A stretch of DNA of 64,000 bases, from positions 1-64,000 of the forward strand of contig VXPE01000075.1 of NCBI GenBank assembly GCA_009839745.1. The letters are read 5' to 3'. The stretch is from Candidatus Poribacteria bacterium. Its GTDB lineage: Bacteria > Poribacteria > WGA-4E > WGA-3G. Positions 1 to 64,000 of this stretch are shown here, in pieces (the stretch's first letter is position 1; each line of letters starts with the position of its first letter). The notes below the pieces were generated by a model that had not been told where the DNA came from, did no database searches, and saw nothing but the letters and a program-made list of their open reading frames with translations. Made by a program: the position numbers and the translations under genes.

Positions 1-1
1 A

Positions 2-74
2 TGGGCCCACTAGGACTCGAACCTAGGACCAGCCGGTTATGAGCCGGCGGCTCTGACCACTGAGCTATGGGCCC
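2..74 (-). tRNA. tRNA with CAT anticodon (Met or Ile2)
   Basis: On the minus strand the cloverleaf folds with acceptor arm GGGCCCA pairing TGGGCCC (74-68 with 9-3), a D arm GCTC/GAGC, an anticodon stem GCCGG/CCGGC around loop CTCATAA (anticodon CAT) and a T arm CTAGG/CCTAG with TTCGAGT. The 1:72 pair is G-C, so it is not a typical bacterial initiator. It may be elongator Met or the lysidine-modified Ile2; sequence alone does not settle this. The discriminator is A and the CCA end is not encoded. Confidence 0.93.
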
Positions 75-100
75 CCTTTTAGAACAAGTTCAATGCAAAA

Positions 101-129
101 ATTATATCATATTTTGAAAAAAATATCAA
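101..129 (-). promoter_or_regulatory. sigma-70 promoter of the CAT tRNA
   Basis: Minus-strand TTGATA (129-124), 17-nt spacer, TATAAT (106-101), with the -10 ending 26 nt before the mature tRNA 5' end. The sequence around it is strongly AT-rich. Confidence 0.75.
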
Positions 130-212
130 ATTTTAATAGTTGTCAGCAATCAGGAGTCGAGAATCGAGGTATTTTTGCTTGGGTATTTCCCCTACCTGCA
201 GCAAAGTTAGTG

Positions 213-1754
213 CTAATGCACAAAATCTCGGAGTTTTCGGCTGCGTCTGGGGTGTCTTAACTTCCGGAGTGCTTTCGCCTCAATTTGCCGGATGCGTTCC
301 CGTGTTACGTTAAAGATATTGCCGACCTCTTCAAGCGTCCTTGGATAACCATCTTCAATCCCAAAACGGAGCGAAATTACTTTTCTTTCCCGTTCATTGA
401 GTTCGGAGAGGACTTCCTGAATCTGCTCTTTGAGTATATTCAATTCGGCTTCTTGGACAGGGGAAGGAGAGTCCACATCCATAATGAAAGCACCGAGAGG
501 GTTCTCATCCTCTTCACCGATCGGGGTATCTAAAGAGGCTGTTTCAGGAGCGACGGCTAAGGCTTCAGCGACCTTATTGGTAGAAATCTTGAGATCGGCG
601 GCGATCTCTTCAGCTGAGGGTTCAGTGCCTAACTCCTGTAAGAGCGAACGTTGGACACGCCTGATTTTGTTAATGCGTTCGTGCATGTGGACAGGGATGC
701 GGATCGTGCGTCCTTGGTCAGCGATAGCACGCGTGATCCCTTGACGAATCCACCAGGTGGCGTAGGTGCTAAATTTATAGCCGCGCTGATAATCAAATTT
801 GTCCACTGCCCGCATCAAGCCGATGTTCCCCTCTTGGATCAAGTCGAGAAATTCGAGTCCCGATGCGCGGTGTCGATGTTTCTTTGCAATGCTGACGACC
901 AGGCGGAGGTTGGCTTCAACAATCGCCATTTTTGCGTCTTGTGCCTCGGATTCACCCTTGTCAATCTGTTGTGTGAGTGCCTTGAGGCGTTCCCGGGGGA
1001 CACCAATTTCGGTCATGTGCTGTCGGATATTGCGTTGTAACCGAACAATGTTTATGTATGCGGCTTTCGCGGTGTCGCTTTTAAACTCGCGATCCGCTCC
1101 GTTAGTGCCGTTGAGCGATTCATCGGGAATCTCATATTTCTGCTGAAGGTACTGGATTTCACTTTCCCACGTGCTAATCTGATACTCGGCTTGTTTGACA
1201 AGGTCAGAAATTTTGCTAATTTCCTCTCGGTCAATCTTAAGTTGCTCGAGTGTCTTAATAAGATTGGGACGATTTTTCGATTTCGCGGCGGTTTTCCCTC
1301 CGTTTTTAGCAGTGGCAGGCGCGGTCGCGGCAAGACGTTCCATCTCTAAGTTTTCAAGGACCTCCAACGCTTTCTTGACCTGTTCGCGTAGTTTGCGTTC
1401 CTTATCCTGTGTCGAGTTGCTCGAAACAGGCATATCAATAATATCAGAGGCACGCTTTTTAGCCGTGACGATTTTATAGAGAAGTTTCCGAACTTCAGTA
1501 ATAGCGAGTGCTGTGCCGAAGGTCGCTTCATGAGCCGTGCGATGTCCTGCCTCAATCTGCTTAGCGAGTTCCACCTCTTGCAGCTTATCAAGGAGTTGAA
1601 ATTTCCCCATCTCGCGCATGTACACCTTCACGGAATCGTCCGTGTAACTTGTGCCAGCTGCAGCTATTTCTGCCATTTCGTCTTCATATCCGAGTTCGTC
1701 GTTGTTCTCGGTATCCAGGTAATCAAGGGTAGAATGATCTTTGAAATCCACCAT
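213..1754 (-). CDS. sigA: RNA polymerase primary sigma factor (RpoD/SigA)
   Basis: Housekeeping sigma factor of 513 aa that directs RNA polymerase to -35/-10 promoters. Region 1.2 is near residues 40-75 ([17 protein letters not shown]). Region 2, with the RpoD-box core [16 protein letters not shown] and the -10-recognition part [17 protein letters not shown], lies near residues 295-345. Region 3 follows, and the region 4 helix-turn-helix ([20 protein letters not shown]) is near the C-terminus. The ATG at 1754 is chosen over the TTG one codon upstream because AAGGAGG lies about 7 nt before it. It overlaps the dnaG stop as TGATG, so the two are translationally coupled. The order mutS2-dnaG-sigA resembles the classical macromolecular synthesis operon, without rpsU. 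Confidence 0.97.
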
Positions 1755-3592
1755 CAATTTCCTCCTTCATTTAGATTTTCCTCATGAGTGTCCGCGGTCT
1801 CGCGATTACGTAAAGCGCGTCTTTGGTTCGAGAGTTTTACCAATTCCTCAAGCGTTTCTATTTTATCTGCCCCCTCAGCGAGTGCGTGCGAGCGAACACG
1901 CTGTTCAAGGTCGCGCAAGAGGAAATGCCGTAGTTTTTTAAGGCATCCGTCCACCCGTGCCTGTAGTAGATTCGGTGGATGTGCTCTTTGTAGCATTGCA
2001 CCTGAAATAAACGCTCTGAGTTTTTCGTCAGGGCATTCATTAATTAGGGTTTGGATGTCCACATGCTCGTCATCCGTACAAGCCTCCCACAGCAACCGTG
2101 CGATTCTAACAAAAAAGGGTTCCGTGAAACTCTGATAGTCAAATTGAGGTTTGACATGCGAGATTAACGCTGGGTTTTGGATTAAGGCTTCAATTAATTG
2201 ACGTTCAATTTGTGCGCGGGGTGTCAACTTTTGGTTCTTCGGCTTGGTTCGCCGCTGCTGATTCGGAGTCGGGGTTTCCTTGAACCCCATATCTCTCAAT
2301 TCCTGCCAAAGGACCGACGCCTCCATGTGGAGTTCCCGTGCGGCGTATCTGATGTATTCGCTCCGCTCTACCCGATTCTGAAGGTTTAGGAGCGTCTCAA
2401 CAATCTCTTTGACGACCTGTGTTTTCACATCAACCCGATGAATGTTCTGCCGTTGGATGGCGGCTTGAATCTGAAATTCGATGAGATTTATCGCCTTTTC
2501 CGTGAGTTCCATGAACGCCGTTGCGCCGTGTTGTCGCGTAAACGAATCTGGATCTTCGCCTGTAGGTAGCAGGGCAACGCGCACCCGTAATCCCTCAGCG
2601 AGCAGTCGGTGCAATCCACGTTGTGCGGCTTGAAGACCGGAGGCATCTCCGTCATAGACAATGATAACTTCAGGAGCAAACCGCTTCAATAATTTCGCGT
2701 GATTTTCGCTCAACGCGGTTCCAGAGGATGCCACTACATTCTCAATCCCCGACTGAAAAAGCATCAAAACGTCCATATACCCCTCTACAAGCAGCACGTG
2801 CTGCTTTTTGTAGATAGATTGGCGTGCTTTGTCGAGGTTATAAAGGATATTACTTTTATCATATAGAACTGTCGCCGGAGAATTCAGATACTTCGGTTGA
2901 TGTTCTTCAGAGAGCGAGCGTCCCCCAAATCCAACGGGTGTCCCCCGTTCATTGTAAATCGGAAAAAGGACCCTGTTCCAAAACCGATCCTGTGGACCCC
3001 GATCTTCATCCCGAATGAGTCCGGCATCAATGAGTTGTTGGATCGTAAAACCTTTATCTGTTGCGACTTTAATAAGCTCGCGGCGCCCAGCCTTTGCGTA
3101 GCCCAACTGAAAAGAACGGAGCGTTTTCAATTGGACACCGCGATGCCTGAGATACTGCCTCGCCGACGCGCCGGCTCTATCAGTGAGAAGTTGATTGTGG
3201 TAGTATTCCACAGCAAACCGGTTGAGATCCTCCAAAGTCGTGAACCGTTTTCGGTTCGCGCTCCCCCGACTGTCCTGATTCGGGAGGTCAATATTCAGCC
3301 GACCCGCTAACCACTCCAGCGTCTCAATGAAGTTTTTACCTTCGTGCTTTTGCACAAAAGAGATGACATTGCCCCCCGTCTGACATCCAAAGCAATAGAA
3401 CATCTGCTTTTGCGGTGAGACTGTGAAAGAGGGGGTCTTTTCATCGTGAAACGGACAGAGTCCTTTGTAATCTCGACCCGCAGCACGCAGGGCGACCCCA
3501 CACTCGGAGATGACTTCAACAATATCGCTTCGACTCTGAATCTCATCAATTGTTTCGCGTGGCACAGAGCCTCTTGTCTGGGGGGTGTTCAC
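1754..3592 (-). CDS. dnaG: DNA primase
   Basis: Synthesises RNA primers for DNA replication. 612 aa. The N-terminal CHC2 zinc finger is seen as [11 protein letters not shown] then [15 protein letters not shown] (about residues 45-75). The catalytic core follows, with the TOPRIM segment [11 protein letters not shown] near residue 268 and the acidic motif [15 protein letters not shown] near 315. A helicase-binding-type C-terminal region ends the protein. The start is GTG (3592), 12 nt after the mutS2 stop; a GAGG lies further upstream. It overlaps sigA by one base. Length is usual for bacterial DnaG. Confidence 0.97.
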
Positions 3593-3604
3593 GGTGAATC
3601 TGCC

Positions 3605-6022
3605 TCACTCTTTGAATGTAACGACGGTTACGCCCTCACCGCCTTGGCTGAGTGGCGCGAATTGGTATTTGGTTACACGCGGATCCTCACGCAACTCGTC
3701 ATGAACGGCTTTTCGCAAGGCACCCGTCCCTTTGCCGTGAAGAATACGAACTGTCGGGAGACCCGCGAGATACGCGTCATCAAGATACTTATCCGTCACG
3801 TCTAACGCCTCTTTTACAAGCAATCCTCGGATATTCAACTCACCACTGATTGTATTGGATTTACTGTATTGGATATCGAGGACAGACGTTGAAAGGTTTG
3901 ATGATTCCTGTTTTGGATGCACGGAATCGATTTCGTGGTAAGCGGCTTGCATTTGCATATTCCCAACCAGAATCTGAAGGGGTGTTTTACCGCGCGATTT
4001 GATAGCGAGGACTTCTCCAAATCGGTCGAGTTTTTTGACCCTGACCTTATCACCGACGTTAACTTTAAGTTTTGGTGGATGAGATTGCTTTTTCGGGGGT
4101 TCTTTTTTTAGCGATTTTTTGGCGGACTCTATCTGTGAAAAAGCGTTTCGGATACTATTTTTCGAGGCTTGTTGTTTGCGAATATCAGCGACAAGTTTCT
4201 CTACGGTTGTGCGTGCGTTGTTAACGATGTCGCGAGCCTCAGACTCAGCCTGCTGTTTTAAGGTATGGCGTTCGGTTTCAAGGGTTTGAAGGAGTTGTGT
4301 ATGTTTCTCGGAGGCGACTTCGGCTTTTTGAATCTTATGGTGTAAGTGTGTGCGTTCTGTTTCCAGTTCATCTTGTGTTTGCTGTAAACGCACGAGAAGG
4401 TCTTCAACAGCGACGGTGTTATTCCCTAAATGCGTTTGTGCTTCATCAAGAATTTCAGTGGGGATTCCGAGTTGCGAGGCGATTTTTAGAGCGTTGCTAC
4501 TTCCAGGTATACCTATCTGGAGTCGATAGGTCGGACGCAGCGTCGTCCAGTCAAACTCCATTGAAGCGTTCTCCATGGTGTGTTGTGTATGGGCATACGC
4601 TTTGAGCGCGCCATAGTGCGTTGTGACGATGGTATTCACCTGTCTTTCACCGAGCCACTCAAGGAGTGCCATACCGAGAGCGGTTCCTTCACTGGGATCC
4701 GTTCCGGCACCGATCTCGTCCAACAACACGAGCGAGTATTTGGCGTGTTCGATTTTCCGAAGCATCTCCGCAATCTTCGTGATATGTGAGGAGAAAGTAC
4801 TCAGACTCTGTTCTATACCTTGGTCATCGCCAATGTCAGCAAAGACCTCGTCGAAGATAGCGACCTGACTTCCGTGTTCCGCTGGGATATGTAAGCCGGA
4901 TTGTGCCATGAGCGTTAAGAGCCCGACCGTTTTGAGAACAACGGTCTTGCCACCCGTATTCGGACCGGTGATAATCAGTGTATTGAACGTTTTACCGATA
5001 TGGATGTTTGTCGGCACAACACGCGTTGGTAGATCCGTGCTTCTATCCGAATCGGCATCCGAGGGACGCTCGTTTTGAAGATGGAATTCTAACAACGGAT
5101 GCCGTGCTTCAATCAATTTGACGACACCACGGGTATTCAATTTCGGTTCAACGGCGTCTAACGCGAGACTAAAACGTGCCTTCGCGTTCAAAAAATCGAA
5201 TTCTGCTAACAGATCGAGAGACAGTTCCAATTCGTGTAGGTGGTCGCGCACGCGATCGGTGAGGTCAAGGAGGATGCGTCGAATTTCACGTTGTTCGGCT
5301 TCAGCGGTTTCATGGAGGGCGTTGTTCATCTGGACGATTTCCAAAGGCTCTACAAAAAAGGTTGCCCCACTTGTAGATTGTCCCTGAACGACGCCTCGAA
5401 AAGATGAACGCGCTTCCTGTTTTATTGGAATAACATACCGATTGTTTCGAGAGGTGATGACCTGTTCCTGAATTGCTTTCTGATGTTCCGGTGAACGCAG
5501 CGTCGCTTCGAGCTTTTGGTGTATATTTTCACGAAGACGCGACAATTTGCGACGGAGGGCGCGCAACTCAGGACTTGCGCGATCCAGCAGTATTCCGTCA
5601 GCGTCAATGCAATGGCTGATTGCTTCAACTAACGCTGGGAACACCGGCAGGGCATCGACAATCGCGAAGAGGTTGGGAAACTCCTCCCGATCACGTTTTT
5701 TGAAGACACGATGGATGTCTTCGGGAATCTGTGCGACCTTTCGGACATCAAGAAGTTCCTCAGCATCTAAAAGCGCGCCTGTCTTGGCAGCGTGGGTTAG
5801 CGATTTGCGGATATCCTTTAAACCGTTCAGCGGTATTCCACCGTAAACTTGATGAAAGAATTTCGTTTCACTGCACAACGTGAGTAGATAGCGGACTTTA
5901 TCGACATCGCAAGAGGGCGCGAGGGTGTCAACACGTGCCGTTCCGAGTTGAGAAGCGGTGTATTTTTTCAGGAGTGCACGGATTTTGTCGTATTCTAATG
6001 CTTTTTCAACACTGGATACCAC
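3605..6022 (-). CDS. mutS2: Endonuclease MutS2
   Basis: MutS-family ATPase with a C-terminal Smr nuclease domain. The family is linked to suppression of recombination and to ribosome-collision rescue rather than mismatch repair. 805 aa. Walker A GPNTGGKTVVLKT lies near residue 350 and Walker B LVLLDEIGAGTDPSEG near 430. A long coiled coil covers about 520-620, a KOW-like stretch follows, and the Smr motif HGKGTGALR is near 760. The start is GTG at 6022. It is preceded directly by a dispersed repeat that supplies AAGGAA as ribosome-binding site (see 6023-6135). First gene of the mutS2-dnaG-sigA run. Confidence 0.95.
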   Translation of the reverse strand: MVSSVEKALEYDKIRALLKKYTASQLGTARVDTLAPSCDVDKVRYLLTLCSETKFFHQVYGGIPLNGLKDIRKSLTHAAKTGALLDAEELLDVRKVAQIPEDIHRVFKKRDREEFPNLFAIVDALPVFPALVEAISHCIDADGILLDRASPELRALRRKLSRLRENIHQKLEATLRSPEHQKAIQEQVITSRNNRYVIPIKQEARSSFRGVVQGQSTSGATFFVEPLEIVQMNNALHETAEAEQREIRRILLDLTDRVRDHLHELELSLDLLAEFDFLNAKARFSLALDAVEPKLNTRGVVKLIEARHPLLEFHLQNERPSDADSDRSTDLPTRVVPTNIHIGKTFNTLIITGPNTGGKTVVLKTVGLLTLMAQSGLHIPAEHGSQVAIFDEVFADIGDDQGIEQSLSTFSSHITKIAEMLRKIEHAKYSLVLLDEIGAGTDPSEGTALGMALLEWLGERQVNTIVTTHYGALKAYAHTQHTMENASMEFDWTTLRPTYRLQIGIPGSSNALKIASQLGIPTEILDEAQTHLGNNTVAVEDLLVRLQQTQDELETERTHLHHKIQKAEVASEKHTQLLQTLETERHTLKQQAESEARDIVNNARTTVEKLVADIRKQQASKNSIRNAFSQIESAKKSLKKEPPKKQSHPPKLKVNVGDKVRVKKLDRFGEVLAIKSRGKTPLQILVGNMQMQAAYHEIDSVHPKQESSNLSTSVLDIQYSKSNTISGELNIRGLLVKEALDVTDKYLDDAYLAGLPTVRILHGKGTGALRKAVHDELREDPRVTKYQFAPLSQGGEGVTVVTFKE

Positions 6023-6135
6023 TTTTTAATTATTCCTTGCGGTTCGGTCAGGTGGGTTTGACAGATAACGTGCCTCTCCGTAGACCTAAGGGGAAACGCC
6101 CAAGCAAAAACCCCTCCGCTACGCTTACGGGCTAC
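6023..6135 (-). repeat. Dispersed leader repeat, mutS2 copy
   Basis: Read on the minus strand, GTAGCCCGTAAGCGTAGC with GGAGGG (6135-6112) is followed by TCTACGGAGAGGCA (about 6084-6071) and then CCTGACCGAACCGCAAGG plus AATAATTAAAAA (6052-6024), which touches the GTG of mutS2. The same blocks in the same order occur before the genes at 47435, 51532 and, more diverged, 57529. Confidence 0.8.
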
Positions 6136-6263
6136 AGTTTTCCATTCTATACTAAGACAGCAGCCTGCAACAATACGCAGAAATCCCCAAGCAAAAACAC
6201 GCAGGCGGATATAACAGAAAAACGAAAACCCACAGAAGACTTCATTTAACGCCTTGCGAACAT
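6136..6263. other. Intergenic stretch with inverted relic of the leader repeat
   Basis: No gene seen. On the plus strand AGCCTGCAACAATACGCAG (about 6172-6190) matches the hairpin block of the leader repeats at 47217 and 51443, and CGCAGGCGGATATA follows a little later. This copy points the opposite way to the mutS2 leader and has no coding start after it. Confidence 0.5.
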
Positions 6264-7289
6264 TTAAAAATTCTTACGCTTAAGGTTGCCCCACGTCGTG
6301 ACTAACTTCTCTTGCGGTTCGACTGGCAGTAGCTCTCCGTCGCGTAACCAAGCAATGACAAAAACGCTACCATCGACCTCGACGATCACTTCGGTTTCAT
6401 CGGTGGCGAAGTCATAAAGATAGATCGACCCCCACCGAGAATATGCTATATAGTCTCCGCCAGGCGACCAGTCTGCCCAATACCCGGTGGCTTTGTCTAC
6501 ATCGAACAACGCCTCAATCGTTTTGGTTTCGATATCAATTGTGCAGAACGTATCAAACTCTCTGTTCCATCTGAGGAAGAGGATCCGTTGCCCATCGGGT
6601 GCCCACACCGGATAAAAGTCTTTATGGAGTTCGGTCAAGATTTCTATCTCTTTGGTTTCAACGTCTAAGAGGTAGAGATGTTCCAACCAACCGGGTCTGG
6701 AGAGCGAAAAGGCGAGTCGCTTGCTATTTGGCGACCAGGACATTCCCCAAAATGAATAGGGCCATCCTTGATGCGGGACTTGCGTCATAACTTCCATCTC
6801 ACCCGTCTCGATATCCAGGACCCATATCTGATTTTCTTGCGGAAGTTGATCTATTGTCCAACCGTTGAAAGCGAGTTTTTTGCCATTGGGAGAAACGGAG
6901 AGAAACCGATACGTGCCAGCCGAGGGTGTAATGAGTTTCTTGTTCTTTGGATTTTCGGGATTAATGGAATAAACGTTAGAGTGCCCAGCATCCCGTTGAA
7001 TGAAATAGAGGGTATCCCCGTTCGGACCCCACGAGGGATACATCCCTTTGAGGTTCAAAGGAATCGCTCTCAAATCCTTCGTGCCTTTGATTGCTGTTGT
7101 ATAGAGATTCCAATCGAAGCGACCGAGGTTTTCATCGAATCCGTTGACTGCATACGCCAGGTGTCCTGTCGGTGCCGCTTCGCCTAACGATGCAAAAGGG
7201 AGCAGGGTTAAAAAAAGGACTCCTAAAATAGCGAATCCGAGGGGTTTGGCAGCGAAGTAAGGCGGACGACCATATTTATAAAGCATCAT
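6264..7289 (-). CDS. Exported TolB-type beta-propeller protein
   Basis: 341 aa. An N-terminal hydrophobic segment (about residues 18-38, GFAILGVLFLTLLPFASLG) ending near GEAA looks like a signal peptide. The rest has repeated WD40/PD40-like blades of TolB type: GMYPSWGPNGDTLYFIQ, FLSVSPNGKKLAFNG, GMSWSPNSKRLAFS, PVWAPDGQRILFLRW and ADWSPGGDYIAYSRW. The family usually reads out periplasmic or surface interactions; substrate unknown. The C-terminus (VEPQEKLVTTWGNLKRK) matches the tails of the proteins at 10936 and 11694. AAGGAG lies 5 nt before the first of two adjacent ATG codons. Function beyond the fold is not assigned. Confidence 0.8.
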   Translation of the reverse strand: MMLYKYGRPPYFAAKPLGFAILGVLFLTLLPFASLGEAAPTGHLAYAVNGFDENLGRFDWNLYTTAIKGTKDLRAIPLNLKGMYPSWGPNGDTLYFIQRDAGHSNVYSINPENPKNKKLITPSAGTYRFLSVSPNGKKLAFNGWTIDQLPQENQIWVLDIETGEMEVMTQVPHQGWPYSFWGMSWSPNSKRLAFSLSRPGWLEHLYLLDVETKEIEILTELHKDFYPVWAPDGQRILFLRWNREFDTFCTIDIETKTIEALFDVDKATGYWADWSPGGDYIAYSRWGSIYLYDFATDETEVIVEVDGSVFVIAWLRDGELLPVEPQEKLVTTWGNLKRKNF

Positions 7290-7346
7290 TGCTGCTCCTT
7301 AATATTAAAAAATATTAAAGTAGAAAAATTGTTAGTAAAACTAAAA

Positions 7347-8450
7347 TTACTGGACGGAGCCGAGACGTTTGTAATGGAGCAGCGCGTTCTCATAAAGGCG
7401 GCGACTTAACCCCAGTTTTTCAAGTTCAACAACCAGATCATAACTGTAAAGTGCTGAACTTTCTCTGCCTTCGTCGTCGGCACGACGGGCGTTTTGAATG
7501 CTATTTATCAATGTGATCGCTTCTTTTTCAAAACTTCCGATCTGCTTTCGGAGCTCCGTGGATAATCCGCCCTGAATGTCTTTGTTGACTTTATAGGTGC
7601 GAATCGCGTCGGTATAGGCGACATAAGCCTCGTAGTAACGCTTTTCGCTCTCCAGTTTTTCCGCATTTGAGAGGTCCAACGTTTCACCGAGAGCAGCGAT
7701 AACAACTTTTGCGTCTTCAATGACCTCAAGGCTCTTTTGTGATATGCCGACTTCAAGGGTCGTCCGGAATTCGTCCACGATCTCTTTATATGCGGCACGC
7801 GCGGCATCGGCGTTCCCCAACTTTTCATAAACAATTGCCTGATTAAATTTGGCTTCGGCAAGCACGAACTGCCGAATCTCTGCTGGGAGTTCTGGTGTGG
7901 GCGGGAATGCTTTTGCCTGATAAGCGTCAACGGCTTTTTCGTAGTTGCTTTCCTGTTCGTAGGTGTTGCCTATTGCCTTCTGCGCGTACAGACTGTAGAT
8001 CTGATTTTCGGGTTGATGGTTGGCAATAATCTGTTGGAATTGTGAGCGTGCTTCTGCGTAGTTGCCCTGATAATAAAGTGAACTCGCGTATTGATACCGG
8101 GCTTGGTCAGCAAAAGCGGTATTCGGATATTTCTCAAAGACCTGTTGCAGCTGCGTCTGGGCGGATGCGAGGGATTCTTCACTTTCCGCTAATTTCTCTG
8201 CATCGAAAAGACTTTCCTCGGCGGTTCGATAGGTTTCGGTGGCGTCCCGCAACGCGATTGTTGCTTCAGCGCGGCGGTTTTCCTGATTCTGATAATATGC
8301 CGCATAGCCTGCGACAGCGATAAGGACTATTCCCACCACAATGATGATGGTTCGCAGGTTCTCTTTAAGGAACTGGTAGGTTGTTAGAAGTCCTTCAATA
8401 AATTTGTCTTCTTGGATTTCTTCTTTCGTTAAGCGTTGGTCTCGTGCCAT
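7347..8450 (-). CDS. Membrane-anchored TPR protein
   Basis: 367 aa. The N-terminal cytoplasmic stretch is followed by one transmembrane helix (about residues 34-53, TIIIVVGIVLIAVAGYAAYY) and then TPR-like helical repeats. Examples are FADQARYQYASSLYYQGN with AEARSQFQQIIANH, and FNQAIVYEKLGNADAARAAY. The arrangement resembles YfgM (single TM helix plus periplasmic TPR, involved in envelope protein assembly) or the outer-membrane-lipoprotein-type TPR proteins. It lies in a minus-strand run after tRNA-Gly and upstream of the propeller gene. The partner is unknown; TPR assignment is from pattern. Confidence 0.75.
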   Translation of the reverse strand: MARDQRLTKEEIQEDKFIEGLLTTYQFLKENLRTIIIVVGIVLIAVAGYAAYYQNQENRRAEATIALRDATETYRTAEESLFDAEKLAESEESLASAQTQLQQVFEKYPNTAFADQARYQYASSLYYQGNYAEARSQFQQIIANHQPENQIYSLYAQKAIGNTYEQESNYEKAVDAYQAKAFPPTPELPAEIRQFVLAEAKFNQAIVYEKLGNADAARAAYKEIVDEFRTTLEVGISQKSLEVIEDAKVVIAALGETLDLSNAEKLESEKRYYEAYVAYTDAIRTYKVNKDIQGGLSTELRKQIGSFEKEAITLINSIQNARRADDEGRESSALYSYDLVVELEKLGLSRRLYENALLHYKRLGSVQ

Positions 8451-8507
8451 GGATTTCCTCAGTTTTAGGCGATTTCCAGTTAAATACTTTAAGTGGGCAA
8501 ATGTTTA

Positions 8508-8579
8508 AGCGGGTGACGGGAATTGAACCCGTGACCCTCAGCTTGGGAAGCTGACGCTCTACCGCTGAGCTACACCCGC
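8508..8579 (-). tRNA. tRNA-Gly(CCC)
   Basis: Minus-strand cloverleaf: acceptor GCGGGTG (8579-8573) pairs CACCCGC (8515-8509). The anticodon stem CAGC/GCTG surrounds loop TTCCCAA, anticodon CCC. The T arm is ACGGG/CCCGT with TTCAATT. The discriminator is T (U73), as usual for bacterial tRNA-Gly. CCA is not encoded. Confidence 0.95.
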
Positions 8580-8588
8580 ATTAATGGT

Positions 8589-8617
8589 ATTATACCATAT
8601 CCTTTCGGCGTTGTCAA
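8589..8617 (-). promoter_or_regulatory. Consensus promoter of tRNA-Gly
   Basis: Minus-strand TTGACA (8617-8612), 17-nt spacer, TATAAT (8594-8589): a perfect sigma-70 consensus with TGG before the -10. The -10 sits inside a 15-bp palindrome, ATGGTAT and ATACCAT around one base (8585-8599). Confidence 0.85.
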
Positions 8618-8715
8618 TGTTGTGAAAATTAAAATGAAAAGCGGGCGTTGGCAGGTAGAGAGTCACGGTTTGCAGTTTCGCCAGATGCCCACTTTTTCAT
8701 AAGGTTGAGGCACGC

Positions 8716-8733
8716 GGACCGCGCAAACGGTCC
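8716..8733. terminator. Possible terminator hairpin after the peroxiredoxin gene
   Basis: GGACCG (8716-8721) and CGGTCC (8728-8733) form a 6-bp stem with a 6-nt loop, 18 nt past the peroxiredoxin stop. No long T-tract follows on the minus strand, so intrinsic termination is uncertain. Confidence 0.35.
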
Positions 8734-8750
8734 CGGTTGCTCTAAAAGGT

Positions 8751-9218
8751 TTATTGCAATTTGTCTAACTCACCCAGAACTTGCGCAGGTGACAACGTAT
8801 TGTCGGGGGGCGCCGCTTCGACGTGTTTGAAGGCGATATTGCCAGACGTATCGATGATAATGACACCACGCGTGGTAATACCGACGTCTTCGAGTGCCAT
8901 ACCGAACTGCTTAGAGACGGTAAGGTTCATGTCGGCAAGAAGCGGAAAATCGACACCACCGAGCACTTCACTCCATGCCTTATGGGCAAACGTTGAATCG
9001 CGATTGATGGCGATGACTTCGGTATTTTTCGCTTGAATCGCTGACAAACTTTCGTTGAAATCTGGCACCTGTTCAGCACAGACCGGTGAAAAAGCGAGCG
9101 GGTAGAAAAGCACGACTAAATTTTTGCCTGCGTAGTCGCTCAATGAAACTTCAACATCTTCTTGGTTAACTGCACCTGTGAGTGTGAAATCCGGTGCAGC
9201 ACTTCCTACATCTGCCAT
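8751..9218 (-). CDS. Peroxiredoxin, one-cysteine AhpE/BCP type
   Basis: Thiol peroxidase of 155 aa that reduces hydrogen peroxide or organic peroxides. The thioredoxin-like fold starts with the typical GSAAPDFTL. The active-site motif YPLAFSPVCAEQ carries the peroxidatic Cys47. No other cysteine is present, so recycling must use an external thiol, as in AhpE-type enzymes. The usual Thr three residues before the Cys is Ser44 here, which still fits the T/S-x-x-C rule. A 23-bp perfect palindrome lies 58 nt upstream of the start and may be its operator. Confidence 0.9.
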   Translation of the reverse strand: MADVGSAAPDFTLTGAVNQEDVEVSLSDYAGKNLVVLFYPLAFSPVCAEQVPDFNESLSAIQAKNTEVIAINRDSTFAHKAWSEVLGGVDFPLLADMNLTVSKQFGMALEDVGITTRGVIIIDTSGNIAFKHVEAAPPDNTLSPAQVLGELDKLQ

Positions 9219-9275
9219 TAAAATCCTCCTATCGCGCCTGAAAAACGCGTTGAGATAATGAGAGTTTTCGGTAAA

Positions 9276-9298
9276 AATGTTACACTTGGTGTAACATT
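9276..9298. promoter_or_regulatory. Perfect palindrome, probable operator of the peroxiredoxin gene
   Basis: AATGTTACAC (9276-9285) and its exact complement GTGTAACATT (9289-9298) are separated by TTG. A further half-site AGTGTAACG lies at about 9399-9407. It is upstream of the minus-strand peroxiredoxin start at 9218. The binding protein is not identified. Confidence 0.6.
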
Positions 9299-9562
9299 GC
9301 GGGTGTATAGGTTATAGACACAAAACCCAATAACTGTAAGGGTTTATAGACGTTTCGTGTCTGGTCTTCTACGAGAAAAAAAGATAAAAATAGCAAAAAG
9401 TGTAACGTTTTGTTGTTAACGGTTAAATTTTTTTATGTTGTATGCACGTTAGGGACGTTTATTTGGTTTCGGTAGGTGTAAGTTTATCAAATTCTTCGGT
9501 GTCAAAACCCCGTCTTTTAAGGCGGGGATGTAGACACCGCCTATGGTTGTGTCAAAAAACAT

Positions 9563-9591
9563 TTGACATTGAGTTAAAAATGTGGTATAAT
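9563..9591 (+). promoter_or_regulatory. tnpB: Consensus promoter of tnpB
   Basis: TTGACA (9563-9568), 17-nt spacer, TATAAT (9586-9591), preceded by TGTGG so that an extended -10 (TGG) is also present. This is a perfect sigma-70 consensus, unusual strength for an IS nuclease gene. Confidence 0.8.
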
Positions 9592-9595
9592 TAGA

Positions 9596-9678
9596 GTATC
9601 AGGTTGGCAAGCATTCTAAGCGTTGCCACTCGGCAATGTGCTTGCCTCCCACTTAGAAGGGGATAAACGCCTGATACC
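9596..9678 (+). other. Structured 5' leader of tnpB
   Basis: The 83 nt between promoter and gene hold four complementary pairs: GTATCAGG with CCTGATAC (outermost), GGCAAGCA with TGCTTGCC, GTTGCC with GGCAA(C/T), and TTCTAAG with CTTAGAA. The last pair crosses the GGCAAGCA stem, so a pseudoknot or two alternative folds are possible. Confidence 0.5.
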
Positions 9679-9687
9679 TGATATACC

Positions 9688-10899
9688 ATGCGAAACACGA
9701 CACACAAACTTTTTCATGATAAGTCTTTGAAGCATTTGCACGACGACTTGAATATCATCGGCGTTGTGCGGAATCACTTCATTGGGCTTTCTATGCGGTA
9801 TTACCGCCGCTATGGGAAGGGACTTTCGTATTCTAAAATGTCCAAGCACTTGACGAGACTCAAAAAACTTGAGAAGTATCAGCATTGGCATATCCCGTAT
9901 TCGTGGTCTCTGCAAAACATGCTCAAACGTTTGGCACAGTCCTTTCGAGAAATGAAAACGCTTGGACGCGGACACCCCCAATTCAAGTCGTGTAAGAAAT
10001 ACAAGGGAATGACGTTTGATGGCATACAAGCCCCGCTTGAAAAAGTTTTGGAGAAACAGAAACACCAGAGAAACCATCCGACCTACAAAATCCGCTTGAA
10101 TGGACGCTGGTATCGCTTCGCCTTGCATCGTGCGATTGAAGGTAAAATCCTTCGCGTTCAGGTTACAAGGGACGCACTTGGAGATGTGTATATCACCCTC
10201 ACAGAAGATTTTACGGAAGTCCGATACGAACCCAAGACGGGTAAAGCCGAAGGGTTTGATTTTGGTATCAAAGACTTCTTGACTACCAGTGATGGTGAAA
10301 AGCCTGCCTCCCCGATGTTCTACAAACAGAATGCCGAGAAGTTGGCGAAAGCCCAGCAGGAGCATTCTCGCAAGGTCAAAGGGTCTCATAATCGAGAACG
10401 CGAACGCAAGAAAGTTGCGCGTATCCATAAGAAAACGGCAAATCAACGAACCGATCATCATTGGAAACTTGCGATAGAGTTGTGTCGTGAGTTTGATATT
10501 CTGTTCTTTGAGGACCTGAACCTTGAAGGAATGAAACGCCTTTGGGGTAAACAGGTCTCCGATCTTGCCTTCGGTGAGTTCATGCGAAAACTCAAGCATC
10601 AATCTCATAAGCGTATCCGCTCTGTGCTGAAGATTGGGCGATGGACTCCCACCACAAAGTGCTGTTGTGTGTGTGGACATAAAAATGAAAACCTCACGCT
10701 CACAGATCGTCATTGGCAGTGTCCTGAATGTGATACATATCTTGACCGCGACCAAAACGCTGCTATCAATATCCTTAAGGAAGGGGTAGCTTCCTTTGCG
10801 TTAGGAGAAGTAAATCCTATTGTTTTGTTTAACAAAATTGTAGGTATCTCCGTTGAAGCGAGTAGTCCGCTTCTGAAAACCACAAATGCTTCTGCTTAA
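9688..10899 (+). CDS. tnpB: TnpB, RNA-guided nuclease of IS200/IS605 family
   Basis: 403 aa. TnpB proteins are omega-RNA-guided DNA nucleases, ancestors of Cas12, that favour retention of their IS at the donor site. The RuvC-like triad is complete: Asp191 in GFDFGIKDF, Glu275 in FFEDLNLEGM and Asp355 in DRDQNAAINIL. Spacing is close to ISDra2 TnpB (191/278/361 by established knowledge). A zinc ribbon (CCVCGHKN then CPECDTY) lies between the last two motifs. The N-terminal REC/WED part is full length, so the protein is probably active. The stop codon lies inside the first omega-RNA hairpin. The long open frame on the opposite strand is a shadow. Confidence 0.92.
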   Translation: MRNTTHKLFHDKSLKHLHDDLNIIGVVRNHFIGLSMRYYRRYGKGLSYSKMSKHLTRLKKLEKYQHWHIPYSWSLQNMLKRLAQSFREMKTLGRGHPQFKSCKKYKGMTFDGIQAPLEKVLEKQKHQRNHPTYKIRLNGRWYRFALHRAIEGKILRVQVTRDALGDVYITLTEDFTEVRYEPKTGKAEGFDFGIKDFLTTSDGEKPASPMFYKQNAEKLAKAQQEHSRKVKGSHNRERERKKVARIHKKTANQRTDHHWKLAIELCREFDILFFEDLNLEGMKRLWGKQVSDLAFGEFMRKLKHQSHKRIRSVLKIGRWTPTTKCCCVCGHKNENLTLTDRHWQCPECDTYLDRDQNAAINILKEGVASFALGEVNPIVLFNKIVGISVEASSPLLKTTNASA

Positions 10900-10931
10900 C
10901 GATTGCAGAAGCCTCGCCCTTTAGGGCGGGG
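10740..10931 (+). ncRNA. Putative omega-RNA (reRNA) of the TnpB element
   Basis: By analogy with ISDra2 and other TnpB elements, the guide RNA is made from the 3' end of tnpB and the right end. Two stacked perfect hairpins (10888-10912 and 10912-10931) form the likely 3' scaffold. The guide would be the next 16-20 nt (from about 10932), that is, the 3' end of the neighbouring LamG-type gene. The 5' boundary given here is a guess. Confidence 0.5.
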
Positions 10932-10935
10932 TCTA

Positions 10936-11622
10936 TCACTGTCTCTTTATAGCTGCCCAGGACGTTGCGAGTTTCCCCTGAGGCTCAATTGCCGTAAGGG
11001 ATGTTGTGGTGTTACCCTTCACGTTCACGTCATCAAAACTGGCTTGTGTATCCCACGTCCAGACACCGACTTTCCCAACGGGATAGGCATCATCAAGAAA
11101 GACACCCTGTTCTATGTCGTTAATCGCAACTGCGATGCGACTGCCTTCAACGACAACTCGGAGCGTGAACCATTCGTTGCGCGTCAGCGTGAGTCCGATA
11201 GGTTCAATGTCGTGTTCGATTTCATCGCGTGCTTCAAATCCGTCTTTAAAAGCAGTGCTGCGTTTGTGTCGCCATAACTCCGACTTATTCTCTTTCGGAC
11301 AGATGAGGTACACATAGTACTCAAATTCATTTTGTGCTCGGAAGACGATACCGCCCCAGTGTCCGTCATCAATACGGACTTTCGCTTCCAACGTATGGTC
11401 TCCCCATTCTACCCCGTCAACCAATGCCTTTTGTGCTTCACCCCAGCGTGTCGTTTGTTTATAGATGCCTTCTCCGACTTCCCAGCTGCCGTTCGCGGGT
11501 GCCCAATCGGAGGCATCATTATCAAAGGTCCAAACGTGTTCTTCAGCAGTTGCGAGAGGGACGGCATAGAGACTGATGCACATGAGGAGCAGGGCGAGTC
11601 GGTTTTTCATAACGTCCATCAT
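10936..11622 (-). CDS. Exported LamG/DUF1080-like protein with C-terminal tag
   Basis: 228 aa. Signal peptide at the N-terminus (MKNRLALLLMCISLYAVPLA then TAEE). The body looks like a concanavalin-type jelly roll of the DUF1080/LamG kind: DHTLEAKVRIDDGHWGGIVF, FEYYVYLI, WFTLRVVVEGSRIAVAIND and VGKVGVWTWDTQASFDDV. Such domains usually bind glycans. The tail (IEPQGKLATSWAAIKRQ) is the motif shared with 6264 and 11694. Start is Met1 or the better-supported Met5; no strong Shine-Dalgarno settles it. The stop codon lies at the right end of the TnpB element, so the insertion may have replaced the last codons. Confidence 0.7.
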   Translation of the reverse strand: MMDVMKNRLALLLMCISLYAVPLATAEEHVWTFDNDASDWAPANGSWEVGEGIYKQTTRWGEAQKALVDGVEWGDHTLEAKVRIDDGHWGGIVFRAQNEFEYYVYLICPKENKSELWRHKRSTAFKDGFEARDEIEHDIEPIGLTLTRNEWFTLRVVVEGSRIAVAINDIEQGVFLDDAYPVGKVGVWTWDTQASFDDVNVKGNTTTSLTAIEPQGKLATSWAAIKRQ

Positions 11623-11693
11623 GGTCGAAAACTACCGTTAACCTCATCTGAAATAGGGCGAATCCACTTGGGTTTCGCCCTATCCTTAAGAAC

Positions 11694-12464
11694 CTATTTC
11701 CGTTTAAGCTTTGCCCATTGGGTCGCGAGTTTCCCTTGGGGGACAACATCGAGACTCTCGGGTTCCATTCCGTTAACTTCAGCTTCGGTCAACGCGACGG
11801 CGTAGATTCGGGATTCTTCAATGTGCGCGTTGAGCTCTCCGGGACCACCGAGTCCGTTTGTATGCCGTTTTCCCCAAATTATTTCAGCATCACCTGTGGG
11901 CCAGGTTTTGATCTCACCCTTTTCATAACTGCCGAGGCTCTCACCGTTGCGGTATCCCGTAATCTTGTAAGTTCCACCCTTATCTTCGTAAGTGAAGGCT
12001 AAGTAAACCATTTCGCCTTCCTTCTTCTCGTTGTGCGCTTTTGGGAAGTCTTCCGTGCGGTGGAACCAACTGCTTCCAGACATCCATTGATTCGGTTGGC
12101 GTTCGGCATAGACAATCGCGTTAAATTGGTCCTCTGTGGCTTTATCTAACGTGAGTGCTGAGCCTTTCGTCGCGGCGAGGTTGTCCAGAGCGACCCAGGT
12201 CATCAATGTTTTCTCTTCAATGTCGGGTCCACTGTATTCGAGGGCGTGTGCCCATTTTCCTGTCTCCACAATCAGCTGACCACCTTTGAGTTCGGCACCG
12301 TGGAGATCTATATCGTCCCAGTTCCCCATCTCGTCTTTTTCGCTATCAAATAGCCACCACCCAAGCAGGTTATCTTCTTGAGCACCTGGATCTGCGAAGA
12401 CCACGGGGGCCGAGAGACTCAACATCAGCAGTACAGCACAGATGTAATAGACTTTTACTCTCAT
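11694..12464 (-). CDS. Exported LamG-domain protein with C-terminal tag
   Basis: 256 aa from the ATG at 12464, chosen because AGAGGAG lies about 9 nt upstream; an upstream in-frame ATG at 12521 has no such site. Signal peptide MRVKVYYICAVLLMLSLS then APVVFADP. The mature part matches LamG-like jelly rolls: LLGWWLFDSEKDEMGNWDD, TLMTWVALDNL, YLAFTYEDKGGTYKITGYRN and AHIEESRIYAVALTEAEV. The tail VVPQGKLATQWAKLKRK matches the proteins at 6264 and 10936. Probably a surface or periplasmic glycan-binding protein. Confidence 0.8.
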   Translation of the reverse strand: MRVKVYYICAVLLMLSLSAPVVFADPGAQEDNLLGWWLFDSEKDEMGNWDDIDLHGAELKGGQLIVETGKWAHALEYSGPDIEEKTLMTWVALDNLAATKGSALTLDKATEDQFNAIVYAERQPNQWMSGSSWFHRTEDFPKAHNEKKEGEMVYLAFTYEDKGGTYKITGYRNGESLGSYEKGEIKTWPTGDAEIIWGKRHTNGLGGPGELNAHIEESRIYAVALTEAEVNGMEPESLDVVPQGKLATQWAKLKRK

Positions 12465-12808
12465 TGTCAATTGCTCCTCTTTGAGTTCAAATTGAGGTTC
12501 AGCGCGAGTAGATTTCCTCAAGGATAGAAAACAGATTGTGCTTCCACCCGCATCGGTAAATTATATACAATTATAACACATCGTTGAGACAAAAGCAAAT
12601 ACATTTACACATCTACACACTCGGAAATTTCGCCGCTTGCAAATTATACCTGTATATGTTACCATATAATCATCTCAGTGCCACGTCTGAATCAGAATCA
12701 AGGAACAGGCGGGTTGCGCTGCCTACAGCAAAGTGATCTGTAATCTAAACTACAATTTGAAAATAACATTGTAAAAGCAAGAGAAAAACATGTGAACAGG
12801 AATAAAAA
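12465..12808. other. Divergent intergenic region with promoter for the LamG gene
   Basis: 344 nt between divergently read genes, AT-rich in the middle. On the minus strand TTGCTT (12598-12593), 17-nt spacer, TATAAT (12575-12570) is a plausible promoter for the LamG gene; a second TATAAT is at 12565-12560. For the plus-strand gene only AGGAATAAAAA before ATG is clear. No gene is seen in it. Confidence 0.45.
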
Positions 12809-15442
12809 ATGAAACGATTGATACCGTTACTACTCGTCATCAGTATCGGGCTGGTTTTCTGCCAAGAAATTTTTGCCCAACAAAACGCCGCCACCCAAAG
12901 AATGACAGCCACCCTATCCGGAAGTGTTATCTGGGAGGGACAGGATCTCTCCCACACGAGCGTGTCGGTCTACCGGGATAAAGAACTCAAAGCGTTGTAT
13001 ACCACCGGGATCCCCCAACTCGGCGATGGACAATTCACGATCCGCGTTGAGCCGGGTCGCTACTATATCGTTGCCTACGTTGATGTGGATAAATCGGGGC
13101 AATTCGATGCGGGGGACGGCTTGGGGATCCTCGGTATCACCGATTGGAACGACCAAGCGCAGGGGTATCAGTTAATTGCGGTAGATAACGGACAGAAGAT
13201 TCGGGGCTTAGAGATTCCGATAACGGCGCGTGCGGCACGTATTAAAGGGGAACTTAAGATCGTTCCAACCTCCCAATATGAGCCGAGTCAACTCCAGCGA
13301 TTCCAGACGGCTTTGCGGACGGCGACATCTGGGTGTCGTGGCTCACTCAAGATCGGTCAAGGTCCTGTGAATCCTCAAGCCCGCCTTGGAAATCGGAAAG
13401 CCTTGATCCTTGCGTATACGGATCTATCTTGGAAATATCGCGCGGGTATTGGTCCCGTCACGGATACAGGGGCGTGGGCGTTGAATCTGCTGCCGGGGAA
13501 GTATTACCTGATGGCGATTGTGGATAACAATAACACGAACAAATTGGACACAGGCGACGACTTCGGGTTCTACGGTGTCGAAGATATGCGGAAGCGTGGC
13601 GAATTCCCCGAACCCGTACTCATTTCGCCGAATAAGTTCACCGAAGATATTGAAATAGCGATTACGGCGACCTATCAGACCCGTAGAAGGACGGCGACCG
13701 AAAATACGAGTATACTCACAGGACATGTATCGCTACCTGAAGATGCAACGGCACGTGTTGAGGTATACGCCGAACCCGCTCTCGTTACACCGATTGCGAG
13801 CGGAGAAACCGCAGCAGGCGGTATATTCCGCATCGCGCTCCCGCCGGGGGAATACTACGTTATTGTTAATTCTGATGCCGATAAAAACGGTAGATACAGT
13901 GAAGGCGACGGCTTGGGTGGTTATGGAACAGTGGACATCACGACACAACCCCCGGCTCCGATCGTCCTTATGGAGGGTGAGAACCGAGACATCGAACTTG
14001 TGATAAGCGGGCGTTACGACGCGAACGGACACCTTCACGCCGCACCCCCGGGCATTGAAGCACATATCGAACAGGGCAGGATCGCAGGACGCGTAACGTG
14101 GGATGGGCATTCCGTTCAACAGGGTATTTTGACCCTCTCTTATAGCCCTGATTTCAGCGCACCGATCGCCATGCCAATTTCTCTGGCGGGAGACGGTAAT
14201 TATCAGGTCAGTGTTCTACCGGGTGCCTACTATGTCATGGCAATCATGGACGCAAACAATGACGGAGCAACGGGAATCACCGATGGGGTCGGAATATACG
14301 GCACGCGCCGCCCGACGCGCGGTGAACCTACAGCGGTCAGTGTATTTTCAGGACAGACGACGCCGCACATTGATATCGACATCCTCGCCAGTTACATCGA
14401 CGAAAAGGGGAACATGGCGGAAATTGAGGACGGGGGACGGTGGGCAATCAAAAAACAGCATGGCGAACCTGAAGATATTTTTAGGCTCACCCGGAATGGA
14501 CGCATGAACGAGGAGTGGAAATATTGGACAAAAGGCATCGGTTTTCTCTGGAGAGCCAACGGGGTAGGTTGGGAACTCGGGAACGAAGAGCGTTTTACGC
14601 CGAAAGATGGCATTACCGCAGAAGTGGTATCTTCAACGGGACAATTGCCAGCGCACATCTACTTTTCCTATGACGATATAATCTGGGGACTTGCCTCGGA
14701 TGGAACCAATGCGCCATTGGGTGCCGGACATAATCCATCCGTCGCGAATGATGGGACACTCATCTTTCAAGACAGGGAAGGAAACGTTATCGTCCGGAGT
14801 CGTGAACAGCGCAGCGGTGCGCTCCTACTTGACAGCCGACAGATGGCAAGAGATGTGGCAATATCGCCTGATGCGGATTATGTTGCCTATGCGCGTCCTG
14901 AGTATGGAAATCGGAGCCGCGTTATCATCCGACATATTCCGACGGAATCCGAGTTTATTGTGCCGTCAACGGCGTTACAAAGTTTTACACCCGCATGGAA
15001 CAGGGACGGCACGGTGCTTGCCTACGTCACAGCGGGAACAATCGAAAATCCGGATGCCGAAAGACATGCTCGGAACATTTACGCTTTTGACCAAGTGACA
15101 AAAAGTATAGAGCCGATTGTGGTATCCCCTGCTGATGATACGGAACCGACGTGGTCCCCTGCGAATCCGAACCAATTGGCGTTTACAAGAACAGAAGGCA
15201 CCTATCCACAGGTCTGGCTCATGACCTATTCAGATACAGGGGAACCCACGGAGCGGCAGTTAACGCAAAAAGGGGGCTCGCATCCGGTATGGGTGCCGTC
15301 GGAGGGACGCTGGATCCTCTATGAGAATAATGGACAACTCTGGCAGATTGATACGCAGAACCCGGAAACAACTGAAGCACCGATGATGTCCAACGGGCAG
15401 ATTGTGTTTGGACACGAACCCGCGGTTTTAGGTTTTAAATAA
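12809..15442 (+). CDS. Large exported protein with Ca-loop repeats and TolB-like propeller
   Basis: 877 aa. Signal peptide (about residues 1-24, ending QEIFAQ). Residues about 30-530 hold four repeats of a beta-sandwich of carboxypeptidase-regulatory type. Each ends in GxYYVxA then an acidic loop: DVDKSGQFDAGDGLGILG, DNNNTNKLDTGDDFGFYG, DADKNGRYSEGDGLGGYG and DANNDGATGITDGVGIYG. These D-x-D/N-x-x-x loops resemble EF-hand/dockerin calcium sites. Residues about 620-870 carry TolB-like blades (SPDADYVAYARPEYG, FTPAWNRDGTVLAYVT, PTWSPANPNQLAFTRT). Probably periplasmic or surface exposed. No enzyme motif recognised. It lacks the LATxW tail of its neighbours. The start has AGGAA about 7 nt upstream. 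Confidence 0.75.
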   Translation: MKRLIPLLLVISIGLVFCQEIFAQQNAATQRMTATLSGSVIWEGQDLSHTSVSVYRDKELKALYTTGIPQLGDGQFTIRVEPGRYYIVAYVDVDKSGQFDAGDGLGILGITDWNDQAQGYQLIAVDNGQKIRGLEIPITARAARIKGELKIVPTSQYEPSQLQRFQTALRTATSGCRGSLKIGQGPVNPQARLGNRKALILAYTDLSWKYRAGIGPVTDTGAWALNLLPGKYYLMAIVDNNNTNKLDTGDDFGFYGVEDMRKRGEFPEPVLISPNKFTEDIEIAITATYQTRRRTATENTSILTGHVSLPEDATARVEVYAEPALVTPIASGETAAGGIFRIALPPGEYYVIVNSDADKNGRYSEGDGLGGYGTVDITTQPPAPIVLMEGENRDIELVISGRYDANGHLHAAPPGIEAHIEQGRIAGRVTWDGHSVQQGILTLSYSPDFSAPIAMPISLAGDGNYQVSVLPGAYYVMAIMDANNDGATGITDGVGIYGTRRPTRGEPTAVSVFSGQTTPHIDIDILASYIDEKGNMAEIEDGGRWAIKKQHGEPEDIFRLTRNGRMNEEWKYWTKGIGFLWRANGVGWELGNEERFTPKDGITAEVVSSTGQLPAHIYFSYDDIIWGLASDGTNAPLGAGHNPSVANDGTLIFQDREGNVIVRSREQRSGALLLDSRQMARDVAISPDADYVAYARPEYGNRSRVIIRHIPTESEFIVPSTALQSFTPAWNRDGTVLAYVTAGTIENPDAERHARNIYAFDQVTKSIEPIVVSPADDTEPTWSPANPNQLAFTRTEGTYPQVWLMTYSDTGEPTERQLTQKGGSHPVWVPSEGRWILYENNGQLWQIDTQNPETTEAPMMSNGQIVFGHEPAVLGFK

Positions 15443-15487
15443 TCGTTTCTTGACCGCTTTTCACTGTGGGAGGGGTTTGTAACCCTA

Positions 15488-16831
15488 ATGCTCTTGGAAA
15501 AGCGAATTAGAAGGGACACGCAATTGAATCGTTTAAAAATCTCTGTTTTCATATTACTATTGTGTTTGATGACGGTAAACGTGGCTGGTGCGGAATGGCT
15601 CCTGATACCGATGGAGATCGGGGCACAGACCAACCACCTCAAGGCTTACGGGCTGACATACTGGGCATTAGAGGTTCCGCGAGAGTACCGATGCTACTGG
15701 TGGTTGAACTATCGCGGGGGTGCGTTCGTCCTACCCGACTCGCGAGACGTGCGGATACGCGCGGCGTTGATGGGAGTGCGCTTTGAACCGATAAATCACG
15801 CCGATTACCTCAGTATAAAGGAATCTGTTCTCGAAGGTAGCAACATGGACGAGATTCTCTTGGAAAAAGCCCCCAAAATCGCTGTGTATGCCCCCTCAGA
15901 GGCATCACCCTACCGAGATCCTTGGGACGATGCAGTCAAAATCGCCTTAGATTATGCAGAGATTCCCTACGATGAAATATGGGACAAAGAGGTCCAAAGT
16001 GGGGTGTTAGAAACAGAAGGGTACGACTGGCTTCATCTCCATCACGAGGACTTTACAGGTCAGCACGGTAAGTTCCACGCCGCATTTTCCACGCAGGTCT
16101 GGTATCAGCAACGGATGCTGATGTTTGAAAAAGCCGCCACAGCGGCAGGGTTTGGTCGGGTGGCGCGGCATAAAGGGCAGACGGCACAGATGATCGCGGA
16201 CTATATCGTCAACGGTGGGTTTGTTTTTGCCATGTGTTCTGCGCCAGAAACCCTTGACATTGCTCTGGCGGCACGCGGGGGGGCACTCGATATTGTTGCG
16301 CCTGAATTGGATGGGACACCGATTGAATCGGATGCCCATATCCACCTCGACTTTCAGCGCACTTTGGCATTTGAGAATTTTAGCCTTTACACGAACCCAT
16401 TCCGATACGAATTCTCAGACATTGACAACCCGAATCCTGATCGGGATGCACAGAGCGGGATTGAGGATTTCAAACTCTTTGAGTTTGCTGCGAAACATGA
16501 TCCCATTCCGACGATGCTCACGCAGAATCACGTAAGCATTGTGCCGGGGTATCTCGGACAGACGACATCCTTTAATATGGACAAGATTCGTGGCTCTGTG
16601 ACCATCTTAGGGCAGGTAGAAGGTAGCAACTACGCAAAATACATCCACGGCAAATTGGGGAAGGGGACGTTTACATTCCTCGGTGGACACGATCCGGAGG
16701 ATTACCGTCACCTTGTCGGTGAGGGAAAAATACCAACGAACCTTGATTTGCACAAACATTCACCGGGGTATAGGTTAATCCTGAACAATATCCTATTTCC
16801 GGCGGCGCGTAAGAAACCACAGAAGACCTAA
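15488..16831 (+). CDS. Exported glutamine-amidotransferase-like protein
   Basis: 447 aa with an N-terminal signal segment (ISVFILLLCLMTVNVAGAEW). Relatives in databases are often labelled asparagine synthetase B, probably wrongly, since no ATP-PP loop or N-terminal Cys is seen. The middle (GGFVFAMCSAPETLDIALAA) resembles the nucleophile elbow of class-I amidotransferase-like folds, and GTFTFLGGHDPEDY near the end resembles the ThuA/BPL_N kind. Substrate unknown. It precedes nadE by 54 nt on the same strand and may form a transcription unit with it and the Wzi-like gene. Confidence 0.55.
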   Translation: MLLEKRIRRDTQLNRLKISVFILLLCLMTVNVAGAEWLLIPMEIGAQTNHLKAYGLTYWALEVPREYRCYWWLNYRGGAFVLPDSRDVRIRAALMGVRFEPINHADYLSIKESVLEGSNMDEILLEKAPKIAVYAPSEASPYRDPWDDAVKIALDYAEIPYDEIWDKEVQSGVLETEGYDWLHLHHEDFTGQHGKFHAAFSTQVWYQQRMLMFEKAATAAGFGRVARHKGQTAQMIADYIVNGGFVFAMCSAPETLDIALAARGGALDIVAPELDGTPIESDAHIHLDFQRTLAFENFSLYTNPFRYEFSDIDNPNPDRDAQSGIEDFKLFEFAAKHDPIPTMLTQNHVSIVPGYLGQTTSFNMDKIRGSVTILGQVEGSNYAKYIHGKLGKGTFTFLGGHDPEDYRHLVGEGKIPTNLDLHKHSPGYRLILNNILFPAARKKPQKT

Positions 16832-16859
16832 CTTTCAACGCGCTATGAGGATAAAACAT

Positions 16860-16887
16860 AAGGAGTTGGCAATAAGGAGTTGGCAAT
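16860..16887 (+). repeat. Tandem duplication of the nadE ribosome-binding site
   Basis: AAGGAGTTGGCAAT occurs twice head to tail (16860-16873 and 16874-16887). Only the second copy is followed by G to give the ATG start. Confidence 0.85.
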
Positions 16888-19009
16888 GAAAGCGGTCCTC
16901 GCAACGTGCAACCTGAATCAATGGAGTCTCGATTTTGAAGGGAATACCGAGCGTATTATTGAATCCATAGAGATTGCGAAGGAACGCGGGGCTCGGTATC
17001 GGTTGGGACCGGAACTGGAGATTACAGGGTACTCCTGTGAAGACCATTTTCTGGAATTGGACACCCTCCTGCACAGTTGGGAGTCGCTGGCATGCATCCT
17101 CAAAAGCGGACGGACGGATGGTATTCTGTGTGACATTGGGATGCCTGTCATGCATAAGAACGTCCGATATAACTGTCGGGTCTTCGTATTGGATGGCACA
17201 CTCCTGCTGATTCGTCCCAAGATGGTCCTGGCGAGCGACGGTAATTACAGGGAACATCGTTGGTTTACAGCATGGGAACGCGGTTGGAATACCGAACCGT
17301 ATACACTTCCGCGCGAGATCGCCGAACTGACAGGTCAGCGGACAGTGCCTATCGGCATCGCGGCGATTGCCACTGGGGACACATTTTTGGCATCGGAGAC
17401 CTGCGAGGAACTCTTTGTGCCGATGAGTCCACACATACACTTCGGTAATGCGGGTGTTGAAATCATAGCGAACGGATCAGGGTCTCACCACGAATTACGG
17501 AAATTAGACACCCGCATCGCGCTCATCAGGAACGCAAGTGCCAAAAACGGTGGGGTCTATCTCTATGCCAACCAACAGGGATGCGACGGCGGTAGACTCT
17601 ATTTCGATGGGTGTGCACTGATTGCCCAAAACGGCGAGATTTTAGCCCAAGGTTCCCAATTCTCCCTCAAAAATGTGGAAGTCGTCACCGCGACGGTGAA
17701 CCTTCACGACGTGCGGGCGTATCGTGGTGCGAAGGCGAGTCGAGCTGTCCAGGCAAGCAAAATGGAGCCGTTACCGCAGATAGATATTGATTTTGATGTG
17801 GGAATGGAAGGAGGGAAGGATAGCAGGAGCGGCGGACAATCTTCCAATCTTCCAATCTTCCAATCTTCTCTGCCAATCGAGCCACAGATGCATGAACCTG
17901 AGGAAGAGATCGCTTTGGGTCCGGCGTGCTGGCTCTGGGATTATCTACGCAGATCGGGTGCGGGTGGGTATTTCATTCCACTCTCTGGGGGGGCTGACAG
18001 TGGTGCCGTTGCTACGCTTGTCGGTTCGATGTGTCAGTTGGTGTCGAAAGCCATACGCGACAAGGATGCCACGGTGATTCGCGATGTAGAACGGTGGCTG
18101 AATGCGGGTGAAACTCCCGACGTTTTCACGGATCCGCGTGTCCTCGCCAATCGTTTACTGTATACATGCTACATCGGGACAGAGAATAGTTCTCGCGACA
18201 CCCAAAAACGCGCGAAGCAGCTTGCGGAGCAGATCGGTGCCGATCATCTCAACATCAATATGGATGGACTCGTCACTGCGTTGCAGACGCTCTTTACCCG
18301 TATTACACAGAAGACCCCTCGATTTAAGGTTGAAGGGGGCAGTTACAGAGAAAATCAGGCACTCCAGAACATACAGGCACGATTGCGAATGGTGCTGAGT
18401 TATCTGCTCGCGCAGATGATGCCGTGGGTGCGGAATCGAGACGGCACACTTCTTGTGTTGGGCACGGGGAATGTTGACGAAGCACTACGCGGGTATCTCA
18501 CAAAATATGATTGCAGCAGCGGCGACATCAACCCGATCGGTGGGATTAGCAAACACGACTTACGTCGATTCCTGAATTGGGCTATACACAATCTCGGTTA
18601 TACGGCTCTCTCGGAAATCGTTGACGCACCACCGACAGCAGAACTGGAACCGATAACCGAAACCTATACGCAAACCGATGAAGACGATATGGGGATGACT
18701 TACGCCGAATTAAGTCGTTTCGGACAACTCCGAAAAATGGAGCAGTGCGGTCCTGTCAGTATGTTTGAAAAATTGGTCCAGGAGTGGGACCATCTGTCCG
18801 CATTCGAGGTTGCCGAGAAGGTCAAACGGTTTTTCAGATACTACGCTATCAATCGACACAAAATGACGACGCTAACACCCTCCTATCACGCTGAATCCTA
18901 TTCGCCAGACGACAATCGTTTCGATCTACGGCAGTTCCTCTATAACGTTCAATGGACGTGGCAATTCCGACGTATTGATGTCTATGTTAAGAAATTGGAG
19001 GCAGAGTGA
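16886..19009 (+). CDS. nadE: Glutamine-dependent NAD+ synthetase
   Basis: Makes NAD+ from deamido-NAD+, ATP and glutamine. 707 aa. The N-terminal nitrilase-type glutaminase has its Glu in LGPELEITGYSCED, Lys in RPKMVLASDGNYREH and Cys in FLASETCEELFVP. The C-terminal synthetase domain has the PP-loop YFIPLSGGADSGAVATLV (about residue 365). Start is the ATG at 16886 (16886-16888), with AAGGAG 7 nt upstream; an in-frame TTG two codons earlier overlaps that site. The linker between the domains (about residues 308-330) contains a Ser/Gln/Pro-rich stretch encoded by four tandem CAATCTTC units. The stop overlaps the next start as TGATG. Confidence 0.93.
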   Translation: MKAVLATCNLNQWSLDFEGNTERIIESIEIAKERGARYRLGPELEITGYSCEDHFLELDTLLHSWESLACILKSGRTDGILCDIGMPVMHKNVRYNCRVFVLDGTLLLIRPKMVLASDGNYREHRWFTAWERGWNTEPYTLPREIAELTGQRTVPIGIAAIATGDTFLASETCEELFVPMSPHIHFGNAGVEIIANGSGSHHELRKLDTRIALIRNASAKNGGVYLYANQQGCDGGRLYFDGCALIAQNGEILAQGSQFSLKNVEVVTATVNLHDVRAYRGAKASRAVQASKMEPLPQIDIDFDVGMEGGKDSRSGGQSSNLPIFQSSLPIEPQMHEPEEEIALGPACWLWDYLRRSGAGGYFIPLSGGADSGAVATLVGSMCQLVSKAIRDKDATVIRDVERWLNAGETPDVFTDPRVLANRLLYTCYIGTENSSRDTQKRAKQLAEQIGADHLNINMDGLVTALQTLFTRITQKTPRFKVEGGSYRENQALQNIQARLRMVLSYLLAQMMPWVRNRDGTLLVLGTGNVDEALRGYLTKYDCSSGDINPIGGISKHDLRRFLNWAIHNLGYTALSEIVDAPPTAELEPITETYTQTDEDDMGMTYAELSRFGQLRKMEQCGPVSMFEKLVQEWDHLSAFEVAEKVKRFFRYYAINRHKMTTLTPSYHAESYSPDDNRFDLRQFLYNVQWTWQFRRIDVYVKKLEAE
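17837..17868 (+). repeat. Octamer array CAATCTTC x4 within nadE
   Basis: Four perfect tandem copies of CAATCTTC inside the domain linker of nadE, preceded by a purine-rich GGAAGGAGGGAAGG stretch. Gain or loss of one unit would shift the reading frame. A related TTCCAATCTTC stands at about 19068-19078, in the start of the next gene. Confidence 0.85.
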
Positions 19010-20592
19010 TGTGGCGATCGGCTGGCAGCGATCGGGAATCATCGGCTGAGCCGTCCACTCCCACCCTTCCAATCTTCTACGCTTTCACGCTTCTCTTTGC
19101 CTCTGTGCTCTTTCTCAGCACGGCATTCGGGGCACCCAATGTTCCGTTGAATTTGGATGGTTGGGTTGCTGAGGCACTCGCGAAGTTGGAAACCGATGGT
19201 ATCACCGGTGGGTTCCATCGACACACGGCACCGCTGTCAAGAACAGACGTGGCAGGAGCGATACGGCAGGCTGAATCGCGCATTCGCGGCGGCGTTGTCG
19301 TTCCGTCAGCGATAGATAGGAAACTCTTAGAAAAATTAAAACGAGAGTTCGCGAAGGAACTCGCGATCCGCGATGGACGACGGATGCGATTCCTGCCACA
19401 ACTTCGGATGACTCAAGAAAAAGCGGCTCCGGCGTTTGAATGGGGGTTTCACTATACACTTGGGCAGCTCGAAAAACGAGAAGCACCGCGCCTAACCCTC
19501 TACTCTGAATTTGAGGGACATAATTTTGAGAGTCCCCCCTTGGACGGGAAGACGGCAGAGCAACGGATTGAACGTTGGCGTGCGGACTACACTGGCGACT
19601 TTAAGAGAGGTTATTTGCAGGTCAATAGCGCGCACCTTGATCTGCTTGTCGGCAGGGATTGGCTCTTTTGGGGGGCGAGTCCATACAAAACCGTTGGCAT
19701 CTCCGATAACTCGCCACCGTTTGACCAGGTCCGACTTACCAGTAGACTCGGAAACCGACTCAAAGCCACAGCGTTTACGGCGCAACTTGATTCAACGTGG
19801 TATGATGACGGTGAAAAACGCTATCTCGCGAAACGTTACATCAGTGGACACCGACTCGATTACCAATGCCACGATCGCGTGGAAATCGGGGTCGCGGAAT
19901 GGGTGCTTTACGGTGGCGATGCCCAGACGCTTGAATGGAAATACGCAAATCCGATTACTTTCTATTACGCGCTGCAATACAACGCCAAAGCCGACGATAA
20001 CGTTATGTTCGCCTTTGATGCTGCCATCCGACCGATTGATGGCGTGCGCTTGTATGGTGAATGGGTCATCGACGACATTCAATACGTTCCTGAGGCGAAC
20101 GATCCACATGCAGTGGCATGGCTCTTGGGAGCGACATGGTATCCGCAATACCTGGGGCGGCACCTCGGAATTCACAGTGAATACGCACGCGTCAACCGAT
20201 GGGCTTACACACATCTGGTGCCTGATAATCAGTTCACACACTTCGGCTACGTAATCGGACATCCAATCAGCACTGATTCCGATACAGTCCGATTCTCAGC
20301 CACCTATCAATTAACTGTCTCCGCGGATGCAGAGGTTGGCGCTGTGTTCACGCGACAGGGGGAAGGCACAATCGCAGATCGGTTTTATGGGGAAGACTTC
20401 AGGACACTTCCCTTTCCGACGGGTGTTGTTGCACGGACAACGGAAATCGGTGGGCGGTTCTTCTACCGTCCCCTGAATGGCTGGAATGCCTCGTTCTTAT
20501 ACGTATGGCACTACACGCAGAATTCCGAACATCGTAAAGGGGCGACCCGCCAAGCACATCGACTCGCGATTCAGATGGGGTATCTGTTTTAA
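19009..20592 (+). CDS. Wzi-like outer-membrane beta-barrel protein
   Basis: 527 aa. Similar in layout to the capsule assembly protein Wzi family (outer-membrane barrel that binds capsule). After an odd Ser/Pro-rich N-terminal extension comes a signal segment (FYAFTLLFASVLFLS then TAFGAP). An N-terminal helical part follows (WVAEALAKLETDGITGG). The barrel has alternating strands such as HYTLGQLEKREAPRLTLYSE, GYLQVNSAHLDLLVGRDWLF, ISGHRLDYQCHDRVEIGVAE and ITFYYALQYNAKADDNVMFA, and ends in aromatic YLF. Translationally coupled to nadE. The first 20 codons look like inserted repeat DNA, so the real N-terminus could be later. Confidence 0.75.
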   Translation: MWRSAGSDRESSAEPSTPTLPIFYAFTLLFASVLFLSTAFGAPNVPLNLDGWVAEALAKLETDGITGGFHRHTAPLSRTDVAGAIRQAESRIRGGVVVPSAIDRKLLEKLKREFAKELAIRDGRRMRFLPQLRMTQEKAAPAFEWGFHYTLGQLEKREAPRLTLYSEFEGHNFESPPLDGKTAEQRIERWRADYTGDFKRGYLQVNSAHLDLLVGRDWLFWGASPYKTVGISDNSPPFDQVRLTSRLGNRLKATAFTAQLDSTWYDDGEKRYLAKRYISGHRLDYQCHDRVEIGVAEWVLYGGDAQTLEWKYANPITFYYALQYNAKADDNVMFAFDAAIRPIDGVRLYGEWVIDDIQYVPEANDPHAVAWLLGATWYPQYLGRHLGIHSEYARVNRWAYTHLVPDNQFTHFGYVIGHPISTDSDTVRFSATYQLTVSADAEVGAVFTRQGEGTIADRFYGEDFRTLPFPTGVVARTTEIGGRFFYRPLNGWNASFLYVWHYTQNSEHRKGATRQAHRLAIQMGYLF

Positions 20593-20799
20593 TCATGACT
20601 TACGCAAATTGCGCGAAAAAGCAATATATTTCAGTGATTTAACCCCCTAAATCCCCCTTATCAGGGGGACTTTAAGAGGACATGCTAAGTCCTATTAATA
20701 GTTGTTAGTTATCGGTTATCGGTTATTAGTTAAAGAGGGATCTGGTCGAACCAAACCCTCTCTTAGCTGACAACTAACAACCATTTTGGGTAAATAGAA
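20593..20799. repeat. Degenerate MITE-like repeat, hairpin and GTTATCGG-type repeats
   Basis: GACTTACGCA (about 20597) and TGCTAAGTCCT (about 20683) form imperfect inverted ends like those at 39864-39985. Inside, TCCCCCT (20652-20658) and AGGGGGA (20663-20669) make a strong hairpin that could end transcription of the Wzi-like gene. Then comes a direct run of TTATCGG/TTATTAG units (about 20699-20735). No gene. Confidence 0.6.
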
Positions 20800-21471
20800 A
20801 TGCTGCGTAAACGGACATTCATTCTTATTCTCGCAACACTCGCTTTAATCCTCGTCCTCGGTTTGGTTATTAGCCTCCCGTTGGACCTGCGGTTGCTTGT
20901 GCTGACCCCGAAAATTCTCAAGTATAGAGGGGTAATTCAGGAACACGCCGCGCAAGAAGCGTTGGACGCTCGATTGGTGTGCGCCTTGATTGTGCAGGAG
21001 TCTGGGTTTAACGAAAAGGCAAAAAGCGCGGCGGGTGCATTGGGGTTGACGCAATTGATGCCGACCACGGCGAAGGAACTTGGTGTCCAAGACCCGTTTG
21101 ATGCGAATGAGAACATTGCGGGAGCAACGCGCCACCTACGGACGTTATACAACGCTTTCCGAGAAAGCCCACACGAACATCAGCATCGTTTGGTATTAGC
21201 GAGTTATAACGGGGGGCTTGGACGGGTCCGCGATGCCCAAGCACTCGTTCGTTACCATGAGACGGGAGATCCTCTTCTCTGGGAACCCGTGAGTGTTACA
21301 CTCAGTCAGCTGACGAAACAACACACCGCCATGCATTACGGGGTTTGGGAAGGCGGCAAACCGCCCCACGGCTATTTTGAAGGTGCCAACCAGACGCTGG
21401 GACATGTAGAACGCGTGATGCGCTACTACGCACGCATCCGTTTCTATGAGGGGTTGCTGTTTTTCCTCTGA
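20800..21471 (+). CDS. Lytic transglycosylase (SLT domain)
   Basis: Murein transglycosylase of 223 aa that cleaves the glycan strands of peptidoglycan. One N-terminal transmembrane helix or uncleaved signal (about residues 6-27, FILILATLALILVLGLVI) anchors it. The SLT fold shows the catalytic Glu in ALIVQESGFNEKAKS, then AAGALGLTQLMPTTAKELG, NIAGATRHLRTLY and LASYNGGLGRV, the standard family motifs. Its end faces the SRPBCC gene with only 3 nt between. Confidence 0.92.
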   Translation: MLRKRTFILILATLALILVLGLVISLPLDLRLLVLTPKILKYRGVIQEHAAQEALDARLVCALIVQESGFNEKAKSAAGALGLTQLMPTTAKELGVQDPFDANENIAGATRHLRTLYNAFRESPHEHQHRLVLASYNGGLGRVRDAQALVRYHETGDPLLWEPVSVTLSQLTKQHTAMHYGVWEGGKPPHGYFEGANQTLGHVERVMRYYARIRFYEGLLFFL

Positions 21472-21474
21472 AGA

Positions 21475-21924
21475 CTAAGTCCGATGGAAGATTTCATCTA
21501 ACTGTTCGGTGCGGTAAGAAAAGATTTTTTCTATATCCGGACGCACGAAAAATTTATTAACGAGTCCACCTCCCCAGACCGCATATTTGACCGTATCCCC
21601 TACAACAACACCGTCTTCCGTTTCATCAAAGGTATGTGTATGCTGCCAGAGCCGATACGGACCCCGACGTTGCGCATCCGCGAAGGTGTATGGAGGGTTC
21701 CACTCGGTAATCTCGCTCTGCCAACGAATCGGAATGCCTCGTAATTTCAACCGATAGTCGATACGCGTTCCGACGACCATTTCAATCGGCGCCGGGGTTA
21801 GGACTTCAAAACGGAGCCACGGCGGCGTAATCGCAGCGAGGTTATGTGCGTCAGAGAAAAAATCGAAGACTTCTGTGAGTGGCTTCTTAATTGTTTGTTG
21901 TGATTTAAAAAGGAAGGTCTTCAT
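21475..21924 (-). CDS. SRPBCC-family protein (polyketide cyclase/START-like)
   Basis: 149 aa. The helix-grip fold of the ligand-binding SRPBCC family is suggested by TIKKPLTEVFDFFSDAHNL, AITPPWLRFEVLTP, VGTRIDYRLKLRGIPIRWQ, ITEWNPPYTFADAQ and YRLWQHTHTFDETEDGVVV. Relatives are cell-division-inhibitor-like SulA-type annotations or ligand-binding proteins; no catalytic role can be assigned. It overlaps the CcmD-like gene upstream by 20 nt, so the two are likely cotranscribed. Confidence 0.8.
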   Translation of the reverse strand: MKTFLFKSQQTIKKPLTEVFDFFSDAHNLAAITPPWLRFEVLTPAPIEMVVGTRIDYRLKLRGIPIRWQSEITEWNPPYTFADAQRRGPYRLWQHTHTFDETEDGVVVGDTVKYAVWGGGLVNKFFVRPDIEKIFSYRTEQLDEIFHRT

Positions 21925-22252
21925 CGGATTCGTGTTCCAATTGTGCTAAGCGTTTGTCGAGTTCCTGCTGCTTCCGATCCAAGTTTAGGATATATAGAAC
22001 AAAGACTAACCAGATAACCAAATAGGCGGAGGCAAGATACTTGAGGCGTGTGCTTTGTGCCTTTTCGAGTTTCACAACGGACAGTTGCATGGCTTGTGCT
22101 AAGATATCTTCATCTACAGGAACTTCGGATTCTGAACTTGCTTCTTCAATAGCCTTCGCGACTTCGTCTGCTGTCAAGGTGACTGGGGCTTGAGTTGCAA
22201 AGATGAATACACCTAAAACCACCACAAAACTCACAAGAACCGCTATTTTCAT
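21905..22252 (-). CDS. CcmD-like small membrane protein
   Basis: 115 aa. Two hydrophobic segments: an N-terminal one (AVLVSFVVVLGVFIFA) and a second, YLASAYLVIWLVFVLYIL, followed by a charged coiled coil (LDRKQQELDKRLAQLEHE). The latter matches the pattern of CcmD, the heme-export accessory protein of cytochrome c maturation, and the gene directly follows ccmC with no gap. It is longer than usual CcmD because of the extra N-terminal signal and acidic linker. Assignment rests mainly on context. Confidence 0.65.
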   Translation of the reverse strand: MKIAVLVSFVVVLGVFIFATQAPVTLTADEVAKAIEEASSESEVPVDEDILAQAMQLSVVKLEKAQSTRLKYLASAYLVIWLVFVLYILNLDRKQQELDKRLAQLEHESDEDLPF

Positions 22253-22915
22253 TTAGGATGCCTCCCCTAAGTATTTCTGCCGAACGATTTCGTAACGCGC
22301 TTCCGCCTTCTTCATCCGATACCGCACGATGAGCAGTAGAACAAACAGCATAATGAATGCAAGCAGTGCCACCATCCATGTCTGCCGCATCGTTGCTTCG
22401 AGATTCCATTTGGTGCCACGGTCTGGATGCAACCCTCCGTGCCAGATGTCTACGGCATAATAGACGATGGGGACGTCAAGGTAGGCGATAATACCGAGGA
22501 CGGCGGAATAAAGCCTGCGTTTGTCGCCTTCCAGCGCGGAACGGAGCATAAAATAACCGACGTACATGAGCCAAAGGACGAGTGTACTCGTGAGACGTGC
22601 TTCCCAATTCCACCATGTATTCCAAGCGTATCGCGCCCAGATCGGACCCGACAGCAACGCAATCGTGCAAAAGACGAGGCCCAGTTCCGCCGCGGCGACT
22701 GCGAGAAGATCGTCGGTGGATTTTCGTTGGATGAGGTATTTGATGCTGAATACGCAATTAACACCGAAGGCGACAAAAACGGTGAGTGCAGCAGAGACGT
22801 GATAGTAGAAGATTTTTTGAACTTCGAGCATTGTGCCTTCAATGCGGGCATATCCGAAGACGAGATAGAGCGAGATAAAGATGAGGATCGCGGTGATAAT
22901 ACCTATAATTTTCAT
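22253..22915 (-). CDS. ccmC: Heme-handling protein CcmC (CcsA/CcmC family)
   Basis: 220 aa, six predicted membrane helices. In system I cytochrome c biogenesis CcmC loads heme onto CcmE. The tryptophan-rich motif is WNTWWNWEARLTS (about residues 98-110), with Glu where many relatives have Asp. Flanking His residues occur in FYYHVSAA and DIWHGGLHP. Only the CcmD-like gene accompanies it; CcmA, CcmB, CcmE and CcmF are not in the window. No clear Shine-Dalgarno before the ATG. Confidence 0.88.
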   Translation of the reverse strand: MKIIGIITAILIFISLYLVFGYARIEGTMLEVQKIFYYHVSAALTVFVAFGVNCVFSIKYLIQRKSTDDLLAVAAAELGLVFCTIALLSGPIWARYAWNTWWNWEARLTSTLVLWLMYVGYFMLRSALEGDKRRLYSAVLGIIAYLDVPIVYYAVDIWHGGLHPDRGTKWNLEATMRQTWMVALLAFIMLFVLLLIVRYRMKKAEARYEIVRQKYLGEAS

Positions 22916-22935
22916 TTTTTAAACTATTAGACTCT

Positions 22936-23050
22936 TGGACTGCTCTCCATTATATTTGGGGCAGGTCTCTGGTTGGTTTCAACGAGGTCTATCGCTAAAA
23001 CGCTATTTGAAGATAGCAAAAACCACTGCGTAATGTAATGGAGCAGTGCC
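22936..23050. repeat. MITE-like element with CTCCATTA/TAATGGAG ends
   Basis: ACTGCTCTCCATTATATT (from about 22938) and AATGTAATGGAGCAGT (about 23031-23046) are inverted copies with a 2-nt indel, bounding about 110 bp. The core CGTAATGTAATGGAG is the same block as in the leader repeats (for example CGTAATGAAATGGAGAG at 57447). It lies between map and ccmC and codes for nothing visible. Confidence 0.6.
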
Positions 23051-23064
23051 CAGATGTTAATTAT

Positions 23065-23850
23065 TTAAAGATCCCACAATGAGCTCCCCGTTAGAATTTC
23101 GGGTCCGTCTGAGAGGATCGCCACCGTATGTTCAAAGAGCGCGGATAACGTGCCATCAAGCGTTGAGACGCTCCAACCGTCTTCCAGTATCTGGACATCG
23201 GGCAGCCCAACATTCACCATCGTTTCAATGGCGAGGACCATCCCCGGTCTCAGACGTAAACCGCGGCCAGCGACCCCCAGACACGGGATCTCTGGTGCTT
23301 CATGGAGATTCCGCCCGATACCGTGTCCAGCAAAATTCTGGAGGACAGAGAATCCTGCGGACTCTGCACCGCCTTGTAGTTTAGAAGATATGTCGCCGAT
23401 ACGGTTTCCGGGTTTCGCTTCAGCAATCGCGTCGTAGAGAGAACTGCGTGTCACGTTAAGCAACTGTGCGGCTGGCGGTGAGATGTCTCCAACAGGGAAG
23501 GTGTATGCGTTATCGCCGTGGTATCCTTCGATGTTGACGGCTGTATCAATCCCGATAATGTCGCCTTCCTGCAGCACTTCCTTTTCGTCTGGAATCCCGT
23601 GAATGACGATGTCGTTAAGGGAGGTACATATCGTGGCGGGATAAGGCGCGTGCTCGGGGAGCTGGTAGCCTAAGAAGGAAGATGTGGCGTTGACTTCGGC
23701 AATTGTATCCTGCGAGATGCGTTCCAAGTCGGCAGTCGATACACCGGGGGCGATTGCCGCTCCGATGCGCTTTAGCACCGTCGCTGCTGCCTTACCGCTC
23801 CGTTTCATCTTCTCAATTTCGAGCTTGTTTTTGATTCTAAGTTTGTCCAT
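23065..23850 (-). CDS. map: Methionine aminopeptidase, type I
   Basis: Removes the initiator Met from new proteins. 261 aa, usual type I length. Metal and substrate residues are visible: His in DIVIHGIP, Asp in GIDTAVNIEGYHGDNAYTF, His in FAGHGIGRNLHE, Glu in LAIETMVNVG and Glu in SALFEHTVAI. The ATG overlaps the miaB stop as TAATG, so the genes are coupled. Confidence 0.96.
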   Translation of the reverse strand: MDKLRIKNKLEIEKMKRSGKAAATVLKRIGAAIAPGVSTADLERISQDTIAEVNATSSFLGYQLPEHAPYPATICTSLNDIVIHGIPDEKEVLQEGDIIGIDTAVNIEGYHGDNAYTFPVGDISPPAAQLLNVTRSSLYDAIAEAKPGNRIGDISSKLQGGAESAGFSVLQNFAGHGIGRNLHEAPEIPCLGVAGRGLRLRPGMVLAIETMVNVGLPDVQILEDGWSVSTLDGTLSALFEHTVAILSDGPEILTGSSLWDL

Positions 23851-25295
23851 TAGACCTTCTGCCCAATTAAGGTGTGTGCTGTTGTGCTGTGAACGCGAAC
23901 GTTGACGATATCTCCGATGTGGCTGTCCGCTTTGGGAAATACAGTCGTCTTGAAACCGTCGGTTTTTCCGTGGTATCTATCCGCGTCGCGCCGGGATTCG
24001 CCTTCTACGAGCACTGCAACGGTGTTCCCGACGACAGCAGTGTTGAGGTCCGTAGATATGTTTTCTTGGAGTTCAATGATCCGTTTGAGGCGTTCTCCCT
24101 TTACTGTTTCAGGTACATCATCGGGTAAGGCTTTGTGTGCGAGTGTCCCCTCACGTTCGGAATACTTGAACATGAACGCTGAATCGTATCGGATATCTGC
24201 CATCATCTGATACGTTTCCATGAACTCTTCATCGGTTTCACCACAGAAACCGACAATAATATCGGTTGTGAGGGCAATATCAGGGACGCGTTCACGGAGT
24301 TTTGAGACGAGTGTCCGGTATTCCTCTGCTGTATAGGTGCGGCGCATCCGCTGAAGGACTTCGGTTGAACCCGATTGTAGGGGGAGGTGCAGATGTTTAC
24401 AAACGGCTGGTGAATTCGCCATAGCATCAATCATGCTGTCTGTTGCGTCTGCCGGGTGTGGCGAGGTAAATCGCACGCGTTCCAATCCGTTAACTTCGCC
24501 GACGGTGTAGAGGAGCTCCCCAAAATCGGCACCATTATCTCGATAGGAGTTGACGGTCTGCCCAAGAAGCACGACCTCTTTGAACCCCTGATCAACGAGC
24601 TTTTCGACATCTTCAACGAGGCGTTTTAGGGGGAGGCTGCGTTCTCTACCGCGAACGAACGGAACGATACAGAAGGTGCACATCTTATCGCAGCCCCGCT
24701 GAATCGTGAGCCATGCCCGAATCCCCTCTTTTCGGATCGGTGCGAGGTCGGCGTAATCCTCGTTTTTGTCCAATCGTAACCCAACAAAGGGATCGCGATC
24801 CGTCAAAGAGACATGCGATTCGACATCACGTGCCAAAGAATCCAAAGCCGTCGGCAGCTGCCGATACGCGTCCGGTCCCATGACGAGATCAACATAAGGG
24901 GCAGCCTCCAAGAGACGGTCTCGGAGGTGTTGCGCCATACACCCACAGACCCCAATAATGAGTTCTGGGTCGCGACGTTTCCGGTGGTTCAGATGCTTCA
25001 GCCGATTAATAACTTTCGTCTCGGCGTTTTCCCGTATCGCGCAGGTGTTGATGAGGACAACATCCGCATCGTCGAGGTGTGGGACCGTCTGGTGTCCACT
25101 TCGCGCTAAGATGCCTGCCATCAGTTCGCTGTCGCTGACGTTCATCTGGCACCCATAGGTTTCGATGTAAACGCGGCGGGCGTGTGTTGGGGTGGCACGA
25201 GAAGTACTTGCGTCTTGCGGGACCTGCGGTGGTGGATGCGGTGCATCTGCGATTTCGTTTTTATTGTAGAGTGGGAAAAGCCTATCGTTTTTCAT
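23850..25295 (-). CDS. miaB: tRNA-2-methylthio-N6-dimethylallyladenosine synthase MiaB
   Basis: Radical-SAM methylthiotransferase that modifies A37 of tRNAs reading UNN codons. The N-terminal UPF0004 domain carries three cluster cysteines (ETYGCQMNVSDSE, INTCAIRENAE, GVCGCMAQH). The radical-SAM motif is RGCDKMCTFCIVPFVRG, and the TRAM domain is at the C-terminus (VLVEGESRRDADRYHGKTDG). The ATG at 25295 is chosen because AAGGAAA lies 5 nt before it; a TTG 10 codons earlier has no such site. Product 481 aa. Confidence 0.95.
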   Translation of the reverse strand: MKNDRLFPLYNKNEIADAPHPPPQVPQDASTSRATPTHARRVYIETYGCQMNVSDSELMAGILARSGHQTVPHLDDADVVLINTCAIRENAETKVINRLKHLNHRKRRDPELIIGVCGCMAQHLRDRLLEAAPYVDLVMGPDAYRQLPTALDSLARDVESHVSLTDRDPFVGLRLDKNEDYADLAPIRKEGIRAWLTIQRGCDKMCTFCIVPFVRGRERSLPLKRLVEDVEKLVDQGFKEVVLLGQTVNSYRDNGADFGELLYTVGEVNGLERVRFTSPHPADATDSMIDAMANSPAVCKHLHLPLQSGSTEVLQRMRRTYTAEEYRTLVSKLRERVPDIALTTDIIVGFCGETDEEFMETYQMMADIRYDSAFMFKYSEREGTLAHKALPDDVPETVKGERLKRIIELQENISTDLNTAVVGNTVAVLVEGESRRDADRYHGKTDGFKTTVFPKADSHIGDIVNVRVHSTTAHTLIGQKV

Positions 25296-25330
25296 AGATT
25301 TCCTTGGGACGGAGACGCTTGTCAATCCGA

Positions 25331-25360
25331 TCTATATCGCGTAGTTATATGGATTTGCAA
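25331..25360 (-). promoter_or_regulatory. Possible promoter of miaB-map
   Basis: Minus-strand TTGCAA (25360-25355), 18-nt spacer, TATAGA (25336-25331), about 36 nt before the miaB start. Confidence 0.45.
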
Positions 25361-25412
25361 AATGCGCCGAGTTTCTATCCTTTTTATATCGAACGCGCCG
25401 CATTATATCGAC

Positions 25413-26177
25413 TCACCCAATATAATCTTGATGATATTTCCAGACATCGACTGTAAAGAGATCGCCTATATAGGCGAGAACACGGTATTTTAGCGTGCGC
25501 GTCAGTCCGACGTTCACTTTGAACGGAACTGCCTGTGCGAAGAGGTACCCGAACGATGTGTCCTCCGCGAGAAACGTTGTTTCACCGTTTGTTGGATGCG
25601 GAAAGATAGCGACCCCTACAGAACTCTGTTCAGCAGCGGTGATGCCGGAGAGCGTTCCCCATACCGACCGATTCCCATTTACTTCCGATTCGCCGAGACG
25701 TCCGTTTGCATCAGCGGCTTTACGGTACTCCATCTCAACCGTCCGACATCCGAGTCCGATGTTACCCGCAAATTCAAGCGAAGCCGTAGGTGCGTACAAC
25801 GCGATGGCGATGTCCAGCACTTGAACTTCAGTTTGCGGTGGATGGACATCCGTGGCGCACGTTTCTACGAGCAGCGGTTCCGACGCGTTCCATGTCGTGA
25901 CAATTGTGAAATCTTCCGAGGCACCTTCGTTCGAGGGTTCTCTTTCACGGGTCAGTGTGTTCGGGTCGAGTTGCTCGCCGTTGACAGTTCCCAATGTGAA
26001 ACAGATCCCTGGTGGATAGTGTCCTGACGTGTGTTCCCCCTCGGTGACTACCCGTCCATCCGGTGCATAGAGCGGATGAAAATAGGGAGGGTTTTCAGGG
26101 TCGCCGTAACAGTAAGTGAGTATCGGTGCGCCGTCTTTTGTAATGGATAATTCGTTTTTGTTAATTTCGTGTATCAT
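25413..26177 (-). CDS. DUF6807 (PmoA-like) protein
   Basis: 254 aa. The N-terminal YCYGDPENPPYFHPLYAPD then GRVVTEGEHTSGHYPPGICF matches the family called methane oxygenase PmoA in Pfam, now DUF6807. The name is misleading: members are soluble proteins found near sugar-catabolic enzymes and no methane chemistry is expected. The later part is beta-rich (LDIAIALYAPTASLEFAGN, GVAIFPHPTNGET). Here the usual HH-R-G-W triad is replaced by SGHYPPGICF, so residues often conserved are altered. No signal peptide. Monocistronic with its own promoter. Confidence 0.7.
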   Translation of the reverse strand: MIHEINKNELSITKDGAPILTYCYGDPENPPYFHPLYAPDGRVVTEGEHTSGHYPPGICFTLGTVNGEQLDPNTLTREREPSNEGASEDFTIVTTWNASEPLLVETCATDVHPPQTEVQVLDIAIALYAPTASLEFAGNIGLGCRTVEMEYRKAADANGRLGESEVNGNRSVWGTLSGITAAEQSSVGVAIFPHPTNGETTFLAEDTSFGYLFAQAVPFKVNVGLTRTLKYRVLAYIGDLFTVDVWKYHQDYIG

Positions 26178-26200
26178 ATTCTTTTATGTTCTTTTATGAA

Positions 26201-26229
26201 ATTATACCACGCGTTTTCAGATAATGCAA
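26201..26229 (-). promoter_or_regulatory. Promoter of the DUF6807 gene
   Basis: Minus-strand TTGCAT (26229-26224), 17-nt spacer, TGG-TATAAT (-10 at 26206-26201), 24 nt upstream of the start codon. Confidence 0.65.
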
Positions 26230-26280
26230 GTTTATAGTTGTCAGCAGTCGGGAATCGGAGTTCCCGCCTACAGGAGTGAG
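26230..26280. repeat. Dispersed GTTGTCAGC/TCGGAGTTCCC repeat
   Basis: AGTTGTCAGCAGTCGGGAAT then CGGAGTTCCCGCCTACAGGAG. CGGGAA and TTCCCG form a small hairpin. Related strings are at 137-160 and 38466-38507. Confidence 0.5.
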
Positions 26281-26286
26281 GTCGGT

Positions 26287-26316
26287 TTGTTATTTGGCTC
26301 TGAAATGGGGTATAAT
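26287..26316 (+). promoter_or_regulatory. Promoter of the C26 hydrolase gene
   Basis: TTGTTA (26287-26292), 18-nt spacer, TATAAT (26311-26316), 40 nt before the ATG. Confidence 0.55.
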
Positions 26317-26356
26317 TTATGTAAGGAAAAACTACTTAATAAGGAGGCTTTCATAT

Positions 26357-27049
26357 ATGGTACCTATTATTGGAATTACATTTGGCGAAAATATTGAGGA
26401 CAACCCTTCTAATAATTATATTAAAGCCGTTAAAGAGTTCGGAGGTATACCTCTCATACTCTACCCGGGTGTATCGGATTTTAAACTCGACGACATAGAC
26501 GGACTCTTGCTAACAGGCGGTGGCGATATTCATCCAGACAACTTTGATGCCGAGTGGCACCCAACCCTATATAATGTTGACGAAGATCGCGATGCGCTGG
26601 AAATACCGCTCTGTCAAGAGGCAATCGCTGCCGACCTTCCCGTTTTTGGTATCTGCCGTGGTATTCAGGTGATGGGGGTCGCAATGGGGGGCAGTCTATA
26701 CCAAGATATACCCTCGGAATTCCCAACAGAGGCATCCTGTCAATCAAAGGTGAACGATGTGGATTCTCGGCACACAATTGAGATTGTCGCGGGCAGTCGA
26801 CTCAACCAAATCACGGGCAAACGCACAGACGAAGTCAATTCCGCCCATCATCAAGCAGTAAGGGAGAAGGGCGGCGGTTTTGAGGTAACAGCGTGGACAA
26901 CGGAAGGGATTATTGAGGCGATGGAAAATAAATCACAGCGGTTTGTGCTGGGTGTACAATACCATCCGGAGCGGATGCTTGAAACCCCCGATTTTCGGGA
27001 ACACCGACGTAAACTCTTTGAGGCGTTTATTGCGGCAGCGTCCGAATAG
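26357..27049 (+). CDS. Gamma-glutamyl-gamma-aminobutyrate hydrolase family (peptidase C26)
   Basis: Class-I glutamine-amidotransferase fold used as a hydrolase; PuuD acts in putrescine breakdown. 230 aa. ATG at 26357 with AAGGAGG about 9 nt upstream is preferred to an upstream in-frame ATG at 26276 that precedes the promoter. The catalytic Cys is in VFGICRGIQVMGVAMGG, and the His/Glu pair in LGVQYHPERML. DGLLLTGGGDIHP is also typical. No other putrescine genes are nearby, so the substrate is open. Its stop abuts the convergent PorV-like gene. Confidence 0.88.
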   Translation: MVPIIGITFGENIEDNPSNNYIKAVKEFGGIPLILYPGVSDFKLDDIDGLLLTGGGDIHPDNFDAEWHPTLYNVDEDRDALEIPLCQEAIAADLPVFGICRGIQVMGVAMGGSLYQDIPSEFPTEASCQSKVNDVDSRHTIEIVAGSRLNQITGKRTDEVNSAHHQAVREKGGGFEVTAWTTEGIIEAMENKSQRFVLGVQYHPERMLETPDFREHRRKLFEAFIAAASE

Positions 27050-27982
27050 TTAAAAATTGGCGACTAAGGAGATGCGGTGGGTTAATCCGAGAACGCCGAA
27101 CGGGATGAGTGCATAGTCGATTTGGAAGCGGAGGAACGTCAACCCAAAACCGCCTCTGAGTCCAGAAATCGCGCCTAAATCGTTACCGCCGATCTTGTAT
27201 TTATAGCCGGTGCGGAGGTGTAAGACATTACCGATCGTATAGCCTGCCCCGACCCCGATGGCAATATCGTTGTCGGAGGGACGAATGATGTCTGTCGTGA
27301 GGAGGAGGGCGTCATACCAGAGCCTGTAAGCCACGCCTATTCTGAAGGTAAAAGGTAACCCGAACGCTTCCTCTATGAACTGCACTCGGGGTCCGACGTG
27401 CTGTGCGTTGAACCCCAGTGTGAGCGGTATCTCAGGAAAGTTATAGAGTCCACCGAGATCGAAAGCGATACCCGTTCCGCTTTCGTCAGCGATCTGCTCA
27501 CGCAGGAATTTCGCATTTGCCCCGAAAGCGAGTGAACTGCCGAAACCGCGGGCATACGAGAGAATCAGTGCCAGATCATAAGGACGGAAAATCGTGGTTT
27601 CATTCCCATCCCGATCCCGTCCCTGCAATTCCCCGAAAGACAAGAAACTCGCGCTTGCGCCAAACGTGCCTGCACCTTGAAGTGGAAGTCCGAACCCGAC
27701 GAATTCATGGTTAATATCAGCGAACCATTCGTTGTGCATGAGTGCGAGTTGCGGCTGTCGGAGTCTTGCGAGACCCGCGGGGTTCCAATACGAGGCGTAA
27801 AGGTCATCGGTCGCCGCGACTTGGGATTCCCCCATACTCATCGCCTCTGCGCCGACACCGATTTTGAGGAAGGTCATGGCGCGAGTGCCAGCGTTTTCGT
27901 GGATGTCGGTATTATTCGCCGCTCCTGGCATGCACACGAGGATGAGAGCTATGATAAGCGTGTATGTAAAGCATCGGTTCAT
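27050..27982 (-). CDS. PorV/PorQ-like outer-membrane barrel protein
   Basis: 310 aa with signal peptide (FTYTLIIALILVCMPGAANN). The family hallmark follows: AGTRAMTFLKIGVGAEAMSM then GESQVAATDDLYASYWNPAG and LARLRQPQLALMHNEWF. The rest is amphipathic strands ending in Phe, as for outer-membrane barrels. In Bacteroidota PorV/PorQ serve type IX secretion; many other phyla have relatives of unknown use. A second member lies at 36199. Confidence 0.85.
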   Translation of the reverse strand: MNRCFTYTLIIALILVCMPGAANNTDIHENAGTRAMTFLKIGVGAEAMSMGESQVAATDDLYASYWNPAGLARLRQPQLALMHNEWFADINHEFVGFGLPLQGAGTFGASASFLSFGELQGRDRDGNETTIFRPYDLALILSYARGFGSSLAFGANAKFLREQIADESGTGIAFDLGGLYNFPEIPLTLGFNAQHVGPRVQFIEEAFGLPFTFRIGVAYRLWYDALLLTTDIIRPSDNDIAIGVGAGYTIGNVLHLRTGYKYKIGGNDLGAISGLRGGFGLTFLRFQIDYALIPFGVLGLTHRISLVANF

Positions 27983-27996
27983 AATTTGTTTCCATC

Positions 27997-28115
27997 TAAT
28001 ACCATTTCTAAGAGATTATATCGCATTGACAGATCGCCTCAAAGATTGCACAGGCTAACAGCCTATGCTACAAAGAGCTCGTTTATTGAAGCATTTTCAA
28101 TCAGAAATGGTATAA
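27997..28115. repeat. Short element with inverted ends AGAAATGGTAT(A/T)A
   Basis: TAATACCATTTCT (27997-28009) and AGAAATGGTATAA (28103-28115) are inverted with one mismatch and bound 119 bp. Inside is CAGGCTAACAGCCTATG. On the minus strand TTGAGG (28042-28037), 16-nt spacer, TATAAT (28020-28015) could drive the PorV-like gene, so the element may have brought that promoter. Confidence 0.5.
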
Positions 28116-28120
28116 TTTTG

Positions 28121-29737
28121 TTACTGTGTTTCCGTTCTCTGATCAGAGACCCCTGAGGGAATTTCTTGCACTACAGGAATAATATAACTCCGAATTGATA
28201 TACCGTCCAGTGTTTCCATCTCGATCCGAGACTCCGGGGCTTGCCGGTGATCAAACACGACATAGTAGCCTTCTGTTGCACCTTCTAACTTGAGATACGC
28301 TGCAAGCTGCTTTTTACCTGCTTGATAGCGACTCTCGCCTCTCCAAACCTTTGTTTCAACGATGTACTTTCGATGATTATGTGTGAGAATGAGGTCCATT
28401 CTGCCGCGTCCCGTTTGCACTTCAATGTGCATCATACCGCCAACTAACCTAACAAACTCATCGAGATAGGCGAGTAGAAGGTGTCGTCCGACCGACTCTT
28501 GCGGTGTGTCTGGTACTTGCAGAATTCTGAATCCCGCCCGCGCGATGAAATCCCGAAAATTGTTAAGTAAAGATGCCATTTCAATCTGCCCTGTCGGTGT
28601 AAGATACTCACGCCTCTCATCATTGGTGTCTTCAGGAAAATATTCCTGCTCCAATCCATTTACGGTTGGCTTGAACACTCTCATAATACGGTAGAGATAA
28701 ATAGGGTTGAGAATCTCACACATACCGTCTGTTCCCTCTTTGATAACTCCATAAGTAGCGAGTTCGCTGATGATGTCAGCATCCAGATTGAAGTCCACAC
28801 CTTCATCACGTGTCATAATTCGCATGAGCAGGCTTTCAAAGCGTCGGTCTTTGCGAATATTGGTTGTTAAATGCCCAATATTGGTATTCTGTCCGCGGAG
28901 GAGTTGGGTATGTGCGGTTGTAAAGTGTTCCATCGTAATCGTTTCGTTTTTTGGGATGTCTAATTCCTCCGTGAGAATTTGCGCAAATCGATTGACGAGG
29001 ACAGGTTGTCCGGCGGTCTGCCTATGAATGGACGCAATAACCTCTGGTGCGAAAATCTGTCCAATCTCATTTGTATATTGTTCAAGGAGTTCTTGCACCT
29101 GTTCAAGCGTAAAGTTCGGCAAACGGAATTCATCTTGGATATTGAACGGAGAGACAGAGCGATCATAGTTGAGTTGGTTGATGCTTTTGACCCCGATGAT
29201 ACCGACACTGTGCGGGCAACGAGGCGCATCAGACAGATAAATGTGGCGGAGGGCATACAAAAAATCGCTTACAACCCTTTGCGGAATACCATCGAACTCG
29301 TCAATGATAATAACAACTCGCTGATTTTGAAGAAAGTTTGAGAGTTGCTGGAAAAACGTCATCATAGAGAAGTTATCGGTTATGTCCGTTTTCTCCAAAA
29401 ATTGCGTGAGTGCTGCTGAAGGATTTTTTTCACGTTTCTGGAAAACGATTTCTATTTCCCTACGTATCATGTAGGAGAGCCGCTCGTAAAAAGTAGTTGA
29501 CGCGATGTTGCGAACGATTTGAAAGTCCAACTGAATCGGGAAATAGGTTGCATCTTCAGTAGCGAGTGTTTCAAGTGCCCAGCGGAAAAAGGTCGTTTTG
29601 CCGGTTTGGCGCGGTGCGAAAAGAACAATGTATCGTCCCTGTTTGACACGGTCAATAAAATCAGCCATCTCTTCGGTGCGTGAGACGACATAGTGTTTAT
29701 CTGGATACACGCGCCCCTGGGTTCCAAAACGTCTCAT
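28121..29737 (-). CDS. AAA-like ATPase with C-terminal PD-(D/E)XK nuclease domain
   Basis: 538 aa. The N-terminal P-loop domain (AAA_35/AAA-ATPase-like type) has Walker A LFAPRQTGKTTFFRW near residue 40 and Walker B VVIIIDEFDGIP near 145. A winged-helix-like middle follows. The C-terminal nuclease fold has MDLILTHNHRKYIVETKVWR, with Asp and E-x-K as expected for PD-(D/E)XK catalysis (about residues 460-480). Such ATP-binding proteins are widespread multi-copy genes with unknown role, possibly in defence or mobile DNA. Monocistronic; GAGGAGGGAG precedes the ATG. Confidence 0.85.
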   Translation of the reverse strand: MRRFGTQGRVYPDKHYVVSRTEEMADFIDRVKQGRYIVLFAPRQTGKTTFFRWALETLATEDATYFPIQLDFQIVRNIASTTFYERLSYMIRREIEIVFQKREKNPSAALTQFLEKTDITDNFSMMTFFQQLSNFLQNQRVVIIIDEFDGIPQRVVSDFLYALRHIYLSDAPRCPHSVGIIGVKSINQLNYDRSVSPFNIQDEFRLPNFTLEQVQELLEQYTNEIGQIFAPEVIASIHRQTAGQPVLVNRFAQILTEELDIPKNETITMEHFTTAHTQLLRGQNTNIGHLTTNIRKDRRFESLLMRIMTRDEGVDFNLDADIISELATYGVIKEGTDGMCEILNPIYLYRIMRVFKPTVNGLEQEYFPEDTNDERREYLTPTGQIEMASLLNNFRDFIARAGFRILQVPDTPQESVGRHLLLAYLDEFVRLVGGMMHIEVQTGRGRMDLILTHNHRKYIVETKVWRGESRYQAGKKQLAAYLKLEGATEGYYVVFDHRQAPESRIEMETLDGISIRSYIIPVVQEIPSGVSDQRTETQ

Positions 29738-29758
29738 AACTCCCTCCTCGTTGAATTT

Positions 29759-29787
29759 AGTATATCACATCGCCGCGCAAAAATCAA
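29759..29787 (-). promoter_or_regulatory. Promoter of the AAA/nuclease gene
   Basis: Minus-strand TTGATT (29787-29782), 17-nt spacer, TATACT (29764-29759), 21 nt before the start codon. Confidence 0.6.
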
Positions 29788-29789
29788 TC

Positions 29790-30189
29790 TTAGACGGAAA
29801 TCTTCAAATCCAACGAGGGCAACCCCTCAACAATGTCTACCGTCTCTAAACTGACGATTCGGAAGCCGTGATCACTGACAATCATCTTGCGGATACCAGC
29901 GTTTTGGGACAGATTCCAAGGTTGAAAGCAATAACTGAGCAAGGTCGGAATTCCACTGATCCGATAAATATACCCCGTATTGTTGCCTTAATTTTAATGA
30001 AGCTGTGCTGTAGCTTATTTTAACAGGTTCATCAACAAGTATTACTTCTACCGGTTTCACCACAGATACTGATTCAGAGCCTGAAGGGGTCTCATCTATT
30101 TCCCAATGGTAGGTAAAAGGTGCAGCGTGTGTGTATGTGATAGTAGTGAGCAAAAAACCTACAATCAAAAGAAATATAACGTTTTTCAT
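29790..30189 (-). pseudogene. Small exported protein gene with probable frameshift
   Basis: The uninterrupted frame 30189-29872 codes for 105 aa: signal peptide (MKNVIFLLIVGFLLTTITYT then HAAP) and a domain ending ...QLLLSTLESVPKRWYPQDDCQ. Just after ESVP a run CCCAAAAC (about 29907) allows a one-base slip. Reading one base on gives NAGIRKMIVSDHGFRIV then SLETVDIVEGLPSLDLKISV and a TAA at 29792-29790. That tail looks protein-like while the short tail does not. Either a real frameshift or a homopolymer sequencing error. Family not recognised. Confidence 0.55.
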
Positions 30190-30261
30190 GTTTATCCTGA
30201 AAAATAATACATAAGGTGCAGTTCAGAAACCGCACCAACCAAACCGGGCGTTCCCAGCGCG

Positions 30262-30804
30262 TTAATCTTCTTGCTCTGGAATTGTAAACTCAAACAAGCC
30301 GTGCCGATACACAACCACGACCTGTCCTCCAATCTGCATATAGAGAATATATTTGTCAAAATGCAGGATACATCCATTCAAAACATGCCCTGTCCGTGTG
30401 ACAAGGTTGACGTTAGATTTGTCTTGCTGCGCCTGCTGAAGAAGTTCGTCATCAACATGAAACCGTTCGTTTGGGTCCTCAAGCTGTTGAAGGTTCTGGG
30501 CTTTCACGGCTGGCCTGATTTTCACGTAGGGTTTCACATCCGGCATCTTCTCTTTCGGAAATGCAAATAAAATATGAAGTTTGGCTATCTGAATCCTTTC
30601 ACGATCAGGATCAACGCCCCTGAGTAGATAAGACTTCGTTTTAATTTTCGATAGATCCTTTATGCCTGTATACGTAATAAAACGAACAGGTTGTTCGAAA
30701 TATTCGCTGAAGAGCGGATTTGTCTCCCAATCGCTGCTCTGTTTCTTGGAGGCTTGTAGCAACGCTTCAAGTCGCGTAATTGTCTCAGAGGGATTTGCAT
30801 GCAT
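30262..30804 (-). CDS. Protein with C-terminal Hfq/Sm-like domain
   Basis: 180 aa from the ATG at 30804, which follows AAAGGAAAATAGGAAC; an earlier in-frame ATG at 30867 lacks a site. Residues about 1-110 are a charged, mixed alpha/beta part with KIRPAVKAQNLQQLEDPN. Residues about 118-178 follow the Hfq pattern: an N-terminal helix DDELLQQAQQDKS, then VNLVTRTGHVLNGCILHFDK (Sm1) and YILYMQIGGQVVVVYRHGLF (Sm2). Hfq has VYKHAI where this has VYRHGL. RNA binding is therefore likely but unproven. It could be a relative that acts in place of free-standing Hfq, which is not in the window. Confidence 0.65.
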   Translation of the reverse strand: MHANPSETITRLEALLQASKKQSSDWETNPLFSEYFEQPVRFITYTGIKDLSKIKTKSYLLRGVDPDRERIQIAKLHILFAFPKEKMPDVKPYVKIRPAVKAQNLQQLEDPNERFHVDDELLQQAQQDKSNVNLVTRTGHVLNGCILHFDKYILYMQIGGQVVVVYRHGLFEFTIPEQED

Positions 30805-30868
30805 GTTCCTATTTTCCTTTGTGTTGTTCTTAACTGGATGACAACTTGAGTATACCGCTTGGGACACT

Positions 30869-32038
30869 TTAATTCGTTAAGTTCACGACAAGGCTCACGC
30901 CGGTCGCAAGGATATAAACGATGGTACTGACGAGATTCCAATTAATCTCAAATTTCTTCTTTACCTCTAAAACGTCGCCCGGATAGAGTAGAATCGGTTG
31001 CGCCTCATTTTCAACGACATCAAATGTGAATAGCACTTCCTGACGCGTTCCATCGCGGCGGTGAATGCGGATTTCCTCACGGTTCGCTGCTGCATCAAAC
31101 CCGCCACTGAGCGCGATGGCTCGCGCGATTGTCAACGGTCCGCGAACCCGTTGGGCACCCGGTTCACGAACATAGCCGATCACATAGATAGGATCGACTT
31201 TGAAGACGTTCGGCACAAACAACACGTCACCGTCTGACAAAGAAGGAAGAGGGGCATCGTTCGGGGTGGATCTCCAGAACTGCTCGGCGAGGTTGAACTC
31301 GGACAGACTCCCGTTCTTCTCGACTCGGACAATGGCGGTTAGGTCTGCCTCTTCGGTGGTACCGCCTGCGCGGGCGAGTGCCTCTTTAAGGCTAATTTGT
31401 CCTCGAATAAAAAGTTTGCCGGGGGTCTGGACCTGTCCTTGGACTTCAACGACACTGAGGGGCATCACGAACACGAGATCGTTGACGCTGACGCGGATAT
31501 CGCGGTAAGGGTGGGTCGGTGAGAGGTCGTAGATTTCGACCTTCTCTGGTATGTCGGTTCGGATTAATTGGACGACTTGGTGATCGGCATTCTCTGCCAG
31601 ACCGCCCGCGAGTGTGATGGCACGGTATAAACCGATGTCGATTTCTGGGGAAATGGGGTAGCGTCCGGGAAGTTTGACTGCACCCCCGACGAAAACGCCG
31701 TTCTCTTGTAGCACCGGTGAGACCATGACGACGGGATTCCTGATAAGTCCCTCTGAGATGAGGAACTCGCGGATCTGTTGGTTGACCGTCTCGACTGTCT
31801 GTCCAGCAACGTCAAGATCGCCACTGAAGTAACTAATTCTGCCATCTTCGCGGACCTGTGCAGAGTGTGTATATTCAGGTTGTCCGACTACCGCAATCAG
31901 AAGGGTATCGCCTTTTTTGATACGGTAGACCTCGCTGAAGAGTGGAGTCGTCACGATGAGAAACAGTAAAATCGTGTGTGCTTGCAGGCCTCGGAACGTC
32001 CAATGGGATACATGCAAGCGTCGCAAAAAGTAGATCAT
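30869..32038 (-). CDS. Polysaccharide export protein, Wza/SLBB family
   Basis: 389 aa. Outer-membrane or periplasmic channel component for exported polysaccharide. N-terminal hydrophobic segment (HTILLFLIVTTPLFSEV). The Poly_export domain starts YRIKKGDTLLIAVVGQPEY with RISYFSGDLDVAGQTVE. Three SLBB units follow: VFVGGAVKLPGRYPISPEID, VEVQGQVQTPGKLFIRGQIS and VIGYVREPGAQRVRGPLTIA. It ends with a hydrophobic helix (NLVSTIVYILATGVSLVVNL), as in Wza-type proteins with a membrane-spanning C-terminus. No lipobox Cys at the N-terminus. The Wzi-like protein at 19009 may serve the same export function. Confidence 0.9.
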   Translation of the reverse strand: MIYFLRRLHVSHWTFRGLQAHTILLFLIVTTPLFSEVYRIKKGDTLLIAVVGQPEYTHSAQVREDGRISYFSGDLDVAGQTVETVNQQIREFLISEGLIRNPVVMVSPVLQENGVFVGGAVKLPGRYPISPEIDIGLYRAITLAGGLAENADHQVVQLIRTDIPEKVEIYDLSPTHPYRDIRVSVNDLVFVMPLSVVEVQGQVQTPGKLFIRGQISLKEALARAGGTTEEADLTAIVRVEKNGSLSEFNLAEQFWRSTPNDAPLPSLSDGDVLFVPNVFKVDPIYVIGYVREPGAQRVRGPLTIARAIALSGGFDAAANREEIRIHRRDGTRQEVLFTFDVVENEAQPILLYPGDVLEVKKKFEINWNLVSTIVYILATGVSLVVNLTN

Positions 32039-32103
32039 AGCATTTTTTTCAGAAGTGCCTTGTTGTGGCTATCAGTTATCAGGAAGAGGGCTTGTTAGGT
32101 GTG
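32039..32103. other. Short intergenic stretch with GTTATCAG-type repeat
   Basis: GTGGCTATCAGTTATCAGG (about 32063) belongs to the dispersed TTATC(A/G)GTT family also seen at 20699, 36122, 38352 and 57370. Nothing else recognised. Confidence 0.4.
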
Positions 32104-32325
32104 TCAATCTGAGGTATCACTGTTGACAACGAAGGAAAGCTGCTCCTCTGTTGAATTAATCCGTTTGAAAGTACCAAACCTTCGGTTGGGTCGGCTCCGC
32201 CAATGCTCCCTGACGTAACTCCCGTTACGCCGACGATGTCCTCTTACATGCACCTTATTAGCCATGCGGCTGTGAGATTTGTGGGATTTTGCTTCTTTAA
32301 AGAGGTAGAGTTGATCGGCTTTCAT
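32104..32325 (-). CDS. Small basic protein with HxRxNGxYVxxHxR motif
   Basis: 73 aa from ATG at 32325, with GCAGGCAGG about 6-14 nt upstream. The core KVHVRGHRRRNGSYVREHWR repeats the V-x-x-H/Y-x-R-x-(D/N)-G-x-Y-V-x-x-H-x-R pattern found in small bacterial proteins of unknown function. Basic and rich in Arg/His, with no signal peptide. It follows the zinc-ribbon gene by 19 nt on the same strand. Confidence 0.5.
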   Translation of the reverse strand: MKADQLYLFKEAKSHKSHSRMANKVHVRGHRRRNGSYVREHWRSRPNRRFGTFKRINSTEEQLSFVVNSDTSD

Positions 32326-32344
32326 GACAACCTGCCTGCGGATT

Positions 32345-32692
32345 TTAACGGTCTTGTAATGAATCGAAATAGGTGTTAAGGCACTCTCGTGCTTGTGGCA
32401 GTAGATTCGCCGGCACAAGCAGATCGCCCCATTCGGATTGCCAGATATTGCCTTTCACGCCACCATAATTAGGGGCTTCATGGCAGCGGAGGCGAGCAGG
32501 GATACCGTCCTCCTCCAAGACACTTTGGAGGATATTTCCCGCTAATTCATTCGGGACAGATTCAAGCGTATCCCAGTCCCCATATTCCGTAACCTCCATT
32601 TGTATGGGGTGTGGCACGAGCGTTACGTGACAATCCGAACACATCGATACTTCTAGCTTATATTCAGCATTGCATTGTGGACAGAACGGCAT
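32345..32692 (-). CDS. Zinc-ribbon plus DUF2007-like protein
   Basis: 115 aa. The N-terminal zinc ribbon has MPFCPQCNAEYKLEVSMCSD then CHVTLV (two CxxC-type knuckles). The rest (LESVPNELAGNILQSVLEED then GIPARLRCHEA, with WGDLLVPANLLPQARECL) matches DUF2007, a small domain thought to take part in signalling. Role unknown. Confidence 0.75.
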   Translation of the reverse strand: MPFCPQCNAEYKLEVSMCSDCHVTLVPHPIQMEVTEYGDWDTLESVPNELAGNILQSVLEEDGIPARLRCHEAPNYGGVKGNIWQSEWGDLLVPANLLPQARECLNTYFDSLQDR

Positions 32693-32882
32693 CGTTTTTC
32701 CTCCCGTGTGGATAGAGTGAGGTTGAAACCTGACCCTTAAAAGCGTATAAGGGTTTGTAAAGCGTGGTGCCTTGCCACGGTGCTATTTTTTGCAGAGGGT
32801 TGGGAACGGGGATACGTTATTGCCTTTAACTTAATTCTCTTATGATACCATACGCGCGAAAATTTGTCAAGAGAAAAAATTT
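32693..32882. other. Intergenic stretch, no gene seen
   Basis: 190 nt; TTTGTCAAGAGAAAAAATTT close to the amidohydrolase stop is AT-rich. No promoter, repeat or hairpin clear enough to call. Confidence 0.3.
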
Positions 32883-33698
32883 TCAGAATTGCCAGAGACG
32901 GAGTGCGGTTTTTCCTAACACCCACTCCCGGTCTTCGGGTGTGAAGAAATCCATCTCATCACGCACGACCGATAAAGTCTCTGAATAACTGGCGCGTTTG
33001 AGACAGACGGGCCAATCTGTTCCCCACATCAGCCGTGAACCTCCGAATGCCTGATATACCTTCTTAACCTGTTCAAAGGTATCTGTCCACGGGTACCCTG
33101 TCTCCGATATTGACCATGTGTGGCTAATTTTGACGTAGACGCGAGGAAACCGTGCGAGGTTCAGCAGCAATTCAAGTTTGTCAGGGGCGTCCGGCGAGCA
33201 GTCTGCCATGTGGTCTATGACGACATCAAGGTCCGGGTGTTGTTCCAAAAGTGGCACGAGATCTGCCAATCTCTCCGCTCCTGTGAGAATCAGCATCGGG
33301 ACCCCGAGGGTTTCCGCACGACGGAAGATCGGTGGCATCAACGGTCCCGCGAACCAGTCGCCCGCCTCACCGACAGAAGGACTGAGTCGCACCCCGTGGA
33401 AGCCATCCTCCTCCGTCCAACGGCTGAGGTGATCGGGGGCATCCGGATCTTCGGGATTGATTCGGCAGACACCCATGAATTTATCGGGATACCTTTTCAT
33501 TGCATCTGCGGCATAACTGTTATCCCAGCGGTAATGGATGACTTGAACGAGAACGGTTTTCTCTACACCGTTCGCCGCCATCAATTCCAAGAGCATCTCT
33601 GCCGTTGCATCTTCTTCAGGTGGACTTGTCGTCTCTGGTGCCCATGGGAATTGGGGATCGTTTTTCCAAACATGAACATGTGGATCGATAATTCTCAT
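32883..33698 (-). CDS. Amidohydrolase-family TIM-barrel hydrolase
   Basis: 271 aa. Starts with the family metal motif MRIIDPHVHVWKND, then EKTVLVQVIHYRWDNSYAA, HGVRLSPSVGE, VVIDHMADCSPD and RLMWGTDWPVC. These are the features of amidohydrolase_2 enzymes such as L-fuconolactonase and 2-pyrone-4,6-dicarboxylate lactonase. A sugar lactone is the likeliest substrate type. Its start lies one base past the stop of the upstream flippase-like gene, so they share a transcript. Confidence 0.85.
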   Translation of the reverse strand: MRIIDPHVHVWKNDPQFPWAPETTSPPEEDATAEMLLELMAANGVEKTVLVQVIHYRWDNSYAADAMKRYPDKFMGVCRINPEDPDAPDHLSRWTEEDGFHGVRLSPSVGEAGDWFAGPLMPPIFRRAETLGVPMLILTGAERLADLVPLLEQHPDLDVVIDHMADCSPDAPDKLELLLNLARFPRVYVKISHTWSISETGYPWTDTFEQVKKVYQAFGGSRLMWGTDWPVCLKRASYSETLSVVRDEMDFFTPEDREWVLGKTALRLWQF

Positions 33699-33699
33699 A

Positions 33700-34686
33700 T
33701 TATTTCTCCTTCGGTTTCATCAAGAACCCGAACGCGCCTAAGGGTAAACAGTAAAGTAGGATTAGAATGTGCAAACTGAATCCAGTAACAGTGGCGACCT
33801 CTATAGAGGTGCCGAAATGGTTTAGCAACCAGACGAAAGGGAATTCCGTTGTCCCGAAATTACCGACGGTTTGAATGGGTAACAGATTGAAAACGTTGGT
33901 AAATGCAAGCGCGAACAGCACTTCGGTCATCGGAATGTCAACACCCATCTCGGTGACCAGGTAACATTGGAACCCAAAACGGATTGCGAGACACAGGACA
34001 GAATATAGCCAAACCTCCAAGAACCGCCGATGTGATCGGAACCTCGTGAGTTCCTGAAGCACTGCCAAAACTTTATCGACTGTCCACGAAACCGATCGCT
34101 TTTCAAGTGCCAATAGAGGCCTCGCACACCGTTCTGCGAATCTCATACAGGCATGCGGTGCAGCGTAGACAAAAACCACTACAGCGACCAAGCCACCTCC
34201 CATCAGAAGCGGTATGAGATAGAGAACCGTGCCAGAAAACGTGTCTTGAAGCGCAGCGCGCAGGAGCCACGCCGTAGCGACCACCAGGCACATCAGCAGT
34301 ACCAAATCTATCAGGCTTGCTACCAGCAGCGAAGCGACTCCCTGCGTTGCATCCACCTTCTGACGGCGTTGCATCAGATAGACATAAGACACATCGCCTG
34401 TCCGCATCGGGAGGATATTGCCCCAAAAGGTGTGCATCGCCAAGATTGGGAAGACCTGATGGACGCCACTCTCAAGATTGAGCAGTGCCCGGAAGCGGAG
34501 GGCTTTCGCTAAGACTAACACACAATAGCATCCGAACCCGATGCAGAGCGCTTTGATTGACAATCGGCTCAGGGTTTTGGGTATTTCTTGAATGTCGATC
34601 TCTTTTAAAAGGAAGTATGCTATAACGACTGCTAAGACCGTCGGTAAACCGATTTTGGTAACCCGTTGAATTTGCTTTTTGTCCAA
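33700..34686 (-). CDS. Lysylphosphatidylglycerol synthase TM-type (UPF0104) flippase-like protein
   Basis: 328 aa, about eight membrane helices. The layout fits the UPF0104/AglD2 family: N-terminal helix GLPTVLAVVIAYFLL, then FWGNILPMRTGDVSYVYLMQ, a conserved region of this family, and EVLFALAFTNVFNLLPIQTV then GNFGTTEFPFVW. Relatives include the membrane half of MprF and proteins near glycosyltransferases; lipid or lipid-linked sugar translocation is an inference. Confidence 0.82.
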   Translation of the reverse strand: MDKKQIQRVTKIGLPTVLAVVIAYFLLKEIDIQEIPKTLSRLSIKALCIGFGCYCVLVLAKALRFRALLNLESGVHQVFPILAMHTFWGNILPMRTGDVSYVYLMQRRQKVDATQGVASLLVASLIDLVLLMCLVVATAWLLRAALQDTFSGTVLYLIPLLMGGGLVAVVVFVYAAPHACMRFAERCARPLLALEKRSVSWTVDKVLAVLQELTRFRSHRRFLEVWLYSVLCLAIRFGFQCYLVTEMGVDIPMTEVLFALAFTNVFNLLPIQTVGNFGTTEFPFVWLLNHFGTSIEVATVTGFSLHILILLYCLPLGAFGFLMKPKEK

Positions 34687-34739
34687 AGGCGCGCTCGCTG
34701 TGTGTATTGTGAATGTTTTCTGTTTCAGGGATTCGTATC

Positions 34740-34768
34740 ATAGTATATGTGAAGAATTTAATTGTCAA
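34740..34768 (-). promoter_or_regulatory. Promoter of the flippase-like/amidohydrolase pair
   Basis: Minus-strand TTGACA (34768-34763), 17-nt spacer, TACTAT (34745-34740); 53 nt before the start codon. Confidence 0.55.
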
Positions 34769-34892
34769 GAAGAAATGGCGATCTCGGGCTTACAAAACCA
34801 CCACATAGAAAAAAGATTTGCTTTTTAGATGGATGTGTTTTACAATGCACACTATCTTAAACTTCATAGAAAAGCGGTATCTATTTCACCTC

Positions 34893-36122
34893 ATGGAAAA
34901 CCCTCAAAATCCTTCTAAAGCGTCTTCTCGGAAACAGTTCTATTTTCTGACGTTATCCCATACCGTCCTTGACTCCTATGCGACCCTCTTGTCCCATCTG
35001 CAACCTCGCCTACTGACAAAGTTAGCGACATCCGCTGCAACACGGAACAGTTTAGCCGGCAACTTCATCTTGATCTATAGCGTTTTTAGCTCGCTTGGAC
35101 AGATACTCTTCGGATGGCTATCGGATCGGGTCCGGACGGTCCACTTCCTGACCTTTGGTGTCGGTTTGACCGCAATCGGTTTAAGCCTGCTGTGGGTCGC
35201 CCCGTCCTCTCGGATCGTCTATCTGTTATTAACGATTGGGGGCTTAGGTGTTGCGTCTTTCCATCCACAAGCGACGACTTATGCGGGTGCGCTTGCTGGA
35301 GATGGGAGAGGCATGGGGATCTCCATTTTTCTCACAGGCGGCAACATCGGTCGGGCACTCGGTCCGTTGGTGCTGATGTTCATTCCATACCGTTTCGGCT
35401 TGGAATACTTAGTTTGGGAAATGGTACCCGGCGTGCTTGTAGCCTTGTTAGTGCCGAAAGTGCTGAAATTCGAGAAGTCGCTGGATCTGACCGTCACGCC
35501 GCGCGGAAGGTTAGACGAGGAACCCCGACCGCAAGAATCCTTTTGGACTGTCGCAAGTCCACACCTGTTACCCCTCAGCGTGCTATTTATTATTGCGGCG
35601 TTCCGAACCGTCACTGCAGTTGGGTTGGAAAACTTCTTATCTATCTATCTGGATGACCAAAATTATTCAGACCAGGCGCGTTCGCTCGTGATTGCCCTTT
35701 TCATCTTCGCGGGTTCCATGGGAATCATGTCAAGTGGGTGGCTTATCACCCGAGTAAATACCTATCTCCTGCTCTTGGTCTCACTCCTCGGATCGCCACC
35801 GCTTCTCTATGCCTCACTACACACTGAGGGTCCGAGTTTCCTTGTGCTCCTCTTTTTAGGCAACGTGGTGCTCTCAAGTTCAATGACGGTTAACATCATC
35901 TTAGCACAAATGATCCTACGCGGGCATGAAAACATTGCATCGAGTTTTATGATGGGTGCGGCATGGGGTGTCGGTGGATTATTAAATAAAGTCGTCGGTA
36001 TTTGGGCGGATCAATACGGTTTGCCTATCGTGCTCGATGGGTTAGTGATGATTCCGGTCGTCTTGGCACCGCTCCTGATTCTGCTACGCGATCAACCGAA
36101 CTTGTCAAGACCGAACGTTTAG
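34893..36122 (+). CDS. MFS transporter, fosmidomycin-resistance-like
   Basis: 409 aa, 12 membrane helices. N-terminus FYFLTLSHTVLDSYATLLSH and the loop GWLSDRVRTVHFL (MFS motif A-like) fit the Fsr-type group of drug exporters. GGLGVASFHPQATTYAGALA and FLTGGNIGRALGPLV are also typical. The substrate is unknown. The ATG at 34893 is taken because hydrophilic MENPQNPSKASSRKQ then leads into helix 1; Shine-Dalgarno support is weak and an in-frame ATG exists at 34818. Confidence 0.85.
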   Translation: MENPQNPSKASSRKQFYFLTLSHTVLDSYATLLSHLQPRLLTKLATSAATRNSLAGNFILIYSVFSSLGQILFGWLSDRVRTVHFLTFGVGLTAIGLSLLWVAPSSRIVYLLLTIGGLGVASFHPQATTYAGALAGDGRGMGISIFLTGGNIGRALGPLVLMFIPYRFGLEYLVWEMVPGVLVALLVPKVLKFEKSLDLTVTPRGRLDEEPRPQESFWTVASPHLLPLSVLFIIAAFRTVTAVGLENFLSIYLDDQNYSDQARSLVIALFIFAGSMGIMSSGWLITRVNTYLLLLVSLLGSPPLLYASLHTEGPSFLVLLFLGNVVLSSSMTVNIILAQMILRGHENIASSFMMGAAWGVGGLLNKVVGIWADQYGLPIVLDGLVMIPVVLAPLLILLRDQPNLSRPNV

Positions 36123-36198
36123 AGGTTGTCGGTTTTCAGTTATCAGATTCATCCAAATCCTTAAGTCGAATTGACGCTATCCTTAACGCTCCTGCACA

Positions 36199-37296
36199 TC
36201 AAAAATTCCATAATAGACTCAGGAAGTGTGTGCTGATTAGATCACCGAGGAGGAGGGCGTAATCGAGTCGAAATTGGCGGACCTGGATGCCGATTCCACT
36301 TGTAATGCGGTCGTCCCGGTAACCGACACGGAGTGCCAACGGTTCGCTGATACGATATTCTATGCCGATATGCGATTGCCCGCCGTAACGCTGTTGCCAC
36401 TGATAGGAAACAATCATCTCCCGGTTGAAAAGGTGATGGTTCGTATAGGCGACTCCCACGTTCCAATTCGCTGGAATCGATTCTTTCGGTGCCGACACAG
36501 TGTTCCACGTTAAAGTCGTTTTTGAGATGTCCTGAAGATTAAACCCAAAGGCGAGACTGCCGAAGTCCTCTAAATTGAAAAGCGCGTTGAAATCGGGCAA
36601 ACGGACGAGGAATCCAGCATCAAAGCCGTATCCCCAACTCCCATAGTTATAGGCATCAAGTTCACCGCCGTCCAAGCGCTGCGTAATCAGTTTTGTGTTT
36701 ACACCACACATAAACTCCGGTGGCAGTGAATCCCTTCCGAAATTATCCCACCACGACTGACTCACGACCCAACGCGTCGCAAGCGTCAAAATATAGGCGT
36801 TTTCACTGTCGTTTAGGTAGCCTGCTGGAATGAAATCGGATTCTCTGGGACGGTTTTTCGCGAGGTTTCGTCGTGCCTCTGGCGTGATATTGGGATCGAA
36901 CGCTGGAATGAGTGGATAGATAGGAATATCGTCTACCCCGGCGCGAAGCCATGACAATCCGAGCTTGAGTCTTGATAGGACTTGTGTTGTGCCGCTGATA
37001 TAGTTGAATGCACCCAATCCGGAACGCCGTGCGGCATGCATGAGACAGAATTGGTAATTATCGCGGATCCCTGCGATGCCAGCGGGGTTCCAATAGGTAG
37101 CGGTTACATCATCGGCGATGCTCACGTAGGCACCGCCCAATCCGAGGGCTCTGCCGCCGACACCATTTGTCAAAAAATCTCCAGTGTAGTTTTCGGCAGA
37201 GACAGGTAAAATAGCGATCCCTATCCATCCGATTAACACTACAACACAACGGATAATATCTGCGGTATTCAGTTTTCGTTGTCGCAATTTAATCAA
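36199..37296 (-). CDS. PorV/PorQ-like outer-membrane barrel protein
   Basis: 365 aa. Signal peptide (VVVLIGWIGIAILPVSAEN). The family start is clear: FLTNGVGGRALGLGGAYVSI then ADDVTATYWNPAGIAGI. Barrel strands follow, ending FLSLLWNF with a terminal Phe. Longer than the member at 27050 owing to an insert near residues 130-165. Function as for that gene: outer-membrane protein of unknown cargo. Confidence 0.85.
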   Translation of the reverse strand: MIKLRQRKLNTADIIRCVVVLIGWIGIAILPVSAENYTGDFLTNGVGGRALGLGGAYVSIADDVTATYWNPAGIAGIRDNYQFCLMHAARRSGLGAFNYISGTTQVLSRLKLGLSWLRAGVDDIPIYPLIPAFDPNITPEARRNLAKNRPRESDFIPAGYLNDSENAYILTLATRWVVSQSWWDNFGRDSLPPEFMCGVNTKLITQRLDGGELDAYNYGSWGYGFDAGFLVRLPDFNALFNLEDFGSLAFGFNLQDISKTTLTWNTVSAPKESIPANWNVGVAYTNHHLFNREMIVSYQWQQRYGGQSHIGIEYRISEPLALRVGYRDDRITSGIGIQVRQFRLDYALLLGDLISTHFLSLLWNF

Positions 37297-37366
37297 TTGA
37301 TTTTGTTTTCCTTGGAACTACTATGCTTTGTGAACAGCGGATCCACGAAGTGTGCCTATGACCTTG

Positions 37367-38263
37367 CTACTCAATAGGATCTACAGGACGTTTATCACCG
37401 CTCACCCTGTTCAAATCGAATGCATTCCAATAATACTGATATTCCGTGGAAGTCCAATCCTTGTAAATTTCGTCCCATGCCATCCGATTGAAATGCGGTA
37501 AAAGTGAGCCGTCAGTGACAGGCTTGGAGTTTCCCTGATAGCGATAATCCACCGAGAGGCGTATCCGATCCGAAGTCTGATTCGGCATCCCCTTGTGGAC
37601 GGCATGGCTGTGAAAGAAAAGGGCATCGCCAATTTCGTAATTACCGCCGACCCAGTAGAAGCCATCTGCTTCCAGAGGTGCTGTATCAATACCGAGTCCA
37701 CCTGCGCCGAGTGCAGGTTTGACGGGATAAATACCCCCGCGATGTGAACCCGAGAGTACCGACAATCCTCCCAACACTTCTGGGCAGGGTCCAAGCGGTA
37801 TCCAGCCGGTATAGGTTTCCTCTGTCCCTCGGATGTGGATGAAATCTTGGTGTGCAGGCGTCGTGTATTTTGTGTTCTCCGGGAACATAATTCTTCCAAT
37901 ATTCCGCGGATGTACGAGGGTTTTTTCACCGAAGAGTTTGTCGCACACGTCTATGATCGCCGGATGGTGCGCGAACGCGTGGAAGGATTCCAAGCTCTGG
38001 AACTCATCCAAAACGGGCCAATAGCCATCATCGCCTTCCATGAAGGGACCCCCGATGCGGATACCCTCCATCAGGGCATCTCCGCCTTTCGCCCAGCCGT
38101 GACGATGGCATATCTCCAAGAAATCTCGACGCAATTCGTAGATAGCATCGGCATCAATCAAGCCACGAAAAAAGAGGTAACCGTCCTGCTGTGCGCGTTC
38201 TCGAAGTTTTTCAGGGTGATCTAAGAGTTCATTTGAAACAAAAAAAGGTTTAATTCTTGCCAT
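37367..38263 (-). CDS. Phytanoyl-CoA dioxygenase family protein (PhyH)
   Basis: Fe(II)/2-oxoglutarate-dependent oxygenase of 298 aa. The double-stranded beta-helix carries the iron triad: H-x-D in TTPAHQDFIHIRG and the distal His in FFHSHAVHKGMPNQ, with the 2-oxoglutarate Arg in RIRLSVDYRYQG. The N-terminus (GYLFFRGLIDADAIYELRR) is typical. Substrate unknown; PhyH paralogues are numerous in Poribacteria by established knowledge. Expressed from its own consensus promoter. Confidence 0.9.
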   Translation of the reverse strand: MARIKPFFVSNELLDHPEKLRERAQQDGYLFFRGLIDADAIYELRRDFLEICHRHGWAKGGDALMEGIRIGGPFMEGDDGYWPVLDEFQSLESFHAFAHHPAIIDVCDKLFGEKTLVHPRNIGRIMFPENTKYTTPAHQDFIHIRGTEETYTGWIPLGPCPEVLGGLSVLSGSHRGGIYPVKPALGAGGLGIDTAPLEADGFYWVGGNYEIGDALFFHSHAVHKGMPNQTSDRIRLSVDYRYQGNSKPVTDGSLLPHFNRMAWDEIYKDWTSTEYQYYWNAFDLNRVSGDKRPVDPIE

Positions 38264-38319
38264 AACGTGCTCCTTGCTTACGAACGCCGTGGCGTTTTAA
38301 TATCGGGCATGTTAAAGAT

Positions 38320-38348
38320 ATTATACCAACAAAAAGCAGAGGTGTCAA
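38320..38348 (-). promoter_or_regulatory. Consensus promoter of the PhyH gene
   Basis: Minus-strand TTGACA (38348-38343), 17-nt spacer, TTGG-TATAAT (-10 at 38325-38320): perfect sigma-70 hexamers plus extended -10. 57 nt before the start codon. Confidence 0.75.
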
Positions 38349-38522
38349 TTGTGTTGTTAGTTATCGGTTATCAGTTTTTAGTTGTCAACGTTCAATGGCA
38401 CTTACGATTACCTGTTTTCACACCTTTCGTTGCGAATTGTGTCGTTTTTCTTCAAGGAAAGATAAGGGGAACAGTCGGAATTCGGAGATCCTTCCTACAC
38501 GGAGTCCACCGTAGCAATATTT

Positions 38523-38552
38523 TTGCCCGCAATTTCGGAAATGTGATACAAT
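38523..38552 (+). promoter_or_regulatory. Possible promoter of the enolase-superfamily gene
   Basis: TTGCCC (38523-38528), 18-nt spacer, TACAAT (38547-38552), 72 nt before the start. Confidence 0.45.
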
Positions 38553-38624
38553 TCGGAAACACATATAGCAGAAAGCGAAAAGCAAACTGTGTAAGCGAAA
38601 GTATACCCATTGAGGAGGTACCTC

Positions 38625-39806
38625 ATGCTCAGTATCAAACATCTCGAAGCGATTCCGTTGAACGTGCCGTTTTATCACGAACGGGTCAGCCGACACATGC
38701 ACCGTGCCTTGACACACGGCGAGCGTGTCTACGTTTACCGCGTCGAACTCAGTAACGGCGTTATCGGATACGGTGAGAATCTATCAGATGAATCGGCGAA
38801 CATTGAACAGGTGATCGGACAGAACGCGTTTGCATGTATGAACGATGATAGCATCGGGTTCGGCATCCAGATGTCGCTTTTCGATGCAGTCGGTAAATCC
38901 GTAGATGTGCCTGTCTATCAACTCATCGGACCGAAGGTTCGTGAGAGGTGTCCAATTTCGTGGTGGGACATCGATATGCCCCCGGAAGACTGGGTTGCGG
39001 AAGTCCAAGAATCGGTCAAACGGGGTTACACATCTGCGAAACTGAAAGCGCGTCCGTGGCGGGACATCTTCGCGCAGGTAGATGCTGTCGGGAACGCCGT
39101 GCCAGCAGACTATCGGCTTGATATCGATTTCAACGGGTTTCTGCGGACTGCGGATAACGCTATCCCCGTGTTGCAACGATTAGATGAACACCCGAACGTC
39201 GCTATATACGAGAGTCCTTACTATCTCGGCACCGACGTAGCGGGTGCCGCGAGGTTGCAAGCGGCTGTTCAGAAGCGGATCGTCGAACATTTCAATGAAT
39301 CGTGTTTGCATGCGCGCTGTTGCGGTGGGTTCGTTGTCGGGGGTGGTGTGAACTCGCTCCTGCGGACGAATGCCCTCTGTGCGTCCTTTGTGCAGCCTTA
39401 TTGGGTCCAGATGGTCGGCACGGGTATCACAACGGCGTATTCGGTGCATCTCGGTGCGGTATTATCGCAAGCGGAATTGCCGGCGATTACGTGTCACGAG
39501 TTGTGGGAGTCGGATCTGCTCGAAACGCGGCTCGCAGTGGTTGATGGGACGATTCAGGTGTCGGATGCACCGGGGTTGGGAATTACGGTGGATGAGGCGG
39601 CACTGTCAGCATATCGCGTCGATGCGGCTACACCGACACCGCAGCAACTTTTCCGTGAAAGTGAATATACCTGTCGGGTGCATATCCGGAACAGCAGCGG
39701 CGGCGAGACGGTTCACGATTTCCGTGAGGAGGCTGTCTATTATCCGGCATTCAGTGAGGGAGAGTATCCGGGGTTCGTGCCGGGGGTTTGGATGGAAGTG
39801 GTTTGA
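38625..39806 (+). CDS. Mandelate racemase/muconate lactonizing enzyme family protein
   Basis: Enolase-superfamily enzyme of 393 aa; members abstract a proton alpha to a carboxylate in sugar acids or related substrates. The capping N-domain starts MLSIKHLEAIPLNVPFYHE. The barrel has the Lys motif TSAKLKARPW, the first metal Asp in LDIDFNGF, Glu in AIYESPYYLG and GGGVNSLLRTNAL later. The third metal ligand is not obvious, so activity needs checking. ATG at 38625 is used because GAGGAGG lies about 8 nt upstream, inside the longer open frame. No neighbouring sugar-acid operon. Confidence 0.8.
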   Translation: MLSIKHLEAIPLNVPFYHERVSRHMHRALTHGERVYVYRVELSNGVIGYGENLSDESANIEQVIGQNAFACMNDDSIGFGIQMSLFDAVGKSVDVPVYQLIGPKVRERCPISWWDIDMPPEDWVAEVQESVKRGYTSAKLKARPWRDIFAQVDAVGNAVPADYRLDIDFNGFLRTADNAIPVLQRLDEHPNVAIYESPYYLGTDVAGAARLQAAVQKRIVEHFNESCLHARCCGGFVVGGGVNSLLRTNALCASFVQPYWVQMVGTGITTAYSVHLGAVLSQAELPAITCHELWESDLLETRLAVVDGTIQVSDAPGLGITVDEAALSAYRVDAATPTPQQLFRESEYTCRVHIRNSSGGETVHDFREEAVYYPAFSEGEYPGFVPGVWMEVV

Positions 39807-39863
39807 TGCTTTATTGAATATTGTGTCTCATCCTTCAAAAACCTATCCAATTTTTATTTTATT

Positions 39864-39985
39864 AGGACTTACGCATACTGCTCTTTTGTAGCATAAACTT
39901 TTAGTGTGGGTTTCCACCAAAACGCTGTGTTTTCCGAAAAATCTCATCTCACAGAACAGACGACAGTCAAAAGTGCGTAAGTCCT
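39864..39985. repeat. MITE-like element with AGGACTTACGCA ends
   Basis: AGGACTTACGCA (39864-39875) and TGCGTAAGTCCT (39974-39985) are perfect 12-bp inverted repeats bounding 122 bp with no coding content. A degenerate relative is at 20593-20695. Such elements need a transposase in trans. Confidence 0.7.
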
Positions 39986-39988
39986 GAA

Positions 39989-40063
39989 ATAAACATATCG
40001 TCCCTACGGGACTGAAAGGGGGTGTATGCCGTTTTTCTATAAACATATCGTCCCTACGGGACT
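39989..40063. repeat. Two direct 25-bp repeats with hairpin core
   Basis: ATAAACATATCG then TCCCTACGGGACT occurs at 39989-40013 and 40039-40063, exactly 50 bp apart. The core GTCCC-TAC-GGGAC is self-complementary. Spacer 25 bp. The rest of 39807-40244 (up to the lipoprotein gene) shows no gene; AAAGGAGTG just before 40245 is that gene's ribosome-binding site. Confidence 0.7.
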
Positions 40064-40244
40064 CAAGAGGGGCAGAACTCGTGAGAAACACATAAAAAAA
40101 TGGCACTTCTGTGAAGTTGTGTTTTACAAACAGTTATTTAGCACAAGTCGTTATACTATCTTTTGTATAGACGAAGGAGAATTCTCAATATTATTGTTTG
40201 ACTAACGCACCGAGAAAAAGAAGTGAAGAAATAAAAGGAGTGAA

Positions 40245-40997
40245 ATGCGGCTGATTCTTTTCATGCTTTGCAGTATCCTACTGCTATCCGGATGCGGTTC
40301 GGATGAAACACCAGCACCAATGGAACAGATGCCAAACTACTTTCCCGATGGCATTGGAAGTAGATGGATTTACAAAAATTCCGATGGATACCAATGGACA
40401 CGAGAAGTGAGTGGCAAGGCGAATATTGAGGGAAAAGACTATCGGATCTTCAAGGACACATCGCCACTTGCGGGAACCGCCCTGGATTTCCTGAATTCTA
40501 CATACTATCGGGTTACACCCAACGCTGTTATTTTCACGGTCAGTCAACAGGTAACCGACTACCTTCAAACAGAACTACCGAAAGCCGTGCAGGACGAATT
40601 CGCGGGTTTGGAATTGACCGTTGCAGTAGAGCCGTTCGCGCATCCTGAACTTGTTTTTTTACAGATACCCTTGGTTCCCAATTTCCAGTGGGACGCACTT
40701 AACATAAAGGTCAGCGGAAACATCATTTTGCAAAATCTTGTGCTGCTCCAAATACCTTTTGAGGCACATATACGTGTCAAAGCGGAAATCGTTGCTGAAA
40801 GTCCACTGGAAACGCCTGCTGGGAACTTTGAGAAAACATATCGGATAGAATACCAGACCGAAATCACACACACCCTCTTTTCGGCAGATGAGACGATTCA
40901 AGGGAAGCAGACGATATGGTTTATACCGCATGTAGGTGTTGTCAAAATCGAAGACGAAGATGGTGTAACAGAACTGGCTGAATATACCTTAACTTGA
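40245..40997 (+). CDS. Predicted lipoprotein
   Basis: 250 aa. Signal peptide with lipobox LLLSGCGSD (Cys near residue 17). The mature part is beta-rich: YFPDGIGSRWIYKNSDGY, VESPLETPAGNFEKTYRIEY-like segment near 190 and GKQTIWFIPHVGVVKIEDE near the end, the pattern of periplasmic lipoproteins with an attenuated lipid-binding-like fold. No enzyme motif. Its stop (TGA 40995-40997) lies shortly before the ELM1-type gene. Confidence 0.7.
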   Translation: MRLILFMLCSILLLSGCGSDETPAPMEQMPNYFPDGIGSRWIYKNSDGYQWTREVSGKANIEGKDYRIFKDTSPLAGTALDFLNSTYYRVTPNAVIFTVSQQVTDYLQTELPKAVQDEFAGLELTVAVEPFAHPELVFLQIPLVPNFQWDALNIKVSGNIILQNLVLLQIPFEAHIRVKAEIVAESPLETPAGNFEKTYRIEYQTEITHTLFSADETIQGKQTIWFIPHVGVVKIEDEDGVTELAEYTLT

Positions 40998-41050
40998 ACA
41001 ACGATCCAAGAGTAAAGGCTCCGGAGTATGTTTACTACTTTACAGACTAC

Positions 41051-41067
41051 GGCACACGGAGTGTGCC
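41051..41067 (+). repeat. Leader hairpin GGCACAC-GGA-GTGTGCC
   Basis: Perfect 7-bp stem with GGA loop, 13 nt before the ATG at 41081. It sits in a stretch (about 41016-41080) that looks like dispersed leader DNA and not like a protein N-terminus. Confidence 0.6.
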
Positions 41068-41080
41068 TGCTACTTTAAAA

Positions 41081-42154
41081 ATGAAAATTGTTATCTTAAG
41101 CGACAAGAAACCGGGACATTACAAGCAATCCTTAGGCATTGTTGAAAGAATGCCTGAATGCCGAACGGTATGGCTTGAGATACAATTTCGGCGCAAATGG
41201 CGTGATAATCTCCTGCGCGTTTTTATGTGTCTGTTCGGAGGTGTCCCGCTTCCCATATCCCTTATCCATGGGCTCTTGCGGTGGAGTCTTATCCCTGAAT
41301 CTTACGACGCGCTGGTCCAACACCAAACCGCTGATATTATCCTCTCAACAGGCTCATCTGTGGCGGCGGTGAACCTACTCCTCGGTAAAATCCTCCGTGC
41401 TATGACGGTTACGTGTCGCAGACCCTCACCGGTAGGCACCCGATATTTCGATCTCGCAATCCTGCCGATGATCTCTTGGCACCACGTCTCGCGCAAGGAC
41501 AATATTTGCCGAACCATCGGCGTGCCAAACCCAATTTCACCAGAATCGCTGGATACCAAACGGAAACAATTGGAAGGTGAGCTGAACCTATCAGACTGTC
41601 CACGTATTGGTGTCCTGCTCGGTGGGACGGATCGGCATGAAACGATCGCGAGAGACGATGCCGAACGACTCAGCGAGATTTGCAAGGTGACCGCAGAGAC
41701 GATGAACGCTCAAATATTGGTGACGACCTCCCGCCGAACGCCTCCTGATGTAACGGAACACTTGGTATCAACCGTAAAACATGCCGACTGGTGCCCATTC
41801 TTTATTACGCCTGATACGTCTTCAGAGCTTGAAGACCCGTACCAAGCCATTCTCGCCTTAAGCGATCTGCTTATCGCCACCGCGGATAGTTTCTCAATGG
41901 TGTGTGAGGCGGCGAGCAGCGGACGCAAAGTTATCGTTCTCATGCTGTCAGAAGAAAAGACGCGACTGCCGAAGCGACATGAAGTCTATCGGTATATGGA
42001 AGAACATTCCATTGTGAGTCGTCGCAGACTCGACGGCTTAGAAACGCACATCGCCAATGCTCTCGCTTCTGAGATGTCGAACAAGTCTCTCCAAGATACA
42101 GATATAGCGGTGGGAGCGATTCGCCAATTGGTGGCGAATCGCAGTTCCATTTAA
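41081..42154 (+). CDS. ELM1/GtrOC1-family putative glycosyltransferase
   Basis: 357 aa. Starts MKIVILSDKKPGHYKQSLGI, the family N-terminus (DUF1022, mitochondrial fission ELM1-like). The Rossmann-type second half has PRIGVLLGGTDRHETI, ILVTTSRRTPPDV and ALSDLLIATADSFSMVCEAA then SSGRKVIVLML, as in GT-B sugar transferases. Relatives occur in cell-envelope sugar loci. The start is placed at the ATG 41081; an in-frame TTG at 40994 would add 29 residues encoded by repeat-like DNA. Its 3' end overlaps the convergent Cache gene by 4 nt. Confidence 0.75.
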   Translation: MKIVILSDKKPGHYKQSLGIVERMPECRTVWLEIQFRRKWRDNLLRVFMCLFGGVPLPISLIHGLLRWSLIPESYDALVQHQTADIILSTGSSVAAVNLLLGKILRAMTVTCRRPSPVGTRYFDLAILPMISWHHVSRKDNICRTIGVPNPISPESLDTKRKQLEGELNLSDCPRIGVLLGGTDRHETIARDDAERLSEICKVTAETMNAQILVTTSRRTPPDVTEHLVSTVKHADWCPFFITPDTSSELEDPYQAILALSDLLIATADSFSMVCEAASSGRKVIVLMLSEEKTRLPKRHEVYRYMEEHSIVSRRRLDGLETHIANALASEMSNKSLQDTDIAVGAIRQLVANRSSI

Positions 42155-43089
42155 TTCGTCTCTGCTGTAGCCTCCTTGGAGGCGGGTGCATAGTATCCGG
42201 ACCCGAAGAGGTAACCGTCGTGCTGAATCGCCCATAGGTGTTTCTGCTCATCTTGACCTGTTTCGGGATTGGGCCACAAATACTCGGTCCAGAGACCTAT
42301 TCCAGTCGTTTTGGCGATATTCGCGCCGAGAGGCGACCCATCAAGCCCCATGACATCCTTAAGGTCTGTGCCTACCAAGTCTGGCATTGGTGCGTGTGCG
42401 ACGAAGATATCATTTTCATCGGTGATGGACACATACCACTGCCCATCGATATTTGCTGGATCGTTGTAGTAAGTGGCCGTAGCTTCGAGTCCTGAAAATT
42501 CATAACGGGCAATCGCCGCCAGCACAACAGCATGCGTAAATGCCGCTGGATCGTCTTTCGAAACCACTGGGAGTGTTGCGGGATCTGGAGCCCACGGTTC
42601 GTAATACCCAGCAGCAAAGAGATACCCATCGTGTCGGATTGACCACGTGCGCTTCTGTTCTAATGTGTTGGTTTCGGGATTGGGCCACAGGTATTCAGTC
42701 CAACGTCCTTCTTCTGTCGCCATAGCGATCTCCGCGCCGATAAGTGTGCCATCAATTCCAGGAATCTGTGTTATATCGCTACCGAGGAATTCAGATGCCA
42801 CGGGATGCGCGAGATAGATATTGTTTTCATCTGTAATAAACACATACCACTGTCCATCAATACTTGCAGGACTGTTGTGATAGGCTATCATCACCTCGCG
42901 ACCCTCTGTCTTGTAGAGATCGACCGCACCTTGAACCAATGCCATCGCAAACGCCTCTGGATCGTCCATTGTAGACATATCAGTCGGTGTGACGGCATCC
43001 ATCATCGGTTTCGCCATAGATCTCTCACAACCCGTGAGGCAGACTGCGGCAAGTCCGATGAGCAGTAATATTAAAAGAAAATTTCTCAA
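42151..43089 (-). CDS. Lipoprotein with two Cache-like domains
   Basis: 312 aa. Lipobox LAAVCLTGCERS. Two tandem copies (about residues 45-165 and 180-300) share GQWYVFITDENNIYLAHP or GQWYVSITDENDIFVAHA, then GRWTEYLWPNPET or GLWTEYLWPNPET, then IRHDGYLFAAGYY or IQHDGYLFGSGYY. This is the single-Cache (sCache_2) pattern of periplasmic small-molecule sensors, but there is no membrane-crossing signalling module. It may be a soluble binding protein for a carboxylate or similar ligand. Confidence 0.78.
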   Translation of the reverse strand: MRNFLLILLLIGLAAVCLTGCERSMAKPMMDAVTPTDMSTMDDPEAFAMALVQGAVDLYKTEGREVMIAYHNSPASIDGQWYVFITDENNIYLAHPVASEFLGSDITQIPGIDGTLIGAEIAMATEEGRWTEYLWPNPETNTLEQKRTWSIRHDGYLFAAGYYEPWAPDPATLPVVSKDDPAAFTHAVVLAAIARYEFSGLEATATYYNDPANIDGQWYVSITDENDIFVAHAPMPDLVGTDLKDVMGLDGSPLGANIAKTTGIGLWTEYLWPNPETGQDEQKHLWAIQHDGYLFGSGYYAPASKEATAETN

Positions 43090-43179
43090 TTTTTGACTCC
43101 TTTTTAGTCAATTTTAAAAGTTGATTTCCGTTAATTGTATACAGTCATCACCCGATTGTCAAATCTACTATTTTTTTTC

Positions 43180-43208
43180 TTGTAATTTTTCCGCGAATAG
43201 TGTATATT
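43180..43208 (+). promoter_or_regulatory. Promoter of the lipoprotein gene at 43246
   Basis: TTGTAA (43180-43185), 17-nt spacer, TATATT (43203-43208); TAGGAGAG follows 9 nt before the start. Confidence 0.55.
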
Positions 43209-43245
43209 CTGTAGAAAGTTCACAAACACTATAGGAGAGAAAGTC

Positions 43246-43965
43246 ATGAGATATATTATGCGAATTTTTCTGCTTTTGCTCATCCTCGGAATCATCTTTG
43301 TTGGGTGTTACTTGAAGTTGGATTCCAAAGCGAAAACGGAGCGATATACTGGTCCCCAAACTGTTGACGCACTCATGGAGGCGTTCGATGATAGATATAG
43401 TTCTCATGAGAAAAAGGCTCCTGCGAAAGCACTTTATGACGGTAAACGCTACATTGCGTTCGCGTTGGCAGATATGGACACCAAGTATCCACGTGAAGAA
43501 TGGCTTCAGCTGCTCCTCAATAGCGGTATAACGATAGAGAATTTCAAAACCTATAGTGAATACCTTGATATACGCGCAGATTTAATCTTGGAAGAATTTT
43601 ACACTGGAAATGAGTGTGAAACTGTTAAAGCGAGTTATATTGAGAGCCTACGCCAAGAGTATCAATATCAGCATCAATTCATCACTGAAGCGAATCGAGT
43701 CAAGCCGGAAATGGAAGAGTGGATTGTGATAGGTGAAAACGCGCTGCCCCAAGTTCCGGGAAGAATCTACGTCCAGAAAACGGAATCAACCGCGAATATC
43801 TGGCACACAACACGTGCTGGGGCGAATTCGGAGACTGGAGAGGTTTGCTCGGTTAACGGATCGGAACTTTCCGAAAGACAGAGATTAAACCTCTTGAACA
43901 CCGGGACAGTTCCAAAAGGCTGGGAAGTCGTCTATGTAGATGGAAATGGAAACCCCGTCCGCTAA
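43246..43965 (+). CDS. Predicted lipoprotein, function unknown
   Basis: 239 aa. Lipoprotein-type signal (IFLLLLILGIIFVGCYLK, Cys near 21). The mature part is alpha-rich with KALYDGKRYIAFALADMDTK and YIESLRQEYQYQHQFITEAN, and ends with a polar region GWEVVYVDGNGNPVR. No family recognised. Upstream of the DegT-type gene, 33 nt apart. Confidence 0.65.
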   Translation: MRYIMRIFLLLLILGIIFVGCYLKLDSKAKTERYTGPQTVDALMEAFDDRYSSHEKKAPAKALYDGKRYIAFALADMDTKYPREEWLQLLLNSGITIENFKTYSEYLDIRADLILEEFYTGNECETVKASYIESLRQEYQYQHQFITEANRVKPEMEEWIVIGENALPQVPGRIYVQKTESTANIWHTTRAGANSETGEVCSVNGSELSERQRLNLLNTGTVPKGWEVVYVDGNGNPVR

Positions 43966-43998
43966 CACACGTGATTTAACTGCAAGGAAAATTAAAAA

Positions 43999-45228
43999 AT
44001 GTCTAACCCATTAGCGATTTCAGGCGGCACCCCTGTGCGAAATACAGAAAGCGAGCCGTGGTCTTCATGGCCGCTTACCACGACTGAAGAGTGGGAGTCG
44101 AAAGTTGAGCCGTTGCTCCGCGAAGTGTACCTGAGTGCGAATGAAGGCTCCGGTGGCACGATGATTGAGCGTTTGGATGAACAATATGCCCAGTATTCTG
44201 GCACGAACTACGCCCTCTTTATGCCGCATGGGACCGATTCAATCAGTGCCGCTTTAGCGGGTGCGCTGGATCTCGATGGGTTTAGCGATGGTGGCGAGGT
44301 TATCGTGCCGAATTATACCTTCGTCGCAACCGCAAGCGCAGTGTTAGAACGCCGATGCACTGTGGTGTTCGTAGACATTTCACCGGAGACCTTCACGATT
44401 GATCCGAAAGCGGTGGAGGCGGCTATTGGTCCGCAAACGCGGGCGATTCTGCCTGTCCATCTCGGAGGGCACCCAGCAGATATGGGAGCTTTACGGGAAA
44501 TTGCCCAACGCCATAACCTCGCGATTATTGAGGACTGTGCACAGGCGCACGGGGCAGAGTATCAGACGAAAAAGGTTGGATCCCTCAGCGATGTCGGGGC
44601 TTTTAGTTTCCAAGCCTCAAAAAATCTGACTTCCGGTGAAGGCGGTATGGTTACGACAAACGATAAGGATATTCACGATCGGGTCTGTGCCTTCATGAAT
44701 GTCGGACGCGCACCCGGGGGCGCACGCTGGGAATACCCGAGACTCGGATGGAACTACCGTCCCTCAGAGTATCTCGCTGCAATATTACTCGTCCGGTTGG
44801 AACTGTTAGAGTCACAAACCGATCGCCGCAATCGAAACGCAACCTATCTCTCCAACGCTTTAAAAGCGATTGAGGGTATCACACCCCCGAAGCTTGCCCC
44901 GTGGGTTACCAAACACGGGTATCACCTCTACTGCTTGAAATATGATCCCCAAGGATTTGGCGGTAAATCGCGACAGGAATTTGTGAACGCGCTGTCCGCC
45001 GAGGGCATCCCGTGCTCTATCGGCTACCGCTCTCCGCTTTCGGAAGAACCCGGAATGGCACACGTCGCGAAGAAATACCCGCACCTCATCCGATCATTGC
45101 CGTGTCCAAACGCAGCATCCGTCTGTGAGCAGAGCGTATGGCTTTTCCAGAATCTCTTCCTCAGTTCAGAAACGGATATGGATCAGATTGTGGAAGCTAT
45201 TGCCAAAATTCATCAGACATGGCGTTAA
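43999..45228 (+). CDS. DegT/DnrJ/EryC1/StrS-family aminotransferase
   Basis: PLP enzyme of 409 aa that aminates keto-sugars (nucleotide sugars or inositol derivatives). The catalytic Lys is in GAFSFQASKNLTSGEGGM. Also seen: FMPHGTDSISAALAGALD, VIVPNYTFVATASAVLERR, AIIEDCAQAHGAEY and YRPSEYLAAILLVRLE. Product probably an amino sugar for envelope glycans. The leader GCAAGGAAAATTAAAAAATG resembles the tail of the leader-repeat family. Confidence 0.9.
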   Translation: MSNPLAISGGTPVRNTESEPWSSWPLTTTEEWESKVEPLLREVYLSANEGSGGTMIERLDEQYAQYSGTNYALFMPHGTDSISAALAGALDLDGFSDGGEVIVPNYTFVATASAVLERRCTVVFVDISPETFTIDPKAVEAAIGPQTRAILPVHLGGHPADMGALREIAQRHNLAIIEDCAQAHGAEYQTKKVGSLSDVGAFSFQASKNLTSGEGGMVTTNDKDIHDRVCAFMNVGRAPGGARWEYPRLGWNYRPSEYLAAILLVRLELLESQTDRRNRNATYLSNALKAIEGITPPKLAPWVTKHGYHLYCLKYDPQGFGGKSRQEFVNALSAEGIPCSIGYRSPLSEEPGMAHVAKKYPHLIRSLPCPNAASVCEQSVWLFQNLFLSSETDMDQIVEAIAKIHQTWR

Positions 45229-45262
45229 CCTTTCCCTATCACCAAAATTCATCAGACATAGC
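45203..45262 (+). repeat. Tandem 39-bp duplication at the 3' end of the DegT-type gene
   Basis: CCAAAATTCATCAGACAT at 45203-45220 recurs at 45242-45259. Copy 1 contains the stop codon; copy 2 is non-coding. Confidence 0.75.
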
Positions 45263-45342
45263 ACTCGTTTTTTCCCTTATGACCTTCTATAGGAGCGGAA
45301 AAACTGGACGGGTCTTCAAACGCAGTCGCGAATTAACCTGAA

Positions 45343-45393
45343 ACCTGCCCGAAACGAAGTGGAGAGCAGCCCAGAGGCACATAAATTAAAGAG
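45343..45393 (+). repeat. Diverged leader-repeat copy before the DCC-LMF gene
   Basis: CCCGAAACGAAGTGGAGAGC then AGCCCAGAGGCACATAAATT ahead of the ATG at 45394. Blocks correspond to GTAATG-AATGGAGAGC and GAGAGGCA in other copies; the ACCGAACCGCAAGG block is missing. Confidence 0.5.
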
Positions 45394-47205
45394 ATGCAAT
45401 CACGAGTTAACAAACCGCTCCTTGTTTACGATAACGCTTGTGACTTTTGCCGATATTGGGTTGCGCAGTGGCAACACGTTACTGCGGACAGTATCGACTA
45501 TGCACCCTACCAAGATGTAGCGACACAATTCCCAGGGATACCCCTTTCAGCGTTTGAGAATTCAGTCCAGTTAATACTTCAGGATGGAACCGTTTTAAGT
45601 GGGGCAGCAGCTGTCCTACGCGCCTTGAACAACGGTCTGTTGCTCTGGTGTTACTACCGTTTACCCGGCTTCGCGGGCGTATCTGAAGGAATCTACCGTT
45701 TCGTTGCCCAGCATCGTCCGTTTTTCTCCGCGATGACGCGATGGTTGTGGGGGACACATACCGAGAGAACAGTGTTTTGTCTTTCGAGATGGCTGTTCCT
45801 ACGCGGACTCGGTTGTATCTACCTCATCGCTTTTTTGTCCTTGTGGGTTCAGATTCACGGACTCGTTGGGAGCAATGGGATTTTGCCCGCAGCACAGTAT
45901 CTGGAGGCTGTCCGTGAGCAAATCGGAACAGAAGGCTACTACCTCGTTCCGACCCTGTTCTGGCTGAACGCCTCGGATGTCTGCCTCAATCTCTTGTGTG
46001 CTGGTGGTGTGCTCCTGTCATTCGTCTTAATCGCCGGCTTTGTTCCGTCATTCGCCTTAATCGGTCTGTGGACGTTTTATCTGTCGCTTGTGTCAGTGGG
46101 ACAAGTTTTTCTGAGTTTCCAGTGGGATGTCTTGCTCTTAGAGGCGGGCTTTCTGGCAATCTTCTTTGCTCCGTTGCAACTACGGGAAAGGTTTACACGT
46201 GCGTTGCAACCCTCAACAGCGTTTTTATGGCTTTTCCGTTGGCTCCTCTTCCGATTGATGTTTGCCTCTGGGTTCGTTAAACTCGCCAGTGACGAGGTAT
46301 GGCGAAACCTTACGGCTCTGAATTTTCATTATGAAACACAACCGTTGCCGACATGGTTGGGATGGTATGTGCATCAGTTGCCGGAAGCGTTCCAGAAAGC
46401 GTCAGTCATCGGTATGTTCGCGACGGAATTGGTTGTCCCGTTTCTGATTTTCGCGCCGCGACGTTTACGCACCCTTGGGTGTATCGGATTAGTCGGTCTG
46501 CAAGTGCTAATCATCTTAACTGGAAACTACTGTTTTTTCAATCTGTTGACAATTGCGCTATGTCTCCTGCTGATTGACGATGCGACGTGGAAAGGGCTGC
46601 TCCCAAGACGATTGATGCCGACTATCCGCTTCGTCGAACAGCCGCTTCACCGATATGGACGTGCTGGTATAGCGATCGTCGCAACACTTCTCTTTCTGCT
46701 GAGCGGTATCCGCTTCGGTGGGCAGCTTTTCAGAGAGATAAGGTTTCCAGATGTCGCCTGGATCACACCGTTTCGGAGTGTGAATACCTACGGACTCTTT
46801 GCAGACATGACGGAATCGCGTCCAGAAATTATCGTTGAAGGTAGCAACGATCGTATCGAATGGAAGACTTACCCGTTTCGGTGGAAACCCGGAGATCTGG
46901 CAACTGCACCAAAATGGGTCGCCCCGCATCAACCGCGCCTCGATTGGCAGATGTGGTTTGCTGCCTTACAAGGCAGTTATCAAAGGACACCGTGGTTCCT
47001 CAATTTCATGGGAGCATTACTACAAGGCAAGCCTGAGGTGCTACAATTGTTGAGAGAGGATCCGTTCCCGGATAAACCCCCGCGCTATATCCGGGCAACC
47101 CTTTACGAGTATCGCTTTACGGATCTCGCAACAAAACGTTCGGAAGGCACGTGGTGGCACCGCGAATGGAAAAGAATTTATTGTCCCGCAATTTCGCTCC
47201 GTTAG
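45394..47205 (+). CDS. DCC-family thiol protein fused to lipase maturation factor-like membrane protein
   Basis: 603 aa. Residues about 8-120 form a DUF393/DCC domain with VYDNACDFCRYWVAQWQ (CxxC in the thioredoxin-like position). The rest is a multi-helix membrane protein (VGSNGILPAAQYLEAVREQ, LLLEAGFLAIFFAP, LFRWLLFRLMFASGFVKLAS) typical of the lipase maturation factor LMF1 family. Its C-terminal soluble part has WKTYPFRWKPGDLATAP and RYIRATLYEYRFTD. In animals LMF1 folds lipases; bacterial role unknown. Confidence 0.85.
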   Translation: MQSRVNKPLLVYDNACDFCRYWVAQWQHVTADSIDYAPYQDVATQFPGIPLSAFENSVQLILQDGTVLSGAAAVLRALNNGLLLWCYYRLPGFAGVSEGIYRFVAQHRPFFSAMTRWLWGTHTERTVFCLSRWLFLRGLGCIYLIAFLSLWVQIHGLVGSNGILPAAQYLEAVREQIGTEGYYLVPTLFWLNASDVCLNLLCAGGVLLSFVLIAGFVPSFALIGLWTFYLSLVSVGQVFLSFQWDVLLLEAGFLAIFFAPLQLRERFTRALQPSTAFLWLFRWLLFRLMFASGFVKLASDEVWRNLTALNFHYETQPLPTWLGWYVHQLPEAFQKASVIGMFATELVVPFLIFAPRRLRTLGCIGLVGLQVLIILTGNYCFFNLLTIALCLLLIDDATWKGLLPRRLMPTIRFVEQPLHRYGRAGIAIVATLLFLLSGIRFGGQLFREIRFPDVAWITPFRSVNTYGLFADMTESRPEIIVEGSNDRIEWKTYPFRWKPGDLATAPKWVAPHQPRLDWQMWFAALQGSYQRTPWFLNFMGALLQGKPEVLQLLREDPFPDKPPRYIRATLYEYRFTDLATKRSEGTWWHREWKRIYCPAISLR

Positions 47206-47216
47206 AACAACTTTCG

Positions 47217-47290
47217 GTAGCCTGCAACAATACGCAGAGGCACCTGAAAGTCCTAACGTCCCTGACCGAACCGCAAGGAATAATTAAAAT
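47217..47290 (+). repeat. Leader repeat, first copy before the IMP-like gene
   Basis: GTAGCCTGCAACAATACGCA then GAGGCACCTGAAAG, then CCTGACCGAACCGCAAGG and AATAATTAAAAT (47261-47290), followed by an ATG (47291) that repeats the first five codons of the IMP-like gene. Confidence 0.8.
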
Positions 47291-47431
47291 ATGCCGAGTC
47301 AATTATCAGCCGTCGATAAAGAGGTGTTCGTTAAACCTAAACGCGTAGCCCGTAAGCATAGCGGAGGGCGGATCTACGTAAAAGCACTTCAGTTATCAAA
47401 GTTACCTGACCGAACCGCAAGGAATAATTAA
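47291..47431 (+). CDS. Short open frame from a duplicated start (46 codons)
   Basis: ATG-CCG-AGT-CAA-TT at 47291 repeats the start of the gene at 47435. The frame then runs into the second leader repeat and ends with TAA inside AATAATTAA. Predicted product MPSQLSAVDKEVFVKP and on, 46 residues, with no family. Most likely a by-product of the duplication; it could act as a leader peptide. Confidence 0.3.
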   Translation: MPSQLSAVDKEVFVKPKRVARKHSGGRIYVKALQLSKLPDRTARNN

Positions 47432-47434
47432 AGT
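47345..47434 (+). repeat. Leader repeat, second copy before the IMP-like gene
   Basis: GTAGCCCGTAAGCATAGC and GGAGGG (47345-47368), GGATCTACG (47370-47378), then CCTGACCGAACCGCAAGG and AATAATTAAAGT (47405-47434) immediately before the true ATG. The 44 bp at 47405-47448 match 47261-47304 with one difference, 144 bp away. Confidence 0.85.
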
Positions 47435-48205
47435 ATGCCGAGTCAATTTTTAACCGTCGCGTTGGAAGCGTCGAAAAACGCTGAAGAAATCATCACCGCT
47501 TACTACACCGGAGATGCCATGAAAGTGGAAATGAAAGCTGATGAGACCCCGGTGACGCTCGCCGATAGAGGGGCGGAAAAAATTATCCGAGAAACCATCA
47601 AACAGACATTTCCCGACCACGGATTCTTAGGTGAAGAATATGGGATCGAAAAAGGGGATTCCCCTTATGTCTGGATCATCGACCCGATTGATGCCACAAA
47701 GAATTATATCCGAAAAATCCCAATCTTCGGCACACAGATTGCCTTGATGAAAGGCGAAGAACTTATCCTTGGTGTTTCTAACGCCCCACTTTTAGATGAA
47801 CTTCTCTACGCGGAAGTAGGGGGCGGAGCTTTCTTGAACGGCGAACCGATAACCGTGTCCAGCGTGACGCAACCCGAAGACGCGATGGTATGCCACGGTG
47901 GCCTGAAGTGGTTCGTAGAAAAAGGCACTTTCCCCGGCATCTACGATTTTATCAACGATGCCGCTCGCACGAGAGGGTTCGGTGATTTCTACATGTATCA
48001 TCTCGTGGCGTCTGGAAGAGCCGATGCCGTCGTTGAAGCGGCGATCAGTATTTGGGACATCGCGGCGATTACTGTTATCGTAAGGGAAGCAGGTGGAAAA
48101 GTGACAGATATACAAGGACAAGCCATCACGACAGATACGAATTCGCTCGTAGCAACGAACGGGATCTTGCATAGCACTGTATTAGACTACTTTAAAGATG
48201 CCTAA
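47435..48205 (+). CDS. Inositol monophosphatase-family phosphatase
   Basis: 256 aa. Li-sensitive Mg-dependent phosphatase fold: GFLGEEYGIEKG (metal Glu pair), WIIDPIDATKNYIRKIPIFG (DPID-T motif with Ala for Gly) and SIWDIAAITVIVREAGGKVT (W-D). Many such enzymes outside the inositol pathway are histidinol-phosphatases (HisN). No histidine gene is near, so the substrate is open. Confidence 0.87.
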   Translation: MPSQFLTVALEASKNAEEIITAYYTGDAMKVEMKADETPVTLADRGAEKIIRETIKQTFPDHGFLGEEYGIEKGDSPYVWIIDPIDATKNYIRKIPIFGTQIALMKGEELILGVSNAPLLDELLYAEVGGGAFLNGEPITVSSVTQPEDAMVCHGGLKWFVEKGTFPGIYDFINDAARTRGFGDFYMYHLVASGRADAVVEAAISIWDIAAITVIVREAGGKVTDIQGQAITTDTNSLVATNGILHSTVLDYFKDA

Positions 48206-48430
48206 TCGCAGACTTTGATAAATCCACACCTTCAACTGTCAATACGCGGTTCGGTGATGTCTCGTCAAATCAATTTCCGCTACACAAAGTAGGATGCACT
48301 TTTTTACGATTACCAAAACCGAACGCCGGTTCGTCTACGTGATTTAACTTGAATATCCCAAGGAGATGTGCTATACTACATATAAGCCTTATAGAGGCGA
48401 TATGTTTGTGGGAAGGAGAAATAATATAAA
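48206..48430. other. Intergenic region with a promoter for the cyclase-family gene
   Basis: TTGAAT (48349-48354), 17-nt spacer, TATACT (48372-48377). GGAAGGAG lies about 12 nt before the ATG at 48431. No gene or repeat is seen in the rest. Confidence 0.55.
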
Positions 48431-49111
48431 ATGCACCTTGACTTTCAAAACGTGCTGGATCTGTCTTATGTGGTTGATGAAAAGAGTCCATGCGAGCTGC
48501 CGATTGATCCCGCCAAAATTTATGACCAAGCGACGCTGGAAAAGGATGGCTACTTTGAAAGCCGTGTCGATACATCCGGACACTACTCTACGCACATGGA
48601 TGCCCCCTGCTTAATGTACCCGGGTGGCGCAACTATCGCCGAAATCCCAAAAGAGAAACTGACGGGACACGCGGTGTTGATAGACTTCTCCGCGATTAAG
48701 AAACCGAATGACGCTGTGATCGCAGAGGATGTTAAAGCGTGGATAGCCGAAAATGGTGATATACCAGAAGGCAGCATCGTCTTTATGCGGACAGGGATGG
48801 ATAGATTCGTCTATCAGGACAATTTCAACCGGGAGTGGATCGGCTTCAGTGAAGATGCCGCCGAATTCCTTGTAGAAAAAGGCATTAAGGTCATCGGAAC
48901 AGATGCATGTAGTATCGACTCGGTGGCAGGACATCCACCCTTGCACGACGGTTTACCGCCAGCGCATCTCGTTTTCCTTGGTGCGGGGATCCCGCATGTT
49001 GAGGATTTGTGCAATTTAAGCCAATTGCCGACGCATTTCTATGTCGTGATTGCTCCGCTAAAGTTGGCGCGCAGTTCTGGGGCACCCACGCGAGTCTTTG
49101 CCTTCGTATAG
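48431..49111 (+). CDS. Cyclase-family metal-dependent hydrolase
   Basis: 226 aa. The family includes kynurenine formamidase and isatin hydrolase. The metal motif H-x-x-x-H-x-D is in SGHYSTHMDAPCLMYPGG. Also seen are IPEGSIVFMRTGMDRFV and GTDACSIDSVAGHPPLHDGL, typical of the group. The substrate cannot be told from sequence. Monocistronic. Confidence 0.85.
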   Translation: MHLDFQNVLDLSYVVDEKSPCELPIDPAKIYDQATLEKDGYFESRVDTSGHYSTHMDAPCLMYPGGATIAEIPKEKLTGHAVLIDFSAIKKPNDAVIAEDVKAWIAENGDIPEGSIVFMRTGMDRFVYQDNFNREWIGFSEDAAEFLVEKGIKVIGTDACSIDSVAGHPPLHDGLPPAHLVFLGAGIPHVEDLCNLSQLPTHFYVVIAPLKLARSSGAPTRVFAFV

Positions 49112-49273
49112 GTTTTCTAACTATGTGCTTCCGGGCTACCCTCCATTACATTACGGGTAGGTTTGCAGTGAATTCATACCCCGTTCAGGATAGCTAAGGT
49201 CCCTTCTAATGCCCTTGGATGCCATTCGCAAGTGAAGGAGGTAACCTGATACCGTAGTTAAAATAACAGAAAA
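49112..49273. repeat. Intergenic region with inverted leader-repeat block
   Basis: GGGCTACCCTCCATTACATT then ACGGGTAGG (about 49132-49160): read backwards this is GTAATGTAATGGAGGGTAGC, the first block of the leader repeats. GAAGGAGG (49232-49239) is more than 30 nt from the ATG at 49274, too far for a normal ribosome-binding site. Confidence 0.5.
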
Positions 49274-50713
49274 ATGATACCCAACATTCCTGAACCGATC
49301 TTGGATCTGTTACATGAAATTGGTGAAGTAGGTGGAAAGGGAACTTACCTCGTGGGTGGATTCGTCCGGGATCTCCTGCTCAAACGACCAAGTCTCGATA
49401 TCGACATCGTTGTAGAAGGCGATGCGATCCGAGTTGCGAACACGATGTGTGAACGGTGGAACGGCACGCTGGAAACACACCCTCAATTTGGCACTGCAAC
49501 CGTCACGCCTGTCGATGTTAACCTTCCTAAAGTGGATTTCGTTACCGCCCGTCGTGAAACTTATCAAGGGGCAGGGACGTTACCTACAGTATCACGAGGG
49601 ACCCTCAGGGACGATTTACGAAGACGCGACTTTTCAATTAATGCCTTGGCAATGTGCTTAGACACACATACTTTTGGTGAGATCGTTGATAAAACCGGGG
49701 GTTTGGATGACCTCAAGACCCGGACAATTCGCGTCCTACATAAGCACAGTTTCACAGATGATCCGACGCGCATCTTTCGCGCTTTTCGATATGCCGGACG
49801 CTACGGATTTTCTATTCCTGAAACCGATATCGTTCTGATGCGGGAGGCACTCCCAGTCTTAGCACAACTCAGTGGTGAACGGATACGCAATGAGATTGAG
49901 AGAATACTGAGTGAAAAGAACGCACCGGAGATTGTTACACATCTTGCCCGGCTCGACGTATGGAAAACTATCTCTCAGGGATGGAATATACCGACGAGGT
50001 TTGCATGTGATTTTAAGAAAGCGGAACAAGCAACAAACTGGGTATCAACGTCCCTTAAAGACGAAGAGTTTCAGCCTGAACGGGTGCGCTGGATGGCATT
50101 TTTGGGAACCCGCACGCCGATATATCAGATCGAGGCACTCAGTTTCAGATTGGTATTGGAACATCAACTTCAACGCCTCATCAGCCGGGTCCAAGCCTCG
50201 CAACAGCAAGTTTCGCTTGAAAAGGTGACACACGATGCCTTTGCGAAACTCGGAATCTCATTATCGGATGATGCCTCCATTAACCCACAAAGTGGGAGAT
50301 GGCGGATTGTCGATCCAAAGAACATGGCAACTTACGTATGTGGAGATGGAAATCTTTATCGGGTAGAAACACCGCTCACCGCTTACAAACAGTTGGAACA
50401 AACACTTGCGCCGTTGCAAGAGACAGTGAGACCGAGCGAGATTTATCAATCGCTAAAGTCTTATCCGATTGAGGCATTAGCACTCGGCTATGTGGATACG
50501 ACCTTGCCGAAGTGGAAACGCGAAAAAATAAAAGACTACCTTTTTGTTCTGCGGAAGATAGAACCGTTTATCACAGGAAAAGACTTGATAGCGTTTGGCG
50601 AAAAACCGAGCCAGGCTTTTGAAACCCGACTTTGGAAATTGTTTGCGGCACAATTGGACGGAGAGATTACCAAGAAAGAGGAGGCTTATGCCCGATTGCG
50701 GACCTTTGTATAG
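49274..50713 (+). CDS. CCA-adding enzyme/poly(A) polymerase family
   Basis: 479 aa. Class-II nucleotidyltransferase that repairs tRNA 3' CCA ends (both tRNA genes in this window lack encoded CCA). Motif A is TYLVGGFVRDLLLKRPSLD then IDIVVEGDA with the catalytic D-x-D. The binding motif is LRDDLRRRDFSINALAM and FTDDPTRIFRAFRYAGRYGF also fits. The C-terminal half is helical. CCA-adding, A-adding or poly(A) activity cannot be separated here. Confidence 0.9.
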   Translation: MIPNIPEPILDLLHEIGEVGGKGTYLVGGFVRDLLLKRPSLDIDIVVEGDAIRVANTMCERWNGTLETHPQFGTATVTPVDVNLPKVDFVTARRETYQGAGTLPTVSRGTLRDDLRRRDFSINALAMCLDTHTFGEIVDKTGGLDDLKTRTIRVLHKHSFTDDPTRIFRAFRYAGRYGFSIPETDIVLMREALPVLAQLSGERIRNEIERILSEKNAPEIVTHLARLDVWKTISQGWNIPTRFACDFKKAEQATNWVSTSLKDEEFQPERVRWMAFLGTRTPIYQIEALSFRLVLEHQLQRLISRVQASQQQVSLEKVTHDAFAKLGISLSDDASINPQSGRWRIVDPKNMATYVCGDGNLYRVETPLTAYKQLEQTLAPLQETVRPSEIYQSLKSYPIEALALGYVDTTLPKWKREKIKDYLFVLRKIEPFITGKDLIAFGEKPSQAFETRLWKLFAAQLDGEITKKEEAYARLRTFV

Positions 50714-50748
50714 CAAGATTTGGCTTACAAAGCGGCGGCAAATAAACG

Positions 50749-51432
50749 ATGCCTAATTTCGACCCTTATGAAGCAATCCTTGTGGTTACACAGTTCATTA
50801 TTCTGTTAACCTTTCATGAATGGGGACACGCCAAATCAGCGAACATGTTAGGGGATCCGACAGCGCGCGACCTTGGACGGATGTCGTTGAATCCGGGCGT
50901 ACACATTGACATTATCGGCACATTGATACTTCCGTTGCTCGGCACGCTTTTTGGGGGCGGTTTCTTCGGTTGGGCAAAACCGGTGCCGGTCAACCCGTTC
51001 AACCTGAAAAATCCGAGAAGGGACATGATGCTTATCGCCGCTGCAGGTCCCTTCATGAATATTGTCCTCACTTTTGGAATTTTGGGAGTGATTCGGCTAT
51101 TACTTGAATTTACCGCTTTTGATCCGGCGGGATCTCCACTTCATGCTGAGATTAACAGGCAATTAATTCGGACTGCCCTGATTAGTGTGTTTCTTGCAGC
51201 GTTTAACATGCTCCCACTTTTTCCGTTAGACGGTTTTAGTGTTGTGAGAGGTTTGCTCCCCGCAAGGACAGCGCACCAATTCGAGAAACTCAGTCCGTAT
51301 GGAATGCCGATTCTGATGTGTCTCATCTTTCTACCGGGTATCTTCGGTATACCGAACTATGTGTTCGGGTTCTTGAGCAATATCAGTTTTGAAACCCTAA
51401 ATCTGATTGCGAAAATTGTCGGTATTCGTTAG
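50749..51432 (+). CDS. Site-2-type membrane metalloprotease (M50)
   Basis: 227 aa, five to six membrane helices. Zinc motif HEWGH in LLTFHEWGHAKSANMLG (about residue 22-26) and the distal LFPLDGF in NMLPLFPLDGFSVVRGL. No PDZ domain, so it is the short YwhC/Rip-like type. Substrate unknown. Second gene of the run 49274-54340. Confidence 0.9.
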   Translation: MPNFDPYEAILVVTQFIILLTFHEWGHAKSANMLGDPTARDLGRMSLNPGVHIDIIGTLILPLLGTLFGGGFFGWAKPVPVNPFNLKNPRRDMMLIAAAGPFMNIVLTFGILGVIRLLLEFTAFDPAGSPLHAEINRQLIRTALISVFLAAFNMLPLFPLDGFSVVRGLLPARTAHQFEKLSPYGMPILMCLIFLPGIFGIPNYVFGFLSNISFETLNLIAKIVGIR

Positions 51433-51442
51433 TCCGAAACGC

Positions 51443-51531
51443 GCAGCCTGCAACATCGGCGCAGGCGGATATACGGAGAGGCATATAAAAGTTCAAACCG
51501 ACCTCACCGAACCGCAAGGTAAAATTAAAAG
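51443..51531 (+). repeat. Leader repeat before scpA
   Basis: GCCTGCAACATCGGCGCAGG forms a stem (GCCTGC/GCAGGC). Then GGATATACGGAGAGGCATAT and CTCACCGAACCGCAAGGT with AAAATTAAAAG (to 51531) directly before the scpA ATG. Confidence 0.8.
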
Positions 51532-52362
51532 ATGCTAACTGAAACAACGCCAACGCCCGCCTCTACAGCCCCAATATACTCCCTGAAGTTAGAAGGTTTC
51601 GAGGGACCGCTCGATCTGCTCCTCCATCTGATTCAGAAGGAGGAGATGGATATTTACGATATTCAGATTGCGCATATCACGGATCGGTACTTGGAATATG
51701 TGAATCTAATGGAGCAGTTAGATTTAGATGTGGCATCCGAATTTTTGGTGATGGCGGCAACACTTCTGCACATTAAATCGCAAAGTATCCTCCCACAACT
51801 CTCACCGGATGCTGAATACACCATCGGTGATCAAGAGCAACTCGTTAAGCAGCTCTTGGAGTACAAACAGTTCAAAGAGGCTGCCGAAGTTTTGGCGGTT
51901 TATGCCGAACGTCAGACATTAATCTACAGCAGAAATCCTAAAATACACGAAGATTTAGAGGGAGCGCGTTCGTTTGAAATCAAGGCGACGTTGTTCGATC
52001 TCCTTACCGCTTTTAAGGGGGTGAATGATCGAGCCGCAGAGATAGAAGTTGAAGAAACTTATGAAACGGTTGAAGAGGAAACAATAACCGTTGAAGATAA
52101 AATCGCTTTTATTGATAGGCAGTTGGAAACTGAAAACCAATTGCTCTTTGATGACCTGTTTCCCGTGACCTCGACCAAGACGGATCGAATTGTAACATTC
52201 CTCGCCATTTTAGAACTCATTCGGATAGGAAAAATCGTCACTGTTCAAACCGACCATTTCGAGAGTATTTATATCGTTAAGCAGGAGCAAGAGGCGGATG
52301 ATCGAGAGATTCCGCCACCTCCAACCGTTGAAAACACTCGTTCAGAAGAACGAAACAATTAG
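51532..52362 (+). CDS. scpA: Segregation and condensation protein A
   Basis: Kleisin subunit of the SMC-ScpAB complex that compacts chromosomes. 276 aa. N-terminal SMC-neck-binding part: LKLEGFEGPLDLLLHLIQKE then EMDIYDIQIAHITDRYLEYV. Acidic middle (VEEETITVEDKIAF). C-terminal winged helix (FLAILELIRIGKIVTVQTDH) binds the SMC head. SMC itself is not in the window. 11 nt before scpB. Confidence 0.95.
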   Translation: MLTETTPTPASTAPIYSLKLEGFEGPLDLLLHLIQKEEMDIYDIQIAHITDRYLEYVNLMEQLDLDVASEFLVMAATLLHIKSQSILPQLSPDAEYTIGDQEQLVKQLLEYKQFKEAAEVLAVYAERQTLIYSRNPKIHEDLEGARSFEIKATLFDLLTAFKGVNDRAAEIEVEETYETVEEETITVEDKIAFIDRQLETENQLLFDDLFPVTSTKTDRIVTFLAILELIRIGKIVTVQTDHFESIYIVKQEQEADDREIPPPPTVENTRSEERNN

Positions 52363-52373
52363 GAATTTGGTTT

Positions 52374-53015
52374 ATGGATTCTGAATATGTTACCGCTGTC
52401 GATTCGATACAGGAACCGGACGCGATACCCGCGCAAAACCCTAAATTAATTTTGGAAGCGATTCTGTTCGCCGCGAGCGAACCAATTTCGGTGGAACAGT
52501 TTCAAACCGTGCTGCCGGCGTTAGACAAACCCGCAATCCGGACGGAACTCGACGAACTGCGCCAAGACTATCAAGAAATGAGACGGAGTTTTCGTCTCAT
52601 TGAAATAGCGAATGGTTACCAAATCTGCACGGATCCAGAATACGCAGCGTGGATTCAGAAGTTTTATACGCGTCAGGTTCGGGTCAAACTGTCGCCATCA
52701 GCACTTGAAACACTCGCAATTGTTGCTTACAAGCAACCTATCACGCGGACGGATGTCGCTGCGCTTCGCGGTGTGAACAGTGACAGTGTAATCAACTCAC
52801 TGGTAGAGAAAGGACTGGTTCGTATCGCTGGGAGAAAAGATGGGCGCTCCTTACTCTTTTCAACCACAGACGAGTTCCTCTTACAATTCGGCTTGAAAGA
52901 TCCCTCTGAGTTGCCCTCACTTGAAGAAATAGATGAACTCCTGAATACATCAAACGGAAACGAACCTGCCCAAAACGCCCTGCCAGCGGCTATGGAGGAG
53001 AACGCCGAGCAATGA
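52374..53015 (+). CDS. scpB: Segregation and condensation protein B
   Basis: 213 aa. Two winged-helix domains: [20 protein letters not shown] and [19 protein letters not shown] then [26 protein letters not shown]-type segment [20 protein letters not shown] is also typical. It bridges ScpA in the SMC complex. The stop overlaps the thrC start by 4 nt (ATGA). Confidence 0.95.
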
Positions 53016-54340
53016 ACTACGACGCATGGTTCCAGTGCAGCGCAGGATGCGATGAGACCTATCCGCTTACAGAAGTTATCTATCGGTGCAAAAACTGTGG
53101 CGGACTGTTAGAGGTCCGGCACGATATGGACCTGTTAAAACAGCGGCGTGCTACTGAATGGAAGACCCTCTTTGAACAGCGCTACATGCGCACGCAATAT
53201 CCGTATGGCAGCGGTGTCTGGGGGAAAAAGGAACTCGTCTGCCCAATCATTGATGATAATAACATCATTTCTATGTATGAGGGGGGGACCAATCTGTTCT
53301 GGGCAGAACGGCTCGGTAATCAACTCGGGGTGAGTGACCTGTGGATTAAACAGTGCGGTAACAGCCATACCGGCTCATTTAAAGACCTCGGGATGACCGT
53401 TTTGGTCTCAATGGTCAAACAAATCATGGCTGGGTCCGGAAATCTTCGCGCTGTCATGTGTGCATCAACTGGCGACACCTCCGCCGCTTTGGCAGCGTAT
53501 GCATCTGCAGCCGGTATTCCAGCGGTCATCCTGTTACCGAAAGCGAAAGTTACACGTGAGCAACTTATTCAACCTATTGCGAATGGTGCCTTGACGCTTT
53601 CACTTGAGACAGATTTTGATGGATGTATGGAAATCGTTCAAAAACTCTCTGCGCGAAAAGATTTCTACCTCGCCAATTCTATCAACTCCCTCCGGATTGA
53701 AGGGCAGAAAACGATTAGCATTGAGATTGTGCAGCAGTTCGATTGGGAAGTGCCGGATTGGGTAATCATTCCCGGGGGAAACCTCGGCAATGTTTCCGCA
53801 CTCGGACTCGGCTTTTTAATGATGCTGGAACTCGGTATCATTGACAAACTTCCGCGCATTGCTTGTGCCCAAGCAGAACGCGCGAATCCGCTGTATCGAA
53901 GCTATCAAACAGGATTCACAGAGTTTCATGCTATCACCGCACAAGCCACACAAGCCACAGCAATTCAGATTGGAAATCCGGTCTCTATTCACCGTGCTAT
54001 CCGAACGTTACGACGGTTCGATGGTATTGTTGACCAAGCGACTGAGGAAGAACTGGCAGACGCTGCAGCGAGAGCCGATAGGACAGGTTTGTTCAATTGC
54101 CCGCACACCGGAGTGGCGTTGGCTGTTCTTATAAAAATGGTCGAGCGAAAACAGATCCGTCCAGATGACAGGGTTATCGTTATCTCTACAGCGAATGGAC
54201 TCAAATTCCCAGATTTCAAGGGGGCATATCACGATATCACGCCTGGGGAACCCCCGCCTCGCTATCTAAATACGCCACTTGAATTGGAAGCAGACTATGA
54301 GAAGGTTCTGCAACAGATTTCCATGCACCTTGACGCATAA
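53012..54340 (+). CDS. thrC: Threonine synthase
   Basis: PLP enzyme that converts O-phosphohomoserine to threonine. 442 aa. The N-terminal zinc-ribbon-like part has [20 protein letters not shown] then CGG. The PLP Lys is in [20 protein letters not shown], with [19 protein letters not shown] and the phosphate-binding [12 protein letters not shown]. Coupled to scpB by overlap although the functions are unrelated. Confidence 0.93.
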
Positions 54341-54348
54341 CACATCGC

Positions 54349-55122
54349 TTACTTGATGTTATCCGTTGACAGTTTCAGCGAGGCCCGAACGGCTTGCCGC
54401 ACCGTATCACAGATACGCAGGGCGTGTTGCATGTCCTCAGCAGTCGCTGAATCACCCGGATAGCGGGAATCTACCGCATACTCTGTGATTCTCTTAAAAT
54501 CAGGCTGCCACTGCGACCAAGCAGGCAGCATCGGCACAATCAACACCAGCAATTCTTCAAGGTCATGCGTCCTGGGGACGGGAATGTCTGACTCCTGAAG
54601 CCATGCCTTGAGATATTTTTCAATACACTGTTGTGCATGGAAACAGATAGAATTGTGAAATGGGCGAGATGCCTGTCGCGCCAATTCTGCCATATCATAA
54701 TCTTCTTCAGCCTTCTCTATCCACTCCAGCGTCAACGGATTCATGCAGTTCTGCTCCTTCTTGACAGCGTTTGACGTGCCTCGCCAGTTTCCTCTATTGT
54801 AATCCACATCGGATCCATAAAGAAAATCGCCTTTTTCAGTGATCTCTCGAAGGAACCAATCGTTATACGAGACGCGAGACGCTATTTCTTTCGGCGAACG
54901 CACCAAAAGATCCAAACTGAAGCGATCCGGAATACGTTGCTGGATTTCCACAGCCTTGCTGCGAAATTCCGATTTCGGGATATCCATGACAACAAGTATA
55001 TCCACATCCGAGCCTTCGGTAGGCGTGCCGTAGGCATAGGAACCGAAGAGGATCACTTGTAGCGGCGTGAATTCGCGTACGATGTCGTCGCATGTCGCTT
55101 GAATAGCTTCCCGGGTAACCAT
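54349..55122 (-). CDS. Fused nucleotidyltransferase (MNT) and HEPN-domain protein
   Basis: 257 aa from ATG at 55122 (AAGGAG about 10 nt before). Residues about 1-105: minimal nucleotidyltransferase with VILFGSYAYGTPTEGSDVDI, the GS-x(10)-D-x-D signature. Residues about 125-250: HEPN domain with WIEKAEEDYDMAELARQ, CFHAQQCIEKYLKAWLQESD and THDLEELLVLI. MNT and HEPN usually come as two neighbouring genes, some being toxin-antitoxin pairs in which MNT AMPylates HEPN. The RNase motif R-x(4-6)-H is not clear here, so it may not be a toxin. Confidence 0.85.
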   Translation of the reverse strand: MVTREAIQATCDDIVREFTPLQVILFGSYAYGTPTEGSDVDILVVMDIPKSEFRSKAVEIQQRIPDRFSLDLLVRSPKEIASRVSYNDWFLREITEKGDFLYGSDVDYNRGNWRGTSNAVKKEQNCMNPLTLEWIEKAEEDYDMAELARQASRPFHNSICFHAQQCIEKYLKAWLQESDIPVPRTHDLEELLVLIVPMLPAWSQWQPDFKRITEYAVDSRYPGDSATAEDMQHALRICDTVRQAVRASLKLSTDNIK

Positions 55123-55185
55123 GCATGCGTTCTCCTTTATCGAATTCCTATGAGAGTTTAGCATAGGTTCGGGCGCGGGGACAAG

Positions 55186-55368
55186 TTATTTTTCCATACC
55201 CTTTGATGAAAGGCGATCAGAATATACCAAGTTGTTGTCAAAACGACTGTATAATTCCTTCATATCGTTCAGGGTATCGTCGTAGATGGTGGTTTTGTGT
55301 TTACTCCAGACGTTCTGATGTGCATGACCACGATAAGCCGCGTATTCTGCAAATTTCCAGATTTTCAT
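55186..55368 (-). CDS. Small protein, function unknown
   Basis: 60 aa from ATG at 55368, with GGGGAGG about 8 nt upstream, a strong ribosome-binding site. MKIWKFAEYAAYRGHAHQNV then WSKHKTTIYDDTLNDMKELY. Soluble and charged. It precedes the MNT-HEPN gene by 63 nt on the same strand; an antitoxin or partner role is only a guess. Confidence 0.5.
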   Translation of the reverse strand: MKIWKFAEYAAYRGHAHQNVWSKHKTTIYDDTLNDMKELYSRFDNNLVYSDRLSSKGMEK

Positions 55369-55398
55369 ATTCTTTACCTCCCCTAACACCCTAACACC

Positions 55399-55620
55399 TT
55401 ATTCGTCCGATGGCAGCACATGATCTAAAAAAAGCCAATTGCTATATTCAGCTCTACGATTGTCTACACCCATCTGAATTTTATGTTCTGTTTGGATATA
55501 AAATTGAGAGAACGCAGGTTTAGAGAAATGGCGAACAACTGCCTCTACGATTATAGCCTCATGGGGTGCTTCCCTATTACAATCAGGACACACGGAGTTC
55601 AACAGGTTGAAGACGACCAA
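55399..55620 (-). CDS. Possible small CxxC protein, start uncertain
   Basis: 73 codons from a TTG at 55620: VVFNLLNSVCPDCNREAPHE then AIIVEAVVRHFSKPAFSQFY and DNRRAEYSNWLFLDHVLPSD. The CPDC knuckle and domain-like composition suggest a real protein, but no ribosome-binding site supports the TTG. An ATG in another frame 13 nt upstream (reading MTTKFG) would join it after a one-base shift, so the 5' end may be frameshifted. Confidence 0.35.
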   Translation of the reverse strand: MVVFNLLNSVCPDCNREAPHEAIIVEAVVRHFSKPAFSQFYIQTEHKIQMGVDNRRAEYSNWLFLDHVLPSDE

Positions 55621-56139
55621 ATTTAGTAGTCATAAGATGATTCTCGCTTTGTATCAGTTCGGTTTGGAATAGAGACTGCGCCAAGCGGTGCGAAGGAAGT
55701 TCTCTATCAATTGCGCTGAGCAGAGTATAACACAAACCGCTTTGAGATGTCAAAGAGATTGCACATCTGCAGGTGTGAAGATACGCACACCTGCACGATT
55801 TCACACTCAACAAAACGCATACAACGCCTGTAGCACTTTCAGAGAATACCCTTTGGGATATTGTATTCAAAATCCTTTTTTTGTCAAATTTTTAATGTGA
55901 GAAAACCCAGTCGTTACAAGGGTTATCTGCGTAAATCGGGCGAGGTTCGGAAACCTCGCCAGCGGAGCTGGAGCGTTTTGATGTTTTTAAAATGTCTACC
56001 TATTTTTTCAATTCACCATAAAGGATCCTGAACAGACAACGAAACAACGATAAGAATTTGCAACAAATATACCAAATATGGTATAATTTAAATGTTGGCT
56101 CATAAGCATGTCAAAATTATAAGCAATAGGAGGAAATGC
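55621..56139. other. Long intergenic region with two strong hairpins
   Basis: Hairpin 1: TGCAGGTGTG (55768-55777) and CACACCTGCA (55786-55795), 10-bp perfect stem, 8-nt loop. Hairpin 2: GGCGAGGTT and AACCTCGCC around CGGA (about 55938-55959), of the same family as the terminator at 61121. The region also holds the xylose isomerase promoter. No convincing gene. Confidence 0.55.
56058..56087 (+). promoter_or_regulatory. Promoter and palindrome of xylA
   Basis: TTGCAA (56058-56063), 18-nt spacer, TGG-TATAAT (-10 at 56082-56087). ATACCA and TGGTAT around AATA (56069-56084) form a palindrome that overlaps the -10, a possible operator. Confidence 0.6.
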
Positions 56140-57309
56140 ATGTCAGAATTGTATCAGCCTAAGCCTGAGCATAAGTTTACCTTTGGATTATGGACGGTCG
56201 GTAATCCCGGTCGCGATCCATTTGGTGATGTTGTCAGGCCCCCTTTGAAACCTACATATACAGTCCAAAAATTAAGCGAACTCGGCGCATACGGCGTTAA
56301 TTTACATGACAACGACCTCGTCCCCTTTGATGCTTCAGCCGTTGAACGCGATAAAATTGTTAGCGAATTCAAGCAGGCACTCGCCGATCACGGTATGAAG
56401 GTGCCGATGGCAACAACAAATCTCTTCTACCATCCAATCTTTAAAGACGGAGCGTTTACCGCTAATGATCCGAAGGTGCGAGCATTCGCAATCCAGAAAA
56501 CCTTGAACGCCATTGATCTCGGTGTTGAACTCGGCGCGACCGTTTATGTATTTTGGGGTGGGCGTGAAGGCTCCGAAGTAGATGCCTCTAAAAACGGACC
56601 CGATACCGTCAAGTGGAATCGGGAGGCGATGAACTACTTCACGCATTACGTCAAAGACCAAGGTTACGACCTCTGCTTCGCGCTTGAAGCAAAACCGAAT
56701 GAACCCCGCGGCGACATCTACTTACCGACAACGGGACACATGCTCCACTTTATTGAGACGCTTGACCACCCAGAAATGGTCGGTGTGAACCCCGAATTTG
56801 CCCACGAAACGATGGCAGGTTTGAGTTTCATTCACGGTGTCGCACAAGCCTACGAATCGGGTAAACTCTTCCATATTGATCTCAACGACCAGAAAATGAG
56901 TCGTTTCGACCAAGACCTGCGTTTCGGTTCTGAAAATATCAAGAGTGCATTCTTCCTCGTCAAATTCCTTGAAGATGTGAACTGGGACGGCTCTCGTCAC
57001 TTTGATGCCCACGCCTACAGAACTGAAGACGAACAAGGGGTCTGGGACTTTGCCGCAGGATGCATGCGAAGCTATCTGATTCTGAAAGAGAAAGCACGCC
57101 GTTTCAACGAAGATGCGGAAATTCAAGGGATTCTCGCTGAAATACAAGCACGCGATCCTGAACTCGAAGCACTCATGGCACATTACAACGCCGAGAGCGT
57201 CGGAAAACTCAGAAAGATTGATTTTGAACCCGATACCCTTGCACAAAAAGGACTCGGATACGAGAAATTGGATCAACTCACATTTGAGGTTTTAATGGGG
57301 ATCAGGTAA
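56140..57309 (+). CDS. xylA: Xylose isomerase
   Basis: Interconverts D-xylose and D-xylulose (and glucose/fructose). 389 aa from ATG at 56140 with AGGAGG 7 nt upstream; an in-frame ATG at 56092 has none. Conserved parts: [29 protein letters not shown] (catalytic His/Asp), [38 protein letters not shown] and HIDLNDQK with [10 protein letters not shown] for the metals. Length and start fit class I (actinobacterial-type) enzymes. No xylulokinase or transporter follows. Confidence 0.95.
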
Positions 57310-57440
57310 GCCAAACTTTTACCTGCGGGTTTACGAGGGTGCGCGTGAAACTCCCGCCCCACTGGGAGTAATTGGCAGTCAGTTGTCGGTAAAGAGGTTT
57401 CATCTCACACGGGGTACTCCTAAAGATAGCCTCCAATCCC
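57310..57440. other. Intergenic stretch after xylA
   Basis: GTAATTGGCAGTCAGTTGTC then GGTAAAGAGG (about 57367) belongs to the dispersed GTTGTC/GTTATC repeat family. No gene. Confidence 0.4.
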
Positions 57441-57528
57441 GTAGCTCGTAATGAAATGGAGAGCGGATTTAAGGAACGCATCCGATAGGTCTAACGCCCG
57501 TTGTTCCTCCGCAAGGTAAAATTTAAAA
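57441..57528 (+). repeat. Leader repeat before cstA, diverged
   Basis: GTAGCTCGTAATGAAATGGA then GAGCGGATTTAAGGAACGC, then TTCCTCCGCAAGG and TAAAATTTAAAA directly before the ATG. Same block order as at 47345 and 51443. Confidence 0.7.
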
Positions 57529-59421
57529 ATGAATACGCTTATTATTGCGATCTTAAGCTTCATCGGTTTCATTGTTGCCTATCATACCTATGGCAAATGG
57601 TTGGCGAGAAAGATTTTCGGATTAGATGCCCAAGCCACAGTACCGAGTCAGGAGCTGCGAGATGATGTCGATTACGTTCCAACGAAAAAAGAGGTCATCT
57701 TTGGGCACCATTTCACGAGTATCGCGGGTACAGGTCCAATCGTAGGACCTGCCATTGCCGTTTTCTGGGGATGGCTACCGGCGTTGCTTTGGGTTGTCCT
57801 CGGCTCGGTTTTCATCGGTGCTGTCCATGACTTCGGGGCACTCGTTGTCTCCCTCCGTAACCGTGGGCAAAGTGTCGGCGAAGTTGCAGGGCGGATGATC
57901 GGTCCACGCGCGAAATTTCTCTTCCTTTTCGTCCTTTTTATGGGGTTGACCATTGTTCTTGCCATTTTTGGCTTGGTCATTGCCCTGATTTTCTCCTACT
58001 ACCCTGAATCCGTCCTGTCCGTTTGGGTGGAAATTCCGCTCGCTGTTGCCATCGGTGTCTGGATCTATCGTAGGGGGGGCAATATTCTCATTCCCTCGAT
58101 TGTCGCGCTCGGTATCATGTACATCGGGATGGCAGTTGGTGCGTATCTCCTACCGATCGATCTCTCGCAATGGTTCGGCATCCCCTTGCTCGGAAAAACT
58201 TACCTAAACGTTGTGGTGATCTGGACACTGGTGCTTTTCGTCTACTGCTTTATCGCCTCGGTATTACCCGTCTGGACGCTTCTGCAACCGCGTGATTTCA
58301 TCAACAGCCATGAACTTGTATTAGCACTTCTCCTATTAGTGCTTGGACTTGCCGTTGCAGGTTTCACAGGCAGAGCGGATCTGACAGCCTCCGCGCCGGC
58401 TGTTGCCTCAGACATCCCACCCGATGCTCCACCGATTTGGCCCTTCCTCTTTATTACGATTGCGTGCGGTGCGGTCAGCGGTTTCCACTGTATGGTGAGT
58501 TCCGGGACTTCCAGTAAACAGGTCGCCTCCGAAGGCGACGCGCAATACGTCGGATACGGGGCGATGCTACTCGAGGGTGGACTTGCCGTTATCGTTATTC
58601 TTGCCTGCTGTGCTGGCATCGGTATGGGGATTTTCAACCGGACGGGGACTGGTGCAAACTATACCTTCCAACCGATTGTCAAGGCAGATAGCGCAACCCC
58701 TGTTACGAATCACGACGCCTGGAAAGCGCGCTACGCTATCAAAACGGAAACAAGTGCTGACGGGACGACTACGGTCGTCAGCGGTTGGGCAAGCCACGGA
58801 CTCAAGGCGAAGGTGAGTGCGTTTGTGGACGGAGGTGGAAATTTCCTCGCCTCCCTCGGTATTCCGCTCAAGATGGGCATTGCGATTATGGCGGTTCTCG
58901 TTGCGAGTTTCGCCGCTACAACGTTAGACACAGCGACACGACTCCAACGGTATGTTATCTATGAACTGGCGCAAACGGTTAACTTCAAGCCGTTAACCAA
59001 CCGTTATATAGCGACTGCGTTCGCGTTAGTGCTCGCCGCCGCAGTTGCGCTGCTACAGGGACCGAGTGGTCCTGGCAGTGGCGGTTTGACGCTCTGGCCC
59101 CTCTTCGGTGCGACAAATCAACTCTTAGCCGGATTAGCCTTCATGGTCATCGTTTTCTATCTCCTACGCCGCAACAAACCGATCTGGTTCGCACTCCTGC
59201 CGATGATCGTCATGCTCATCATGCCTGCATGGGCAATGCTCCACCAGATGTTCAATCCTGAAACAGGATGGCTTTTCACTGGCAAATATTTACTCTTCGG
59301 ATTCGGTGTTGTCGTGGAGGCGTTACAGGTCTGGATGATCGCTGAAGGGGTCCTCGCGTGGCGACACGCCCGTGGCAACTACCCGGAACTTCCACCGTTG
59401 GAAAGTTTCGCCACCGATTGA
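57529..59421 (+). CDS. cstA: Carbon starvation protein CstA (peptide/pyruvate transporter)
   Basis: 630 aa, about 15 membrane helices. CstA-family proteins take up peptides or pyruvate. Typical segments: HFTSIAGTGPIVGPAIAVFW, VHDFGALVVSLRNRGQSVGE, GFHCMVSSGTSSKQVASEGD (near residue 325) and VASFAATTLDTATRLQRYVI, then LFGATNQLLAGLAFMVIVFY. Length is slightly shorter than E. coli CstA (about 700). Single gene with own leader. Confidence 0.95.
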   Translation: MNTLIIAILSFIGFIVAYHTYGKWLARKIFGLDAQATVPSQELRDDVDYVPTKKEVIFGHHFTSIAGTGPIVGPAIAVFWGWLPALLWVVLGSVFIGAVHDFGALVVSLRNRGQSVGEVAGRMIGPRAKFLFLFVLFMGLTIVLAIFGLVIALIFSYYPESVLSVWVEIPLAVAIGVWIYRRGGNILIPSIVALGIMYIGMAVGAYLLPIDLSQWFGIPLLGKTYLNVVVIWTLVLFVYCFIASVLPVWTLLQPRDFINSHELVLALLLLVLGLAVAGFTGRADLTASAPAVASDIPPDAPPIWPFLFITIACGAVSGFHCMVSSGTSSKQVASEGDAQYVGYGAMLLEGGLAVIVILACCAGIGMGIFNRTGTGANYTFQPIVKADSATPVTNHDAWKARYAIKTETSADGTTTVVSGWASHGLKAKVSAFVDGGGNFLASLGIPLKMGIAIMAVLVASFAATTLDTATRLQRYVIYELAQTVNFKPLTNRYIATAFALVLAAAVALLQGPSGPGSGGLTLWPLFGATNQLLAGLAFMVIVFYLLRRNKPIWFALLPMIVMLIMPAWAMLHQMFNPETGWLFTGKYLLFGFGVVVEALQVWMIAEGVLAWRHARGNYPELPPLESFATD

Positions 59422-59484
59422 AAATCAATCCTCGCATAATTTCTTCCATCAGCACTCTATACCAATTTTTCATCGCTTAAAACT

Positions 59485-59518
59485 TTAACAAAATTTAATT
59501 TGACTTTAATTTTGTTAA
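59485..59518. promoter_or_regulatory. Palindromic operator at the DUF2089 operon promoter
   Basis: TTAACAAAATT (59485-59495) and AATTTTGTTAA (59508-59518) are perfect 11-bp inverted arms 12 nt apart. They surround the -35 TTGACT (59500-59505). Confidence 0.65.
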
Positions 59519-59528
59519 ATGCTATCAT
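59500..59528 (+). promoter_or_regulatory. Promoter of the DUF2089 operon
   Basis: TTGACT (59500-59505), 17-nt spacer, TATCAT (59523-59528); 46 nt before the ATG, with GGAAGAAGGA as ribosome-binding site. Confidence 0.6.
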
Positions 59529-59574
59529 ATTATAAATGCCTTAAACCGCGTTTAAGTTTAAGGGAAGAAGGAAT

Positions 59575-59868
59575 ATGACAGATACACAAATTCCGAAGTG
59601 GCTGTCTGCCTTGAGTGAAGAAGAACTCCACTTCGTCAAACGATTTGTCTTAGCCTCCGGGTCGCTCAAGGACTTAGCAAAACAGTATAAAGTTTCATAT
59701 CCAACCTTGAGAATCCGGTTGGATCGGCTTATAGACAAAATTAATATCGTTGATGACTCCGATGCGGAAAACCCGTTTTTATTGAAAATTCGGTTGCTGG
59801 TCGCGGAAGGTACGTTGACGCAAGCCGCCGCAAGGGCACTTATCAAGGCTTACGAGGAATCAAAATAA
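59575..59868 (+). CDS. DUF2089-family helix-turn-helix protein
   Basis: 97 aa. WLSALSEEELHFVKRFVLAS then GSLKDLAKQYKVSYPTLRIR matches DUF2089, a sigma-region-4-like HTH, with the second half LVAEGTLTQAAARALIKAY also typical. Probably a DNA-binding regulator of its own operon. Its stop overlaps the next start (TAATG). Confidence 0.88.
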   Translation: MTDTQIPKWLSALSEEELHFVKRFVLASGSLKDLAKQYKVSYPTLRIRLDRLIDKINIVDDSDAENPFLLKIRLLVAEGTLTQAAARALIKAYEESK

Positions 59869-60263
59869 TGAATGAAACTTGGATTTCACAGCAAGAACTG
59901 GGTATTTTAATGATGGTGATATTCATTCCTCTCGGTCCAATCGTCGGAACATTGGGATGGTTGTTTGTTCCAAAAGGAAAAGCCAAAAAACTTACTTTAG
60001 GTGTTCTCGCTTTTGGATGTGTCATGGGTTTCGTATTGTTGGTGTTTGGTATAATCGCATATTTCTTCGGACAACCGCGTTGGGTATGGTTGAGGTCCAT
60101 TTTTTTCGGTCTAAATGACACAGTTCTATTTGCCTTTGTTTATTGGGTAATTCTCAAAAGATATAGAGAAGCCGAACTCAGAAAATCGATGTCTGAAGAC
60201 CTCACATTCGGAGGGAACAAGACGCAGGACATAAATAACAGGAAAGAGAAGGAGGAATTCTGA
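59868..60263 (+). CDS. Small membrane protein, paralogue 1 of 3
   Basis: 131 aa, three to four membrane helices. Shares with the next two genes the start MNE(T/P)WI, a Gly-rich first helix, (F)VPKGKAKKLTLGV, GIIAYFFGQPRWVW and the end EAELRKSMSEDLTFGGN. The soluble tail is likely cytoplasmic. Proteins of this type often sit beside DUF2089 in other phyla (from memory, not checked). No function known. Confidence 0.75.
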   Translation: MNETWISQQELGILMMVIFIPLGPIVGTLGWLFVPKGKAKKLTLGVLAFGCVMGFVLLVFGIIAYFFGQPRWVWLRSIFFGLNDTVLFAFVYWVILKRYREAELRKSMSEDLTFGGNKTQDINNRKEKEEF

Positions 60264-60658
60264 TGAACGAACCTTGGATTAGTAACACTGGAATGGTAGG
60301 TGGTATATTGGGTTCAATGATAGGTATCCTCGGTGGCGTTGTAGGAACATTGGCAGGCGGATTTGTTCCAAGGGGAAAAGCAAAGAGACTCACTTTGGGC
60401 GTTAACACCTTCGCGTTTGTTTTATCGTTCACTTCACTTGTTGTCGGTATAATCGCATATCTGTCGGGACAACCTCGTGACGTATGGTACGTATTTGGCT
60501 ACATCGGACTCCTTTGCACAGTTGGATTTGGTACGGGTTTTTGGGTAATCCTCAAAAGAGCAAGAGATGCTGAACTCAGAAAATCTATGTCCGAAGACCT
60601 TATGCTTGGTGGTAACGAGAAAGACACCATGAAAAAAAAAAGAAAAGGAGGTTTCTGA
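60263..60658 (+). CDS. Small membrane protein, paralogue 2 of 3
   Basis: 131 aa. MNEPWISNTG, then GILGSMIGILGGVVGTLAGG, FVPRGKAKRLTLGVNTF, VVGIIAYLSGQPRDVWYVFG and DAELRKSMSEDLMLGGNE. Starts by TGATG overlap with paralogue 1, with AAGGAGG upstream. Closest in sequence to paralogue 3 in the helices and to paralogue 1 in the tail. Confidence 0.75.
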   Translation: MNEPWISNTGMVGGILGSMIGILGGVVGTLAGGFVPRGKAKRLTLGVNTFAFVLSFTSLVVGIIAYLSGQPRDVWYVFGYIGLLCTVGFGTGFWVILKRARDAELRKSMSEDLMLGGNEKDTMKKKRKGGF

Positions 60659-61032
60659 TGAATGAACCTTGGATTAACCCCGGAATACTGGGGAGCATAT
60701 TAGGTGGAATTGGTGGTACTCTTGGTGGAGTCGTCGGGACTTTAGCAAGTTTTTTTATCCCAAAAGGAAAAGCAAAGAAACTCGTTTTAGGGGTCGACAT
60801 TTTTGGCTTTGCTCTATCAGGCCTCTTACTTGTAGTTAGCATAATCGCGTATTTGTCAGGACAACCTTACAGTGTATGGTACGGATTTGGTCTCTGTGGA
60901 CTGATTGGGACACCCCTCTATGGAATGCTTTTCTTTGTATTTCGCAGTGAATATAGGAAAGTCGAACTTAGAAAGGCTATGTCTGAAGATCTAACACTTG
61001 GAGGGAACAGTGACGACCAAAACGAAAACTGA
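60658..61032 (+). CDS. Small membrane protein, paralogue 3 of 3
   Basis: 124 aa. MNEPWINPGILGSILGGIGG then TLGGVVGTLASFF, IPKGKAKKLVLGVDIFG, SIIAYLSGQPYSVWYGFGLC and KVELRKAMSEDLTLGGNS. TGATG overlap with paralogue 2 and AAAGGAGG upstream. Last gene of the operon; a terminator-like hairpin follows at 61121. Confidence 0.75.
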   Translation: MNEPWINPGILGSILGGIGGTLGGVVGTLASFFIPKGKAKKLVLGVDIFGFALSGLLLVVSIIAYLSGQPYSVWYGFGLCGLIGTPLYGMLFFVFRSEYRKVELRKAMSEDLTLGGNSDDQNEN

Positions 61033-61120
61033 AGACTTTAGGACCCGGAGGCTGTGGCACTCTTTACTCGGATGTTTCGAAAGTTCAAAAGGGCATTCGT
61101 CTCGTAGTCATTAAGCAAAA

Positions 61121-61144
61121 AGGCGAGGCACGGAGACCTCGCCT
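61121..61144. terminator. Bidirectional terminator-like hairpin
   Basis: AGGCGAGG (61121-61128) and CCTCGCCT (61137-61144), 8-bp perfect stem, between the convergent paralogue operon and the cysteine hydrolase gene. AAGCAAAA precedes it. The same GGCGAGG-CCTCGCC design is at about 55938. Confidence 0.6.
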
Positions 61145-61178
61145 AACAGTGAAAAATGGGAATTCATTGGTAGGATAA

Positions 61179-61958
61179 CTATGCTGGAAATTTCTCAATT
61201 GCCGCAAAGAAATCGGCGTTCGATGCGCTGAAGCCGTACTGCTGTTCCACCTCCCGAATGGCGATTTCTGTCGTGAACAGATTATCGTATGTATCAGGGA
61301 ACTCCACACCAGTTGTAGCATCGCGGAGTAACACGATATTATAGCCATACCGCGCCATAGAGCGGATACCGTAATCCCTGCCCAATACACACCAATTCGT
61401 TGCGAAACCCGCAAAGAGCAGATGTAAAATCCGCCGTTCCTCCAGCAGTTCATGCAACTGCTGGCCCGTCGCGATAACAAAATCTTCCGGTTTCACGTCA
61501 ATCGCAGGCGAAACAGAAAGTTGTGAGGCGAGTTTGTCCCAGTGGATGTCGATACTGGGGGGTTGACTCCGAGGACCGCGATAAACGGTATAGTCCCCCT
61601 CTCGACTTCGGAAATCGGAGGGGGGCCACACCGAAGGGGTAGACGGTTCAGGCGGTTTGTGCCGTTCGAGTTGCGGATATTGTGCCGCTACTGACGGAGA
61701 CGGGGCATGCACAATCGTCAAACCCGCTTCCCGCGCGGCATCTATCACAGGCACGACGCACTCCTTCGTTACCTGTGCCGCGCGTTCTATCCAACTTTCT
61801 ATGAAATGCACGTTCCACAAGTCGACGAGTACCAAAGCTGTCTCCTCAACGGGGAACGGCATATCAAACTCACGCCGGATGAAAGCGGTTTCACGGCACG
61901 GCACATCTGCCGGAGTGCTATCTTGAAAGTAGCGGACGCGTAAATTTAACGTTTTCAC
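61179..61958 (-). CDS. Isochorismatase-like cysteine hydrolase
   Basis: 259 aa. The fold of the isochorismatase/nicotinamidase family: the catalytic Asp is in ALVLVDLWNVHF and the nucleophilic Cys in FAGFATNWCVLGRDYGIR. The helper Lys is not clearly placed. An insert around residues 95-135 (SVWPPSDFRSREGDYTVYRG) is longer than in nicotinamidases. GTG start with CAGGAG 6 nt upstream; GTGA overlap with the M16-like stop. Substrate unknown. Confidence 0.83.
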   Translation of the reverse strand: MKTLNLRVRYFQDSTPADVPCRETAFIRREFDMPFPVEETALVLVDLWNVHFIESWIERAAQVTKECVVPVIDAAREAGLTIVHAPSPSVAAQYPQLERHKPPEPSTPSVWPPSDFRSREGDYTVYRGPRSQPPSIDIHWDKLASQLSVSPAIDVKPEDFVIATGQQLHELLEERRILHLLFAGFATNWCVLGRDYGIRSMARYGYNIVLLRDATTGVEFPDTYDNLFTTEIAIREVEQQYGFSASNADFFAAIEKFPA

Positions 61959-64000
61959 TTTGGCTCCTGAAACAGCGAATCGTCGAGTTCTGTGTTCAAC
62001 ATGACGCTGTTTATTCGAGTTTCGGTGAAGAGTTCACCCTCTACATTCTGCTGAATATGATGTGGGACTTTGACACCATCCACATCGCGGTAATCGCCTA
62101 AGAGCGTTTCTTTATTGACGACAACGCCCTGTTCCGACTCACGGAAGCTCATCTTCACGATATAGTGTGTCTCTTCACTGATGAAGATGCTGAGCATTTT
62201 ACCCGAAGGCTGTTTGGCAAGTACAATGGCAGTGGGTTTTCCCATTACCTCTTCCGTGCCGGTGTATTGGATAGAGGTATCCTGGATAAGATTTGCAAGC
62301 AGCCAAATCGGTTCCCTGAACATATCATCTTTCAAAGCAACAGTCATTTCAGGAGGCAGAGGTTGGGCACCCATAGGGGTCAGCGCAAACCCGGAAGTCC
62401 CATCAAATGCGTAACTCATTTCACCTTGGGGCATCTTAATATCTTGTCGCATTGTATCGGGATAGACCTTGTATTCCTTTACATCCAGGTTCATCGGTCC
62501 CATCGGTGAATTGGCGGTCGCGCGTCCTTCGGCGACAATATTCTTGACGGTTTGCAGCTTCTCAAGTCCACCATAAGCATCGACTGCCGCCGCGACGATC
62601 TCTTTGGCTTTCGCCATGTCGCCTTCACTCGCTTCAGGCATCGGTTCCGCAGGGGGCGGTGCCGGTTGCTTTATCTCGATTTCGTTGACCTGTCCGAATT
62701 CATCAAGCGATCGATCGAAATTGGCTTTATTCCCGACAGTGACAATCGTGAGTGCGTCGGGATGGAGATACTTTTGTGCGACTGCCTGCACATCCGCTGC
62801 CGTGACCTTCGCTATATTATCGGTATAGGTTTCAAGGAAGTCGGAGGCATAACCGCGATACGCCAGCATCATCTGTTGGAAGGCGATTTGCGAACTGCTC
62901 TCAAACCCAAAGACAAACGAATTGATGAGTGAATCTTTGGTGCGCTGTAACTCATCTTCTGGGACAGGTGTATCTCGGAGACCTTCAACGACATCAATGA
63001 TGAGGGAGATCGCCTCTGCCGTCTTTTCCGTCCGAGTCTGCGAATAGGCGAACCATTCCCCTGGATTCGTATAGTAACTCGTTTGCATGATGCTGCCGAC
63101 CATATAGGCGAGACCGTGTTTCTCACGCACTTCCTTCATGAGCCGAGAGGCGAAACCGCCTTCTCCAAGAATATCGTTCATCACACGGAGCGCGAAGAAA
63201 TCAGGGAAATCGGGAGTGCGCTTGATGCCGAAATGCCCGATTAACATCACCGACTGCGGGAGATCCTTGAAAATATAATTAACGGATGCTTCGGGAGTGG
63301 GATCCACGGTTGGAACATCAGGGAAAGTAATATCTGCGGATTCCCAACCTTCAAACACTTTTTCCAGTTGCGCGATCAGAGTTTCCGTATCAAAATCGCC
63401 AGTCATCGCGAGCATCAGGTTGTTGGGATGATAATATTTCGCGTGGAACGCTTTGAGATCGTCAACAGTGATGCTTTCTATACCCTCAATTTCGGTATAC
63501 CACCCGAAGGGATGGTCGGTTCCATAGAGGAGCGCGGAGAAGTTACGCCACGCCAGTTGGATAGGGTTATCGTTGCGTCGGCGGATACGTTCGATCGACT
63601 GCTGCTTACGGAGTTCTAATTTATCTTCGCGAAATGCAGGATTCCTGAGCACATCGGCAAAAATTTCCAACCCTTTTTCGATATCTTCGGCGAGCGTTGA
63701 GAGGTTAATTGTCCCGTATTCACGCGACATCCCCACTTCAACGGAGGCCGCCATAGATTCCAATTCCTCGTTCAGCGCGTCCGGTTCACGCGACACCGTG
63801 CCGCCGGTTCGCATGACAGAGGCAAATATGGATGACAAGCCTACCCTATCCGCTGGATCGTAGATGTCACCTGTTTTGATCAAGCCGTTGATGTTAAACA
63901 AGGGTAACTCATGGTCCTCAATGAGGTAGAGCGTCATCCCGTTTGAGAGGGTTCGCTTCTCTGGAACGGGCGGTTTAAACTCGATCGGTTCAAAGGTCAG
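61955..64000 (-). CDS. M16-family protein lacking the zinc motif, 5' end beyond the window
   Basis: At least 681 codons; the frame is open to position 64000, so the gene starts outside. The first visible residues (LTFEPIEFKPPVPEKRTLSN then GMTLYLIEDHELPLFNINGL) are the M16 N-domain. The place where HxxEH is expected reads GLSSIFASVMRTGGT, so this is a non-catalytic M16-B type subunit. The second M16 domain has LPQSVMLIGHFGIKRTPDFP and GFASRLMKEVREKHGLAYMV. Residues about 450-660 form a further periplasmic LolA-like/outer-membrane-lipoprotein-type part (AYGGLEKLQTVKNIVAEGRA). An active M16 partner is probably upstream. Confidence 0.85.
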   Translation of the reverse strand: MTFEPIEFKPPVPEKRTLSNGMTLYLIEDHELPLFNINGLIKTGDIYDPADRVGLSSIFASVMRTGGTVSREPDALNEELESMAASVEVGMSREYGTINLSTLAEDIEKGLEIFADVLRNPAFREDKLELRKQQSIERIRRRNDNPIQLAWRNFSALLYGTDHPFGWYTEIEGIESITVDDLKAFHAKYYHPNNLMLAMTGDFDTETLIAQLEKVFEGWESADITFPDVPTVDPTPEASVNYIFKDLPQSVMLIGHFGIKRTPDFPDFFALRVMNDILGEGGFASRLMKEVREKHGLAYMVGSIMQTSYYTNPGEWFAYSQTRTEKTAEAISLIIDVVEGLRDTPVPEDELQRTKDSLINSFVFGFESSSQIAFQQMMLAYRGYASDFLETYTDNIAKVTAADVQAVAQKYLHPDALTIVTVGNKANFDRSLDEFGQVNEIEIKQPAPPPAEPMPEASEGDMAKAKEIVAAAVDAYGGLEKLQTVKNIVAEGRATANSPMGPMNLDVKEYKVYPDTMRQDIKMPQGEMSYAFDGTSGFALTPMGAQPLPPEMTVALKDDMFREPIWLLANLIQDTSIQYTGTEEVMGKPTAIVLAKQPSGKMLSIFISEETHYIVKMSFRESEQGVVVNKETLLGDYRDVDGVKVPHHIQQNVEGELFTETRINSVMLNTELDDSLFQEPK

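Follow-up and report, generated by a model that had tools for sequence, protein, structure and literature searches.

The DNA analysed here, the window, is a stretch of 64,000 nucleotides from contig C75 of genome G000 (5.04 Mb, 141 contigs) of Candidatus Poribacteria, in which a short repeat stands directly before the start codons of mutS2, an IMP-like gene (IMP), scpA and cstA. Among the relatives of its mutS2, 52 Poribacteria loci come first. The initial annotation had named five full copies. All five are present where it placed them, and each was found again independently by a covariance model of the module, which was built from 37 copies. The full copies and the related pieces in the window are the following:

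6020–6135, minus strand: type A module before mutS2 with hairpin 1, hairpin-2 arms and tip; the start codon is GTG at 6022
6025–6042, minus strand: tip of the mutS2 module, CCGCAAGGAATAATTAAA
6160–6206, plus strand: inverted half of hairpin 1, head-to-head with the mutS2 module and 24 nt upstream of it
about 22916–22968, minus strand: short related leader, second copy, before a gene starting at 22915
43936–44001, plus strand: 5'-truncated type B copy, fused, just past the upstream stop codon
43980–43997, plus strand: tip of this truncated copy, ctgcaaggaaaattaaaa
45342–45393, plus strand: short related leader with one hairpin and a ATAAATTAAA end; the gene starts at 45394
47217–47293, plus strand: first type A module before IMP, with shortened hairpin 1, followed by ATGCCGAGTCAATT and a 46-codon ORF
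47345–47437, plus strand: second type A module before IMP, adjoining the IMP start codon (47435)
49137–49163, minus strand: fragment of hairpin 1 alone, inverted relative to the neighbouring genes, seen in the sequence
51443–51534, plus strand: type A module before scpA; ATG at 51532
57441–57531, plus strand: type B module before cstA; ATG at 57529

All five full copies end 2 nt before a start codon, which behind the first IMP copy is that of the 46-codon ORF. In the window 6 matches to the 18-nt tip are found at up to 3 mismatches, with 0.31 expected. The two forms of block order described in the initial annotation are two subtypes. Subtype A has TACGGAGAGGCA..ACCGAA and subtype B has TTGAGGAACGCACGT..GTTTCT, while hairpin 1 and the tip are common to both; of the full copies, that at cstA is B and the other four are A. 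Relics had been listed at four further places, and these differ in kind: that at 43974 (plus strand) is a genuine 5'-truncated copy, those at 45343 and 22936 belong to a shorter leader that is related, has a single hairpin and likewise runs into an AT-rich end in front of ATG, and that at 49132 (minus strand) is only an inverted fragment of hairpin 1. It had gone unnoticed that one gene has both the copy at 47217 and that at 47345 as leaders in tandem; the former resembles the leader of the relative G066, the latter that of G061. In the region 47217–47437 it looks as though recombination had placed an incoming allele next to a resident leader.

The core of the repeat is 87–92 nt long. It begins with hairpin 1, followed by hairpin 2, which is imperfect and exists in two subtypes, and by the tip CCGCAAGG-WAWAATTAAA, which read outward is a putative Shine-Dalgarno sequence (AAGG) followed by an AT-rich spacer. 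Hairpin 1 occurs with different stems (AGCCTGC..GCAGGC, AGCCCG..GGGC, AGCTCG..GAGC, AGTCCG..GGAC and AGCACG..GTGC), and its compensatory changes, a check proposed with the initial annotation, are real: 98.6% of the cells are paired and 29 are altered on both sides, whereas in a slid alignment at most 50% are paired, and none of 500 shuffles reaches the covariation observed. Support for hairpin 2 is modest in type B (70–74% paired), and in type A none is predicted by RNAalifold. At the foot of hairpin 1 an AG is conserved, mostly as GTAG (alignment A4); a GTAG foot is also characteristic of REPs. That hairpin 1 is an independent REP was rejected, because the tip follows it in 61 of 70 occurrences and several of the others belong to a variant. 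In predicted folds the AAGG core of the tip is slightly more open than native Shine-Dalgarno sequences (0.54 versus 0.45, p = 0.007). The loop of hairpin 1 (6060–6135 and many other copies) often holds a nested insert, GTTTTTGCTTGGGYGTTTC or AATACGCAGAAATACCCAAGCAAAAACACGC, which is itself a dispersed sequence; in the mutS2 module the insert is about 30 nt long. In the variant, CGCCTTGCGAATAATTAAA replaces CCGCAAGG..AATTAAA (in G000 on C12, minus 14680; C17, plus 41830; C41, plus 44750; and C42, minus 46198). Its core is the reverse complement and therefore without a Shine-Dalgarno sequence; some copies nonetheless stand before ATG.

The dispersed leader repeat is far larger than the window could reveal. 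In G000 the exact sequence of the tip, CCGCAAGGWAWAATTWAA, occurs 301 times, and the reversed pattern used as control 0 times. Among the 85 genomes of the phylum in which exact tips were counted, those of the same genus contain 179–315 (eight genomes), 58 (one) or 0–50 (the rest), and those of other genera 0–2. The high-copy clade consists of G000, G053, G060, G061, G066, G074, G077 and G083, the last being a complete genome (OX639992). The covariance model likewise yields at least 50 matches in most genomes of the genus, none in the complete genome G080, and only isolated matches outside the genus; by the two counts together, other genera have 0–3 matches. The expansion of the repeat is confined to one clade within a single genus. 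The isolated copies elsewhere (G018:C5, G045:C101, G046:C48 and C57), some of which stand before start codons, may come from gene transfer or from binning errors.

For the analysis of placement 1.17 Mb of G000 were read, which contain about 150 (150–151) tips with at most 2 mismatches. The contigs read whole have 62–188 tips per Mb, values that are upper estimates, since the stretches read were in part picked for holding copies. The start codon of an ORF of at least 100 codons lies exactly 2 nt past the tip in 48 of 150 cases, as compared with 7 of 186 control AATTAAA sites unlike the tip (p = 1e-12); with a start at 0–4 nt the numbers are 65/150 and 22/186 (p = 6e-11). Of 93 exact tips, 42 have such a start at 0–4 nt and 32 at exactly 2 nt, the corresponding value for random positions being 3.4%. 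Random placement relative to start codons, which had been named as an outcome speaking against a leader module, is thus refuted. The orientation is equally biased: 103 tips point toward the start of the next gene and 20 toward a stop, and at codirectional junctions the numbers are 86 and 16 (p = 9e-13). A codirectional upstream neighbour is found for 52 of 59 tip-led genes (707 of 951 genes overall); most tip-led genes therefore lie inside probable operons, and what such a gene would have been missing is probably not a promoter. It should be noted that a third of the tips (49/150) are in no interpretable place, some of these being the in-frame fusions described below.

A tip-like putative ribosome-binding site precedes the start codon of 92 of the 943 G000 genes sampled, 37 times with hairpin 1 and 55 times without, versus 4 of 943 at a control position inside genes. 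In low-copy relatives it is found at 2 of 158 starts (G080) and 2 of 174 (G081), together 4 of 332. A mobile repeat thus appears to have taken over the translation start of about one tenth of the genes examined. The few copies of low-copy genomes are also mostly at starts; one of the genes led by them is, judged from its N-terminus, probably fusA. The tip-led genes, named from Pfam domains for 30 downstream genes, include mutS2, IMP, scpA, cstA, tatD, pheS, hisF, fmt, proC, rsmE and der, and further prfA, purE, ddl, secD, secF, a pfkB kinase, ABC transporters and others. They are unrelated and often essential (e.g., pheS, prfA, fmt, der, secD), in agreement with the housekeeping genes seen in the window, and no functional coherence of the kind expected from a regulon was found among the 30.

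The leaders of orthologous genes were compared in G066 and G074 (about 95% DNA identity to G000), G061 (90%), G083 (86%), G050 (83%) and the low-copy genomes G075 and G081 (80%). The same start codon differs even between close relatives in the presence, subtype and truncation of the module, and identical placement in all relatives was not seen. Before scpA, for example, G000 has type A, G066, G077 and G060 have type B, G083 has a B-like module, G061 retains a tip remnant, G074 has nothing, and in G050 and G075 the leader is native. Before cstA, G000 has type B, G066, G074, G061 and G083 retain the tip or a piece of it, and G075 and G081 have a native leader. IMP has a module in G050 and in every high-copy genome of the comparison, but these differ in type and sequence. 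The module of the gene at 43999 is truncated in G000, G066 and G074 and full in G061 and G083, and the short leader before the gene at 45394 is present in G000 and G074, the other relatives having a native leader. At position +95675 of contig C41 an insertion of 134 bp lies exactly between two genes whose ends overlap in G074 by ATGA: the left part of the insertion gives the upstream gene a TAG end, its tip provides AAGG and spacer, and the empty site is clean, without target duplication (a duplication of TAA is possible at another site).

The initial annotation had offered two explanations, a mobile or copied 5' untranslated module with its own Shine-Dalgarno sequence and a shared cis-regulatory RNA. 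The first is supported by the hundreds of copies, the sharp spacing to the start, the covariation of the stem, the presence/absence and subtype differences between relatives, and the essential genes behind the tip. A regulatory RNA (riboswitch, thermosensor or protein-binding leader) governing a large regulon and duplicated before its genes would fit the covariation of hairpin 1 and a few leaders conserved far above third codon positions: that of mutS2 (95–97% versus 69–73%) and two long-lived copies in low-copy genomes (94% and 88% versus 60% and 58%). These are exceptions, however. Orthologous copies of the same type show a median conservation of 75% as compared with 77% at third codon positions, so that general conservation of copies at orthologous starts was rejected; the subtype is switched in 19 of 69 ortholog pairs, with rapid gain, loss and switching already at 95% gene identity; there is no regulon; and in the window Rfam finds only tRNAs and no family that matches the repeat. 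Since orthologous copies are not generally conserved, we consider a shared regulatory RNA highly improbable. Nor is the tip under stronger selection at starts: this was considered and rejected, for the tip is equally intact in copies at starts and away from them, and its conservation alone is therefore no proof of function site by site. The well-conserved exceptions suggest that some copies may now be fixed functional leaders while most are turning over.

Full modules are trimmed down to the tip, as orthologs show directly: at cstA, scpA and C41 +39587 partial copies retain the tip where relatives have the full module. The deletion junctions show microhomology. By our own count about 30 covariance-model matches are clearly shortened and only one match lacks the 3' end, a rarity to which the model itself contributes, since a large share of its score lies in the tip. 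There are also 18 cases of tandem tips spaced by less than 60 nt, and in many of these pairs the tips differ, which points to independent, repeated arrivals at one start. Ten of the 150 tips lie directly before an older tip and 7 before a native Shine-Dalgarno sequence.

Copies are also tolerated away from start codons. Read in reverse the tip holds TAA, and long ORFs that run into it end on the tip in 11 of 16 cases. Where a tip has no start codon and a long ORF follows, 19 of 25 continue in the frame PQGKIK (p = 1.6e-5), and the resulting fusion reads ..LTEPQGKIKN.. at the protein N terminus; by sequence, the fusion partners are probably MurG, CoaBC, RuvC, SDR and ABC proteins. G000, G066 and G083 have the module as a variable linker of a large protein encoded on C42, other genomes having other linkers in frame. 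This linker (C42:96200–97400 and orthologs L331–L360) is hypervariable and contains in each genome different repeats of intergenic type in frame. For a second copy inside a gene (C3) the empty site was judged from match coordinates. That the module is a conserved coding element was rejected, frame 0 being open in 38% of copies and in 30% of shuffles; in the fusion frame, most type B modules are closed. What these placements share is tolerance, at gene boundaries and in linkers.

The differences between relatives could in principle arise without any mobility of the element, if leaders spread by recombination or gene conversion between copies and species and were favoured as good leaders. Switching between A and B at one locus, the G066-like and G061-like leaders in tandem before IMP, and the microhomology at deletion junctions are all in line with this. 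It does not account well for arrivals at starts without a previous copy or homology (C41 +95675, −86251 and −160373), nor for copies at stop codons and in protein linkers. We therefore regard recombination as quite unlikely to be the sole means of spread, and the copies have probably spread by transposition.

No mobiliser was found. Between facing tips there is no transposase or other mobility gene in the 1.17 Mb of G000 and the stretches of relatives read; only ordinary genes lie there, and an autonomous element whose terminal repeat would be the tip was rejected. RAYT/IS200 as mobiliser was likewise rejected, because the number of Y1 genes does not track the copy number and their loci are not flanked by the repeat: in five high-copy genomes, 20 Y1_Tnp loci gave two matches, both distant.

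The bias toward starts could be due to dedicated machinery that inserts the element at start codons or Shine-Dalgarno sequences, selection then having only a minor part in it. The single exact offset (32 of the exact and 48 of the near-exact tips) and the clean insertion right before ATG at C41 +95675 would agree with this, and the arrivals directly before older tips or native Shine-Dalgarno sequences (17/150) leave room for a target preference. Against it, neither facing tips nor Y1 loci revealed such machinery, tips at stop codons and in protein linkers are better explained by selection for tolerance, and A-rich targets near starts could yield part of the bias. Targeting as the main cause is in our opinion unlikely. 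Equally doubtful is the far-reaching version in which a mobile family seeks out initiation regions and replaces the ribosome-binding sites of the host, so that about one tenth of the genes, essential ones included, would depend on a translation start derived from a parasite.

Several known families resemble the repeat in part. Rickettsia palindromic elements (RPE) are small hairpin repeats that occur in many copies and in unrelated genes and form in-frame fusions with proteins (PMC10969869). The repeat described here, likened to RPE by their description, has all of these properties; unlike RPE it is found mainly at translation starts, its end is a putative ribosome-binding site, and its type B modules are mostly closed in the fusion frame. 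REPs and REPINs are hairpins with compensatory changes that occur singly and as inverted doublets, mainly outside genes (PMC3116915). MITEs such as Correia, ERIC and BOX/RUP are non-autonomous intergenic elements with up to hundreds of copies that can alter the expression of neighbouring genes, and Correia elements carry promoters (PMC10969869). The repeat, too, is non-autonomous and intergenic with hundreds of copies; unlike MITEs, its single copies have no clear terminal inverted repeats (no inverted left end was found on single modules), and it brings a putative ribosome-binding site rather than a promoter. In the MITE review the words "ribosome" and "start codon" are both absent. Transposon-related stem-loops that are dispersed, have compensatory changes and are kept next to genes are located at 3' ends of genes (PMC2775950); they have no ribosome-binding site, whereas the repeat is at starts.

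The repeat might nevertheless be a classic REPIN or MITE, a head-to-head double element being what replicates and the single modules being its remnants. Like REPINs it has a covarying hairpin with GTAG foot, singles and a minority of inverted doublets at fixed spacing: an inverted half of hairpin 1 lies 22–36 nt upstream in 9 of 68 modules, a direct half in none, and there are a few complete inverted pairs of 215–254 bp. However, single modules predominate, GTAG is at the inner side of the pair, there is no RAYT near the repeat at the Y1 loci and no autonomous relative was found, and REPINs are not known for so strong a tie to start codons. The repeat fails the defining tests of a MITE (ends, autonomous partner) and of a REPIN (RAYT), and we consider this origin rather unlikely. 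In its mode of action it would be most similar to RPE in its in-frame tolerance and to REPINs and MITEs in hairpins and dispersal.

Our preferred reading, to which we give a probability of roughly 0.7, is that of a non-autonomous dispersed repeat which the tight junctions between genes tolerate because its end would serve as ribosome-binding site. The family itself, its positions, the covariation, the turnover and the truncation are read directly from the sequences. Copies would enter short junctions between genes and would persist mainly with the tip about 2 nt before a start codon, where the repeat would restore the initiation that it would otherwise disrupt. The start bias would then be mainly a matter of selection rather than of targeted insertion, since in a tight junction the repeat is harmless only if initiation is restored. 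Later the hairpins would be lost by deletions between short homologies and the tip would stay as resident ribosome-binding site of the gene; newer copies would arrive upstream of old tips, and subtypes would be exchanged. That the tip works as a ribosome-binding site is suggested by its AAGG, its spacing, the essential genes behind it and its retention in remnants.

Repeats of bacteria bring promoters, terminators and binding sites to the genes next to them. Among the open papers searched, none was found that describes a repeat ending in a ribosome-binding site in register with start codons, and none that combines Poribacteria and an intergenic repeat. If the preferred reading is correct, a simple rule of survival would hold for a repeat in a compact genome, namely to repair the junction that it breaks; mobile DNA could replace the ribosome-binding sites of essential genes wholesale, and the remnants would resemble ordinary Shine-Dalgarno sequences. 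The copies would also offer hundreds of natural replicates for testing what makes a leader tolerable.

The window contains other repeats. A second family (..AGTTATCAGTTATCGGTTA.., with the inverted end ..TAACTGATAACTGACAACTATTAAAA) is found at 20701–20731, 38353–38383, 133–159 and 26231–26257 and also in leaders of G074 and G066; in several relatives it stands directly before start codons, and it may occur at the same junction as the tip module. In non-coding DNA at 39989–40072 lie two tandem repeats of 34 nt each, 91% alike and 50 nt apart, and at 59868–61032 there are three tandem paralogous genes of 124–131 codons with 65–81% DNA identity.
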